A stretch of DNA of 44,377 nt from Rhodobacter viridis. GTDB taxonomy: Bacteria; Pseudomonadota; Alphaproteobacteria; Rhodobacterales; Rhodobacteraceae. Below the pieces are notes generated by a model. It worked only from the letters and a program-made list of their open reading frames with translations. It ran no database searches and had not been told where the DNA came from. The position numbers and the translations under genes are program-made. Where the stretch lies: positions 1 through 44,377 of the forward strand of contig NZ_QJTK01000019.1 of assembly GCF_003217355.1 (NCBI RefSeq). Direction: 5' to 3'. Of the stretch, positions 1 to 44,377 are shown one piece after another; within the stretch, counting starts at the first letter, position 1, and each line of letters begins with the position of its first letter.

Positions 1-215
1 GGTTCGGCGAGCAGCGCCAGCACCCCGTGCCGCAGGTCGAGGAAGGACGAGAGCACGTTGAAAATCTGCGGCACCTCCGCCACCGGATCGGGCGCAGACG
101 CAAACGTCTTCGCGATCTCGTAAAGCGCGTCCAAAGCCAGACGGTCGGCCGCAGCCCGTGCCGAACGATGCTTTTCCTGTGGTTTGGGGACGAGACGTTC
201 CCGGATGTCGATCAT
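1..215 (-). CDS. nifA: NifA, N-terminal fragment (nitrogen-fixation activator), cut by window edge
   Basis: About 71 N-terminal residues are visible, beginning MIDIRERLVPKPQEK and running into the start of a GAF sensor domain (LALDALYEIAKTF...IFNVLSSFLDLRHGVLALL). This is the beginning of NifA, the sigma-54 enhancer-binding activator of nif promoters; the AAA+ and DNA-binding domains lie outside the window. The ATG at 213-215 is preceded by a GAGGGAGAA ribosome site. The gene lies downstream of rpoN on the same strand, the order I recall for R. capsulatus nifA2, which differs from nifA1 only at the extreme N terminus. The identification is by sequence recognition and context; paralog number cannot be decided from this fragment. 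Confidence 0.85.
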   Translation of the reverse strand, partial: MIDIRERLVPKPQEKHRSARAAADRLALDALYEIAKTFASAPDPVAEVPQIFNVLSSFLDLRHGVLALLAE

Positions 216-357
216 CACTGTTCTCCCTCGCTGGCCGAGGCCCCGGGGCGTCAAAAACGACATTCACCCCCTCCCATGGGGTGTCGCAGTCTTCGCTGCG
301 TGGATCGTCTTGGGCGCAAGTGGGGGCCGTGGCGGACACTTCGAGACTTGGTCAAGC

Positions 358-380
358 TTGCGCCCGGATGCACGGCGCAA
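358..380. promoter_or_regulatory. TTGCGCC-N9-GGCGCAA dyad upstream of nifA (NtrC-type site candidate)
   Basis: A perfect 7-bp inverted repeat with a 9-nt spacer lies about 143 bp before the nifA start, in the 297-bp gap between rpoN and nifA that otherwise holds no gene. From memory, R. capsulatus NtrC binds tandem CGCC-N9-GGC-like dyads more than 100 bp upstream of nifA and acts with the housekeeping polymerase; this dyad fits that rule. A second right-arm half site (GGCGCAA) lies at 313-319, 61 bp away, but its left arm is poor. No -24/-12 element was found in front of nifA. Confidence 0.5.
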
Positions 381-512
381 ACAGCCGCAAGTGCCAATAT
401 GTCGCGACTCTGGGATGATTGAGGAAGTGTTAAGCGCAACTTTGGGGCGAAATCGGCCGGAGCGCCGAAAAAAATGGCGCTTTCGGTCTGGTTCCTGTCG
501 TTTCCGGGAGAC

Positions 513-1799
513 TCAGCGCGCGGCAGCGGCGCGGCGACGCTCGTAGGAGGAGGCGAGGCCGAGCGTCGAGCGATATTTGGCCACCGTCCGGCGGGCAATG
601 CGCAGCCCGGCGCGTTCGGCCAGCGAGACGATCGCATCGTCCGAGAGCGGGTTTTGCGGATCTTCGCCGCCCACCGTGCGCTGCACGAAATCAAGGGCGC
701 TGTCGCGCGAGACCGCCTCGCCGCCGCCCTGCGTCGAGACCGCCCGCGAGAAGAAGGCGCGCAGCGGCAGGGCGCGGGTCTGGGTCTGGATCATCCGCCC
801 GGACACCGCGCGCGAGATCGTCGAAGCATGCAGGCCCAATTCCGAAGCGACATCTTCGAGCGTCAGCGGCACCAGATGGGCCGGCCCCTTGTCGAGGAAG
901 GCGGATTGCCGGGCGACGAGCACGGCGGCGGTGCGCAAGAGCGTATCCCCGCGGCGTTCGAGCGCCTGCGCCAGCGCGCGGGCCTCGGCCAATGCCTTGC
1001 GCCGTTCCGCGCGGGCCTTCGCATCGGCGGTGCCATCGGCGAAACGGTCTTCGCGCACGGTGATCGTGGGCGAGGTGGCGCGGTTGAGTTCCACCGTCCA
1101 GCCCTCGGCGCCCCGCACGGCGATCAGATCGGGCGGGAAAACCGGCGTCGGCTGATGATCGAAAGCAAGACCCGGCTTCGGGTTCAAGTGCCGGATCTGC
1201 TTGAGAATATCTGGAATGTCGGTGACGTCGCAATCGCACAACTCCGCCAGATCCGCGAGCCGGTTTTCGGCGATCAGCGGAATGTTGCGGATCAGCGTCT
1301 CGACTTCCCAGGTCAGGATGTCGGCCTCGCGCGCCTGCAGGATCAGACAATCCGACAGATCGCGGGCGAAAAGGCCCGTGGGATCGAAGCCCTGCAGGAC
1401 GGCGAGCACCGTTTCGGCGCGGGACATGTTCACGCCCGCCGCCAGCGCGATGCTCTCGACGGTCTGACCCAGCCAACCGCTCGGCTCCAGAGCTTCGGCA
1501 AAGCGCAGCGCCAGCAGGCGGTCGGTGTTTTCGGCGAATGCCATCTCGATCTGATCGATGACATGGGCCATCAGGCTCGGCTTGTGCGCGGCGACCGCGG
1601 CCACGGCGTCGAAATCCTCGCCGCCGCGGGCGATGAAGGCGGGCGGGGCGCGATAGGTCAGGAACGGGTTCGACGTGGCCTGTTCGGTCAGATGCTCGGA
1701 CAGATCCTGCGACGACATTCCAAGGATGGCGAGGGAATGGAGCATCTGCCCCGCCATCTGCATCGTCTGTCTTTGGGAAAGCGTCTGCGCGAGTTCCAT
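513..1799 (-). CDS. rpoN: RNA polymerase sigma-54 factor RpoN
   Basis: The 428-aa product is sigma-54, which directs RNA polymerase to -24/-12 promoters and needs an enhancer-binding activator such as NifA. It begins with a glutamine-containing region I (MELAQTLSQRQTMQMAGQML) and ends with the sigma-54 signature RpoN box ARRTVAKYR at about residues 402-410, inside the DNA-binding domain. Length is slightly below that of enterobacterial RpoN (about 477 aa), as is known for this genus. It follows nifU by 138 bp on the same strand. In R. capsulatus, rpoN (nifR4) is reported to be transcribed both from a weak promoter of its own and from the NifA-dependent promoter upstream of nifU2; the layout here agrees. 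It is expected to serve the sigma-54 promoters seen in this window. Confidence 0.96.
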   Translation of the reverse strand: MELAQTLSQRQTMQMAGQMLHSLAILGMSSQDLSEHLTEQATSNPFLTYRAPPAFIARGGEDFDAVAAVAAHKPSLMAHVIDQIEMAFAENTDRLLALRFAEALEPSGWLGQTVESIALAAGVNMSRAETVLAVLQGFDPTGLFARDLSDCLILQAREADILTWEVETLIRNIPLIAENRLADLAELCDCDVTDIPDILKQIRHLNPKPGLAFDHQPTPVFPPDLIAVRGAEGWTVELNRATSPTITVREDRFADGTADAKARAERRKALAEARALAQALERRGDTLLRTAAVLVARQSAFLDKGPAHLVPLTLEDVASELGLHASTISRAVSGRMIQTQTRALPLRAFFSRAVSTQGGGEAVSRDSALDFVQRTVGGEDPQNPLSDDAIVSLAERAGLRIARRTVAKYRSTLGLASSYERRRAAAAR

Positions 1800-1937
1800 G
1801 GGGACAACCTATCTCAAACTCGGGTCATTGCGTGGGGCGGCAGGGCGCCGCAGGGCGAAAAAGGGGTCGGTGCCGAAATCTGCGCCGCGCCACCCTGGGT
1901 TGTGCCGTGTTTTTGGGCGGAGCAGCGGGCGTTCATG

Positions 1938-2372
1938 TCAGTGCCGGATCTCGGGGACCACCCGGACCGGGCGGCCAAGGGTTTCGATGAGCTGGTGCTG
2001 CACCGTCGAGAGCGTGCGCGCCGACATCATGCAGCCCGCGCAGCTGCCCGAAAGCCGCACCTGAACGGCGTTGCCGGTGATGCCGACCAATTCGATGTCG
2101 CCGCCGTCGCGCTGAAACATCGGGCGCATCTCGGCGATCAGATCGGCGACCACCTCGGGTTCTTCCTCGGGTGAAAACAGCGGTTTGGCCGGGGTTTTCG
2201 GCGCGGCGATTTCGCCGATCTTGACGAAGTTGGCCAGAAAGGCCGCGGTGTCGGGGGCGGTGCCGCCCGCGGCCTTCCGGGCAGCAAGGGCAGCGGCGGC
2301 CGGGGGCGCGGCGGGGCGTTGCGGCGTAGGCGCGGTGGCGCGCGCGCGGGTTTCGTCGAGCAGATCCTTCAT
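1938..2372 (-). CDS. nifU2: NifU C-terminal-type Fe-S scaffold protein
   Basis: The 144-aa protein has a low-complexity Ala/Pro-rich N-terminal half (residues 10-65) and an Nfu domain in the C-terminal half, with the Fe-S binding CxxC at C111-C114 (GSCAGCMMSARTL). It corresponds only to the C-terminal domain of full-length NifU; the N-terminal IscU-like scaffold and the central [2Fe-2S] domain are absent. It likely carries or transfers Fe-S clusters for nitrogenase maturation. The gene starts 10 bp after the A-type gene, with an AGGGGGATG ribosome site, so the two are almost certainly co-transcribed and lead into rpoN. The symbol follows the R. capsulatus name for this position. Confidence 0.85.
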   Translation of the reverse strand: MKDLLDETRARATAPTPQRPAAPPAAAALAARKAAGGTAPDTAAFLANFVKIGEIAAPKTPAKPLFSPEEEPEVVADLIAEMRPMFQRDGGDIELVGITGNAVQVRLSGSCAGCMMSARTLSTVQHQLIETLGRPVRVVPEIRH

Positions 2373-2382
2373 CGCATCCCCC

Positions 2383-2670
2383 TCAGCAGAATGACTTTTC
2401 GAAGACGAAGCGTGCCCCGGCGACCGAGGCGACGAAATCGACCTTGGTGCCCGCGAGATGGGGGCGGGTCTCGGGGTCGATCAGCAGGGTCACGTCGCCG
2501 AAGGTCAGGGTTTCGTCCGCGGGATCGGCCTTGCGCTCGACCAGCATGCCGTAGCTCGGCCCGGCACGACCGCCCGTTTCGACCAGCAGCCGCAGACCGG
2601 CCACCGGCTGCCCGGCCTTGGCGATGGCGGACCGGATCGCGTCCTTGGCGGGCTGGGTGATCTCGATCAT
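2383..2670 (-). CDS. HesB/IscA-like (A-type) protein lacking the usual cysteines
   Basis: A 95-aa A-type Fe-S scaffold relative (MIEITQPAKDAIRSAIAKAG..., core GLRLLVETGGRAGPSYGM). The ATG at 2668-2670 is chosen because AGGAGAG lies just upstream and homology begins there. A-type proteins normally bind iron or a cluster through three cysteines, one in the core and a C-terminal C-G-C. Here the core position reads GGRAG with no Cys, and the protein stops at FEKSFC, leaving one Cys as the last residue. This points to a degenerate or specialised nif-linked member. It is the first gene after the sigma-54 promoter at 2709-2724 and heads the unit with nifU and rpoN. Confidence 0.8.
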   Translation of the reverse strand: MIEITQPAKDAIRSAIAKAGQPVAGLRLLVETGGRAGPSYGMLVERKADPADETLTFGDVTLLIDPETRPHLAGTKVDFVASVAGARFVFEKSFC

Positions 2671-2708
2671 GACGCTCTCCTGCTTGGTTGAGGCTTCATG
2701 AATGTCCC

Positions 2709-2724
2709 AGCAAGAAGCGTGCCA
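2709..2724 (-). promoter_or_regulatory. Sigma-54 -24/-12 promoter of the A-type gene-nifU-rpoN unit
   Basis: On the minus strand the sequence reads TGGCAC-GCTTC-TTGCT, a perfect match to the TGGCAC-N5-TTGCW consensus. It lies about 40 bp before the A-type gene and downstream of the nifK terminator, so the unit has its own NifA-type promoter. I found no perfect TGT-N10-ACA site in the 180 bp up to nifK. Confidence 0.85.
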
Positions 2725-2847
2725 AGTGTTTCGACCGCTTCCTGCAAGCTTCGGGCCGACATTGGGGGATTTGCGACAGACATTGTTGTAAATGGTGGAT
2801 TTGCCCTGTTCCGACAGGTCGAGACCCGGTTGCGACGTCCAGAATGC

Positions 2848-2875
2848 AAAAAAGCCGGCAGCCAAAGCTGCCGGC
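2848..2875 (-). terminator. Factor-independent terminator of nifHDK
   Basis: A perfect 9-bp stem (GCCGGCAGC 2854-2862 / GCTGCCGGC 2867-2875) with a 4-nt loop is followed on the minus strand by six T residues (the A run at 2848-2853). It lies 24 bp past the nifK stop codon. Confidence 0.9.
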
Positions 2876-2899
2876 CCAGGTCGAGGGAGTGTCTTTGCC

Positions 2900-4438
2900 T
2901 CAGCGGGTGAGGTCGAAGCTGATGTCGGTCTTGCCCCATTCCCCGGCGCGGGTGTCGGCCTTGACGAAGATCGCGTCGAGGATCTTCACCAGAACCGTCA
3001 GGCCGCCCTGATAGCCCCAGGTCGGGAAGCGGTGGTGGTGGTGACGGTCGAAGATCGGGAAGGTCAGACGGATCAGCGGGATGCCGGTGTCGCGTTCCAG
3101 ATATTTGCCGTAGGACGAGCCGATCAGGAAATCGGTCGGTTCGGTCATCAGGAACGAGCGCATGTGCCACAGGTCCTTGCCCGCCCAGACCTGGCCTTGC
3201 TTGCCAAACGGCGAGGCGGCCAGAACTTCTTCCATCTGCTTGGCCCATTTCTTCGAGCCGTTGGTGGCGAGGCAGTGCACCGGCTCGCCGCCCATCTCCA
3301 TGATGAACTTCGCCATGCCGAGCACGAAGTCCGGGTCGCCGAAGATCGAGAAGGTTTTGCCGTGCAGGTAAGCTTGGCTGTCGGCGATGGCGTCGACCAG
3401 ACGGCCGCGTTCCAGCTTGATGCTGTCCGGGATCGCCTTGCCGGTCAGTTCCGAGACTTTCATCAGGAAGCTGTCGGTGGCGCCAACGCCCATCGGGTAG
3501 TTGAAGACGGCGGTTTCCTGACCGGTCGTTTCAACATATTCCAGCGTTTTCGGCGTGCAGTATTCCTGCATCGAGAGCGTCGCCTTGGCGTTCACCGCGG
3601 CTTTCGCGTCTTCGAGCTTGGTGCCGCCCGCATACATGCGGTAATGGCCATCCGAGGGGGTGTCATAGACGTCCGACACATCCGACAGGAAGGTGAAGCC
3701 GACGCCCATCGTGTCGAGCAGGCGCTTGATTTCGCGGTTGTTCGCCACGGCATAGCCGTCGAAGCCCGGGATGATGTTCAGGCTCTCGTTGGCCACGCGC
3801 TCGGCACCGGCCCAGAACAGCGACAGGATGCCTTTTTGCGTGTTGTCGTAGCCGTCCACGTGCGAGCCGACAAAGGCCGGGGTGTGGGCAAACGGCACCG
3901 GGAAATCGACCGGAACGCTTTCTGCCTCTTTCGCCTTGATGATGAACGAGCTGAGGTCGTCGCCGATGACTTCGGCCATGCAGGTGGTCGAGACGGCGAT
4001 CATCTTCGGCTTGTAAAGCGCATAGGCGTTGGCAAGGCCCTCGACCATGTTGGTCAGACCGCCGAACACGGCCGCATCTTCGGTCATCGAGGAGGAAACC
4101 GCCGCCGAAGGCTCCTTGAAGTGACGCGACAGGTGCGAACGGTAATAGGCGACGCAGCCTTGCGAGCCGTGCACGAAGGGCAGGGTGCCTTCATAGCCTT
4201 GCGCGGCAAAAACGGCGCCGACGGGCTGGCAGGCTTTCGCCGGGTTCACGGTCAGGGCTTCGCGGGCGAGGTTCTTTTCGCGATAGTCCCACGAGGCCGT
4301 CCAGTCGCCGATCTGGGCGAGGGTTTCGGCAGAATGGCCGCATTCGAAAGTGGCCTTCTTGTTCGCGAGCATTTCCTTGTATTCGGGCTCGAAGAACAGC
4401 TTGGAGTGGTCGAGCACCTTGTCAGCCGACTGGGGCAT
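2900..4438 (-). CDS. nifK: Nitrogenase molybdenum-iron protein beta chain
   Basis: The 512-aa product is the beta subunit of MoFe protein, forming the alpha2-beta2 dinitrogenase with NifD. The P-cluster ligands are in place: C70 (AKACQPVGA), C95 ([13 protein letters not shown]) and C153 ([12 protein letters not shown]), the same numbering as in Azotobacter NifK. The N terminus carries the family motif [16 protein letters not shown]. An AAGGA ribosome site precedes the ATG. It is the third gene of the nifHDK operon, 94 bp after nifD, and ends at the terminator at 2848-2875. Length is normal for the family and I see no anomaly. Confidence 0.98.
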
Positions 4439-4502
4439 GGGTCAAATCCTTGTCATAGGCCGTCCGCATTCCGGGACGCACCGACGGGGGGAAGGGGAGG
4501 TT

Positions 4503-4525
4503 GGGGGCGGCAGCGCACCGCCCCC
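4503..4525 (-). other. Stem-loop between nifD and nifK
   Basis: GGGGGCGG (4503-4510) pairs with CCGCCCCC (4518-4525) across a 7-nt loop, just after the nifD stop codon. No T run follows on the minus strand, so it looks like an mRNA stability or processing structure rather than a terminator. Confidence 0.5.
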
Positions 4526-4532
4526 GGAGGAC

Positions 4533-6038
4533 TCACTCGGCGGCGATGGGGGCTTTTTCCCAGGGCGCGTCGAACAGGCCCCAGACGGGGTTGTTGATCG
4601 CCATGTCCATGTCGCGCGCGAAGATCGCGAAGCCGTCGTAGCCGTGATAGGGGCCCGAGTAGTCCCAGCTGTGCATCTGACGGAACGGAATGCCCATCTT
4701 CTGCACCGGATACTTCTCCTTGATGCCCGAGCCGACGAGGTCGGGACGGATCTTCTCGATGAACTTCTCCAGCTCGTAGCCGGTGACGTCGTCGTAGATC
4801 AGCGTGCCTTCCTTGACGTAATGGCCGGTGCGTTTGTAGTCGTCGTTATGGGCGAATTCGTAGCCCGTCCCGGCGATTTCCATGCCCAGATCGTCATAGG
4901 CGGTGACGACGTGGCGCGGACGCAGCCCGCCGACGTAGAGCATCACGCGCTTGCCTTCGAGCCGCGGCTTGTATTTGGCCAGCACGCCATCGACCAGCGG
5001 ACGATATTTGGCGATGACCTTTTCGACATTGGCCTGAATGGTCTCGTCGAACTTCGCCCCGATCGCGCGCAGCGAGGCTTCGATCTGCGTCGGCCCGAAG
5101 AAGTTGTATTCCATCCAGCCGATCGAATACTTTTCTTCCATGTAGCGGCAGATGTAGTTCATCGACCGGTAGCAGTGGATCAGGTTCAGCTTGGCTTTCG
5201 GAGCGCGCTCCATCTCGGCCAGCGTCGCGTCGCCCGACCAGCAGCCGATCACGTTCAGACCGATTTCTTCCAGCAGGATGCGCGAAGCCCAGGCGTCGCC
5301 ACCGATATTGTAGTCGCCGATGATGTTGACATCATAGGGGCCGGGCTCGAAGGCCTTGGTGTTTTCGCTTTCCGGCTGTTCGAAGATCCAGTCGCGCACG
5401 GCGTCGTTGGCGATGTGGTGGCCGAGCGACTGCGACACGCCGCGGAACCCTTCGCACCGCACCGGAACGATGGTCTTGTTGATTTCCTTGTTCTTCTTCT
5501 TCGAGACGGCTTCGATGTCGTCACCGATCAGACCGATCGGGCATTCCGACTGGATGGTGATGCCGTTCGCCAGCGGGAAGAGCGTGTTGATCTCGTCGAT
5601 CGTCTTTTCCAGCTTCTTGTCGCCGCCGAAGACGATGTCCTTTTCCTGGAAGTCGGTGGTGAACTGCATCGTCACGAAGCTGTCCACGCCGGTTTTCCCG
5701 GTGTAGTAGTTGCGGCGCTGGCTCCACGAGTAGTGGCCGCAGCCGACCGGACCGTGCGAGATGTGCACCATGTCCTTGATCGGACCCCAGACCACGCCTT
5801 TCGAACCGGCATAGGCGCAACCACGGATGGTCATGACGCCCGGGACCGACTTGATGTTCGATTTGACGGTGTCGCATTTCGACGCGATGCCGGTGACCGC
5901 ATCCGCGTCATCCTCGGTGGCACCGGCCACCGACAGGTGCTTGACGCGCTTCTTCTGAGCTTTCGCCGGATAGGCTTCAAGAACTTCCTTGATGATGTTC
6001 TCGAGGTCTTCCGGACCGCCCGCGTGATCTTTGGCCAT
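4533..6038 (-). CDS. nifD: Nitrogenase molybdenum-iron protein alpha chain
   Basis: The 501-aa product is the alpha subunit of dinitrogenase, which holds FeMo-cofactor and half of each P-cluster. P-cluster cysteines are visible at C74 ([11 protein letters not shown]), C100 ([11 protein letters not shown]) and C166 ([12 protein letters not shown]). The FeMo-co ligands are C289 ([12 protein letters not shown]) and H456 ([15 protein letters not shown]). The start [11 protein letters not shown] has a GGGAG ribosome site. It sits 70 bp after nifH, with a stem-loop in that gap, and 94 bp before nifK. Length and motifs are those of a functional molybdenum NifD, not VnfD or AnfD. Confidence 0.98.
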
Positions 6039-6072
6039 TCTTTTGGCTCCCTCACTTCAGCGTTTGGATCAA

Positions 6073-6091
6073 GGTGGGCAAGCTGCCCACC
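6073..6091 (-). other. Stem-loop in the nifH-nifD intergenic gap
   Basis: A perfect 8-bp stem GGTGGGCA (6073-6080) / TGCCCACC (6084-6091) with a 3-nt loop lies 17 bp after the nifH stop codon. There is no T run. Such structures are known to stabilise a short nifH-only mRNA, giving more Fe protein than MoFe protein; that role is inferred here. Confidence 0.55.
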
Positions 6092-6108
6092 CGCAAGTTC
6101 GGAAGGCC

Positions 6109-7053
<945 letters not shown>

Positions 7054-7066
7054 TCACAGCTTCTAC

Positions 7067-7082
7067 AGCAGCCTTCGTGCCA
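7067..7082 (-). promoter_or_regulatory. Sigma-54 -24/-12 promoter of nifHDK
   Basis: The minus strand reads TGGCAC-GAAGG-CTGCT, one base off the TGGCAC-N5-TTGCT consensus, with the invariant GG and GC correctly spaced. It lies about 70 bp before the nifH start and is paired with the NifA site at 7131-7146. Confidence 0.88.
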
Positions 7083-7130
7083 ACTGCCGTTTTCACAAAT
7101 AATCATTCTAAAACATAAACTTGCGAATTT

Positions 7131-7146
7131 TGTCCGAAATGGAACA
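7131..7146. promoter_or_regulatory. NifA upstream activator sequence, TGT-N10-ACA
   Basis: TGT (7131-7133), ten bases, then ACA (7144-7146): an exact NifA binding consensus about 55 bp upstream of the nifH -24 element. The surrounding AT-rich stretch 7091-7131 would favour bending. No second exact copy was found nearby. Confidence 0.75.
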
Positions 7147-7229
7147 CTCCCGACAAATTGTAGGGCCCCCGGCGCGGGGCGTGGTTTTGTCGGGGTCGCA
7201 TTGTCGGGGCGGCACGTCAGGCGGGCATG

Positions 7230-7256
7230 AAAAAACCCCGCCGACCAGCGGCGGGG
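7230..7256 (-). terminator. Factor-independent terminator of fdxD
   Basis: CCCCGCCG (7236-7243) pairs with CGGCGGGG (7249-7256) over a 5-nt loop; on the minus strand the stem is followed by six T residues. It lies about 20 bp past the fdxD stop and upstream of the nifH activator site, insulating the two units. Confidence 0.9.
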
Positions 7257-7277
7257 CTTCGTTTCATGCGGGCAAGG

Positions 7278-7649
7278 TCAGACCGAGCCGCCCGGGGTGC
7301 CGGTGAAATGCACCATCACGTCCTCGTCGCGCGGGATGAACTGGCAGGCGAGACGGAACTTCGGCGGCACGTCACTGACTTCGGCCGCTTCGATCTCTTC
7401 GGCGGTGATCATCTGCAGCTCTTTCAGACGCGCCTTCTCCTTCTCGGTCAGGGTCATCGCCATCGCGGGCTTGCTGTCGAGATGGGTCACCTCGATCAGG
7501 CAGGAGGCGCAATCGCCGTCGCCGCATTCGAACGGGATCGGAATGCTGTGCTCCTTGGCGAGAGCGAGGATCGTCGCGGTGTTGCCCGCCACCGCATAGA
7601 TCGTCTTGTCTTTCTTCATGATGGGCGAAGTGAAGGTGATATTCGGCAT
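7278..7649 (-). CDS. fdxD: [2Fe-2S] ferredoxin, nif-associated
   Basis: A 123-aa plant-type [2Fe-2S] ferredoxin. The cluster ligands follow C-x4-C-x2-C...C: C42, C47, C50 (ECGDGDCASCLIEV) and C102 (LACQF). The start at 7647-7649 (MPNITFTSPIMKK) is supported by AGAGGA upstream; the frame is open 17 codons further without a ribosome site. In R. capsulatus, fdxD lies directly upstream of nifHDK and encodes such a ferredoxin made under nitrogen-fixing conditions; position and sequence agree. It probably donates or shuttles electrons in nitrogenase function or maturation. It has its own terminator and two -24/-12-like elements upstream, so it is a separate nif transcript. Confidence 0.92.
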   Translation of the reverse strand: MPNITFTSPIMKKDKTIYAVAGNTATILALAKEHSIPIPFECGDGDCASCLIEVTHLDSKPAMAMTLTEKEKARLKELQMITAEEIEAAEVSDVPPKFRLACQFIPRDEDVMVHFTGTPGGSV

Positions 7650-7695
7650 CGCTGTCCTCTTGGTTTCAGGGAGGGAAAGGTCCCGCGAACCGCCC

Positions 7696-7711
7696 AGCAA
7701 GGGCCATGCCA
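7696..7711 (-). promoter_or_regulatory. Sigma-54 -24/-12 promoter of fdxD, proximal copy
   Basis: The minus strand reads TGGCAT-GGCCC-TTGCT, a near-perfect sigma-54 element 47 bp before the fdxD start. It is the closer of two copies of a 19-bp repeat (see 7730-7745). Confidence 0.75.
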
Positions 7712-7729
7712 GCGCCCAGGAAGGCCTGC

Positions 7730-7745
7730 CGCAAGGGCCGTGCCA
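7730..7745 (-). promoter_or_regulatory. Second -24/-12-like element upstream of fdxD
   Basis: The minus strand reads TGGCAC-GGCCC-TTGCG, again with GG and GC at the right spacing. It repeats the proximal element 34 bp upstream; the + strand copies share GCAAGGGCC[A/G]TGCCAGCGC. It could be a second promoter, a sigma-54 holoenzyme decoy, or the remains of a local duplication. It lies in the region shared with divergent cowN. Confidence 0.55.
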
Positions 7746-7816
7746 GCGCGGCCCGGCCGGTTGCGGGGGCTGCGCAACGCCCCTATCTTGACGCTTCCGA
7801 CAACAGGACAGCCGCG

Positions 7817-8095
7817 ATGAACGACCAGACCCCCGACCGTTACGTGACCTTCATGGGCATCGCCTGCGACACCAATGCCGACCGCCTGTGCGAGATGCTG
7901 GCGGCGCGGATGGCGGGCAATGACTCGCGCTGGGTTGCCTATTTCGACAAGAAACTGGCCGAGAATGCGCAGATGGGCCATGACCGGCTGCGCTTCATCG
8001 GCGCGCAGGTCAATGCGCTGATGTCGTTCTTCGAGGAAGAAGAAGATGAAGAGGCGCTCGCGCTGCTGTGGCACATCGAGCACCACTGCCTCTGA
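7817..8095 (+). CDS. cowN: CowN, N2-fixation-sustaining protein under carbon monoxide
   Basis: A 92-aa protein beginning MNDQTPDRYVTFMGIACDTNA and ending in an acidic stretch (FFEEEEDEEALALL) and HIEHHCL. This matches CowN, which lets nitrogenase work in the presence of CO in Rhodospirillum rubrum and R. capsulatus. It has no membrane segment and is cytoplasmic. The ATG at 7817 has AGGA eight bases upstream; the frame is open 37 codons further with no ribosome site. It is divergent from fdxD across a 167-bp region. I could not find a convincing CO-regulator (CooA-type) site or a plus-strand -24/-12 element. Confidence 0.88.
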   Translation: MNDQTPDRYVTFMGIACDTNADRLCEMLAARMAGNDSRWVAYFDKKLAENAQMGHDRLRFIGAQVNALMSFFEEEEDEEALALLWHIEHHCL

Positions 8096-8116
8096 CGCCG
8101 CTTCGGTCGCCTCAGC

Positions 8117-8572
8117 TCAGAACAGCAGCTTGTAGCTGTTGCCATGCGTGTCCGTCACGGTGCCGGTGCCGCTTTGCGTGCCCGAGCCCATGATGAACGT
8201 GCCTTGCAGACGGGTGCCATCCTTGCACACGGCATAGACTTCGCCGGTGTTCACGCCGCCCACGTCCTTGGTCGAATTCTTGTAACTGCCACCAAGGTCG
8301 CGCAGCTTGAGCGACAGACCGCGCTCATGCGTTTTCTCGCGCGGCTGCAGGCTCGACCAGGTGCCGCTGCATTTCGTCTTGTTGGGCTTGGGCAGCTTGA
8401 ACCAGATCTGGCCCGAGGTCTCGCTGTCTTCCGTGATCGAGATCGGAATCGACTGCGCCGGGTTCTGATCGGCGATCGGCCCGCTCAGAGGATAAAGCCG
8501 GAACGTGTTGTCTGCACCGCAAGCGGTCAGGGCGGCAGTGGCGAGAAGGGCGAGCACGAGGCGCGAGGTCAC
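8117..8572 (-). CDS. Small lipoprotein of unknown function
   Basis: A 151-aa protein with an N-terminal lipoprotein signal (TSRLVLALLATAALTAC): the lipobox LTAC puts the lipidated Cys at residue 18, so it is exported and membrane-anchored. The mature part is polar, with four further short Gly/Ser/Thr-rich stretches and a C-terminal repeat-like segment (GSGTQSGTGTVTDTHGNSY). I choose the GTG at 8570-8572 because GGAG lies eight bases upstream and the signal peptide begins there; the open frame runs 40 codons further without support. I do not recognise the family. It is convergent with cowN (21-bp gap) and downstream of kup. Confidence 0.75.
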   Translation of the reverse strand: MTSRLVLALLATAALTACGADNTFRLYPLSGPIADQNPAQSIPISITEDSETSGQIWFKLPKPNKTKCSGTWSSLQPREKTHERGLSLKLRDLGGSYKNSTKDVGGVNTGEVYAVCKDGTRLQGTFIMGSGTQSGTGTVTDTHGNSYKLLF

Positions 8573-8732
8573 GAGGTTCACTCCAGAGGCGAGCGACCGG
8601 CAGGGCAGGTGAGGCTGCGCAGCGGTCTGGTCTTCCATCGCAAGGCGGGCAGTCGAAGCACCGGGCTGACCGATGCAGTTCGGCACCATCACCGGCCGCG
8701 CGCTTTAGAATGGATTTGGCTGCAGCCGTCAA

Positions 8733-8748
8733 CCCGGCATCTGCCGGG
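8733..8748 (-). terminator. Short hairpin after kup (possible terminator)
   Basis: CCCGGCA (8733-8739) pairs with TGCCGGG (8742-8748) with a very tight loop, 18 bp after the kup stop. No T run follows, so termination is only suggested. Confidence 0.35.
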
Positions 8749-8765
8749 CCGACGGTCTGGCACGA

Positions 8766-10679
8766 TCACACGTTGACGAGCGTGCCCAGTTCCACCACGC
8801 GCGAGGCCGGGATGCGGAAGTAATCCGACGACCGGGTGGCGTTGCGGGCAAGGTAGAAGAAGAACAGGCTTTGCCAGGCCGGCATCCGGCGCTGACCCGA
8901 GAGCTTGAGCGAGCGCTGCGACAGGATGAACGAGGTCGCCATGATGTCGAATTTCCAGCCCAGCTTGCGGCACTGAAGCAGTGCCTTCGGCACGTCGGGT
9001 TCCTCGGCATAGCCGAAGCGCAGCTCGACCTTGCGGAAGCGCTCGTTCAGCTCTTCCATGTTCACCCGGCTCTCGTTCGGCACCCGCGGCACGTCCTCGG
9101 TGACGATGGTCAGGATCACGATATGCTCGTGCAGCGCCTTGAAGTGCTTCAGGCTGTGCAACATCGCGGCCGGAACCATGTCGGGCGTGCCGGTCAGATA
9201 GATCGCCGTGCCGGGGACGGTCGAGATCGATTTCGAATCCATCTGCCGGAAGATCATGTCGAGCGGCACGTCATTCTCGCGCTCGAGCTTGAGGATGATC
9301 GCCGCGCCGCGCCGCCAGGTCCACATCAGGATGATCATGCCCGCGGCAATCGCCAGCGAGACATAACCGCCCGAGAAGATCTTCATCGAGTTCGCCCCGA
9401 AGAAGGTCAGATCAAGCGCAAGGAACGGCAGCATCATCGCGATCGACAGGATCAGCGGCATCTTCCAGAGCCTGTTCGCCACCACCATGACAAGGATCGA
9501 GGTGATGCACATCTCGCCGGTGACCGAGATCCCGTAGGCAGCCGCCAGCGCCGAGGACGAGCCGAAGATGACGATCAGCATCAGAACGCCCAGCATCAGC
9601 CAGAAGTTCACCTCGGGCATGTAGATCTGCCCTTGCTGCGTTTCCGAGGTCTGACGGATCCGCAGCCGCGGGATCAGCCGCAACTGCACGCCTTGTTGCG
9701 TCAGCGAATAGGCGCCCGAAATCACCGCTTGCGAGGCGATGACGGTGGCCATCCCGGCCAGTACGATCATCGGCAGCACCGCCCATTCGGGGTAAAGCCG
9801 GAAGAACGGGTTTTCGATCGCTTCCGGATGGGTCATCAGCAGTGCGCCCTGACCGTAGTAGTTCAGCAAAAGCGAGGGCATCACCACCGCGAGCCACGAA
9901 ATCCGGATCGGCATGCGCCCGAAATGGCCAAGGTCGGCATAAAGCGCCTCGGCGCCGGTGACGGCCAGGAAGGCGGCACCGAGGATGGTGAAGCCAAGCG
10001 CGCCGTTCGATGTCACCAGTTCCGCCGCCCGGATCGGGTTCAGCGCCTGCAACACCATCGGCGCCTGAATGAGGTTCATCACCCCGCCCGCCGCCAGAAG
10101 CGTGAACCAGACCATCATGATCGGGCCGAAGAATTTCGCCACCGATGCCGTGCCCTTGCTCTGGAACACGAACAGGACAACGATGATGATCACCGCTATG
10201 GGCACGAGGAATGGCTCGACCGCTGGCGTGACGAGCTTCAGACCCTCGATGGCCGAAAGCACCGAGATCGCTGGCGTCACGGCCGCGTCGCCGTAGAAGA
10301 GGCCTGCGCCGAGCATGCCAAGCGCCAGCACGATCGGCGTCGGACGCCCCATCGCACGCTGCACGAGCGCAAGCAGCGAGAAGGTCCCGCCCTCGCCGTC
10401 ATTGTCGGCGCGCAGAAGGATGATCACATATTTGATCGTGACGACGATGATCAGCGCCCATGTGATGACGGAGAGCACACCAAGGATGTGCTCCGGGTCG
10501 ACGCCGCCACGGTGTCCCCCAGCCGCCACCATCGCTTCGCGATAGGCGTAAAGCGGAGAGGTGCCGATATCGCCATAGACGACACCGATCGCGGCAAGAG
10601 AGGTCATGGCAAGGCCGGTCTTGGCGTGGCCCTGATGCTGATCTCCCTGCTCGGGGATCTCGGATTCGTTTTTGGTCAT
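8766..10679 (-). CDS. kup: Low-affinity potassium uptake protein Kup
   Basis: The 637-aa product is a KUP/HAK/KT-family K+/H+ symporter of the inner membrane. The family signature GVVYGDIGTSPLYAYREA follows a short polar N terminus (MTKNESEIPEQGDQ). About twelve hydrophobic segments fill residues 30-460 and a soluble C-terminal domain follows. The ATG at 10677-10679 is chosen because the family N terminus begins there; upstream codons are low-complexity and out of family. Only a weak ribosome site is visible, and a GTGAC-CCGA-GTCAC palindrome sits immediately upstream. The gene is divergent from terC over a 340-bp region. Confidence 0.95.
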   Translation of the reverse strand: MTKNESEIPEQGDQHQGHAKTGLAMTSLAAIGVVYGDIGTSPLYAYREAMVAAGGHRGGVDPEHILGVLSVITWALIIVVTIKYVIILLRADNDGEGGTFSLLALVQRAMGRPTPIVLALGMLGAGLFYGDAAVTPAISVLSAIEGLKLVTPAVEPFLVPIAVIIIVVLFVFQSKGTASVAKFFGPIMMVWFTLLAAGGVMNLIQAPMVLQALNPIRAAELVTSNGALGFTILGAAFLAVTGAEALYADLGHFGRMPIRISWLAVVMPSLLLNYYGQGALLMTHPEAIENPFFRLYPEWAVLPMIVLAGMATVIASQAVISGAYSLTQQGVQLRLIPRLRIRQTSETQQGQIYMPEVNFWLMLGVLMLIVIFGSSSALAAAYGISVTGEMCITSILVMVVANRLWKMPLILSIAMMLPFLALDLTFFGANSMKIFSGGYVSLAIAAGMIILMWTWRRGAAIILKLERENDVPLDMIFRQMDSKSISTVPGTAIYLTGTPDMVPAAMLHSLKHFKALHEHIVILTIVTEDVPRVPNESRVNMEELNERFRKVELRFGYAEEPDVPKALLQCRKLGWKFDIMATSFILSQRSLKLSGQRRMPAWQSLFFFYLARNATRSSDYFRIPASRVVELGTLVNV

Positions 10680-10956
10680 GCAGTTGTGACTCGGGTCACC
10701 GGAACGTGATCTCCGGCCTAGGCTTATTAACGCTGCACGGCGGCATGCGCCACCGGATTCGTATCGGCATTCGTATCGGCCCTCACCTCGCCCGAAACCG
10801 GCCCGCGAAAAAATGGAAAAAATGTCGCACCCGGGGGCTTGAACTCTCGCTTGCCATACCCAAAGTATGAGGAGCGGGCCGGGCCCCTCTGGCGTCGGAA
10901 GTTCCTCCAAGCTTCCACGTGATGTCGGACCGCATCGACACCCGCTCGATGGTCAT

Positions 10957-11019
10957 GCCCGGCAGACGGTCTGTAGTCAGCCGGGCGACCAGACAGCGGC
11001 AAACCGCAAGAGGTCGCCC
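10957..11019 (+). ncRNA. Candidate switch-type RNA leader of the TerC gene
   Basis: Two mutually exclusive helices can be drawn. Helix A pairs GCCCGGC (10957-10963) with GCCGGGC (10980-10986). Helix B pairs GGGCGACC (10983-10990) with GGTCGCCC (11012-11019), capped by an inner GCGG-caaa-CCGC hairpin (10997-11007). Helix B ends one base before the GTG start and encloses the AAGAGG ribosome site, so forming A would free translation and B would block it. TerC/Alx genes elsewhere often carry the manganese-sensing yybP-ykoY leader. I cannot show the conserved aptamer core here, so the class is inferred from context only. Confidence 0.5.
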
Positions 11020-12009
11020 GTGGAACTGCTTCTTCTCTCCTTTCTTGGCCAGCCGCTGTGGATGTGGCTTGTCTTCATCGGTCTCGTCCTGACCCTCCTC
11101 GCGCTCGATCTGGGCGTGCTCAACAAGGACGATCATGAGATCGGCATCGCCGAGAGCCTGAAGCTCTCGGCGATGTATATTGCGCTCGGGCTCGGCTTTG
11201 CGGGCTTCGTCTTCTGGCAGATGGGTGCCACGGCGACCGCGCAATATCTGACCGCCTTCGTGGTCGAGAAATCGCTCTCGATCGACAACATCTTCGTCAT
11301 CGCGCTGATCTTCGGCTTCTTCGCCGTGCCGCGGCAATATCAGCGCCGGGTGCTGTTCTGGGGCATTCTGGGCGTGATCGTGCTGCGCGGGCTGATGATC
11401 GGCCTTGGCGCGACGCTGGTCGCCGAATACCACTGGCTGCTTTACGTCTTCGCCGCCTTCCTGATCGTGACCGGCATCAAGATGCTGTTTTCGGCCGACA
11501 AGGAACATGAGATCACCGAAAACGGCCTGATCCGGTTCCTCCGTCGCGCCCTGCGCGTCACCGATGGTCCGCGCGGTCATGCCTTCTTCGTCGCGGAACC
11601 CGACACCAAATCCGGCCGTCTGGTGCGCCATGCGACGCCGCTTTTCCTTGCGCTGGTGATGATCGAACTGGCCGACCTCGTCTTTGCGGTCGACTCCGTG
11701 CCTGCGGTCTTCACCATCACCACCGATCCCTACATCGTCTACACCTCGAACATCTTCGCGATCCTCGGCCTGCGGGCGCTCTACTTCGCGCTTTCCGCGA
11801 TCCTCGCCCGCTTCGCCTATCTGAAATACGCGCTTTCGGTGCTTCTGGTGTTCATCGGCTCCAAGGTCTTCGTGGCCGAGGCGATGGATTGGGACAAGTT
11901 TCCTCCGGCCTGGTCGCTTGGCATCACCTTTGCCATCCTTGCCGCAGGTATCCTTTTCTCGCTGTGGAAGACGGGCACAGCGGGGGGGCCGGCTCATCCG
12001 GCTGAATGA
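11020..12009 (+). CDS. TerC/Alx-family integral membrane protein
   Basis: A 329-aa polytopic inner-membrane protein of the TerC family (about nine hydrophobic segments). Family hallmarks are the acidic membrane motifs VVEKSLSIDNIFVIALIF and IELADLVFAVDSVPAVF. Members such as E. coli Alx are implicated in manganese export and in metalation of exported enzymes, and respond to Mn2+ or alkaline pH. I choose the GTG at 11020 because AAGAGG is six bases upstream and the first membrane segment follows; the frame is open 51 codons further in unconserved sequence. The gene has the leader at 10957-11019 and a terminator at 12045-12072, so it is monocistronic. A manganese theme is shared with mntR/mntH 2.4 kb away. 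Confidence 0.9.
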   Translation: MELLLLSFLGQPLWMWLVFIGLVLTLLALDLGVLNKDDHEIGIAESLKLSAMYIALGLGFAGFVFWQMGATATAQYLTAFVVEKSLSIDNIFVIALIFGFFAVPRQYQRRVLFWGILGVIVLRGLMIGLGATLVAEYHWLLYVFAAFLIVTGIKMLFSADKEHEITENGLIRFLRRALRVTDGPRGHAFFVAEPDTKSGRLVRHATPLFLALVMIELADLVFAVDSVPAVFTITTDPYIVYTSNIFAILGLRALYFALSAILARFAYLKYALSVLLVFIGSKVFVAEAMDWDKFPPAWSLGITFAILAAGILFSLWKTGTAGGPAHPAE

Positions 12010-12044
12010 AGACGTCCCCGTCAATCCTCCAAAACTGAGAACGC

Positions 12045-12072
12045 GATGCCCCGATCCTCCGGTCGGGGCATC
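12045..12072 (+). terminator. Terminator hairpin after the TerC gene
   Basis: A perfect 10-bp stem GATGCCCCGA (12045-12054) / TCGGGGCATC (12063-12072) with an 8-nt loop is followed by GCACTTTC, a weak T tract. Confidence 0.75.
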
Positions 12073-12154
12073 GCACTTTCGGGGCCATCCGTCGCCTTGA
12101 TCCGGCCGGGTCTTGCCGCACATAGAGGGGCATCAGGTTTTCCCGAGGTTCCCG

Positions 12155-13639
12155 TTGCGCCATCCCCGCCGCCATCTTGCCACCTTCGCCCTTGCCCTGT
12201 TGCTGATCCTGACCTCGGTCTTCATGCTGGAGCGCGACCGGGCGGGGCTTGTCATCCGCGATTTCAGCGTCGGCGTGACCCCGGTGACGCTCTATGAACA
12301 GCCCGGGGCGACCGGCCCTGCCGTCGTCATCGCGCATGGTTTTGCCGGATCGCGGCAGATCATGCAGGCCTATTCGCTGCGTCTGGCGCAGGCGGGCTAT
12401 CGCGTGCTCGCCTTCGACTGCGAGGGGCATGGCCGCAATCCGCAGCCGATGCGGGGCGACGTGACGAAGATCGACGGCACGACGGTGTTTCTGGTGGCCG
12501 AAGTGCGCCGGGTGATCGCGGCCGCCCGCGCGCTTCCCGGAGTGACCGGCGTCTCGCTTCTGGGGCATTCGATGGCGACCGACATTCTGGTGCGCGCCGC
12601 CAATCAGGAGGCCGCGGCCGGGCATCCGGTCGATGCCGTCGTGGCGATCTCGATGTTCTCGCAGGCGGTCACCGCCACCGAGCCGCCGCGACTGCTGGTG
12701 ATTTCCGGCGAATGGGAGGGCGGCCTGCGCGGCTTCGCGCTCAACTATCTGCATCAGGTCGATCCGACGAAGGGCGAGGGCGAGTTGGCCAAGGCCGGGC
12801 CGGTCGCGCGCATGGCGGTCGTGGCCCCGCATGTCGAACACGTCGGCGTGCTTTACAGCCCGACCGCGGTCGTGGCCGCGCGCGATTGGCTCGATGCCAC
12901 CTATCACCGTGCCTCGGGCGGTGCGGTCTCGTCGATGGGCGTCTGGATTCTGGTGCTGCTGATCGGCATCGTGCTGGCGGTGCATCCGCTCGCGGTGCTG
13001 CAACCGAAACGCGCCGATCCCGCGCCAGTGCCGGTCGGGCGGTTCCTGCTCGCCTCGATCCTGCCCGCGGTGATCGTGCCGGTCGTCCTGACGCGGTTTC
13101 GCATCGACTTCCTGCCGGTGCTGGTCGCCGATTACCTGATGGTGCATCTGGCCTGTTACGGGCTGTTGCAGATCACGCTGCTGCGTGGCTGGCGCAGCCT
13201 GCGGGCCGGGCTGTCGCTGACGCCGGTGGTGCTGTTCCTGATCTGGGGGCTAGGCGCTTTCGGGATCGCCCTCGACCGTTACGCTGCCAGCTACTGGCCC
13301 TCGCCCGAGCGTCTCGTTCTGATCGCCGTCCTTGCCCTTGGCACCGTGCCCGCGCTGATCGCCGACGCGCAGCTGACCGAGGCCGGGCACGCGAAGCTCT
13401 GGCGTCGGGTGGTGGGGCGGTTCTTCCTGTTCGGGTCGTTCGCTCTGGCCGCGGCGCTCGATTTCGACCGGCTGATGTTCCTCCTGATCGCACTGCCGCT
13501 CTTGTTGCTGTTCTTCTCGGTCCACGGGCTGATGGGCCGCTGGATCGCGCGGCGGTCCGGGGCGACGGTGGCGGGCCTTGGCCTTGGCCTTTGCCTCGCC
13601 TGGGTGCTGGGCGTGTGCTTCCCGCTGTTCAGCCCGTGA
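12155..13639 (+). CDS. Membrane-anchored alpha/beta hydrolase with C-terminal transmembrane domain
   Basis: A protein of about 494 aa. One N-terminal hydrophobic segment (LATFALALLLILTSVFML) is followed by an alpha/beta-hydrolase domain: HG oxyanion motif (VIAHGFAGSR), nucleophile elbow GHSMA with the catalytic Ser, and a late His (VAPHVEHVG). The C-terminal 220 residues contain about six membrane segments. The substrate is unknown; a lipid or cell-envelope ester is plausible, and the catalytic part would face the periplasm. The start is uncertain: I prefer TTG at 12155 because GAGG is six bases upstream; another TTG lies at 12113. It is monocistronic, between the terminators at 12045 and 13721. 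Confidence 0.75.
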   Translation: MRHPRRHLATFALALLLILTSVFMLERDRAGLVIRDFSVGVTPVTLYEQPGATGPAVVIAHGFAGSRQIMQAYSLRLAQAGYRVLAFDCEGHGRNPQPMRGDVTKIDGTTVFLVAEVRRVIAAARALPGVTGVSLLGHSMATDILVRAANQEAAAGHPVDAVVAISMFSQAVTATEPPRLLVISGEWEGGLRGFALNYLHQVDPTKGEGELAKAGPVARMAVVAPHVEHVGVLYSPTAVVAARDWLDATYHRASGGAVSSMGVWILVLLIGIVLAVHPLAVLQPKRADPAPVPVGRFLLASILPAVIVPVVLTRFRIDFLPVLVADYLMVHLACYGLLQITLLRGWRSLRAGLSLTPVVLFLIWGLGAFGIALDRYAASYWPSPERLVLIAVLALGTVPALIADAQLTEAGHAKLWRRVVGRFFLFGSFALAAALDFDRLMFLLIALPLLLLFFSVHGLMGRWIARRSGATVAGLGLGLCLAWVLGVCFPLFSP

Positions 13640-13720
13640 TGCCATCCTTGGCCGAGGCCATTGCCGAGGTCACGCGACACATTGGCCCCGTGACCGCCGA
13701 GGGCCCAAAGGCACTCGGCC

Positions 13721-13748
13721 AGCGCCCGCCCCGCCCATGGCGGGCGCT
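13721..13748 (+). terminator. Terminator hairpin after the hydrolase gene
   Basis: AGCGCCCGCC (13721-13730) pairs with GGCGGGCGCT (13739-13748), 8-nt loop, then TT. It lies in the 233-bp convergent gap before mntR, which contains no credible gene. Confidence 0.7.
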
Positions 13749-13829
13749 TTCGCGCCGCCGGGGCAGGGCGATGGCCTCTGCTGTGCTTGGGGCAGACGGT
13801 CTTGGTGCGGGCGTTGCCCAAGCGGGCGG

Positions 13830-13848
13830 GGAAAGGCAATGCCTTTCC
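13830..13848 (-). terminator. Hairpin after mntR
   Basis: GGAAAGGC and GCCTTTCC form a tight stem that extends into flanking GGGCGG/CCGCCC pairs (about 13824-13858). It lies 24 bp past the mntR stop codon. No T run is present. Confidence 0.45.
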
Positions 13849-13872
13849 TTCTCCGCCCGAACCTCGTAACGC

Positions 13873-14301
13873 TCAGCCCCGCTTCGCCAGATAGGCCTCG
13901 AACGCCTTCAGCGTCGCCTCGGACACATGATGTTCCAGCCCCTCGGCGTCGATCTCGGCGGTTTCGGGCGGCACCCCCACGGCGATCAGCAGATCGACCA
14001 CGACCCGGTGGCGCATCCGCACCCGCGCCGCCATCTCGGCGCCAAGCTCGGTCAGGAACACGCCGCGATAGGGGCGCGACACCGCCAGCCCCTCGCGCTT
14101 GAGCCGCGCCACCGCTTTTGTCGCCGTCGGATGCGTCACCCCCATCCGCGCCGCAATGTCGGTGATCCGCGCCTCGCCCATCTGCTTCGCCAGATCGTCG
14201 ATCATCTCGGCGTAATCTTCGAGCACCGCCATGCTCTGCGCCTCCCTCGCCCGGGAAAAGCGCATCGTCGTCAGATCGGCAGGGGCGGTGTCTTCGGGCA
14301 T
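13873..14301 (-). CDS. mntR: Manganese-responsive transcriptional regulator MntR (DtxR family)
   Basis: A 142-aa DtxR/MntR-type repressor. The N-terminal winged helix-turn-helix (ARITDIAARMGVTHPTATKAVARLKREGL) is followed by a dimerisation and metal-binding domain with His/Glu-rich motifs (RMRHRVVVDLL, EGLEHHVSEATL). It has no SH3-like third domain, as in MntR rather than DtxR. The ATG at 14299-14301 has AAGGAC five bases upstream; a TTG seven codons earlier is possible. It is divergent from mntH, and the palindrome at 14407-14428 is the obvious target: with Mn2+ bound it should repress mntH. Confidence 0.9.
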   Translation of the reverse strand: MPEDTAPADLTTMRFSRAREAQSMAVLEDYAEMIDDLAKQMGEARITDIAARMGVTHPTATKAVARLKREGLAVSRPYRGVFLTELGAEMAARVRMRHRVVVDLLIAVGVPPETAEIDAEGLEHHVSEATLKAFEAYLAKRG

Positions 14302-14312
14302 CGAGGGTCCTT

Positions 14313-14394
14313 TTGCCGACAATTTAGCGCCTTGGGCCAGATTTGGAAACGCCCCGCAGCGCGCGCAGCCAAGCCTGCTTCACTTTGTCGGCAA
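14313..14394. repeat. Distant inverted repeat TTGCCGACAA / TTGTCGGCAA
   Basis: Perfect 10-bp arms lie at 14313-14322 and 14385-14394 with 62 bp between them. One arm is immediately before the mntR start, the other just upstream of the mntH -35 box. They may be a pair of half sites for a regulator of the mntR side. Confidence 0.4.
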
Positions 14395-14399
14395 GCCGC

Positions 14400-14428
14400 T
14401 TGACAGAAGTGTAGCCACGGCTACACTT
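14400..14428 (+). promoter_or_regulatory. mntH promoter with overlapping MntR palindrome
   Basis: A perfect 10-bp palindrome AAGTGTAGCC-AC-GGCTACACTT spans 14407-14428. A consensus -35 box TTGACA (14400-14405) and a TACACT -10 (14422-14427, spacer 16) place the palindrome across the spacer and the -10 box, an ideal repressor position. The mntH start is 28 bp downstream. Confidence 0.8.
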
Positions 14429-14455
14429 TGCAGCAAGATGTTCCGAGGACAGGGC

Positions 14456-15751
14456 ATGATCCAGGAAAATTCCATGTCGGGGCGGACGCGCGCCACGATG
14501 GCGGCGGTGATCGGCGGCGAGCGGCGCGGCCCGCTGGCGATGCTGGCTTTCGTCGGCCCCGCGGTGATCGCCTCGGTCGCCTACATGGACCCGGGCAATT
14601 ACGCGACGAACATTCAGGCGGGGGCGGGCTACGGCTATGCGCTCTTGTGGGTCGTGCTCGTCGCGAACCTGATCGCGATGCTGTTTCAGGCGCTCTCGGC
14701 GCGGCTTGGCATCGTCACCGGGCGCAATCTGGCGGAACTGAGCCGCGATCACCTTCCGCGCCCGCTGGTCTTTTGCATGTGGGCCGTCAGCGAGGTGGCC
14801 GCGATGGCCACCGATCTCGCCGAATTCCTTGGCGGCGCCATCGGGCTCTCGCTGCTTCTGGGCATTCCGCTGATGTGGGGCATGGCGCTGACCGCGGTGA
14901 TCACCTATGCGATCCTGCTGTTCGAGGCGCAGGGCTTCCGGCCGATGGAGCTTGCGATCGGTACGATGGTCGGCATCATCGGCCTGAGCTATCTGGCCGA
15001 AGTCCTTATCGCGCCGATCGACTGGGGTCAGGCCGTCGGCGGCCTCACCAGCCCGAGCCTGCCCGATCAGGGGGCGCTGACCATCGCCGTCGGTATCATC
15101 GGCGCCACCGTCATGCCCCATGCGATCTTCCTGCATTCCGGCCTGACGCAGAACCGCGCTATCCTTGGCAACGATTCCGAACGGCGGCGCATGGTCCGGT
15201 TTTCCAACGTCGAGGTGGTGATCGCGCTGGCGGGGGCGGGGCTGATCAACATGGCGATGGTGATGATGGCGGCCTCGGCCTTCCACAACGGCCATGCCGA
15301 GGTGGCCGAAATCGAGACCGCCTATCACACGCTGACGCCGCTTCTGGGCGGTTTCGCGGCGGCGGCTTTCCTGCTGTCGCTGATCGCCTCCGGCATTTCT
15401 TCCTCGGTCGTCGGCACGATGGCGGGGCAGATGATCATGCAGGGCTTCCTGCGCGTCGGCCTGCCGCTCTGGCTGCGCCGCGCGGTGACGATGGCGCCCG
15501 CCTTCATCGTCGTTGCGATGGGCGCCAATGCCACCGATGCGCTGGTGATGAGTCAGGTCGTGCTGTCGATCGCGCTGCCGGTGCCGATGCTCGCCCTGCT
15601 GTGGCTGATCCGCAAACCCGAGGTGATGGGCGATTTCGTCCCCAACCAGACCACTCAGGCCGCCGCAGCCATCGGCGCGGGCCTCGTGCTGTCGCTCAAC
15701 ATGGTCCTGCTTCTCGGCGCCTTCGGGGTCGAGATGCCCTTCCTGTCCTAA
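14456..15751 (+). CDS. mntH: NRAMP manganese transporter MntH
   Basis: A 431-aa proton-coupled divalent metal transporter of the inner membrane with about eleven hydrophobic segments. The metal-binding signatures are visible: DPGN (AYMDPGNYATNIQAG) in TM1 and MPHAIFLHS in TM6, the second replacing the usual MPH[NS] context. The start at 14456 has GAGGAC seven bases upstream; an ATG six codons later is an alternative. Expression should be controlled by MntR through the palindromic operator. Its stop codon overlaps that of the convergent downstream gene by 4 bp. Confidence 0.95.
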   Translation: MIQENSMSGRTRATMAAVIGGERRGPLAMLAFVGPAVIASVAYMDPGNYATNIQAGAGYGYALLWVVLVANLIAMLFQALSARLGIVTGRNLAELSRDHLPRPLVFCMWAVSEVAAMATDLAEFLGGAIGLSLLLGIPLMWGMALTAVITYAILLFEAQGFRPMELAIGTMVGIIGLSYLAEVLIAPIDWGQAVGGLTSPSLPDQGALTIAVGIIGATVMPHAIFLHSGLTQNRAILGNDSERRRMVRFSNVEVVIALAGAGLINMAMVMMAASAFHNGHAEVAEIETAYHTLTPLLGGFAAAAFLLSLIASGISSSVVGTMAGQMIMQGFLRVGLPLWLRRAVTMAPAFIVVAMGANATDALVMSQVVLSIALPVPMLALLWLIRKPEVMGDFVPNQTTQAAAAIGAGLVLSLNMVLLLGAFGVEMPFLS

Positions 15752-16521
15752 CCGCCCCGTTTCTTGCGCGTCTTCGGGGCCGCCACGGGCACGGGCGGCA
15801 TCCAGCCCAGCCCGGCTGTCGTCGTCAGCTTCGGCGTGTAATCCGCACTTACCCAGCCCGCATAACCCGCGGCCTCAAGGCGGTTCAGGAACCCGGCCAC
15901 ATCCCAGCCATCTGCTCCCGGCTCCGCCCGATCCGGCGCCGAGGCGAGCGAGACATGGCGCAGATCGGTGCCGAACCGCTCCAGCACCGCTTCGGGCGTG
16001 CTGCCCAAAGCCGCCGCCAGCGCCGTATCGAGTGAGATGCCCAGATTGCCCGCCCCGACCTCCGCCAGCACCTCGGCCAGCTGATCGTAGCTTTGCAGAA
16101 AACTGCCCTCGGGTCGCGGGGCGAGGGTGAAAAGGCGTTTTGGCGCCTCGGCCGTCGCCCACCGCAGATTGCGCAGCAAGGTCTCGGTATCGCCCTCAGG
16201 GCCAGTCAGAATTTCGATCGCCCCGGGCTTGAGCACATCGGCGTAGCGCAACATGCGCTTGAAATCGCGCTGAAACCGATCCTCGCCGCCGGTCGTCGCG
16301 GCAAAGCCCTGCGGCGCGCCAGTGTAATTCGGCGGCGGCGCCACCATTGCCGCGAAAACAAGCCCCGACAGCACCAGCCGGTCGCGCAACTCCTGCACCG
16401 GCCCGTCATAGGGCGAGGCTAGGCTCACCCCCGCAAAGCCCGCCGCCTGCGCCGCCGAAAACCGTGCCGCAAAGGGCAGTTCCTGAAACAGCGTGGTCAG
16501 ATCGGCGGCCAGTTTGATCAT
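15748..16521 (-). CDS. Hydroxypyruvate isomerase-like TIM-barrel protein
   Basis: A 257-aa xylose isomerase-like TIM-barrel protein of the Hyi/OtnI group (MIKLAADLTTLFQELPFAARFSAAQAAGF). It has the typical order of core motifs, including LGISLDTALA and a late D in VSADYTP, but lacks some of the usual strong acidic motifs (no clear NxxDxYH), so the isomerase activity is uncertain. The ATG at 16519-16521 overlaps the upstream DUF1285 gene stop (ATGA), so the pair is translationally coupled. It ends in a 4-bp overlap with convergent mntH. Metal-dependent sugar-acid isomerisation is a family-level inference. Confidence 0.7.
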   Translation of the reverse strand: MIKLAADLTTLFQELPFAARFSAAQAAGFAGVSLASPYDGPVQELRDRLVLSGLVFAAMVAPPPNYTGAPQGFAATTGGEDRFQRDFKRMLRYADVLKPGAIEILTGPEGDTETLLRNLRWATAEAPKRLFTLAPRPEGSFLQSYDQLAEVLAEVGAGNLGISLDTALAAALGSTPEAVLERFGTDLRHVSLASAPDRAEPGADGWDVAGFLNRLEAAGYAGWVSADYTPKLTTTAGLGWMPPVPVAAPKTRKKRGG

Positions 16522-17105
16522 GAAATCTCCGCCATCCGCTGGATCGGAAAGAACACCCCGCCCGAGCGCAGCCCGAGCCATGCTTCGCCCGCATGCGCCT
16601 CGGGTTTGGCCAGATCGACCAGCCGGTAAAAGGTCTTGCGATCGATCCGCGCTTCAAGGCCACGACGCACATGCAGATAGGGGCGCGGCTCGCCATCTTC
16701 GGCGATCTCGACCCGGATCGGATGCTCGGGCCCCGCAACCACCTGATCGCCCACATTGGTCAGAAAGCGCAGATCCCCCGCCTCGGCCGTGCAATCGACG
16801 GCGAGGAAGGGCGCATCCTGCACGCGGATGCCCACCTTCTCGACCGGGGTCACCAGATAGAACTTGCCGTCTTCAAGCTTCAGCACCGATGCGAAGAGCC
16901 GCACCAGCGCCTCGCGCCCGATCGGCGTGCCGAGATAAAACCACGTCCCGTCGCGGCGGATCTCGATGTCCAGATCGCCGCAAAACGGCGGGTTCCACAG
17001 ATGCACCGGCGGCAGCCCCTTGGCCCCGGCCTTGGTCACGGCCGCGGCGATCCCTTCGGCCGTCGTCGGCATCACGGCGATTTGTGGCGCGGCTTTCTCG
17101 GTCAT
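16518..17105 (-). CDS. DUF1285 family protein
   Basis: A 195-aa cytoplasmic protein. Family motifs can be read around residues 33-60 (LPPVHLWNPPFCGDLDIEI, then GTWFYLGTPIGREALVRLF) and YLVTPVEKVGIRVQDAPF. The biochemical role of DUF1285 is unknown to me. The ATG at 17103-17105 is preceded by AGAGAAG. It overlaps the isomerase-like gene by 4 bp and is divergent from the MoxR operon across 72 bp. Confidence 0.85.
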   Translation of the reverse strand: MTEKAAPQIAVMPTTAEGIAAAVTKAGAKGLPPVHLWNPPFCGDLDIEIRRDGTWFYLGTPIGREALVRLFASVLKLEDGKFYLVTPVEKVGIRVQDAPFLAVDCTAEAGDLRFLTNVGDQVVAGPEHPIRVEIAEDGEPRPYLHVRRGLEARIDRKTFYRLVDLAKPEAHAGEAWLGLRSGGVFFPIQRMAEIS

Positions 17106-17177
17106 CTTCTCTTTGCGGTTGGGCTGCGGCGGTTTATCTGTTTCTCTCACAGTATAACGCGCAACCGGAGCCCTGTC

Positions 17178-18191
17178 ATGATCGAGACCGACACCCTGCT
17201 GACCGAGATCGAGCGGCTGGGCACGAAACTGGGCGCGGCCCGTGCCTCGGTGAACCGCCGTTTCATCGGGCAGGAACGCGTGGTGGAGCTGACCTTGGCG
17301 GCGCTTTTGTCGGGCGGGCATGCGCTGCTGGTGGGCCTGCCGGGGCTGGGAAAGACGATGCTGGTTGACACGCTGGCGACCGTGATGGGCCTTGCGCCTG
17401 CGCGGATCCAGTTCACGCCGGACCTGATGCCTGCCGATATCCTCGGCTCCGAGGTGCTGGAAACCGCCGCCGATGGCACGCGGGCGTTTCGCTTCCTCGA
17501 AGGGCCGATCTTCTGCCAGCTGCTGATGGCCGATGAAATCAACCGCGCCAGCCCCCGCACGCAATCGGCGCTCTTGCAGGCGATGCAGGAACGCGAAGTG
17601 ACGGTGGCGGGCGTGCACCGCCCGCTTGGACCGCCCTTCCATGTGCTCGCGACGCAAAACCCGATCGAGCAGGAGGGGACCTATCCTTTGCCCGAGGCGC
17701 AGCTGGACCGCTTCCTTGTGCAGGTCGATGTCGAGTATCCGACCCGCGCGACGGAACGCGACATTCTTCTGGCGACGACCGGGATCGAGGCGGCCTCTGC
17801 CATCGCCGTCTTCACCCCGGCCGAGCTGATCGCGGCGCAACAGCTTGTCCGCCGCATGCCGGTCGGCGATCGGGTGGTCGAGGCGATCCTTGATCTTGTG
17901 CGCGCCTGCCGCCCCGGCGAGCCCGAGGCGCTGCCCGTCGTCCGCGACAGTCTGGCCTGGGGTCCCGGTCCGCGCGCGGCGCAGGCGCTGATGCTGACGG
18001 TGCGGGCCCGCGCGCTTCTCAATGGTCGGCTTGCCCCCGGCATCGATGATGTGGCAGCGCTCGCCCGTCCGGTGCTGAGCCACCGCATGGCGCTGACCTT
18101 CGCCGCGCGCGCCCGCGGCGAGACCCTGTCCGCGATCATCGCCCGCGCCGTGACCGAGGTTCTCGGCACGGATGCCGAGGCCGCCGCGTGA
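17178..18191 (+). CDS. MoxR-family AAA+ ATPase
   Basis: A 337-aa MoxR-type AAA+ ATPase: Walker A GLPGLGKT at residues 53-60, Walker B LLMADEINR near residue 115, then the NPIEQEGTYPLPEAQLDRF sensor segment. MoxR ATPases act as chaperones with VWA- and DUF58-containing partners, often in envelope-related tasks. ATG at 17178 with GGAG upstream. It is the first of four genes, each overlapping the next by 4 bp, so one operon making stoichiometric products is likely. Confidence 0.93.
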   Translation: MIETDTLLTEIERLGTKLGAARASVNRRFIGQERVVELTLAALLSGGHALLVGLPGLGKTMLVDTLATVMGLAPARIQFTPDLMPADILGSEVLETAADGTRAFRFLEGPIFCQLLMADEINRASPRTQSALLQAMQEREVTVAGVHRPLGPPFHVLATQNPIEQEGTYPLPEAQLDRFLVQVDVEYPTRATERDILLATTGIEAASAIAVFTPAELIAAQQLVRRMPVGDRVVEAILDLVRACRPGEPEALPVVRDSLAWGPGPRAAQALMLTVRARALLNGRLAPGIDDVAALARPVLSHRMALTFAARARGETLSAIIARAVTEVLGTDAEAAA

Positions 18192-19096
18192 GCGAAGCCC
18201 TTCCCGACGAGGCGGCGCGCGATCTGCGCCGGGCGGCCGAGGCGGAAGCCGCGGCGCTGCCCGCGCTTTTGATCGCGGCCGAACATCTCGCCAACACCGT
18301 GCAGATGGGCGGCCACGGTCGTCGTCGCGCGGGCGCGGGCGAGGAATTCTGGCAATACCGCCCGGCCCATTCCGGCGATGCGGCCCGCTTCGTCGACTGG
18401 CGCCGCTCGGCCCGCTCCGACAGCCAATTCGTCCGCGACCGCGAGGCGCAGCTGGCACAATCGCTGTGCCTTTGGGTCGATCCGGCGGCCTCGATGCGCT
18501 TTTCCGGCGCCGAGACCGGCCGCAAGGCCCGGCCCGAGAAATTGGCCCGCGCCCGGCTTCTGGCGCTCGCGCTCGCCATTTCCGCGCTGCGGGCCGGGGA
18601 ACGGGTGGGGCTGACAAGCCCGCTCGCCCCGCCGCGTCCGGGCAAGGCACAACTTCTGACGCTGGCGCAGGCGCTGATGGCGGAGACCTCGGGGCTGGAC
18701 TATGCCGCCCCCGATCTGACCGCCGTCGCGCCGCAAGCGCGGGTGGTGGTGCTCTCCGATTTCTTCGCCGATCCGGCCGGGCTGGAAGCCGCGCTTCTCG
18801 GCGCGGCCGAGCGCGGCGTCAGCGGCGTGCTGCTGCAAGTGCTCGACCCGGCCGAGGAAGACTTCCCCTATGACGGCCGCACCGTCTTCACCTCGATGGC
18901 GGGCGGGCTGCGCTTTGAAACCCGCGAGGCGGGCGATCTGCGCGCCCGCTACCGCGCCCGGCTGGCGGAACGACGCGATCGCATCGCCCGAATCGCAGAC
19001 CGCGCAGGCTTTGCCTTTTCCAGCCATCATACCGGCGCCCCCGCGCAGACCGCCCTGCTGTGGCTGCACGGCGCCCTTGCGGGGGGCTGGCGATGA
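18188..19096 (+). CDS. DUF58 domain protein
   Basis: A 302-aa DUF58 protein, the usual partner of MoxR. The family core is visible at RAGAGEEFWQYRPAHSGD and FVDWRRSARSD (residues about 47-80), followed by a VWA-like fold with VVVLSDFFAD. The GTG start overlaps the moxR stop (GTGA). It is soluble, without signal peptide or membrane segment, and probably docks to the membrane proteins encoded next in the operon. Confidence 0.9.
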   Translation: MSEALPDEAARDLRRAAEAEAAALPALLIAAEHLANTVQMGGHGRRRAGAGEEFWQYRPAHSGDAARFVDWRRSARSDSQFVRDREAQLAQSLCLWVDPAASMRFSGAETGRKARPEKLARARLLALALAISALRAGERVGLTSPLAPPRPGKAQLLTLAQALMAETSGLDYAAPDLTAVAPQARVVVLSDFFADPAGLEAALLGAAERGVSGVLLQVLDPAEEDFPYDGRTVFTSMAGGLRFETREAGDLRARYRARLAERRDRIARIADRAGFAFSSHHTGAPAQTALLWLHGALAGGWR

Positions 19097-21825
19097 CGAT
19101 GCTTGGCCCACTTGGCTTCACCGCGCCGTGGTTGCTGCTTGGCCTCGTCGCCCTGCCGCTGCTGTGGTGGTTGCTCCGCGCCACCCCGCCCGCACCGATC
19201 CGGCGCCGCTTTCCCGGGGTCGCGCTGCTTCTGGGCCTCGCCGATGAGATGGTGCAGGCCGAGCGCACGCCGTGGTGGCTCTTGGCCCTGCGAATGCTCG
19301 TGCTCGCGGCTGCGATCCTTGGGTTTGCCGGGCCGATCCTGCACCCCGAACCGGTCGTTCCCGGGCGCGGGCCGCTGCTGATCGTCGAGGATGGCAGCTG
19401 GGCCTCGGCCGCCGATTGGCCGCGCCGGATCGAGCGTCTCACCCGCGCCCTGACCGAGGCGAGTGCCGCGGGCCGTCCCGTCGCGCTGATCTCGCTGGCC
19501 GATCCGCCGCCCGCGGCCCCGCCCTTTACCGAGGCAGCCGATCTGATCGACACCCTGCCCGGGGTGCAGCCGAAACCCTGGGAGCCCTCGATCGACCTTG
19601 ATCCGGCGAAGCTTCTGCCTGCGGGGCGCTATGACACGCTGTGGCTCTCCGATGGGCTTGACCGAGCCAGCCGCGCGCCGCTGGTAAAAGCGGTGCAGGC
19701 GCATGGAACGTTGAAAGTCTGGCAGCCCGCGGTGCCGGTGCTGGCGCTTGGCTCGGCCAGCGTCGATGGAACCAAGCTGAAGCTGCCGCTCTCCGCCTCG
19801 GCGCCCGTCAGCCGCACGTTTGAAATCGCCGCGCTGGGCGCCGATCCCTCGGGGCTGGAACGCGAACTCGCCCGTCAGCCCGTCACCCTCAAGGATGCCG
19901 CGCAGGCCGAGGCGATCTTCGATCTGCCGCCCGAATTGCGGAACCGCATCACCCGCTTCGAGATTGCCGGACTGCGTTCCGCGGGTGCTGTCAGCCTGAC
20001 CGACGATGCGCAAAAGCGGCGCAAGGTGGCGCTGATTTCCGCCAGCTCCGCGCGCGAGGGGCTCGAGCTCCTTGCCCCCACCCATTACCTGCATCAGGCG
20101 CTTGCCCCCTCGGCCGATCTGGTAGAGGCGACCCTGGCCGATGCCCTGCCGGTGAAGCCCGATGTGATCATTCTGGCCGATGTGGGCGAGGTCGCCGAAA
20201 GGACTGAGCTGCAGGATTGGGTCGAAAAGGGCGGCATGCTGATCCGCTTTGCCGGGCCGCGGCTGGCGGCGGTCGACACTTCGGCCGATCCGCTGCTGCC
20301 AGTGCGGCTGCGGCAGGGGGGCCGCTCGATCGGTGGCACGATGAGCTGGGGCGAGCCGCGCAAGCTGGCGCCTTTTGCCGAAACCTCGCCCTTTGCCGGA
20401 CTGACGGTTCCCGACGAGGTCACCGTGCGCGAACAGGTTCTGGCCGAGCCAGACCCCGATCTGGGCGCGCGCACGATTGCGGCGCTGGCCGATGGCACGC
20501 CCTTAGTCACCCGCAAGACGATGGGGCAGGGGGCGGTTGTCCTTTTCCACGTCACGGCGAATGCCGAATGGTCGAACCTGCCGCTGTCGGGGCTTTTCCC
20601 GCAGATGCTGGAGCGGCTCTCCGTCTCTGCCCGTCCTGCCGCCCCCACGGCCGAGGATCTGGCCGGGCAAACCTTCACGCCTTTGAAACGCCTGGATGGC
20701 TTTGGCCTTTTGATCGCGACCGAGGCGGAAGCGGGCGTCAAGGGCGAGGATCTGGCCGAAGGCCCGCCCGGCCCCGATCTGCCGCCCGGGCTTTATGGCA
20801 CCGAAGATCAGGTTCTGGCGTTGAATACCCTGCCGCGCGGGCGCCAGTTGGCCCCGGCGCTCTGGCCCGCAGGCGTGGCGATCGAGGGCGAGGCCGCGCC
20901 GAAGCAGATGCCGCTCGCCGGGTTTGCGCTGGCTGCCGCGCTCGTGGCTTTGCTGCTCGACATTCTGGCGACGCTCGCGCTTTCGGGTCGCTTGCGCGGG
21001 CCACGCGCGGCGGCGGTGATTGCGCTGGCCGTCGCCCTGATGCCGAGCCCGCCGCAGGCCGAGACCATGTCTGAAGCTCGGGCGATCGAGGCCGCCTCGA
21101 ACGTCGTCTTTGCCTATGTGCCGACGGGCGATGGGGCGATCGATCAGGTCTCGATGGCCGGGCTGCGCGGTCTGAGCCAGACCTTGACCCGCCGCACCAC
21201 CGTCGAGCCGTCCGAGCCGATGCAGCTTGATCTGGAAACCGATGATCTGGCGCTTTTCACCCTGATCTACTGGCCGGTGACCGAGACTTCGCCCACGCCC
21301 TCGCCCGCGGCTTACGTCAAGCTCAACCGCTATCTGCGCGGCGGCGGCATGATCCTGTTTGACACCCGCGATGCCGATCTGGCGGGCATGGGGGCGGCCA
21401 CGGAAACCGGGCGGCGGTTGCAGGCGCTGGCCGCGCCGCTTGATATTCCGCCGCTTGAACCCTTGCCGCGCGATCATGTGCTGACGCGCAGCTTCTATCT
21501 GCTGCAGACCATGCCCGGCCGCTACGATGGCCCGATCTGGGTCGAGGCCGCGCCCGCCGATGCCGAACAGGCCGAGGGGATGCCGTTTCGCAATCTCAAT
21601 GACGGCGTGACCCCGGTGGTGATCGGCGGCAACGACTGGGCCAGTGCCTGGGCGGTCGATGACGTCGGCCAGCCGATGTTCCCGATCGGGCGCGGTCAGG
21701 CGGGCGAGCGCCAGCGCGAGATTGCCGACCGGTTCGGGGTCAATCTGGTCATGCATGTGCTGACCGGGAATTACAAATCCGATCAGGTTCATGTGCCTGC
21801 GCTTCTGGAAAGGCTCGGGCAATGA
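19093..21825 (+). CDS. BatA-N-terminal/DUF4159 membrane protein
   Basis: A 910-aa protein. The N terminus has two membrane segments typical of the aerotolerance-regulator (BatA) N-terminal domain (LGPLGFTAPWLLLGLVALPL and a second near residue 70). A large periplasmic region follows with a VWA-like part, then a membrane segment near residue 620 (GFALAAALVALLLDILATLA), and a C-terminal DUF4159 domain starting FAYVPTGDGAIDQVSMAGL. The ATG overlaps the DUF58 stop (ATGA). The function of such operons is not settled; assembly or quality control at the envelope is the usual proposal. Confidence 0.85.
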   Translation: MTMLGPLGFTAPWLLLGLVALPLLWWLLRATPPAPIRRRFPGVALLLGLADEMVQAERTPWWLLALRMLVLAAAILGFAGPILHPEPVVPGRGPLLIVEDGSWASAADWPRRIERLTRALTEASAAGRPVALISLADPPPAAPPFTEAADLIDTLPGVQPKPWEPSIDLDPAKLLPAGRYDTLWLSDGLDRASRAPLVKAVQAHGTLKVWQPAVPVLALGSASVDGTKLKLPLSASAPVSRTFEIAALGADPSGLERELARQPVTLKDAAQAEAIFDLPPELRNRITRFEIAGLRSAGAVSLTDDAQKRRKVALISASSAREGLELLAPTHYLHQALAPSADLVEATLADALPVKPDVIILADVGEVAERTELQDWVEKGGMLIRFAGPRLAAVDTSADPLLPVRLRQGGRSIGGTMSWGEPRKLAPFAETSPFAGLTVPDEVTVREQVLAEPDPDLGARTIAALADGTPLVTRKTMGQGAVVLFHVTANAEWSNLPLSGLFPQMLERLSVSARPAAPTAEDLAGQTFTPLKRLDGFGLLIATEAEAGVKGEDLAEGPPGPDLPPGLYGTEDQVLALNTLPRGRQLAPALWPAGVAIEGEAAPKQMPLAGFALAAALVALLLDILATLALSGRLRGPRAAAVIALAVALMPSPPQAETMSEARAIEAASNVVFAYVPTGDGAIDQVSMAGLRGLSQTLTRRTTVEPSEPMQLDLETDDLALFTLIYWPVTETSPTPSPAAYVKLNRYLRGGGMILFDTRDADLAGMGAATETGRRLQALAAPLDIPPLEPLPRDHVLTRSFYLLQTMPGRYDGPIWVEAAPADAEQAEGMPFRNLNDGVTPVVIGGNDWASAWAVDDVGQPMFPIGRGQAGERQREIADRFGVNLVMHVLTGNYKSDQVHVPALLERLGQ

Positions 21826-23912
21826 ACGGGGTCTCGGTTGTTTTCGCGCCGCTCTTGCCCTGGCCGGTGCTGGCTCTTTTGGCCGCGCTCGCAGTTCTGC
21901 TGATCGCGGTTGCGCTTTGGCGCGGGCTGCGGGGCTGGGCCCTGCGGGGCTTTGCGGCTTTGGCGCTGCTGGGGGGGCTCGCGCAACCCTCGGTCCAGCA
22001 TGAGGAAAAGACGCCGCTCTCGGATATCGTGCTGCTGGTCGATGACCGATCTGCCTCGCAGACGCTGTCGGACCGGGCCGCGCAGACCGACGCGGCGCTG
22101 ATGCGGCTGTCGACCGAGATCACCGCGCTGCCCAATACCGAATTGCGCCGCGCCACCGTGCCGGATGGGGCGAAGAACGCGGGTACGCAGCTGGGGGCCG
22201 TGCTGTCGGAGGCGCTGGCGGCCGAGCCGCGCGGGCGTGTGGCGGGGGTGATCGTGCTCTCGGATGGCCGCTTGCACGACCCCGAGGCGCTGCCCGATCT
22301 GCCCGCGCCGCTGCATCTTCTGCGCACCGGCCATGCGCGCGACTGGGACCGGCGGCTTTTGATCGAGACCGCCCCGGCCTTCGGCATCATCGGCGAGGAA
22401 ACGGTGATCCGCCTGAAGGTCGAGGATACGGGTGCCGTTCCGGCCGCGGCGGGATCGACGGCGCGGCTGTCGATTTCGATCGATGGCGAGGCGCCGCAGG
22501 ACTATCCGGTGACGGTCGGGCAGGATCTGGAGCTGCCGCTGAAGCTTGAACACGGCGGGCAGAACGTCGTGCAGTTCAGTCTGGACCCCGCGCCGGGGCA
22601 GCTGACCGCCCGCAATGACAGCGCCATCGTCAGCATCAACGGCGTGCGCGACCGGCTGCGGGTGCTTCTGGTCTCGGGTCAGCCGCATGCGGGCGAGCGG
22701 ACCTGGCGGAACCTGCTGAAATCCGATGCCGGGGTGGATCTGGTGCATTTCACCATCCTGCGGCCGCCGGAAAAGCAGGATGGTACGCCGGTTTCGGAAC
22801 TGTCGCTGATCGCCTTTCCGACGCAGGAACTGTTCCTCGACAAGATCGACGAATTCGATCTGATCATCTTCGACCGCTATGCCGAGCGCGGCATTCTTCC
22901 GGGCGGGTATTTCGAGAATATCCGCGATTATGTCGAACGCGGGGGCGCGGTGCTGGTCTCGGCCGGGCCGGAATTCGCCACGGTGGAAAGCCTGTGGCAG
23001 ACGCCGCTCGGCGATATCCTGCCCGCGCGGCCAACCGGGCGGGTGCTGTCCGAGGCCTATCTGCCGCGCCCGACCGAGCTTGGCCTGCGCCATCCGGTCA
23101 CCGCCGGGCTCACGGGGGCGCCGCCGCCCGAGGGCGATGCGGGCGTGACCCATTGGGGGCGCTGGCTGCGGCAGATCGAACTGACCGGCGCGCGCGGCGA
23201 GGTGGTGATGAAAGGCGCGCAAAACGCGCCGCTGCTGGTGTTGGACCGGGCGGGCAAGGGGCGGGTGGCGCTGCTGGCCTCGGATCATGCCTGGCTTTGG
23301 GATCGCGGCTACGAGGGCGGCGGGCCGCAACTCGAACTTTTGCGCCGCATTGCGCATTGGGCGATGAAGGAACCCGACCTTGAAGAAGAGGCGCTGCAGG
23401 CCGAGGTCGATCCGGGCAGTCTGTCGGTCACGATCACCCGGCGCACGATGAAGGACACGGCAAGCCCGGTGCAGATCACCCGGCCCGATGGCACGGTCGA
23501 GAGCCTGACCCTGCCGCAGGTCGAGCCGGGGCGGTTCGCGCAAAGCTGGACCGCGCCCGCCGAGGGGCTTTATCGGCTGAAACAGGACGATCTGGAGCGT
23601 GTGATGGCGCTGGGGCCTGCAAGCCCGCGCGAATATGAAACCCCGGTTGCCTCGGGCGAAGCTCTGGCACCCGTGATCGCCGCCTCGGGCGGGTCGGAGC
23701 AGGCGCTGGAGGACGGTATCCCCGATATCCGCCAGGTGCGCCCGGGCCGTGTGGCCGCGGGCCGCGGCTGGATCGGGGTCACCCCGCGCGAGGTTTCGGC
23801 CACGACCGACATCCGGCTCACGGCGCTTTTGCCGGGCTGGGCCTGGCTTCTCGCCGTCGCGGTGCTGGTCCTTGCCGCCTGGCTGATCGAGGGGCGGCGG
23901 CGGGGCTCTTAG
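21822..23912 (+). CDS. Large membrane protein of the MoxR operon (VWA/glutamine amidotransferase-like)
   Basis: A 696-aa protein with two N-terminal membrane segments (about residues 12-55), a long extracytoplasmic part, and one C-terminal membrane segment (LLPGWAWLLAVAVLVLAAWL) before a short basic tail. The middle region has a VWA-like start (IVLLVDDRSAS) and a class-I glutamine amidotransferase-like section (RVLLVSGQPHAGE, YVERGGAVLVSAGPEF). The ATG overlaps the previous stop and the gene closes the four-gene operon. It is convergent with, and overlaps by 4 bp, the M20 gene. Confidence 0.8.
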   Translation: MNGVSVVFAPLLPWPVLALLAALAVLLIAVALWRGLRGWALRGFAALALLGGLAQPSVQHEEKTPLSDIVLLVDDRSASQTLSDRAAQTDAALMRLSTEITALPNTELRRATVPDGAKNAGTQLGAVLSEALAAEPRGRVAGVIVLSDGRLHDPEALPDLPAPLHLLRTGHARDWDRRLLIETAPAFGIIGEETVIRLKVEDTGAVPAAAGSTARLSISIDGEAPQDYPVTVGQDLELPLKLEHGGQNVVQFSLDPAPGQLTARNDSAIVSINGVRDRLRVLLVSGQPHAGERTWRNLLKSDAGVDLVHFTILRPPEKQDGTPVSELSLIAFPTQELFLDKIDEFDLIIFDRYAERGILPGGYFENIRDYVERGGAVLVSAGPEFATVESLWQTPLGDILPARPTGRVLSEAYLPRPTELGLRHPVTAGLTGAPPPEGDAGVTHWGRWLRQIELTGARGEVVMKGAQNAPLLVLDRAGKGRVALLASDHAWLWDRGYEGGGPQLELLRRIAHWAMKEPDLEEEALQAEVDPGSLSVTITRRTMKDTASPVQITRPDGTVESLTLPQVEPGRFAQSWTAPAEGLYRLKQDDLERVMALGPASPREYETPVASGEALAPVIAASGGSEQALEDGIPDIRQVRPGRVAAGRGWIGVTPREVSATTDIRLTALLPGWAWLLAVAVLVLAAWLIEGRRRGS

Positions 23913-25060
23913 CCGAGTTGATCGGCAAGGCAGCGCAGGAACAGGGCCGCGCCGAGCGGGATCAGGCTGTCGGGGAAATCATAGTCGGAATTGTGCAGCC
24001 GGGGGCTATCCTCGCCCGCGCCCAGAAGCAGCATCGCCGAAGCGGCCACCGCGCCGAAGCGGCCGAAATCTTCCGAGGCCCGCATCGGCACTTCGGTCTC
24101 GCCTTCGGGGATCGCCTCGGCCGCCATCGCCGCGCGCAGGATTGCCACCGCTTCGGGCGCATTGGTGCAGGCGGTGAAGATGTCGTGATAGCTGATCGCG
24201 ACGCCAAGCCCCGTGGCGGCCTCGGCCACCGCGGCCTCGGTCGCGGCCACAAGCGCCGCCATGCCCGCATCGGTCTGCGTGCGCAGCGTCGCCCAAAGCT
24301 CGGCCTCGGCGGGGGCTATGCCGAAGGCGGGTTCACCCAGCCGGGCATGGGTGATGGTCACCAGCGAAAACGCCGGGTCGGTGACCGGGCCGCCTGTGCC
24401 GAGAGGCGGCAGGCGCTCGATCAGCCGCGCAAGGGCGGGGGCGGGGGAGAGCCCCGTCTCGGGCTGCGCGGCATGGGCGGTGCGGCCGGTCAGCCCGATC
24501 CTGATCCCGCGCGAGGCGCAATTGGCAGGCCCCGGCTGCACGACGCCGTGGCCAAGCGCGAGGCCCGGATAATTGTGCAGCGCCAGCGCGATCTCGGGGC
24601 GGATCTGGGCAAAGCGCGGATCGGCGATCACCGCCGCCGCGCCGGAGCCGTCTTCCTCGGCGGGTTGAAACAGCAACACCGCGCGGCCCCGCTGCGGTTT
24701 TTGCCGCGCCAGCCCGCGGGCGACACCCGCCAGAATTGCCATATGGCCGTCATGCCCGCACAGATGCGCCTTGCCCGGCACCTCCGAGCGATGCGCGACA
24801 GTCCCGGTCTCGAGGATCGGCAGCGCGTCGAGTTCGCAGCGGATCAGCACCGTCGGCCCGGGCTCGGCCCCCTCCCAGATCGCGGCGACGCCGTGGCCGC
24901 CAAGGCCGGTCAGCAGCTTATCGGGGCGGGAGGCTGTCAGCTCGCTCACGACGGCCTGCGCCGTCTGCGCCTCCGCGCCCGAAACCTCGGGGGCGCGGTG
25001 CAGCGCTTGCCGCCAGGCGGTCAGCTCGATCACATCGGCATTGCTCAGACGCGTCTGCAT
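23909..25060 (-). CDS. M20-family amidohydrolase
   Basis: A 383-aa M20D-type metallo-amidohydrolase (amino acid/peptide N-deacylase group). Metal-binding motifs are CGHDGHMAIL (H of HDGH) and the catalytic Glu pair in QPAEEDGSGAAAVI; a dimerisation domain follows at about residues 175-290, and the late metal ligand is in RLHNSDYDFPD. Relatives include hippurate and N-acyl-amino acid hydrolases; the substrate cannot be told. The ATG at 25058-25060 overlaps the DUF1489 stop by one base (TGATG), indicating translational coupling. Confidence 0.9.
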   Translation of the reverse strand: MQTRLSNADVIELTAWRQALHRAPEVSGAEAQTAQAVVSELTASRPDKLLTGLGGHGVAAIWEGAEPGPTVLIRCELDALPILETGTVAHRSEVPGKAHLCGHDGHMAILAGVARGLARQKPQRGRAVLLFQPAEEDGSGAAAVIADPRFAQIRPEIALALHNYPGLALGHGVVQPGPANCASRGIRIGLTGRTAHAAQPETGLSPAPALARLIERLPPLGTGGPVTDPAFSLVTITHARLGEPAFGIAPAEAELWATLRTQTDAGMAALVAATEAAVAEAATGLGVAISYHDIFTACTNAPEAVAILRAAMAAEAIPEGETEVPMRASEDFGRFGAVAASAMLLLGAGEDSPRLHNSDYDFPDSLIPLGAALFLRCLADQLG

Positions 25061-25482
25061 CAGCGCAACCCGATCTCGGCGAGCGCAGCTTGCAGGTCGC
25101 GGGGCAGGGGATCTTCGCGCTCGCGCCCGGCGACCAGATCGCGCGGAACATCGGCGGCGGCGAAGTAGCGCCAGCCCTGAAAAGGCCGACGCGGCATCGC
25201 CTCGGTGCGGATCACCGCATTCTCCAGCACCAGCGCGCAACGGGAAATCCCGTCGCTGCCGGTGACCTGCCGCAGATCCAGAATCCTCTGCCGCGCCAGG
25301 ATCACGCCCTTGATAACCCAATACAAAGAACCGCCAGCCAGCACCTCCTCGGCCCGTTTCGGCCACATCCGCGTGACATGCTGCGCCGGGCCGGTGCCGT
25401 AATGCACCCGCTGCCAGTCGATCAGATCCTCGACGCTTTCCGCGCCGACACAGAGCTTGAGAATATGCAGCGCTTCCGTCAT
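25060..25482 (-). CDS. DUF1489 family protein
   Basis: A 140-aa cytoplasmic protein typical of alphaproteobacteria (MTEALHILKLCVGAESVEDL, then TRMWPKRAEEVLAGGSLYWV and VLARQRILDL). The function is unknown. It lies upstream of and is coupled to the M20 gene, and is divergent from nrdJ over 126 bp. AAGGGAAGA precedes the start. A TATAGT -10-like box on this strand lies at about 25510-25515. Confidence 0.85.
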   Translation of the reverse strand: MTEALHILKLCVGAESVEDLIDWQRVHYGTGPAQHVTRMWPKRAEEVLAGGSLYWVIKGVILARQRILDLRQVTGSDGISRCALVLENAVIRTEAMPRRPFQGWRYFAAADVPRDLVAGREREDPLPRDLQAALAEIGLR

Positions 25483-25536
25483 TTCGTTCTTCCCTTTGAC
25501 CCGCCCACACTATATTGCGCCCCGCTCTGGGGCAAG

Positions 25537-25565
25537 TTGACCCGCCCCGCTGTGCGACGTATCGT
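25537..25565 (+). promoter_or_regulatory. Sigma-70-type promoter of nrdJ
   Basis: TTGACC (25537-25542) and TATCGT (25560-25565) are separated by 17 bp, 43 bp before the nrdJ start. A sequence ACACTATAT at 25507-25515 resembles one half of an NrdR box, but the second half does not fit. Confidence 0.6.
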
Positions 25566-25608
25566 TAACCCCCTTTCCGCCCCATCCGAAAGCTTGCCGA
25601 GGACGCCC

Positions 25609-27873
25609 ATGACCCGTTTTGCCGCCCCTATCGCCGAACAAATCTGGGACATGAAATACCGCCTGAAAGACGGCAATGGCGCGCCTCTGGATGCGACGGT
25701 CGAAGATAGCTGGCGGCGGGTGGCACGCGATCTGGCCTCGGTCGAGGCGGACTCCGCGCACTGGGAGCCGCGCTTTTACGCCGCGCTCGAAGATTTCAAA
25801 TTCCTGCCCGCGGGGCGGATTCTGGCGGGCGCGGGCACCGGCCGGGCGGTGACGCTGTTCAACTGCTTCGTCATGGGAACGATCCCCGATTCGATGGGCG
25901 GCATCTTCGACATGCTGAAGGAAGCCGCGCTGACGATGCAGCAGGGCGGCGGCATCGGCTATGATTTCTCGACGATCCGGCCGCGCGGCGCGGCGGTGAA
26001 GGGGGTGGCGGCCGATGCCTCGGGGCCGCTCTCGTTCATGGATGTCTGGGATGCGATGTGCCGCACGATCATGTCGGCCGGATCGCGGCGCGGCGCAATG
26101 ATGGCGACGATGCGCTGCGACCACCCCGATATCGAGGCCTTCATCACCGCCAAGCAGGACTCGGCCCGGCTGCGGATGTTCAACCTTTCGGTGCTGATCA
26201 CCGATGCCTTCATGGCCGCGGTGAAGGCCGATGGGCCCTGGGAGCTGGTCTTCGAGGGCAAGGTCTATCACACGCTGAACGCCCGTGATCTGTGGAACAA
26301 GATCATGCGCGCGACCTATGATTTCGCGGAACCCGGCGTGATCTTCATCGACCGGATCAATGCGATGAACAACCTCGCCTATCTGGAACAGATCGCGGCG
26401 ACGAACCCCTGTGGCGAGCAACCGCTGCCGCCCTATGGCGCCTGTCTGCTCGGCTCGGTGAACCTGGCCCGGCTGGTCACGGCGCCTTTCACCGACAAGG
26501 CGGCGCTCGATCTGGCGGCATTGGATGAACTCGTGCGCACCTCGGTGCGGATGATGGACAATGTCGTCGATGCCAGCCGCTTCCCGCTGCCGCAGCAGGA
26601 GGCGGAGGCGACGAACAAGCGCCGGATCGGTCTTGGGGTGACGGGGCTTGCCGATGCGCTTCTGATGCTGGGCCTGCGCTATGGCGACGACACTGCGGCG
26701 GCGCAGACCGAAGCCTGGATGAAGGCGATCGCGCGGGCGGCCTATCTCGCCTCGGTCGATCTGGCGAAGGAAAAGGGCGCGTTCCCGCTGTTTGAGGCCG
26801 AGAAATATCTGGCCTCGGGCAACATGCTGCAAATGGATGAGGACGTGCGTCAGGCGATCGCCACGCATGGCATCCGCAACGCGCTGCTCACCTCGATCGC
26901 GCCGACCGGGACGATCTCGCTTTATGCGGGCAACGTGTCTTCGGGCATCGAGCCGGTCTTTGCCTATGCCTATACCCGCAAGGTGCTGCAAAAGGATGGC
27001 TCGCGGACCGAGGAAGAAGTCGTCGATTACGCGGTGAAGCTGTGGCGCGACATGAAGGGCGACGTGGCGCTGCCTGCGTATTTCGTCAACGCCCAGACGC
27101 TGGCGCCGATGGATCACGTCAAGATGCAGGCGGCGGCGCAGAAATGGATCGACTCGTCGATCTCGAAGACGATCAACTGCCCGGTGGACATTTCGTTCGA
27201 TGATTTCAAGGACGTCTACATGGCGGCCTTCGAGAGCGGCTGCAAGGGCTGCACCACTTACCGCCCGAATGACGTCACCGGTTCTGTTTTGACAGTTTCC
27301 GAAACTTCCGAAAAAACGCCCGAGACCGACAAGGGCGCCGAGGTGGTCTATCTGACTGAACCGCTCGATCGGCCCGCGGCACTTGAGGGGGCGACCTACA
27401 AGCTGAAATGGCCGGGCTCGGAGCATGCGATCTACATCACGGTGAATGACATCGTGCAGGGCGGCCATCGTCGTCCTTTCGAGGTTTTCATAAATTCCAA
27501 GAATATGGAGCACTACGCCTGGACGGTGGCGCTGACGCGGATGATCTCGGCGGTATTCCGGCGTGGTGGCGATGTGAGCTTCGTGGTGGGCGAGCTGAAG
27601 GCGGTCTTCGATCCGCGCGGCGGGGCCTGGATGGCGGGGCAATACATCCCCTCGATCCTCGCTGCGATCGGCGGCGTGATCGAGCGCCATCTGGTGGCGA
27701 CAGGCTTCATTGCGGGTGAGGGGATGGGTCTGAAAAGCGACCCCCGCGCAGAAGTGATGGAGATGGGCGAGGTGCCGCGGGGCGAGGCTTGTCCGTCGTG
27801 TGGCTCTTATGCGATGCGCAAAGTGGAAGGGTGCCTGACCTGCGCGGATTGCGGCCATTCGAAGTGCGGCTGA
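25609..27873 (+). CDS. nrdJ: Adenosylcobalamin-dependent (class II) ribonucleotide reductase
   Basis: The 754-aa enzyme reduces ribonucleotides to deoxyribonucleotides with AdoCbl as radical source, so it works with or without oxygen. The N-terminal region has TLFNCFVMGTIPDSMGG, carrying the first active-site Cys. The finger-loop motif NPCGEQPLPPYGACLLGS and the PTGTISLYAGN barrel motif are present. The C terminus carries the redox/zinc-ribbon pairs ACPSCGSY and CLTCADCGHSKCG. ATG at 25609 with GAGGA upstream. It is monocistronic, with a hairpin 36 bp after the stop. It is the last clearly core gene before the low-GC island. Confidence 0.95.
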   Translation: MTRFAAPIAEQIWDMKYRLKDGNGAPLDATVEDSWRRVARDLASVEADSAHWEPRFYAALEDFKFLPAGRILAGAGTGRAVTLFNCFVMGTIPDSMGGIFDMLKEAALTMQQGGGIGYDFSTIRPRGAAVKGVAADASGPLSFMDVWDAMCRTIMSAGSRRGAMMATMRCDHPDIEAFITAKQDSARLRMFNLSVLITDAFMAAVKADGPWELVFEGKVYHTLNARDLWNKIMRATYDFAEPGVIFIDRINAMNNLAYLEQIAATNPCGEQPLPPYGACLLGSVNLARLVTAPFTDKAALDLAALDELVRTSVRMMDNVVDASRFPLPQQEAEATNKRRIGLGVTGLADALLMLGLRYGDDTAAAQTEAWMKAIARAAYLASVDLAKEKGAFPLFEAEKYLASGNMLQMDEDVRQAIATHGIRNALLTSIAPTGTISLYAGNVSSGIEPVFAYAYTRKVLQKDGSRTEEEVVDYAVKLWRDMKGDVALPAYFVNAQTLAPMDHVKMQAAAQKWIDSSISKTINCPVDISFDDFKDVYMAAFESGCKGCTTYRPNDVTGSVLTVSETSEKTPETDKGAEVVYLTEPLDRPAALEGATYKLKWPGSEHAIYITVNDIVQGGHRRPFEVFINSKNMEHYAWTVALTRMISAVFRRGGDVSFVVGELKAVFDPRGGAWMAGQYIPSILAAIGGVIERHLVATGFIAGEGMGLKSDPRAEVMEMGEVPRGEACPSCGSYAMRKVEGCLTCADCGHSKCG

Positions 27874-27908
27874 GGGCTTAGCAGGCCGACTGAGAAAAAC
27901 CATATGAG

Positions 27909-27936
27909 TGCGCAGGCGAAACCATAAGCCTGCGCA
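27909..27936 (+). terminator. Hairpin after nrdJ
   Basis: TGCGCAGGC (27909-27917) pairs with GCCTGCGCA (27928-27936) over a 10-nt loop, 36 bp after the nrdJ stop. No T run follows directly. Confidence 0.6.
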
Positions 27937-28784
27937 AGGGCTGTCAAGAGGTTTTATACGCGTCTCCTGCGCCTCACGTTGGTGCCTTTGCCACCTTGGT
28001 GCGTCCGTTCGTCAGGCAGAGGTTTCTCTTTGGCGGAGAATGGTTCGGAAAGCCGGATAGGGCGTGTTCCGAGTCTTCGGCATCATCGCATGCGCCAGCA
28101 ATATTTTGAGAATGCAAGCGCGGTTCATCGAAACCGACGTTCGAACGTAATGCAGCAAGACACTCTCATAGTCCTTTGCCGTCTGTCGTCCCGGAGCACG
28201 GCGTAAAAGTAGATATGTCCTGTCAGCCCAAATATTTCCTTTTTATACCCCATATTTTTCCTTTCGACAGGCAGCGTCTGGCCTTTCAGGGAAAACGGGT
28301 GGAAATGCTTCGATTGGGCGGGTGAAACGGCTCGATATGAGGTGACGGTGTGTCTCCAGCCACCTTCCAGGCTCTCTCGACGCAATCCTCCAGATGCTAT
28401 CTCTGAACGCGCCGCAGTGAATGAGAGAGAAGCCCTTCATCCCTGATCGTATGGAGCGTAGCGCGAATCTTGGCGCCGACGTCAAGGGCGGGGAGCAGGC
28501 CTGCGGCGGTGCGGCGCGGCTGTTGCAGAAATAAAGAGCGGCCATTCGCGCAAGCTTTTGAGTGAACTTGGCGATGTCGACATGGTCAGGCCCGAGCCGC
28601 TCCGGTCGCTCTTCTCGGGGCTGGGCCAGTGATCCTCATCCCGGACGCAGGAACCTGAACCTTCCTTCGGGAAAGCAGCCTCCGATCGCTCGCGCGCCTG
28701 TTCGCCATCTGTGACTGCGAAGGATTGACCCTGCGAGCGCGACTTGCGAGAGTCGCCCAATCTAACGAAACAGGCCCCCCTCAA
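27937..28784. other. 848-bp gap at the island edge, no confident gene
   Basis: Composition drops toward AT here (runs such as atatttcctttttatacccc). Two minus-strand frames, 28125-28385 and 28243-28545, look partly protein-like (for example HFHPFSLKGQTLPVE) but lack ribosome sites and family motifs I know. They could be decayed remnants of mobile genes. A hairpin GCGACT/AGTCGC at 28739-28756 lies just before dndC and may be an operator. No tRNA, integrase or dndB was found. Confidence 0.5.
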
Positions 28785-29948
28785 ATGTGCGAACCCAGAC
28801 TTGATGATCCGGCGGAAGCATCAATCGAAGATGCAATCCGGTCCATCGAAGCAGAAATGCGTGACGAATACCTTCAACCTCATGCATATCCGTGGGTCAT
28901 CGGTTACTCTGGCGGCAAAGACAGCACACTTGTTGTTCACTTGGCTTTCAACGTCCTCTTGGGACTTCCCAAGAGCCAGAGACGGCGAGAGGTGCATATC
29001 GTTTCGAACGATACACTCGTCGAAAGCCCTCTGGTGATCAAACACATCATCGACAGCCTCGATCAGATCAAAGAGGCGGCCGAGGCGCTGCGACTGCCCA
29101 TCAAGACCGCAATCACACGCCCCCCTACCTCACAGACATTCTGGGTCAACCTGATCGGGCGCGGGTATCCCTCGCCCAACCGAACGTTCCGCTGGTGTAC
29201 AGACCGGATGAAAATTCAGCCAACCAGCGGATACATCAAGTCCCGCATCGACGAGGCCCAGAACGTCATTCTGCTCCTCGGGGTTCGGAGGAGCGAGTCG
29301 GCAACCCGAGCGGCCTCGGTCAAGCGTTATGACAACGGCGAAAGGTTGAACCGGCATAACGATCTCGCCGGATGTCTGGTGTTTCGGCCTATCGTGGAAC
29401 TCACGACAGATGACGTCTGGGAGTATCTTGGCGAGTATGACGCGCCATGGGGCGGAGACCACCGGAAACTCCTGAAGCTCTATCGCGATGCTGGAGGTGG
29501 CGAATGCCCGGTGGTGACGCAGAAGTCAGATGCCCCCTCCTGCGGGAGTTCGTCGTCGCGCTTCGGGTGCTGGACTTGCACGGTCGTGGATAAGGACCGG
29601 AGCTTGGAGGGGTTTGTTGAATCGGGGTTTGCCGAGTTTGGCGCCCTACTGGACTTCAGGGACTGGCTGGTCTCGATCCGAAATGATCCGGAAAAACGTC
29701 AGGCACGCCGACGGAATGGCTCGATCACAATCACCAGCACAGGAACCTATGTGCCTGGCCCGTTCACAATGGACACCCGACATGAGATCCTTGACCGGCT
29801 GCTTCGGGTTCAGTCCGATCTTGGCACCGAACTTGTGTCGTATGAGGAAATCGAGGAGATTAAGCGGGTCTGGTCTGAAGAACTGACATCAAGTGCGTTC
29901 AGGCGCGCAAGCACAACTGTCGATACGATCAATAAGGATAGGGCATGA
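28785..29948 (+). CDS. dndC: DndC, DNA phosphorothioation sulfurtransferase (PAPS reductase-like)
   Basis: The 387-aa protein is a PAPS reductase/ATP pyrophosphatase-fold enzyme. The PP-loop SGGKDST is at residues 42-48. Four cysteines for a [4Fe-4S] cluster lie at about residues 240-265 (ECPVV...SCGSSSSRFGCWTCTVVDKD). DndC adenylates or activates the DNA backbone and supplies sulfur for phosphorothioate formation. ATG at 28785 is chosen at the family N terminus; the ribosome site is weak (AGG ten bases upstream), and the frame is open 20 codons further. It overlaps the next gene by 4 bp (ATGA). No dndB precedes it and no dndA is in the window. Confidence 0.93.
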   Translation: MCEPRLDDPAEASIEDAIRSIEAEMRDEYLQPHAYPWVIGYSGGKDSTLVVHLAFNVLLGLPKSQRRREVHIVSNDTLVESPLVIKHIIDSLDQIKEAAEALRLPIKTAITRPPTSQTFWVNLIGRGYPSPNRTFRWCTDRMKIQPTSGYIKSRIDEAQNVILLLGVRRSESATRAASVKRYDNGERLNRHNDLAGCLVFRPIVELTTDDVWEYLGEYDAPWGGDHRKLLKLYRDAGGGECPVVTQKSDAPSCGSSSSRFGCWTCTVVDKDRSLEGFVESGFAEFGALLDFRDWLVSIRNDPEKRQARRRNGSITITSTGTYVPGPFTMDTRHEILDRLLRVQSDLGTELVSYEEIEEIKRVWSEELTSSAFRRASTTVDTINKDRA

Positions 29949-30145
29949 CTCAGAACGTAGTCGTACTGCTGGACAATCCCGAGGGTAGATCCCTTGTTCG
30001 CGACGCGTGCATCGCGAACAAGATTATCTATCCAGAGTTTGTCGATCTAGTACAAGCCGAAGTTGATCAGACCGGAAAGCAGCGAAAAAAAGGTCTTTGG
30101 GATCAGTTCGACGACATTCTTGATCGTATAGAGTTCGGAGACTGA
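29945..30145 (+). CDS. Small protein associated with the DNA modification cluster
   Basis: A 66-aa protein (MTQNVVVLLDNPEGRSLVR...), mixed alpha/beta in appearance, no Cys-rich or membrane segment; it ends RIEFGD. I recall small proteins of this kind annotated only as DNA modification system-associated, sitting between dndC and dndD. Its ATG overlaps the dndC stop and dndD begins 4 bp after its end, so it is translated within the dnd operon. Its role is unknown: an adaptor or regulator of the DndCDE complex is a guess from position. Confidence 0.75.
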   Translation: MTQNVVVLLDNPEGRSLVRDACIANKIIYPEFVDLVQAEVDQTGKQRKKGLWDQFDDILDRIEFGD

Positions 30146-30149
30146 TTTA

Positions 30150-32228
30150 ATGCACTTGAAAAGCATTGTATTGCGAGATTGGAAAGCCTACGCTGTCGCC
30201 TCCTTCGATTTTCCTGCCCCCACCAAGGATCGGAACATCATCCTTATAGGTGCGCAAAACGGATACGGAAAAACCTCTCTATTCGAGGCGATTGTTCTTG
30301 GACTTTTCGGACAAAGTGGCTTGCCGCTGGTGGCCAGGTCACCTTTTGCAAGTGACGATAAGCAGCGCCTTGCCACATCCTATAAGACATTCCTCGAGAA
30401 AGCGCTGCATCGCGGGGCATTGGATGCAGGGCGGAGTTCGTGTTCTGCGAAGTTAACCTTCGTTGACGATGGCGAAGAAATCGAAATCCAGCGCGTCTGG
30501 TATTTCAGTGAACGCGGCCAGTTCAAGCCTACGGATGAAGAAGTTAGGATATACGAGGGCTCAACGAAGAAAGTAGTTGGGCCGCGGACATCTGAAGATG
30601 TTGATGACCTTGAGTGGTACCGCGACTATATCGCCAAGAGGTTTCTTCCTTACTATCTTGCGGCATTCTTCTTGTTTGATGGTGAACAAGTTAGTGCTTT
30701 TGCCGAGCGCGAAATGGCTGCGCAGGTTCGCTCAGGTATCGAAGGTCTGCTCGGCATTCCCGTTCTTCGTGAACTCGCACAAGACCTGAGGGCATACGCC
30801 CGGGTAAGAAAGAGCGAGGTCAATAACGTCAGCGACAACACGATTGAGCGCATCGAACTTGAGCTCGACCATCTGAATTTCCAGAAAGCGAAGAAATCCG
30901 AACGTATTTCGCAGCTCGAGCCAGAGCACCTGACGCTGAAAGAACAGAGGGAGAGGCTGACGCGCGAGCTCGCCGGTTTCGGCGCCGGATCGCAAGCCCA
31001 ATATCAGGAGCAATACGAGAAGCTCAACAGGCTGCAACGCAGCGTGGAAGACGGGAAATCTCAACTGGAAACCCTGCTCGCTCAGGACATCGCGCTTGCC
31101 CTTTCCGGGCGCGGCCTGCGGGAGCAGCTCATGAAAACCCTTCAGGGCGAGATCATCCGTGAAAAATGGGTTGCCGGGCGCCAGCAGGGTGACAACAACC
31201 TCGAACGCTATGTGGAGAGCGTACGGAGCTCTTTGGATAGGGTTCAGCCGCATCTCGAACCTATGCAGCGGGATGCCGTTGTTTCCATTGCGCGAGAGGC
31301 TTGGGAGTCTCTTTGGAGCCCGCCGCCAGACGGAATGGCTGGTGAAATCGTTCATACCTATTTGAATGAAATTGACCGGGTGAAAGTGGTAGAGAAGATC
31401 GACGGATTGGACATGCTCGGTGCGCCTCAGGTCGTCGAGTTACTCGATCAGATTTCCGCAGATGAAGATGCACAATATAAACTGCAGCAAGAAATCACAC
31501 GGACAGAAACGATCACCCCACACATCGACAAGAAGAAAAGCGATCTGAATGCAGTGCATGGCCGCCTGAGTGAAGTCGATCAGGAACTGGGTGCTCTTCG
31601 CCGAGAGGTGGTCGTTTACGACGCGGACATCGCGAAGAAGAACGCTGAGCTTTCCAAATTGTCCGGCCAATGGGATCAGGCCAAGCCCTCGTTGCGCCGC
31701 GCCAGTCGCGCTCTGAAGGTCGCGTCGATGGTGGACACCATCGTCGGACAAGCCGTTCCGAGCCAGATCAATGCTGTTGCAAAAGCAATGACAGACGCTC
31801 ATCGCTCCATGGCGCACAAGAAGGATCTGGTCAGCCGCATAGAAATCACGGACGAGTGTGAAGTTCGGCTTCTGAACGCGCAGGGTATCGACCTTCGAAA
31901 TTTCGACCTTTCGGCGGGGGAAAAGCAGATCTTCACACAGGCGCTTATTTCCGCCGTCGCATCAGTCTCACAACGTTCTTTCCCAATGGTCATTGATACG
32001 CCACTTGGCCGCCTCGATGTCGCACATAGAAACGGGGTGCTGCGGCATCTCGTTCAACGCGGTCATCAGATCATTCTTTTGACCACGAACACCGAAGTGG
32101 TCGGAGAGTACTTGGATGCGATAGAGCCGCATGTGCAGAAAAAATACCTTGTCTCCTTCGAAAGGGTTGGTGACATCGGTGTTTCGTCCGTCAGTGAGGG
32201 GTATTTCAGCAATGGGGCGCGCGCATGA
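30150..32228 (+). CDS. dndD: DndD, SMC/Rad50-like ATPase of DNA phosphorothioation
   Basis: The 692-aa protein has an SMC/Rad50-type split ATPase. Walker A GAQNGYGKTS is at residues 34-43; a long coiled coil occupies the middle (about 215-300 and 440-530, e.g. ERISQLEPEHLTLKEQRERL); the ABC signature LSAGEKQ lies near residue 586 and Walker B MVIDTPLGRLD follows. DndD hydrolyses ATP and is thought to open or nick DNA so that DndC can modify it. It follows the 66-aa gene by 4 bp and overlaps the dndE fusion gene by 4 bp. Codon use includes AGA, ATA and many A/T third positions, unlike the nif genes. Confidence 0.93.
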   Translation: MHLKSIVLRDWKAYAVASFDFPAPTKDRNIILIGAQNGYGKTSLFEAIVLGLFGQSGLPLVARSPFASDDKQRLATSYKTFLEKALHRGALDAGRSSCSAKLTFVDDGEEIEIQRVWYFSERGQFKPTDEEVRIYEGSTKKVVGPRTSEDVDDLEWYRDYIAKRFLPYYLAAFFLFDGEQVSAFAEREMAAQVRSGIEGLLGIPVLRELAQDLRAYARVRKSEVNNVSDNTIERIELELDHLNFQKAKKSERISQLEPEHLTLKEQRERLTRELAGFGAGSQAQYQEQYEKLNRLQRSVEDGKSQLETLLAQDIALALSGRGLREQLMKTLQGEIIREKWVAGRQQGDNNLERYVESVRSSLDRVQPHLEPMQRDAVVSIAREAWESLWSPPPDGMAGEIVHTYLNEIDRVKVVEKIDGLDMLGAPQVVELLDQISADEDAQYKLQQEITRTETITPHIDKKKSDLNAVHGRLSEVDQELGALRREVVVYDADIAKKNAELSKLSGQWDQAKPSLRRASRALKVASMVDTIVGQAVPSQINAVAKAMTDAHRSMAHKKDLVSRIEITDECEVRLLNAQGIDLRNFDLSAGEKQIFTQALISAVASVSQRSFPMVIDTPLGRLDVAHRNGVLRHLVQRGHQIILLTTNTEVVGEYLDAIEPHVQKKYLVSFERVGDIGVSSVSEGYFSNGARA

Positions 32229-33769
32229 CCATTTCTGTCGTAGATGTCGCTGGTGCCAACTTCCGGACAGACGAAGCGTCTGACGAGTTGAACTCCGAGT
32301 TCATGAAGCGCCTCGGTATGAAGAAACGCTACTTGCCAGCCCGCCTTGCGTTGTCGCGCTCGCTTGGGGTGCCCATGATTCCGGAGCCAATTGCTGCCGA
32401 TGCTGATTGGGGAAAGACGATTAAGGGTGACACCTTTTTTGGGACCGGCGCAGATCTGATGTCTTGGATTGCACTCGTCGTGCAGCACAATCCAGATCAG
32501 GAATACGATCTGAAGACACTCGTGGCCGCAGTTGCCGCACACTGGCGACGCGGCCTCAGGCTCCTTGATGCGGATTGGAAACAAAGCGGCGAAGACATTT
32601 CCAAGTTCGTCCGCACCCTTGTTGAACATGCCGAACTGCCATTGTCTGGCAGAATGAAGCTACGGGATCGCCCGCAGAAAATCGATGCATTCTCGAGTGT
32701 TGGATTGATCGCTGTTCCTGTGGGCGAAATATCGACGGAAGTGAATACCGGTGCCGAGGTCGAATGGAGCCTCAACGGACCGGGCTGTTCGCCTCATAGT
32801 GCCGTCATGGGCGGTGTCGGATCTGGCAAGACCAGAACGGCCGTCTCAATTCTCCGCGCCGTCCGCGCGTCCGCGCCTTTGCCGATAATCGCCTTTGACT
32901 TCAAGGGCGACCTCGCGACGGATGAGTCGGGCGGCGGCTATCACTTGGAGCAACTTTTCGATGCGACGGTTATTGAACCGCCGCGCATGCCCGTGCCGCT
33001 CGATGTGCTGGCGCTGCGCTCTCGCGATGAGATTGATCTTTCTCAAGGCGCATCGCGTTTCCGCGAGTCGTTCTCGCGCCTCAAGGGCGCCAGACTGGGA
33101 GACAAACAGCGGGACGCCGTCTACGAGGCCGCCTCGCGGGCATTGCGAACGCGAACCCCGTGCGAACTGGATGACTTCCAGTCCGAGTTGCTCAATGTTT
33201 ATGCCGAACGTGAGATAAAAGAGGACGGCGCGATCGCTGCCGCCCGGGAAGTCTGCCGTTTCCCGCTTTTTGCGCCAGAGTTGTCGCCTGAGGAGTTCTT
33301 CAAAAGGTCCTGGATCATCAAGCTTCCTCCGCATGTTGTGGAGGAGAGCCGGTCTATCGTCGTGAACCTCGTCCTTGATGCGCTTGATCAGTATCTGAAC
33401 AGTTTGCCAGACACGGCTGTGGCGGATGACGGAAGTCGCGGCATGCGTATCGTTGCGATGATTGACGAGGCGCATAGGATCTTGGGATCTCGGCTGCCAT
33501 CGCTTTCGAACCTTGTGCGCATGAGCCGGTCAAAGGGCGGTGCGGTCATGCTGATTTCGCAGAGCCCCGATGATTTCAGCGGGGAAGAGGATGACTTCCT
33601 GAGCGAGATGGGCCTTGTCGCAGCATTCTCAACGAACGCGCCATCGAAGGCCGCTGCACGAATTCTTGGACGCGGCGCCAACCTTGCAACGCTTTCTACG
33701 GGGCAGGCCTACGTCAAGAGGCGGAACGACAATGCTGCCCGCAAAGTTCAGTCATGGTCGACCAAGTAG
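32225..33769 (+). CDS. dndE: DndE fused to a HerA/FtsK-like ATPase
   Basis: A 514-aa two-domain protein. Residues 1-115 resemble DndE, the small nicked-DNA-binding subunit (EFMKRLGMKKRYLPARLALS). Residues 150-514 form a HerA/VirB4-type P-loop ATPase: Walker A GGVGSGKT at 196-203, a FDFKGD strand at 224-229 typical of HerA, Walker B IVAMIDEAH at 409-417, and a late Arg-containing ILGRGANLATLSTGQAYV segment. DndE is usually a stand-alone protein of about 110-130 aa; the fusion suggests a translocase working directly with the modification complex. Overlaps dndD by 4 bp. The ATPase part might replace the separate restriction-side ATPase DndH/DptH; that is inference. Confidence 0.85.
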   Translation: MTISVVDVAGANFRTDEASDELNSEFMKRLGMKKRYLPARLALSRSLGVPMIPEPIAADADWGKTIKGDTFFGTGADLMSWIALVVQHNPDQEYDLKTLVAAVAAHWRRGLRLLDADWKQSGEDISKFVRTLVEHAELPLSGRMKLRDRPQKIDAFSSVGLIAVPVGEISTEVNTGAEVEWSLNGPGCSPHSAVMGGVGSGKTRTAVSILRAVRASAPLPIIAFDFKGDLATDESGGGYHLEQLFDATVIEPPRMPVPLDVLALRSRDEIDLSQGASRFRESFSRLKGARLGDKQRDAVYEAASRALRTRTPCELDDFQSELLNVYAEREIKEDGAIAAAREVCRFPLFAPELSPEEFFKRSWIIKLPPHVVEESRSIVVNLVLDALDQYLNSLPDTAVADDGSRGMRIVAMIDEAHRILGSRLPSLSNLVRMSRSKGGAVMLISQSPDDFSGEEDDFLSEMGLVAAFSTNAPSKAAARILGRGANLATLSTGQAYVKRRNDNAARKVQSWSTK

Positions 33770-33774
33770 ATGGA

Positions 33775-33999
33775 CTATTTCTGGACCAGAAATTTGTGGC
33801 CGCCGTCAACAGCGGCGGTCTCAAGAAGCGTAAAGCCTAACTGGTTACACATGTGCGGGATGTCGATTTGTGCTACCGGATCAGTGGTCTCGATAAGCAG
33901 CTTTTGGCCGGCCGACATCTTCGCTAGCATCTTTTTCGCTTTGATCACGGGAATGGGGCAAAGGGTACCCTTTACATCGAGACGAAAATCGTGAGGCAT
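33775..33999 (-). CDS. TusA-family sulfur carrier protein
   Basis: A 74- to 75-aa TusA/SirA-fold protein with the signature CPxP (GTLCPIPVIKAKKML), whose Cys carries a persulfide. The fold pattern beta-alpha-beta-alpha-beta is complete and it ends GHKFLVQK. Two adjacent ATGs are possible (33997-33999 or 34000-34002); GGA lies 6 bp before the first of these in frame. TusA proteins receive sulfur from a cysteine desulfurase and hand it to a thiolation enzyme. It is convergent with the DndE fusion gene, only 5 bp apart. A role as sulfur relay for DndC is an inference from location; a general tRNA- or molybdopterin-thiolation role is the alternative. Confidence 0.85.
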   Translation of the reverse strand: MPHDFRLDVKGTLCPIPVIKAKKMLAKMSAGQKLLIETTDPVAQIDIPHMCNQLGFTLLETAAVDGGHKFLVQK

Positions 34000-34214
34000 C
34001 ATGTATCCGATTACTAGTCAGATGACTTGCATCCATACCGCAGGCCACCACGGTTCGCGAAGCCTTTCGTGCCTGTAAGAGTAAGCGACTGAACGCGCAA
34101 TGCAAGATTGCGCCGCCCCCAAGATCGACGGACGGTAATGCGCGAAACGGCCATTAGAGCGCGCTACGGCAATGCGAATGAGAAGCCCAAAGCTTCAGGT
34201 AGCCCGCTATCAGA

Positions 34215-34241
34215 GATATACTAGATCAACGATATACTAGA
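34215..34241. repeat. Short direct repeat GATATACTAGA
   Basis: Two exact 11-bp copies at 34215-34225 and 34231-34241, one per 16 bp, in the 285-bp gap between the TusA gene and the first IS copy. AT-rich, possibly a protein-binding site or minus-strand promoter elements; no gene is seen in the gap. Confidence 0.4.
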
Positions 34242-34287
34242 AGGCACGGGGAGCAGACTTGCGAAGCGTCGGCAAGTCCCTCTAATG

Positions 34288-35086
34288 AGTTCGCCCTGAA
34301 CAACCCGATCACGTCGGCTCGGCGATCTGATTGCGACCCTCGTCGCCCCTCATCGCCGCGATGAACAGCGCGATCAGGCGCACCAATACAGCCCGCAGCC
34401 AGGCCAGGATCTTGCGGATATTGTGCCCGCAGCCGCACAACACCGCGAAGAGGGCGTCGCCGATCGTGCCTTTCAGCGGGCTTCGGGCAAGACGGCCGTC
34501 GGTCTTCATGTGGCCGATTTCAGGCTCTATCGCCGCCCGCCTCCGCAAGTCGGCGGCCAAGGCCGGGGTCAGACCGCGCCGGGTGCCGCTGATCAGAACC
34601 TGGGTCTTATCGACGCCATGGCCGCGATAGCCGCGGTCGACCACCACCAGTTCGGGCAGTCGCTCGGTCAGGATTTCAACCTGCTCAAGCGCGGCGCCCA
34701 AGGTGTGACCGTCGTAAGGATTGCCCGCAAAGCTGCGCATGCCAACGACGAAACGTGTGCTGCAGATAGAGCAGCCCGGCGACCATCCGGGGCGGCGTGG
34801 CCGGACGGCCGGTGCCCGAGGGGAAGAACCCGGACCATTGGCGCTCGAACACGTCCCAGTCGATCAGCGCGGCGAGTTTCACCAACTCGTGGCGCGGGTC
34901 GATCATGTCGATCAGACGCGGGCGCAGCAGGTCGTCTTGTTCCGGCGGGCGGGAGCGATGCTTCATGCGACGGACCGAATTTGCAGGGTTTCGAGCGAAA
35001 TCATAGGAAACCCTGCAGGCGAGGGCGAGAAAAACCGCCAGTTCTGCGCAGGAAATCAGGGGCTTCGCCGTTGTTCAGGGCGAACT
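34288..35086 (-). mobile_element. IS5-family element, copy 1, internally deleted
   Basis: A 799-bp element with terminal repeats AGTTCGCCCTGAACAAC at both ends, flanked by AATG on each side (34284-34287 and 35087-35090). Against the intact copy next to it, about 688 bp are missing, with the junction near 34752-34762 at a short GACGAAAC-like homology. The two copies differ at scattered bases, so they are not a fresh duplication. The boundary choice is uncertain by a few bases because CTAATGAG recurs at each junction. Confidence 0.85.
34309..34966 (-). pseudogene. IS5-family transposase, internally deleted and frameshifted
   Basis: The first about 75 codons (MKHRSRPPEQDDLLRPR... up to LLYLQHTFR) join out of frame to the last about 143 codons (MRSFAGNPYDGHTLGAALEQ...). 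The 688-bp deletion is not a multiple of three and removes the first catalytic Asp. It cannot make active transposase but retains both ends, so it could be mobilised by the intact copy. Confidence 0.9.
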
Positions 35087-35090
35087 AATG

Positions 35091-36577
35091 AGTTCGCCCT
35101 GAACAACCCGATCACGCCACCTCGGGGATCTGATTGCATCCTCCTTCGCCCCTCATCGCCGCGATGAACAGCGCGATCAGGCGCACCAATACTGCCCGCA
35201 GCCAGGCCAGGATCTTGCGGATATTGTGCCCGCAGCCGCAAAGCACCGCGAAAAGCGCATCGCCGATCGTGCCTTTCAGCGGGCTTCGGGCAAGACGACC
35301 GTCGGTCTTCATGTGGCCAATTTCGGGCTCGATCGCCGCCCGCCTCCGCAGATCGGCCGCCAATGCCGGGGTCAGACCGCGCCTCGTGCCGCTGATAAGC
35401 ACCTTGGTTTTGTCGACGCCGTGGCCGCGATAGCCGCGGTCAACAACCACCAGTTCGGGCAGGCGCTCGGTCAGGATTTCCACCTGTTCAAGCGCGGCGC
35501 CCAGCGTGTGACCGTCGTAAGGATTGCCCGCAAAGCTGCGCATGCCGACGACAAAACCCTCGTCGAGCGTCGTGGCGATGCTGACCTTGCAGCCGAATTC
35601 ATACCGCACCCGCGCCTTGCCTTTGGAAATGCAGTCGACCTCGGGTTCGTGCAGGGCATAGATCTTGTCGCGCCCTTTCGGCTCTTGGCTCAGCAGTTTC
35701 GAGACCAGGACCAACCGGTCGAGGATGCGCTCGCGCAGCTCCCCTTCGGGGATATCGTCAAGCTGGCGGCGCAGGTCGCGCAGCACCCTTCCGGTATAAC
35801 CTTTCAACGTTCTCAACGCCTTGCGCATGCGCTTGAACTGCTTGGCATGGGCGTAACGGCCAACGCGCACTGCCAGACGCGGGGCGAGGCGGGCATAGCT
35901 CTGGCGCAGCTCCACCCCGGCCTCGGCGGCCAGCGCCACCAGCTGCACCCGCGCCCGTTCGTAAAGCCGGGCGTCGGTGGGATGCGCGATGGTCTTTTCC
36001 ATGACGGTGGTGTCGACCGCCACCCGCTTCAGGCTGCCCGCATCGATCGCCCCGGCTTTCTGTCCGGCCAGGATCGTCTGCGTCAGCATCCATTCCACCC
36101 CTTCCTCCCCAATCCGCTGCCGCCAACGGGTCAGCGACGAAGGGTCAATCGGCGGGCGATGCTGAAAGAACGTCTCGCCGGTGAAGTGCTGATAGTAAGG
36201 GTTTTCGACCCAACGCGCGACGACGGCCTCGTCCGAGAGTCGAAACGCGTGCTGCAGATAGAGCAGCCCGGCGACCATCCGGGGCGGCGTGGCCGGGCGG
36301 CCGGTGCCCGAGGGGAAGAACCCGGACCATTGGCGCTCGAACACCTCCCAGTCGATCAGCGCGGCGAGTTTCACCAACTCGTGGCGCGGGTCGATCATGT
36401 CGATCGGGCGCGGGCGCAACAGGTCGTCTTGTTCCGGCGGGCGGGAGTGATGCTTCATGCGGCGGACCGAATTGCAGGGTTTCGAGCGGAATCATAGGAA
36501 ACCCTGCAGGACATGGCGAGAAAAACCGCCTATTCCAAGCGCCAAATCAAGGGCTTCGCGGTTGTTCAGGGCGAACT
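35091..36577 (-). mobile_element. IS5-family element, copy 2, intact
   Basis: A 1,487-bp element with 18-bp terminal inverted repeats AGTTCGCCCTGAACAACC, flanked by AATG at 35087-35090 (shared with copy 1) and 36578-36581. It carries one full-length transposase. A 4-bp target duplication fits the IS5 family; if CTAA rather than AATG is the duplicated target, each boundary moves by 3 bp. Confidence 0.9.
35112..36458 (-). CDS. IS5-family transposase
   Basis: The intact 448-aa DDE transposase. The N-terminal DUF772-type region (DPRHELVKLAALIDWEVFE, then AFRLSDEAVVARWVENPYYQ) is followed by the RNase H-like DDE domain with Asp in VAVDTTVMEKT, Asp in VVVDRGYRGHG and Glu in IEPEIGHMKTD. The C terminus CGCGHNIRKILAW is typical. 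It occupies nearly the whole element and reads toward the dnd cluster. Its GC-rich codon use resembles the host core rather than the surrounding island, suggesting arrival from a similar genome. Confidence 0.95.
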   Translation of the reverse strand: MKHHSRPPEQDDLLRPRPIDMIDPRHELVKLAALIDWEVFERQWSGFFPSGTGRPATPPRMVAGLLYLQHAFRLSDEAVVARWVENPYYQHFTGETFFQHRPPIDPSSLTRWRQRIGEEGVEWMLTQTILAGQKAGAIDAGSLKRVAVDTTVMEKTIAHPTDARLYERARVQLVALAAEAGVELRQSYARLAPRLAVRVGRYAHAKQFKRMRKALRTLKGYTGRVLRDLRRQLDDIPEGELRERILDRLVLVSKLLSQEPKGRDKIYALHEPEVDCISKGKARVRYEFGCKVSIATTLDEGFVVGMRSFAGNPYDGHTLGAALEQVEILTERLPELVVVDRGYRGHGVDKTKVLISGTRRGLTPALAADLRRRAAIEPEIGHMKTDGRLARSPLKGTIGDALFAVLCGCGHNIRKILAWLRAVLVRLIALFIAAMRGEGGCNQIPEVA

Positions 36578-36673
36578 AATGAGAGCAGTAGGCCGAGCCA
36601 AAGCGGACCTTGGCAACCGGCGTTCAATCTGAGATGGTACGGGAACATCATTGACAAGGCTAAGGGATTTGAT

Positions 36674-38086
36674 GTGAGGGAAATTTCTGTAACCCGGTTC
36701 AACGCAATTGCCGGCTACGCCCGACACCCGAGGGCGGTGCTGACGGGGGAAGAATTAGCCTACTACGAGGCCGATGATGGGAGCATCCTCGGCCTGCTCA
36801 TCAGGGACCGAGCAGACCGTGATTTTGCGGGAATGGCCTTTGGCCCGGACGCGAAACTGCGCTTCCGGTGGACGTCCATGACTGATTTCTTCGAGAGCCG
36901 CGAGCTGGCACACGACGCTTTGGAGAAACTGATTACCAGCTTACTCGATGAACCGGACGAGTTTCATCACCAAGGTGATGAAAAGGGTGAGCCAGTCGAT
37001 TTCTTCACTCCGGTACACTCACCAGAAGTTTTGCACCCAGACTTCCAGCAGGTCGCGTCTGAGCTTGGATTTTTTCCTGCCCGGGGCATAATCGAACACA
37101 TGATGCGGTGGCACGAAGATCTCGATGGAAACTTTGTAGAGCAATTCCAGTCCACCGCTTTCGATCAGCGGATTTGGGAGCTTTACCTTTTTGCGATGCT
37201 CATAGAACTCGGGTTTTCCCTGGACGCGACGCATGCTGTGCCAGACTTCATTGGAACAAGCTTGTTCGGGTCAATCGCCATTGAAGCGGTGACGGTTGGG
37301 CCGACCCGGCGAGGTGCCGAACTCGTTCCGCCGCCGCCCGTTGAGACCGAGGAACAGATGGAAGCTTATCTTCGAGATTATATGCCCATCAAGTTCGGCA
37401 GCCCGTTGTTCAGCAAGCTGCGGAACAAATACTGGGACAAGAAGCAGATCGCGGGTATGCCACTGGTGTTTGCAATAGCGGATTTCTCATCGCCCGGCTC
37501 CATGATCCATACCCGACCCGCGCTCGAGCGATATCTCTACGGGTACTCCTTTGATGCGGTGCGCGACGAGCAAGGAAGAACCGTAGCGGAACCCGTAAAA
37601 ATCATCGAGCACCGATGGGGGGACAAGGTGATACCTTCCGGTTTCTTTAATATTCCGGAATCGGAAAATATTAGCGCCATTATCTCCACCACCGCGGGCA
37701 CGATTTCAAAATTCAATCGAATGGGGATTCTGGCCGGGTTCGATGCGGGCGACGTTTTGATGATTCGTACTGGAACTCTTGTGGATATCGACCCCGAAGC
37801 GACGAGCCCGCTGCTCTTTGAGGCGATTGTAAACGCCAAAGGGTACCATGAGAGTTGGGTAGAAGGGCTCAATGTCTATCACAATCCGCGCGCCATCATT
37901 CCGCTTGCGGAACATATCATACCTGGGGCTGCGCATCACCATTGCGACGCGGAAGGCAACTGGACGACAACCGCTCCACGCTTCCATCCTCTAGCATCGA
38001 GTACAAAAATACTAGGCGGCGTAAATGTGGCTAAAGCGCTCGCAGATTTTGAAGGTTCGGCGATTCGTTTCGGGAGAATAAACTAG
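36674..38086 (+). CDS. Putative PD-(D/E)XK-type nuclease, probably missing its 5' end
   Basis: A 470-aa soluble protein read from GTG 36674, which has AAGGGA six bases upstream. I do not recognise the family. Residues 166-207 look like a restriction-endonuclease core: a helix with E169 (RIWELYLFAMLIELGF), then P190-D191 (VPDFIG), then E204 in IAIEAVTV; the usual Lys is absent, as in some divergent members. The same frame is open back through the IS boundary with no start codon, and those 32 codons read plausibly as protein (PWQPAFNLRWYGNIID just before KAKGFDV). The IS pair therefore probably removed the true start. Convergent with the methyltransferase operon; could be its nuclease or part of the dnd locus. 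Confidence 0.6.
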   Translation: MREISVTRFNAIAGYARHPRAVLTGEELAYYEADDGSILGLLIRDRADRDFAGMAFGPDAKLRFRWTSMTDFFESRELAHDALEKLITSLLDEPDEFHHQGDEKGEPVDFFTPVHSPEVLHPDFQQVASELGFFPARGIIEHMMRWHEDLDGNFVEQFQSTAFDQRIWELYLFAMLIELGFSLDATHAVPDFIGTSLFGSIAIEAVTVGPTRRGAELVPPPPVETEEQMEAYLRDYMPIKFGSPLFSKLRNKYWDKKQIAGMPLVFAIADFSSPGSMIHTRPALERYLYGYSFDAVRDEQGRTVAEPVKIIEHRWGDKVIPSGFFNIPESENISAIISTTAGTISKFNRMGILAGFDAGDVLMIRTGTLVDIDPEATSPLLFEAIVNAKGYHESWVEGLNVYHNPRAIIPLAEHIIPGAAHHHCDAEGNWTTTAPRFHPLASSTKILGGVNVAKALADFEGSAIRFGRIN

Positions 38087-38196
38087 TGGCGAGCCATATC
38101 TTGATGGTTTCCGCTTCGGGTATTTTCACGTGTATGAAATTGATTTCTGGCGGCTTGCCCGCACATGCAATGTCGCTAAACTAGCTGTTCATTTGT

Positions 38197-39252
38197 CTAG
38201 GACGAATGAGCCTCTATAACCGCCTGAAATACTGCTTTTGCGAGCAACGGAGGAACGGCGTTCCCCACCTGCTGTTGGCGAAGCCCTATGGATCCTTTAA
38301 ACACAAAGTTGTCCGGGAACGACTGGAGCCTCGCAGCCTCGCGCACAGAGAGGCCCCGGTGCTCATGCGGGTGGATCAACATGTTTTTCCTGAAGTTTCC
38401 GATCACCACGGAAGGCTTTTCAGGATCAAGACGGCGATAGATGCCCGTGTGGCACCGCGTGCGATCCTTGTAGCTTGCCATCATCTCCTCAGGGATGTCG
38501 GCCCAGTTTCCACCTTTCGGTATGAAGGGATAGCGATCGACGATATGGTCCGCATTGCGCGTGACGATGTGACCGCTACATTCGTTCAGCCCGTTTCGCA
38601 TGGTGCGCGCATAATCGGACCGCGCCTCGGAAGCGTAAGTCAAGACATCAACATTTGAGCCATTGGTGAGCACCGGAAGATCGTGAATCGCCTCGTCGAC
38701 AGATACCTTGGGTAAGTCGCCGCCAGACGGCAGTGACGGAGGGATCGCGCCGAGACGCCCGATAATGAAAAAACGGCTTCGCGACTGCGGAACACCGAAA
38801 TCCGCCGCGTTCAGAACTCCTTCTTCACAACGATAACCAAGCTTCTCGAGGTCCTTACGAATCTCTCTGGCGAAAAGACCACCTTCCGTTTCTAAGATCC
38901 CGCGCACGTTCTCGAATATGACCCAAGCAGGTTTCGTCCGCTTTACAAATGCGACAAAAGCCCGAAACATCCAGTTTTTTTTGTTGTCCGCCGACCGCGT
39001 CCGCTGATTTGAAGTGGAAAATCCTTGGCAGGGCGGGCCTCCGAATACGATCAGATCGTCCGCAGGAAAGGGCGTCGCAAGATTCTGTAGGTGTTCCACC
39101 CCCATCTGAAGCACGGTGCATTCTGGATGATTGTATCGATAGGTTTCGAACGCGGCGTGGTGCATCTCAACGGCAATTTTCGTATCCACACCCGCCATAT
39201 TGGCGCCAAGAGACATCCCGCCTGCCCCAGCGAACAAATCAATGCCAATCAC
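38197..39252 (-). CDS. DNA (cytosine-5-)-methyltransferase
   Basis: A 351-aa m5C methyltransferase. Motif I is IDLFAGAGGMSLG (residues 4-16), motif IV GGPPCQGFS with catalytic C75 (71-79), motif VI ENVRG (114-118), motif VIII QSRSRFFIIG (about 155-164), and motifs IX-X near the end (ARLQSFPDNFVF, QVGNAVPPLLAKAV). The target-recognition region between VIII and IX is of ordinary size, and the specificity cannot be read. The GTG start overlaps the stop of the upstream gene (GTGA). It is the last gene of a four-gene operon; no adjacent classical restriction enzyme is on its strand. It probably marks self DNA for this operon. Confidence 0.93.
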   Translation of the reverse strand: MIGIDLFAGAGGMSLGANMAGVDTKIAVEMHHAAFETYRYNHPECTVLQMGVEHLQNLATPFPADDLIVFGGPPCQGFSTSNQRTRSADNKKNWMFRAFVAFVKRTKPAWVIFENVRGILETEGGLFAREIRKDLEKLGYRCEEGVLNAADFGVPQSRSRFFIIGRLGAIPPSLPSGGDLPKVSVDEAIHDLPVLTNGSNVDVLTYASEARSDYARTMRNGLNECSGHIVTRNADHIVDRYPFIPKGGNWADIPEEMMASYKDRTRCHTGIYRRLDPEKPSVVIGNFRKNMLIHPHEHRGLSVREAARLQSFPDNFVFKGSIGLRQQQVGNAVPPLLAKAVFQAVIEAHSS

Positions 39253-40256
39253 TGCGATCGGCCCTCATTGTCTAATGCAGCGAGCCGGGCCACGGTGTGA
39301 GCGCGAATTGTACCCAAAGTGAAAGTCAAAAAGCAATCTGAAGGGGTAGCATATTTCAGATTGTAGATAACAGCCGGCGCATAGCAAATCTGCCACTCAG
39401 GCTTTAGGCGAGCCAGAACACCAATCGCTGCAGTGGAAATCTTACTATTCAGCGGCGCGAGGAGAACGTTGCTGGTCGTATCCTGCAGCACGTTGATCAA
39501 TGCGTCGACCGCCCCAAACGGGTCAAGCGCGGGATAATCGAAAGTTGTACCATTTCGTGTGTCCAAGAGCTTCTGAGCGATGCCCCGGTTCTTCTCTGCA
39601 CTCCAAGCGTGCCGTTCGCCGACTGGGCAAGCGATCCCCACGATCAACTGGTCTGGCTCGATCTCCTCGACCATCCTGCGCATCCGCTCGGAATCGAACC
39701 CAGGAAGCGCGACAAGCTTGGTCTGTTCGCCTGGCGACCATGCGCCGGGAAAGCCGACCACGGACCGAACCTGATGGATTCCGCGACTGATCCACTTGTT
39801 TGCAGGTAGTTCGTCAACAGAATAGGCACTTGCCAAGTTGTAGATGAGGTTCAGGTCGCGCCAAGGGGTGATGATTTCGTCGGCCGCTGCCACTAGGATG
39901 AGCAGCATCTCGTGGGTCATGGTGGTGATGTCGGCGATCCAGTCGAAGCTATTATCTGGCGCGGCCTTTTTGGCTAGGTCAACGAACGCATCCGCGAGTA
40001 GCAGCGGATTCTGCTTCGACGCCTTCAGGTACTCGATCGCGACGCCTGCCTTGGCCGCAATAGTCTCAGCCCTGTCGCGAATGGAACTGATGTCAGTCTC
40101 GATGTCCTCGTTGACAATGATGAGCCAGCGACTCAGCCTGAATGACGGGATCGCCTCCGCTACAGTGAGACTTCGATCTTCGAAACTCATGCAGCTTATT
40201 AGGGCAACAGGTCGTTGCATCTGCTCCGCGAGGGCCTCTCGTGTGACTTCACGCAT
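39249..40256 (-). CDS. Unknown 335-aa protein, Rossmann/CARF-like features
   Basis: No family recognised with confidence. Residues 16-75 show a beta-alpha-beta pattern starting VALISCMSFEDRSLTVAEA and WLIIVNEDIE; residues 105-130 read DWIADITTMTHEMLLILVAA, which recalls the D-[IL]-T-x2-T segment of CARF-type nucleotide sensors. The second half has further alternating strands (LIVGIACPVGERHAW, SNVLLAPLNSK, PEWQICYAPAVIYNL), suggesting a second Rossmann-like lobe. GGAGG five bases before the ATG is a strong ribosome site. It overlaps the ATPase gene by 8 bp and the methyltransferase gene by 4 bp. Possible roles are ligand sensing or effector; both are speculation. Confidence 0.7.
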   Translation of the reverse strand: MREVTREALAEQMQRPVALISCMSFEDRSLTVAEAIPSFRLSRWLIIVNEDIETDISSIRDRAETIAAKAGVAIEYLKASKQNPLLLADAFVDLAKKAAPDNSFDWIADITTMTHEMLLILVAAADEIITPWRDLNLIYNLASAYSVDELPANKWISRGIHQVRSVVGFPGAWSPGEQTKLVALPGFDSERMRRMVEEIEPDQLIVGIACPVGERHAWSAEKNRGIAQKLLDTRNGTTFDYPALDPFGAVDALINVLQDTTSNVLLAPLNSKISTAAIGVLARLKPEWQICYAPAVIYNLKYATPSDCFLTFTLGTIRAHTVARLAALDNEGRSQ

Positions 40257-42039
40257 CGGAACCTCCGTCAGGGAAGTTAATCGTCATCTGTTGCTCATCA
40301 CGGCGTGCGCGACTGCGCCGTAGACCGAGCCGCGCTTCCTCCGGGTTATTCATCAGCAGATTCACATGGCGATTAGAGAGGAATTTGTAGGCGGAGAAGC
40401 CCATAGGATCTAGATTGTAAAGCGGCGCCAACCGGCGGCTGAGGATGAAAAGCGGAGCTCTACCCGTCCCCTCTTTGCGTCCGATCACGCCTTGAAAAAG
40501 GTAGCCGTAGCGAACGCCCAGCCGCAGTACCTCTTCAATCTCTCGCGTTGGTTCCTCTGATAATGCGAAGCTGAACAGCTTGCGCTCAGCCGCATCCTCG
40601 TTGATCAAAGCACTCTCAAAGATCGAGCCCAATCCCTTGATCAGGTTGCTGAGTTGGACGGCTTGCTGTGGATCACCTTTCAGCCGCTGAACGTCCCGCT
40701 CGAGATCCTTGAGGTCCACGATCATCTGTCGGTTCGCGTGCTCTCGCACGACTTCGTTCTGTATGCGAGGCTCAATTTCCCCAACGACCTTATTCCCGTG
40801 CGGCATTAGCACCACCGACTTGGAATACATGTCGGCGGCAGCCTCCAAGAAGAACCGGGTTACGCCCGAGGAAATGTGAACGAGCTGATCGAAACCGCTA
40901 TAGCTGTAGGTGCTGCGACTTTTCCGATCTCCACCTAACTTCGTGATGTAGTTTGGCCGCGCATAACGATAGGCATCGTCACGCGCGCGATATCCCCGCC
41001 CATGTCCGGCTTCCCACTCCGCCACGAGACGGCGCTCCTCCCGCTCGATCGCGATGCGCTGCCGGTTGTCCTCAGGGAAGTACTTGTCGGCCGATTTTAC
41101 GACGCCTACAGCGTTCAACCGCCGCTGCACGATCCCTGCGATGCGGCTCTTGTAAGCCTTTTCACTTGCTCGGCTAGTGGCATCGGAAAGGTTGATCTCC
41201 TGATAATCATGGGGCGCCTCTATCCGGGTATTGTACACCGTGACCATCGTCTTGTAGGCGGTGATCTGTGCGGCAATCTTGAGGCTGCAACGGCTGGATA
41301 GACGGCGCGCCACCCAAGAATTAATGATCCGAGTCTGCGTCTCTGTCAGACTGTCGGCATCGTCGAGCAGCAGCAGAATGGGCGAAGTTTCTTGGATTCG
41401 GAGCGCGGCGCGAAGAAAGTCGATTAGCGGTAGCAGAAGGTCATCGAAGCCGTAGAGTTCGCCATTGTATGCCAGAGTCTCCGACATAAAGCCGTGCTTG
41501 CGCACATATTGGATTGCGCTACGATAGGCAGCCTGAAGCCGGGAAGCCATCGCTTTAAGGGCTTCTCCAACGTTTACAGACGGGTCAAAGACGTCTCCAC
41601 CAAGCAGTTTGGACAATTCTTCGTGTAGCTCTCTCGCCGAAGGGCTCAACTTGTCGGTAGCAATGTTATTGTTCCGAAGCAACCGCAGGACGACCTGCGC
41701 GCCGATGGCGAGGACGAGTAGATGTTCATTGAAAAAGACTTCGCCATGATGATTATCAAAGCGTGCAAGCTCGCTGATCTGCGCCTGCGTCTCCCGGAAT
41801 GAAACGTAAAGAGACAAGAATGGGAGTTCGTTCAACGCCATATTCGTGACAAGTCGTTGACAGTCGGGCTCGAGGTATCGAAGGAGGATGCTCTTTCCCG
41901 AACCGCGCGTGCCAATTACGAAGGCATGACCCGCGCTCTCGATATTCCCCAATCCCGGCATCTCGGTAGAGAAGATCGCGACCACTCGATCGGCAGTAAG
42001 GCCTTCGGGCGTAAAGACTGCGAACGGATTGTTGATCAT
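40249..42039 (-). CDS. AAA+/ORC-CDC6-like P-loop ATPase
   Basis: A 596-aa ATPase. Walker A GTRGSGKS lies at residues 43-50 and Walker B ILLLLDDADS at 221-230, followed by a sensor-like strand (LKIAAQITAY). The N terminus MINNPFAVFTPEGLTADRVV and the short distance to the P-loop resemble ORC/CDC6-like ATPases that I recall in predicted prokaryotic conflict systems. The C-terminal 250 residues are helical, with a region like a winged helix near 500-560 (EVLRLGVRYGYLFQGVIGRK). Overlaps the HD gene by 4 bp and the 335-aa gene by 8 bp. A switch that senses invading nucleic acid or a cofactor is inferred. Confidence 0.8.
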   Translation of the reverse strand: MINNPFAVFTPEGLTADRVVAIFSTEMPGLGNIESAGHAFVIGTRGSGKSILLRYLEPDCQRLVTNMALNELPFLSLYVSFRETQAQISELARFDNHHGEVFFNEHLLVLAIGAQVVLRLLRNNNIATDKLSPSARELHEELSKLLGGDVFDPSVNVGEALKAMASRLQAAYRSAIQYVRKHGFMSETLAYNGELYGFDDLLLPLIDFLRAALRIQETSPILLLLDDADSLTETQTRIINSWVARRLSSRCSLKIAAQITAYKTMVTVYNTRIEAPHDYQEINLSDATSRASEKAYKSRIAGIVQRRLNAVGVVKSADKYFPEDNRQRIAIEREERRLVAEWEAGHGRGYRARDDAYRYARPNYITKLGGDRKSRSTYSYSGFDQLVHISSGVTRFFLEAAADMYSKSVVLMPHGNKVVGEIEPRIQNEVVREHANRQMIVDLKDLERDVQRLKGDPQQAVQLSNLIKGLGSIFESALINEDAAERKLFSFALSEEPTREIEEVLRLGVRYGYLFQGVIGRKEGTGRAPLFILSRRLAPLYNLDPMGFSAYKFLSNRHVNLLMNNPEEARLGLRRSRARRDEQQMTINFPDGGSDA

Positions 42040-43097
42040 GCCCGCTCCTTCTCCGCTGTGACTATGAGCCGCTCAAGGTACGCAGGAGTCAGCTTTCCAT
42101 TGCCATTATATGCGCAGAGTTCTGGCGCCATCTCATAGATGCTCAAACACTGGTCACCGTAACCATGCTCCGCAATGGTGTAAACAATGTTGTGGAGCGG
42201 CTCCAATCGGTCGTCGAAGATCATGATGTCGACCTTGACCCGCTCGAACTCAAGGTACGGGCGCATGAACCGCGAGCAATAACGCGCCTCGTTGAACGTC
42301 TTCATCGATCGGTCAAAAATTTCTTCAAGTAGGTAAACCTGTCCTTCCCCCTTTCCAAGTTTCCGCTTAAAAAGGTCGGGATCATGGAACGTGAAATTCA
42401 GCGTTATTTCGCGAGAACCAATGTCCGGCATTTGCGAGTGGAGGCCGGAGGCAACGACATGATAAATTTCCGATTCTGGAGGCAGCGCTCCTGCCGCTAA
42501 TTGGACGCGATTGGCACGCGCGGGATCATCTGCCAACTCATCGGCAAGTCGCAGAATGGCGGAGAGCAACCGGAGGCGCACGTGCTCGCCGTAAACTGCC
42601 GGTTTTTCTTGAAGAGTCGAGATAGTGTCCTTCGACCCATTCACAAGACCGCCATGCACACCTGCAATCTGCTTAGCAGTCGCATATTCGATCTGATCAA
42701 CTGGTAGATTAGCTCCGGCTGCAGTCAGCACCTCGTGGATTCGCCGCTCATGCCCAGTCCGCCCAAGGATGTTCCCTATGTCATGCAAGTAGATAGCGAT
42801 CAAAAGTAGAGTGAGTTCGTAATGGGTGAGATCGATCGAACTGGACTGGGCAATGAGATTCGACGCGACCTGTCGAACCCGCGCGACATGTTCGCGATCG
42901 TGCATCGTCAGATGGCCGCGGCCGTCTAAGGCAATCGCGCCAGCGGTCACGTAAGGAAGCAAAAACGCCTCAAGTTGCCCTATCCAACCGTGAACTACTG
43001 TAGGGTAATCCAAGGCTCCACTCCGGGGAAAACTGTTCTTCTTGCGAGCGAACTCTGCTGTAATTTCCTGCAGTATGTCGTTGCCAACTAGATTCAT
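42036..43097 (-). CDS. HD-domain phosphohydrolase-like protein
   Basis: A 353-aa protein with a metal-dependent HD domain. Candidate ligands in order: H66 (TMHDREH), H105-D106 (YLHDIGN), H116 (TGHERRIHE), H148 (GVHGG) and D186 (ILRLADELADD). This pattern fits a nucleotide or cyclic nucleotide phosphohydrolase, or a nuclease-like HD effector. The C-terminal 150 residues (LNFTFHDPDLFKRKLGKG..., IMIFDDRLEPLHNIVY) form a separate domain I do not recognise. The ATG has GAGGGTG upstream. It is the first gene of the four-gene operon, with its promoter presumably in the 390-bp gap upstream, where I see no strong sigma-70 boxes. Confidence 0.85.
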   Translation of the reverse strand: MNLVGNDILQEITAEFARKKNSFPRSGALDYPTVVHGWIGQLEAFLLPYVTAGAIALDGRGHLTMHDREHVARVRQVASNLIAQSSSIDLTHYELTLLLIAIYLHDIGNILGRTGHERRIHEVLTAAGANLPVDQIEYATAKQIAGVHGGLVNGSKDTISTLQEKPAVYGEHVRLRLLSAILRLADELADDPARANRVQLAAGALPPESEIYHVVASGLHSQMPDIGSREITLNFTFHDPDLFKRKLGKGEGQVYLLEEIFDRSMKTFNEARYCSRFMRPYLEFERVKVDIMIFDDRLEPLHNIVYTIAEHGYGDQCLSIYEMAPELCAYNGNGKLTPAYLERLIVTAEKERA

Positions 43098-43189
43098 TGG
43101 TCTATCACCCTCAAAGGAGCCCTTTTGTAGGACGACGCGCTTCGTTCGCCAACAAGGATAATGTCGTTACGGTCGAATGTTTCACACCG

Positions 43190-43483
43190 TTATCGCGATG
43201 ACCTTCTTAAATCGTTTATCGCAACTGTCGAGCCTCGCGTGTCACTGGCAGCCGTTTCGGTGAATGCGTCGTAAGGTGTTAGCAGCGTTGGTCGCGCAAG
43301 GCGTGTGATCCTGAGCGCAAGGTCCGCAAACTGCGCACCGCGTCGCTCGGAGAAGAATTGGCGAACGGCGGCTTTCCCAGGGTCCTTCAGATGCAATGCC
43401 GCAACCGCACGGGCCGCCTTTGCTCGCTGAACTTGCCCATTGAGCCCACAATTTCTTTGTAGCCGGGCGCCTGCCGCGGCCAC
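43190..43483 (-). CDS. Doubtful small ORF after the pRiA4b ORF-3 gene
   Basis: A 97-codon frame starting GTG 43481-43483, 6 bp after the stop of the gene upstream, with a GGGGTGAGG tract before it. The C-terminal two thirds (KAAVRQFFSERRGAQFADLA) look protein-like, possibly the tail of a decayed mobile gene. No family recognised. The rest of the gap to 43097 holds no other gene. Confidence 0.3.
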   Translation of the reverse strand: MAAAGARLQRNCGLNGQVQRAKAARAVAALHLKDPGKAAVRQFFSERRGAQFADLALRITRLARPTLLTPYDAFTETAASDTRGSTVAINDLRRSSR

Positions 43484-43489
43484 ACATCC

Positions 43490-44104
43490 TCACCCCTTCT
43501 TCGGCTTCGGCTGATGTAGGCGCCGCGCGGCGTTGGATCGCATCGCGTTGCGCAGGTCCTTGTTGATCACCTCGAGATCGAACCACTCCGGGTCGAAATG
43601 CCCGCCCGCCCAGCGGAGGTTCGACGCGTGATCGTCGTGTTCGGGATCGCGGATCACTTCCAGAAAATCGCCGTAGGACCAAGGTCCGCCGACATCTTCG
43701 GGCGGGCGCGCCCGGGCACCGTCAAGGCACTGCGTCTGTTTCGGAGCAGCCTCGACCTCGGGCCAGGCTTCGATCCGAATTTCATGCTGCCAGTTGTCGC
43801 CGAAATCATAGACGTAGACGAAGACCGCCTCGGGCTGGCCCAGAAAATCGAGAAGGCGCACATCGGCATAGTCAAAAACCCGAGGGCCGTCGAAGCCATC
43901 ATCCAGCAGATCCGGATCGCCATATCGTAGACCGCCAATCTGGAATTCGTGCAGATGCGCATCGGTCCAACCGAAGGCCGCCTGCAGAACGCGGTGGAGC
44001 TTGGCAAGGGTCCAGTCCGACGGGACGAGCAATCGGCGCCAGATCGGCGGGTCGATTTCGATCAGCCTGACGTGAAGTTGCGCGACCTTGCGTTGCGAAA
44101 ACAC
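43490..44104 (-). CDS. Plasmid pRiA4b ORF-3 family protein
   Basis: A 204-aa protein of the pRiA4b ORF-3/IS1096 TnpR-like family: QLHVRLIEIDPPIWRRLLVP, then TLAKLHRVLQAAFGWTDAHL, VYDFGDNWQHEIRIE and the final acidic motif. The biochemical role of the family is unknown; it is common on plasmids and in accessory DNA. I start at GTG 44102-44104, which has a strong GGAGGAG ribosome site five bases upstream and sits at the family N terminus; the frame is open 59 codons further in low-complexity sequence. Confidence 0.88.
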   Translation of the reverse strand: MFSQRKVAQLHVRLIEIDPPIWRRLLVPSDWTLAKLHRVLQAAFGWTDAHLHEFQIGGLRYGDPDLLDDGFDGPRVFDYADVRLLDFLGQPEAVFVYVYDFGDNWQHEIRIEAWPEVEAAPKQTQCLDGARARPPEDVGGPWSYGDFLEVIRDPEHDDHASNLRWAGGHFDPEWFDLEVINKDLRNAMRSNAARRLHQPKPKKG

Positions 44105-44334
44105 CTTCTCTCTCCTCCCCGATGCCCGGTGCTGATCATGGCGGCGAGGGGCGGCGTTGTCACCTGTTTCGGCGCCGGGCGGGGGCGGCATGGGGCGGGT
44201 GCCCGGCCAGCAGCCACGCGCGACGCCTCTTTTCGCATCGCGGATGTCCCGGGCATGAATCGCGCCGCCACATTTTCGCATTGTAAGCCTGCGGCGAGGG
44301 CCGTCTTTGAGTGAGGCGGGTGCGGGGTTAGTGG

Positions 44335-44363
44335 ACCGTCCATATGGGCTCCTTATGGACGGT
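44335..44363. repeat. Inverted repeat ACCGTCCAT / ATGGACGGT near the right edge
   Basis: Perfect 9-bp arms (44335-44343 and 44355-44363) around an 11-nt loop. No T run. It may be an operator, a terminator or the end of an element continuing past the window. The stretch 44105-44334 upstream of it holds no gene I can support. Confidence 0.45.
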
Positions 44364-44377
44364 GCATGGAATGCTGG

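What the first reader, a model, noticed from the sequence alone, without database searches (positions are those of the whole stretch)
38197..43097. Four-gene operon: HD protein, ORC-like ATPase, unknown Rossmann-like protein, m5C methyltransferase
Four minus-strand genes overlap by 4, 8 and 4 bp, so they are made together. An HD phosphohydrolase, an AAA+ ATPase with Walker A/B, a 335-aa protein of no recognised family and a C5 methyltransferase form a set I cannot match to a named restriction, BREX, DISARM, CBASS or Thoeris system. Position in a defence-like island next to dnd genes and IS elements supports a phage or plasmid defence role. A model: methylation marks self, the ATPase and the unknown protein sense non-self, and the HD protein makes or removes a nucleotide signal or cuts nucleic acid.
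Basis: partly seen in the sequence, partly recalled or inferred. Interest (0 to 1): 0.85.

Follow-up and report, generated by a model that had tools for sequence, protein, structure and literature searches.

The report
HD–ATPase–CARF–methylase phage-defence cassette
Four overlapping bacterial genes form a travelling gene set, found in several phyla, that probably defends against phages by destroying nucleotides, and in some lineages a gene for making thymidylate, a DNA building block, sits right against it, which hints at what is destroyed.

The parts
42036..43097 (-). HD-CE protein, 353 aa; predicted metal-dependent nucleotide (phospho)hydrolase, the likely effector
   Evidence: Pfam PF24391 82.8 bits against cut-off 27; 44 of 44 scanned members, window included, match; H66, H70, H105, D106, R113, H116, H148, D186, E187, R194 invariant in 50 of 50; model pLDDT 94.4, resembles Ppx/GppA and cyclic-nucleotide phosphodiesterases
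40249..42039 (-). ORC-CDC6-like ATPase, 596 aa
   Evidence: Pfam PF24389 333 bits against cut-off 27; Walker A G-x-R-G-x-G-K-S and Walker B D-D-A-D conserved at 90% or more in the alignment of 56
39249..40256 (-). Tandem CARF protein (PADLOC CARF6), 335 aa, no effector domain; predicted ligand sensor
38197..39252 (-). Cytosine-C5 DNA methyltransferase, 351 aa, the best conserved of the four
   Evidence: PF00145 202 bits; mean pairwise identity 54% against 31-38% for the three partners; residues 226-298, between the motifs I take as VIII and IX, are at 90% or more identical in 30 of 73 columns, against 10 of 60 in 166-225 and 39 of 165 in 1-165
36674..38086 (+). Neighbour, not part of the cassette: PD-T7-1 anti-phage protein, convergent with the cassette
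   Evidence: PADLOC PDLC04073 E=2.3e-180
28725..33769 (+). Neighbour: DndC (28725-29948), DndD/PbeC ATPase (30150-32228), DndE-HerA fusion (32225-33769)
   Evidence: PADLOC, NCBIfam and Pfam

Best explanation
A mobile four-gene anti-phage module. Step 1 (inferred): the m5C methyltransferase marks a DNA site, perhaps the same one in all carriers, in the host. Step 2 (inferred): the ORC-CDC6-like ATPase with the tandem CARF protein forms the sensor and gate, reading foreign or unmodified DNA and/or a small nucleotide ligand. Step 3 (inferred; the enzyme class rests on tool results): the released or activated HD-CE enzyme hydrolyses cellular nucleotides and stops phage replication, perhaps with the cell. 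Step 4 (association shown, role inferred): in some lineages an added ThyX or ThyA replenishes dTMP, which points to thymidine nucleotides as what is lost. The window copy is intact but has no linked thymidylate synthase.
For: 48 of 61 non-redundant loci hold all four genes (gathered mostly with the ATPase, so this counts partners given the ATPase). Sequence distances of the four proteins correlate over 45 cassettes (Mantel r 0.56-0.87, 0 of 999 permutations as high). The gene immediately upstream of the ATPase codes for HD-CE here, PRTase-CE in L041, L046 and L049, a calcineurin-like enzyme in L044, with CARF6 next to the ATPase in each of these. HD-CE metal residues invariant in 50 of 50. Thymidylate synthase abuts the cassette in 11 of 57 loci, gaps -10 to +33 bp, with no other match to the two query enzymes among the ORFs of the loci searched (seven of the 11 confirmed by Pfam); 74 of the 166 other flanking proteins were scanned and show no Pfam family in more than 3; 1 of 2 complete cassettes found afterwards has it; 8 of 9 genomes checked hold a second thymidylate synthase elsewhere. 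Own genome: no match to the Csm1 or SMODS models.
Confidence: 0.55

Rival explanations
1. Restriction-modification-like system: the methyltransferase protects one site, the ATPase-CARF complex finds unmethylated DNA and the HD protein cuts it.
For: A methyltransferase is present in all 48 complete loci of 61 and its probable recognition region is well conserved; Vsr genes, which repair m5C deamination (recalled), lie 28 to 1098 bp from four cassettes (L008, L057, L103, L105); weak Cas3 HD match of the HD protein (E 0.038).
Against: No restriction endonuclease family reached in the four window proteins; HD fold closest to Ppx/GppA and phosphodiesterases of small nucleotides; PRTase-CE, by its name not a nuclease, stands in the same place in related loci; thymidylate synthase link unexplained.
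Confidence: 0.17
2. HD-CE is not the effector but an off switch: a phosphodiesterase that degrades the CARF ligand, like ring nucleases in type III CRISPR.
Against: No synthase for such a ligand in the cassette, and no Csm1 or SMODS match in the genome; then no effector remains; PRTase-CE at the same place would not be expected to cleave a phosphodiester (from the family name).
Confidence: 0.12
3. Selfish maintenance module: the cassette stabilises plasmids and other mobile elements by killing cells that lose it (the methyltransferase as antidote).
For: Found on 4 plasmids and 5 contigs of the viral collection, of which 4 are complete and one lacks HD and methyltransferase; patchy distribution.
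Against: Sits in a defence island in the window and near other defence-type genes in some relatives; four genes with an ATPase and a CARF sensor are more than such modules need (judgement).
Confidence: 0.1

Closest known systems
Predicted nucleotide-targeting immune systems with HD-CE, PRTase-CE and Calcineurin-CE effectors (Nicastro et al. 2023, doi 10.1093/nar/gkad879; not held, seen only as a reference entry in PMC12839542; content recalled)
   Same: HD-CE and ORC-CDC6-like are Pfam families that the window proteins meet over the cut-off; PRTase-CE and a calcineurin-like enzyme occur beside related ATPase-CARF pairs.
   Different: I could not read whether that paper shows this four-gene set, the CARF identity of the third protein or the thymidylate synthase link.
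CARF6 family of the CARF classification (Makarova et al. 2020, recalled; not held; seen only as PADLOC model names)
   Same: Window protein PDLC01917 E=3.6e-108, 53 of 53 members scanned; fold of 6sce/Csm6/Csa3.
   Different: No CRISPR or cyclase gene in the four-gene cassette; no fused effector domain.
Clover (CloA dGTPase + CloB; PMC12265719, passages read)
   Same: An HD enzyme lowers the nucleotide pool and is controlled by thymidine-type nucleotides.
   Different: CloA is an octameric dNTPase with a nucleotidyltransferase partner; here HD-CE with ATPase, CARF and methyltransferase, no nucleotidyltransferase in the cassette.
BREX / Type II restriction-modification
   Same: DNA methyltransferase plus an ORC/Cdc6-type ATPase (BREX: PMC12839542, passages read).
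   Different: No PglZ, BrxC or restriction endonuclease match among the PADLOC matches shown for the four cassette proteins; the methyltransferase is a small m5C enzyme.

Membership tests
HD-CE (PF24391) | Score over the curated cut-off and an intact HD metal centre | tested here: met
   82.8 bits against 27; residues invariant in 50 of 50
HD-CE (PF24391) | Nucleotide-degrading activity | not testable with these tools
   Predicted only (recalled from Nicastro et al. 2023); needs an enzyme assay
ORC-CDC6-like (PF24389) | Score over cut-off, Walker A and B | tested here: met
   333 bits against 27; motifs conserved in the alignment of 56
CARF superfamily (CARF6) | Profile match and CARF fold | tested here: met
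CARF superfamily (CARF6) | Binds a cyclic oligoadenylate | not testable with these tools
   No match to Csm1 (TIGR02578) or SMODS (PF18144) in the window genome; other synthases not searched
Type III CRISPR accessory | Linked to Cas10 with CRISPR array | tested here: inconclusive
   No Csm1 match in the genome and no cas family over cut-off among the eight window proteins scanned; Cmr2 and CRISPR arrays were not searched for
Type II restriction-modification | Cognate restriction endonuclease next to the methyltransferase | tested here: inconclusive
   No endonuclease family reached by the four proteins and none recurrent among 74 flanking proteins of relatives; the HD protein as a nuclease is not excluded (Cas3 E 0.038)
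BREX | PglZ, BrxC and the other BREX genes | tested here: not met
   No BREX model among the PADLOC matches shown for the four cassette proteins; of eight window proteins scanned only the neighbouring DndC touches one (BrxP, 50 bits)
C5 cytosine methyltransferase (PF00145) | Catalytic motifs and over cut-off | tested here: met
   202 bits against 22; PCQ, ENV and Q-x-R-x-R present (motif roles recalled)

The most novel reading that the evidence does not exclude
A defence system that starves phage of thymidine nucleotides: a tandem-CARF and ORC-type ATPase gate, tied to a fixed m5C self-mark, releases an HD enzyme that destroys thymidine (or closely linked pyrimidine) nucleotides, while a dedicated extra thymidylate synthase, apparently recruited several times as either of two unrelated enzymes, keeps the host alive or resets the pool.
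Probability: 0.28. Interest if true: 0.82.

Novelty: new variant of a known kind. Interest (0 to 1): 0.6.

Why it matters
CARF sensors are known mainly from type III CRISPR and related signalling (recalled; review passages). Here a stand-alone tandem CARF without any effector domain is tied to an ATPase and a DNA methyltransferase in bacteria of eight named phyla, and in the window's genome no Csm1 or SMODS synthase was found that could make its ligand. The repeated presence of ThyX or ThyA turns a vague 'nucleotide-targeting' prediction into a direct test: measure dTTP. If true, it would join DNA self-marking (restriction-like) with nucleotide starvation (dNTPase-like) in one system.

Tried and rejected
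A viral scan with the window CARF protein alone found no relatives. PDB sequence searches gave nothing usable for the CARF or ATPase profiles (the low-E CARF hits were stretches of about 18 residues in designed SAKe proteins). The HD PDB hits are weak (best E 0.013). The phage collection gave one partial ATPase match (19% of the query).

Rows dropped before counts: L101 (Paracoccus), only fragments of the ATPase remain; same-contig duplicates L090, L072, L104; L009 and L011 are two parts of one plasmid record and were counted once; L043 and L044 are 99.98% identical over 11716 bases and were counted once. L007, L086 and L087 are over 90% identical in the ATPase but were kept as three loci. In one search proteins covering under 80% of the profile were left out. 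Alignment A4 took 53 of the 60 non-duplicate CARF proteins then listed; the structure alignments A6 and A7 hold 51 and 44 rows. For the Pfam scan of neighbours I gave 74 of the 166 flanking proteins that are not thymidylate synthases, chosen near the cassette.

An adenylosuccinate synthetase beside L098 and the dGTPase-type HD gene near L041 are single cases and were not used. 'Thy genes are merely an insertion site' was considered and judged unlikely: 8 of 9 genomes checked have another thymidylate synthase elsewhere, and the linked genes lie on either side of the cassette and in either orientation. No statement is made that the thymidylate link is unpublished: searches did not show it in their listings, but the two most relevant papers are not held.

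Full report
What is there. Four complete minus-strand genes lie at 42036-43097, 40249-42039, 39249-40256 and 38197-39252, with overlaps of 4, 8 and 4 bp. The stretch is lower in G+C (0.549) than window bases 1-27900 (0.657). Around it lie DndC, a DndD/PbeC-type ATPase and a DndE-HerA fusion, PD-T7-1, TusA and a DUF772-type transposase.

The cassette is real. Of 67 loci put through the count, 66 had an ATPase over the threshold. After removing three duplicates and merging two pairs, 61 remain; 48 have all four genes on one strand: 42 as MT-HD-ORC-CARF, four as HD-ORC-CARF-MT (the window, L053, L063, L067), one with HD split by an inserted gene (L054) and one spanning the start of a plasmid record (L009/L011). 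Of the 13 others, five are cut by a contig end (L057, L066, L085, L089, L102), three carry another candidate effector (L010 kinase fused to the ATPase, L041, L043/L044) and five with flanks held lack HD-CE or the cassette-type methyltransferase (L045, L056, L074, L078, L082). Most loci were gathered by the ATPase, so the count says how often the partners go with it, not the reverse. Among sampled genomes the ATPase is rare at E <= 1e-20: 4 of 395 (class of L075's genome, that genome included), 2 of 369 (class of L064's genome, included), 1 of 151 (family of L087's genome) and 1 of 196 (the window's order), the last two being only the query genome. Named loci come from Pseudomonadota, Bacteroidota, Acidobacteriota, Gemmatimonadota, Planctomycetota, Verrucomicrobiota, Bacillota and Thermodesulfobacteriota (labels). 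Distances of the four proteins over 45 complete cassettes correlate (r 0.87 ATPase-CARF, 0.86 HD-ATPase, 0.76 HD-CARF, 0.71 CARF-MT, 0.62 ATPase-MT, 0.56 HD-MT; 0 of 999 permutations reached any of these). Shared descent alone would also give such correlations; they show joint inheritance, not contact.

The place beside the ATPase. In related loci the gene immediately upstream of the ATPase, on its strand, codes for PRTase-CE (L041, L046, L049) or a calcineurin-like phosphoesterase (L044; L043 is the same DNA); in L010 a protein kinase is fused to the ATPase. The CARF proteins of L010, L041, L044, L046 and L049 all match CARF6 profiles, and their ATPases match ORC-CDC6-like (L010; L044, L046, L049; L041). 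The ATPase-CARF pair thus looks like a chassis with exchangeable effectors. From recall, HD-CE, PRTase-CE and Calcineurin-CE were named by Nicastro et al. 2023 as predicted nucleotide-degrading conflict effectors; I saw that paper only as an entry in a reference list.

The methyltransferase. It is better conserved (54% mean pairwise identity) than its partners (31-38%). Residues 226-298, part of the stretch that usually holds target recognition (recalled), have 30 of 73 columns at 90% identity or more, against 10 of 60 in residues 166-225 and 39 of 165 in 1-165. I read this as one shared target site, unlike ordinary restriction systems, whose recognition parts diversify (recalled); it is an inference. 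Vsr genes lie within 1.1 kb of four cassettes (L008, L057, L103, L105) and 4.7 kb from the L045/L072 one.

Thymidylate synthase. Clustering 177 flanking proteins gave two leading families, ThyX (7 loci) and ThyA (4 loci), confirmed for the seven scanned by Pfam PF02511 or PF00303. All 11 abut the cassette, with gaps of -10 to +33 bp, in 755 kb of flanks of 57 loci, and no other match to the two query enzymes lay among the ORFs of the loci searched, window included. Of 74 other flanking proteins scanned (of 166) no Pfam family occurs in more than three, the commonest being a transposase domain. Of two complete cassettes found afterwards, one (L128) begins with thyA overlapping the methyltransferase gene, the other (L129) has none. 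On the ATPase tree (58 rows, quick method without mixture model) presence of a linked synthase needs at least 8 changes, gains or losses; three of the seven ThyX loci (L007, L086, L087) are near copies. Eight of nine genomes checked hold another thymidylate synthase elsewhere; G660, a draft assembly, shows only one. The catalytic motifs are kept: PCH and PFN in 5 of 5 ThyA, the RHR motif in 7 of 7 ThyX (motif meanings recalled). Against the simplest reading: 46 of 57 loci and the window have no linked synthase, and L078 has thyA but no HD gene.

How it likely works. Shown: a conserved, patchily spread set with an intact-looking HD hydrolase, an intact-looking ATPase, a tandem CARF protein and an m5C methyltransferase, sometimes with an adjacent thymidylate synthase. 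Inferred: the methyltransferase marks self; ATPase and CARF sense and gate; HD-CE breaks down nucleotides. No match to Csm1 or SMODS was found in the genome, so a signal made by those two kinds of synthase is unlikely there; other synthases were not searched.

Literature. Passages were read in PMC12839542, PMC4012209, PMC12265719, PMC10853773 and PMC9704534. Not held: Makarova et al. 2020 on CARF classes, Burroughs and Aravind 2020, Nicastro et al. 2023. One search listed two papers, one unrelated and one (PMC12839542) that names CARF only in its references. The public annotation of two relatives calls the HD, ATPase and CARF proteins hypothetical.

Verdict. It is a variant of a predicted but, as far as I could read, untested kind of defence; the thymidylate synthase link makes the effector's target directly testable.

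Noticed in passing
window 28725-33769: DndC, a small ORF (29945-30145), DndD/PbeC-like ATPase and a DndE-HerA fusion; PMC10853773 (passage) describes HerA fused to DndE beside a DndD-related ATPase.
   Followed up: partly
window 33775-34002 (-): A TusA sulfurtransferase gene (PF01206) directly after the dnd-type genes; it might feed sulfur to the modification.
   Followed up: partly
window 34309-36458 (-): A transposase gene (35112-36458, DUF772 and DDE_Tnp_1) and beside it two ORFs whose sequence repeats its start and end, apparently a broken second copy.
   Followed up: no
L101 9989-10800: Paracoccus mutanolyticus chromosome holds fragments about 80% identical to the window ATPase, next to transposase-like ORFs: a decayed relative.
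   Followed up: no
L046 6838-13581, L049 6667-14443: PRTase-CE, ORC-CDC6-like ATPase and CARF6 in a row with further genes that by eye look like SIS, PfkB and NADAR proteins (names recalled, not from a call).
   Followed up: no
L010 7104-12504: Kinase fused to the ORC-CDC6-like ATPase, CARF6 next, and a DruA gene on the other strand.
   Followed up: no
L041 5345-12030: HD phosphohydrolase with HD_assoc domain (dGTPase-like), then PRTase-CE, ATPase, CARF and a protein matching N6 DNA methylase.
   Followed up: partly
G000:C12:97233-97835 (locus L121): The window genome has a divergent thymidylate-synthase-like gene (PF00303, E 5e-27) besides a ThyX on another contig; what it does is unknown.
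   Followed up: no
L082 2208-10718: ATPase-CARF pair without HD or m5C methyltransferase, after genes that by eye look like type I restriction subunits.
   Followed up: no
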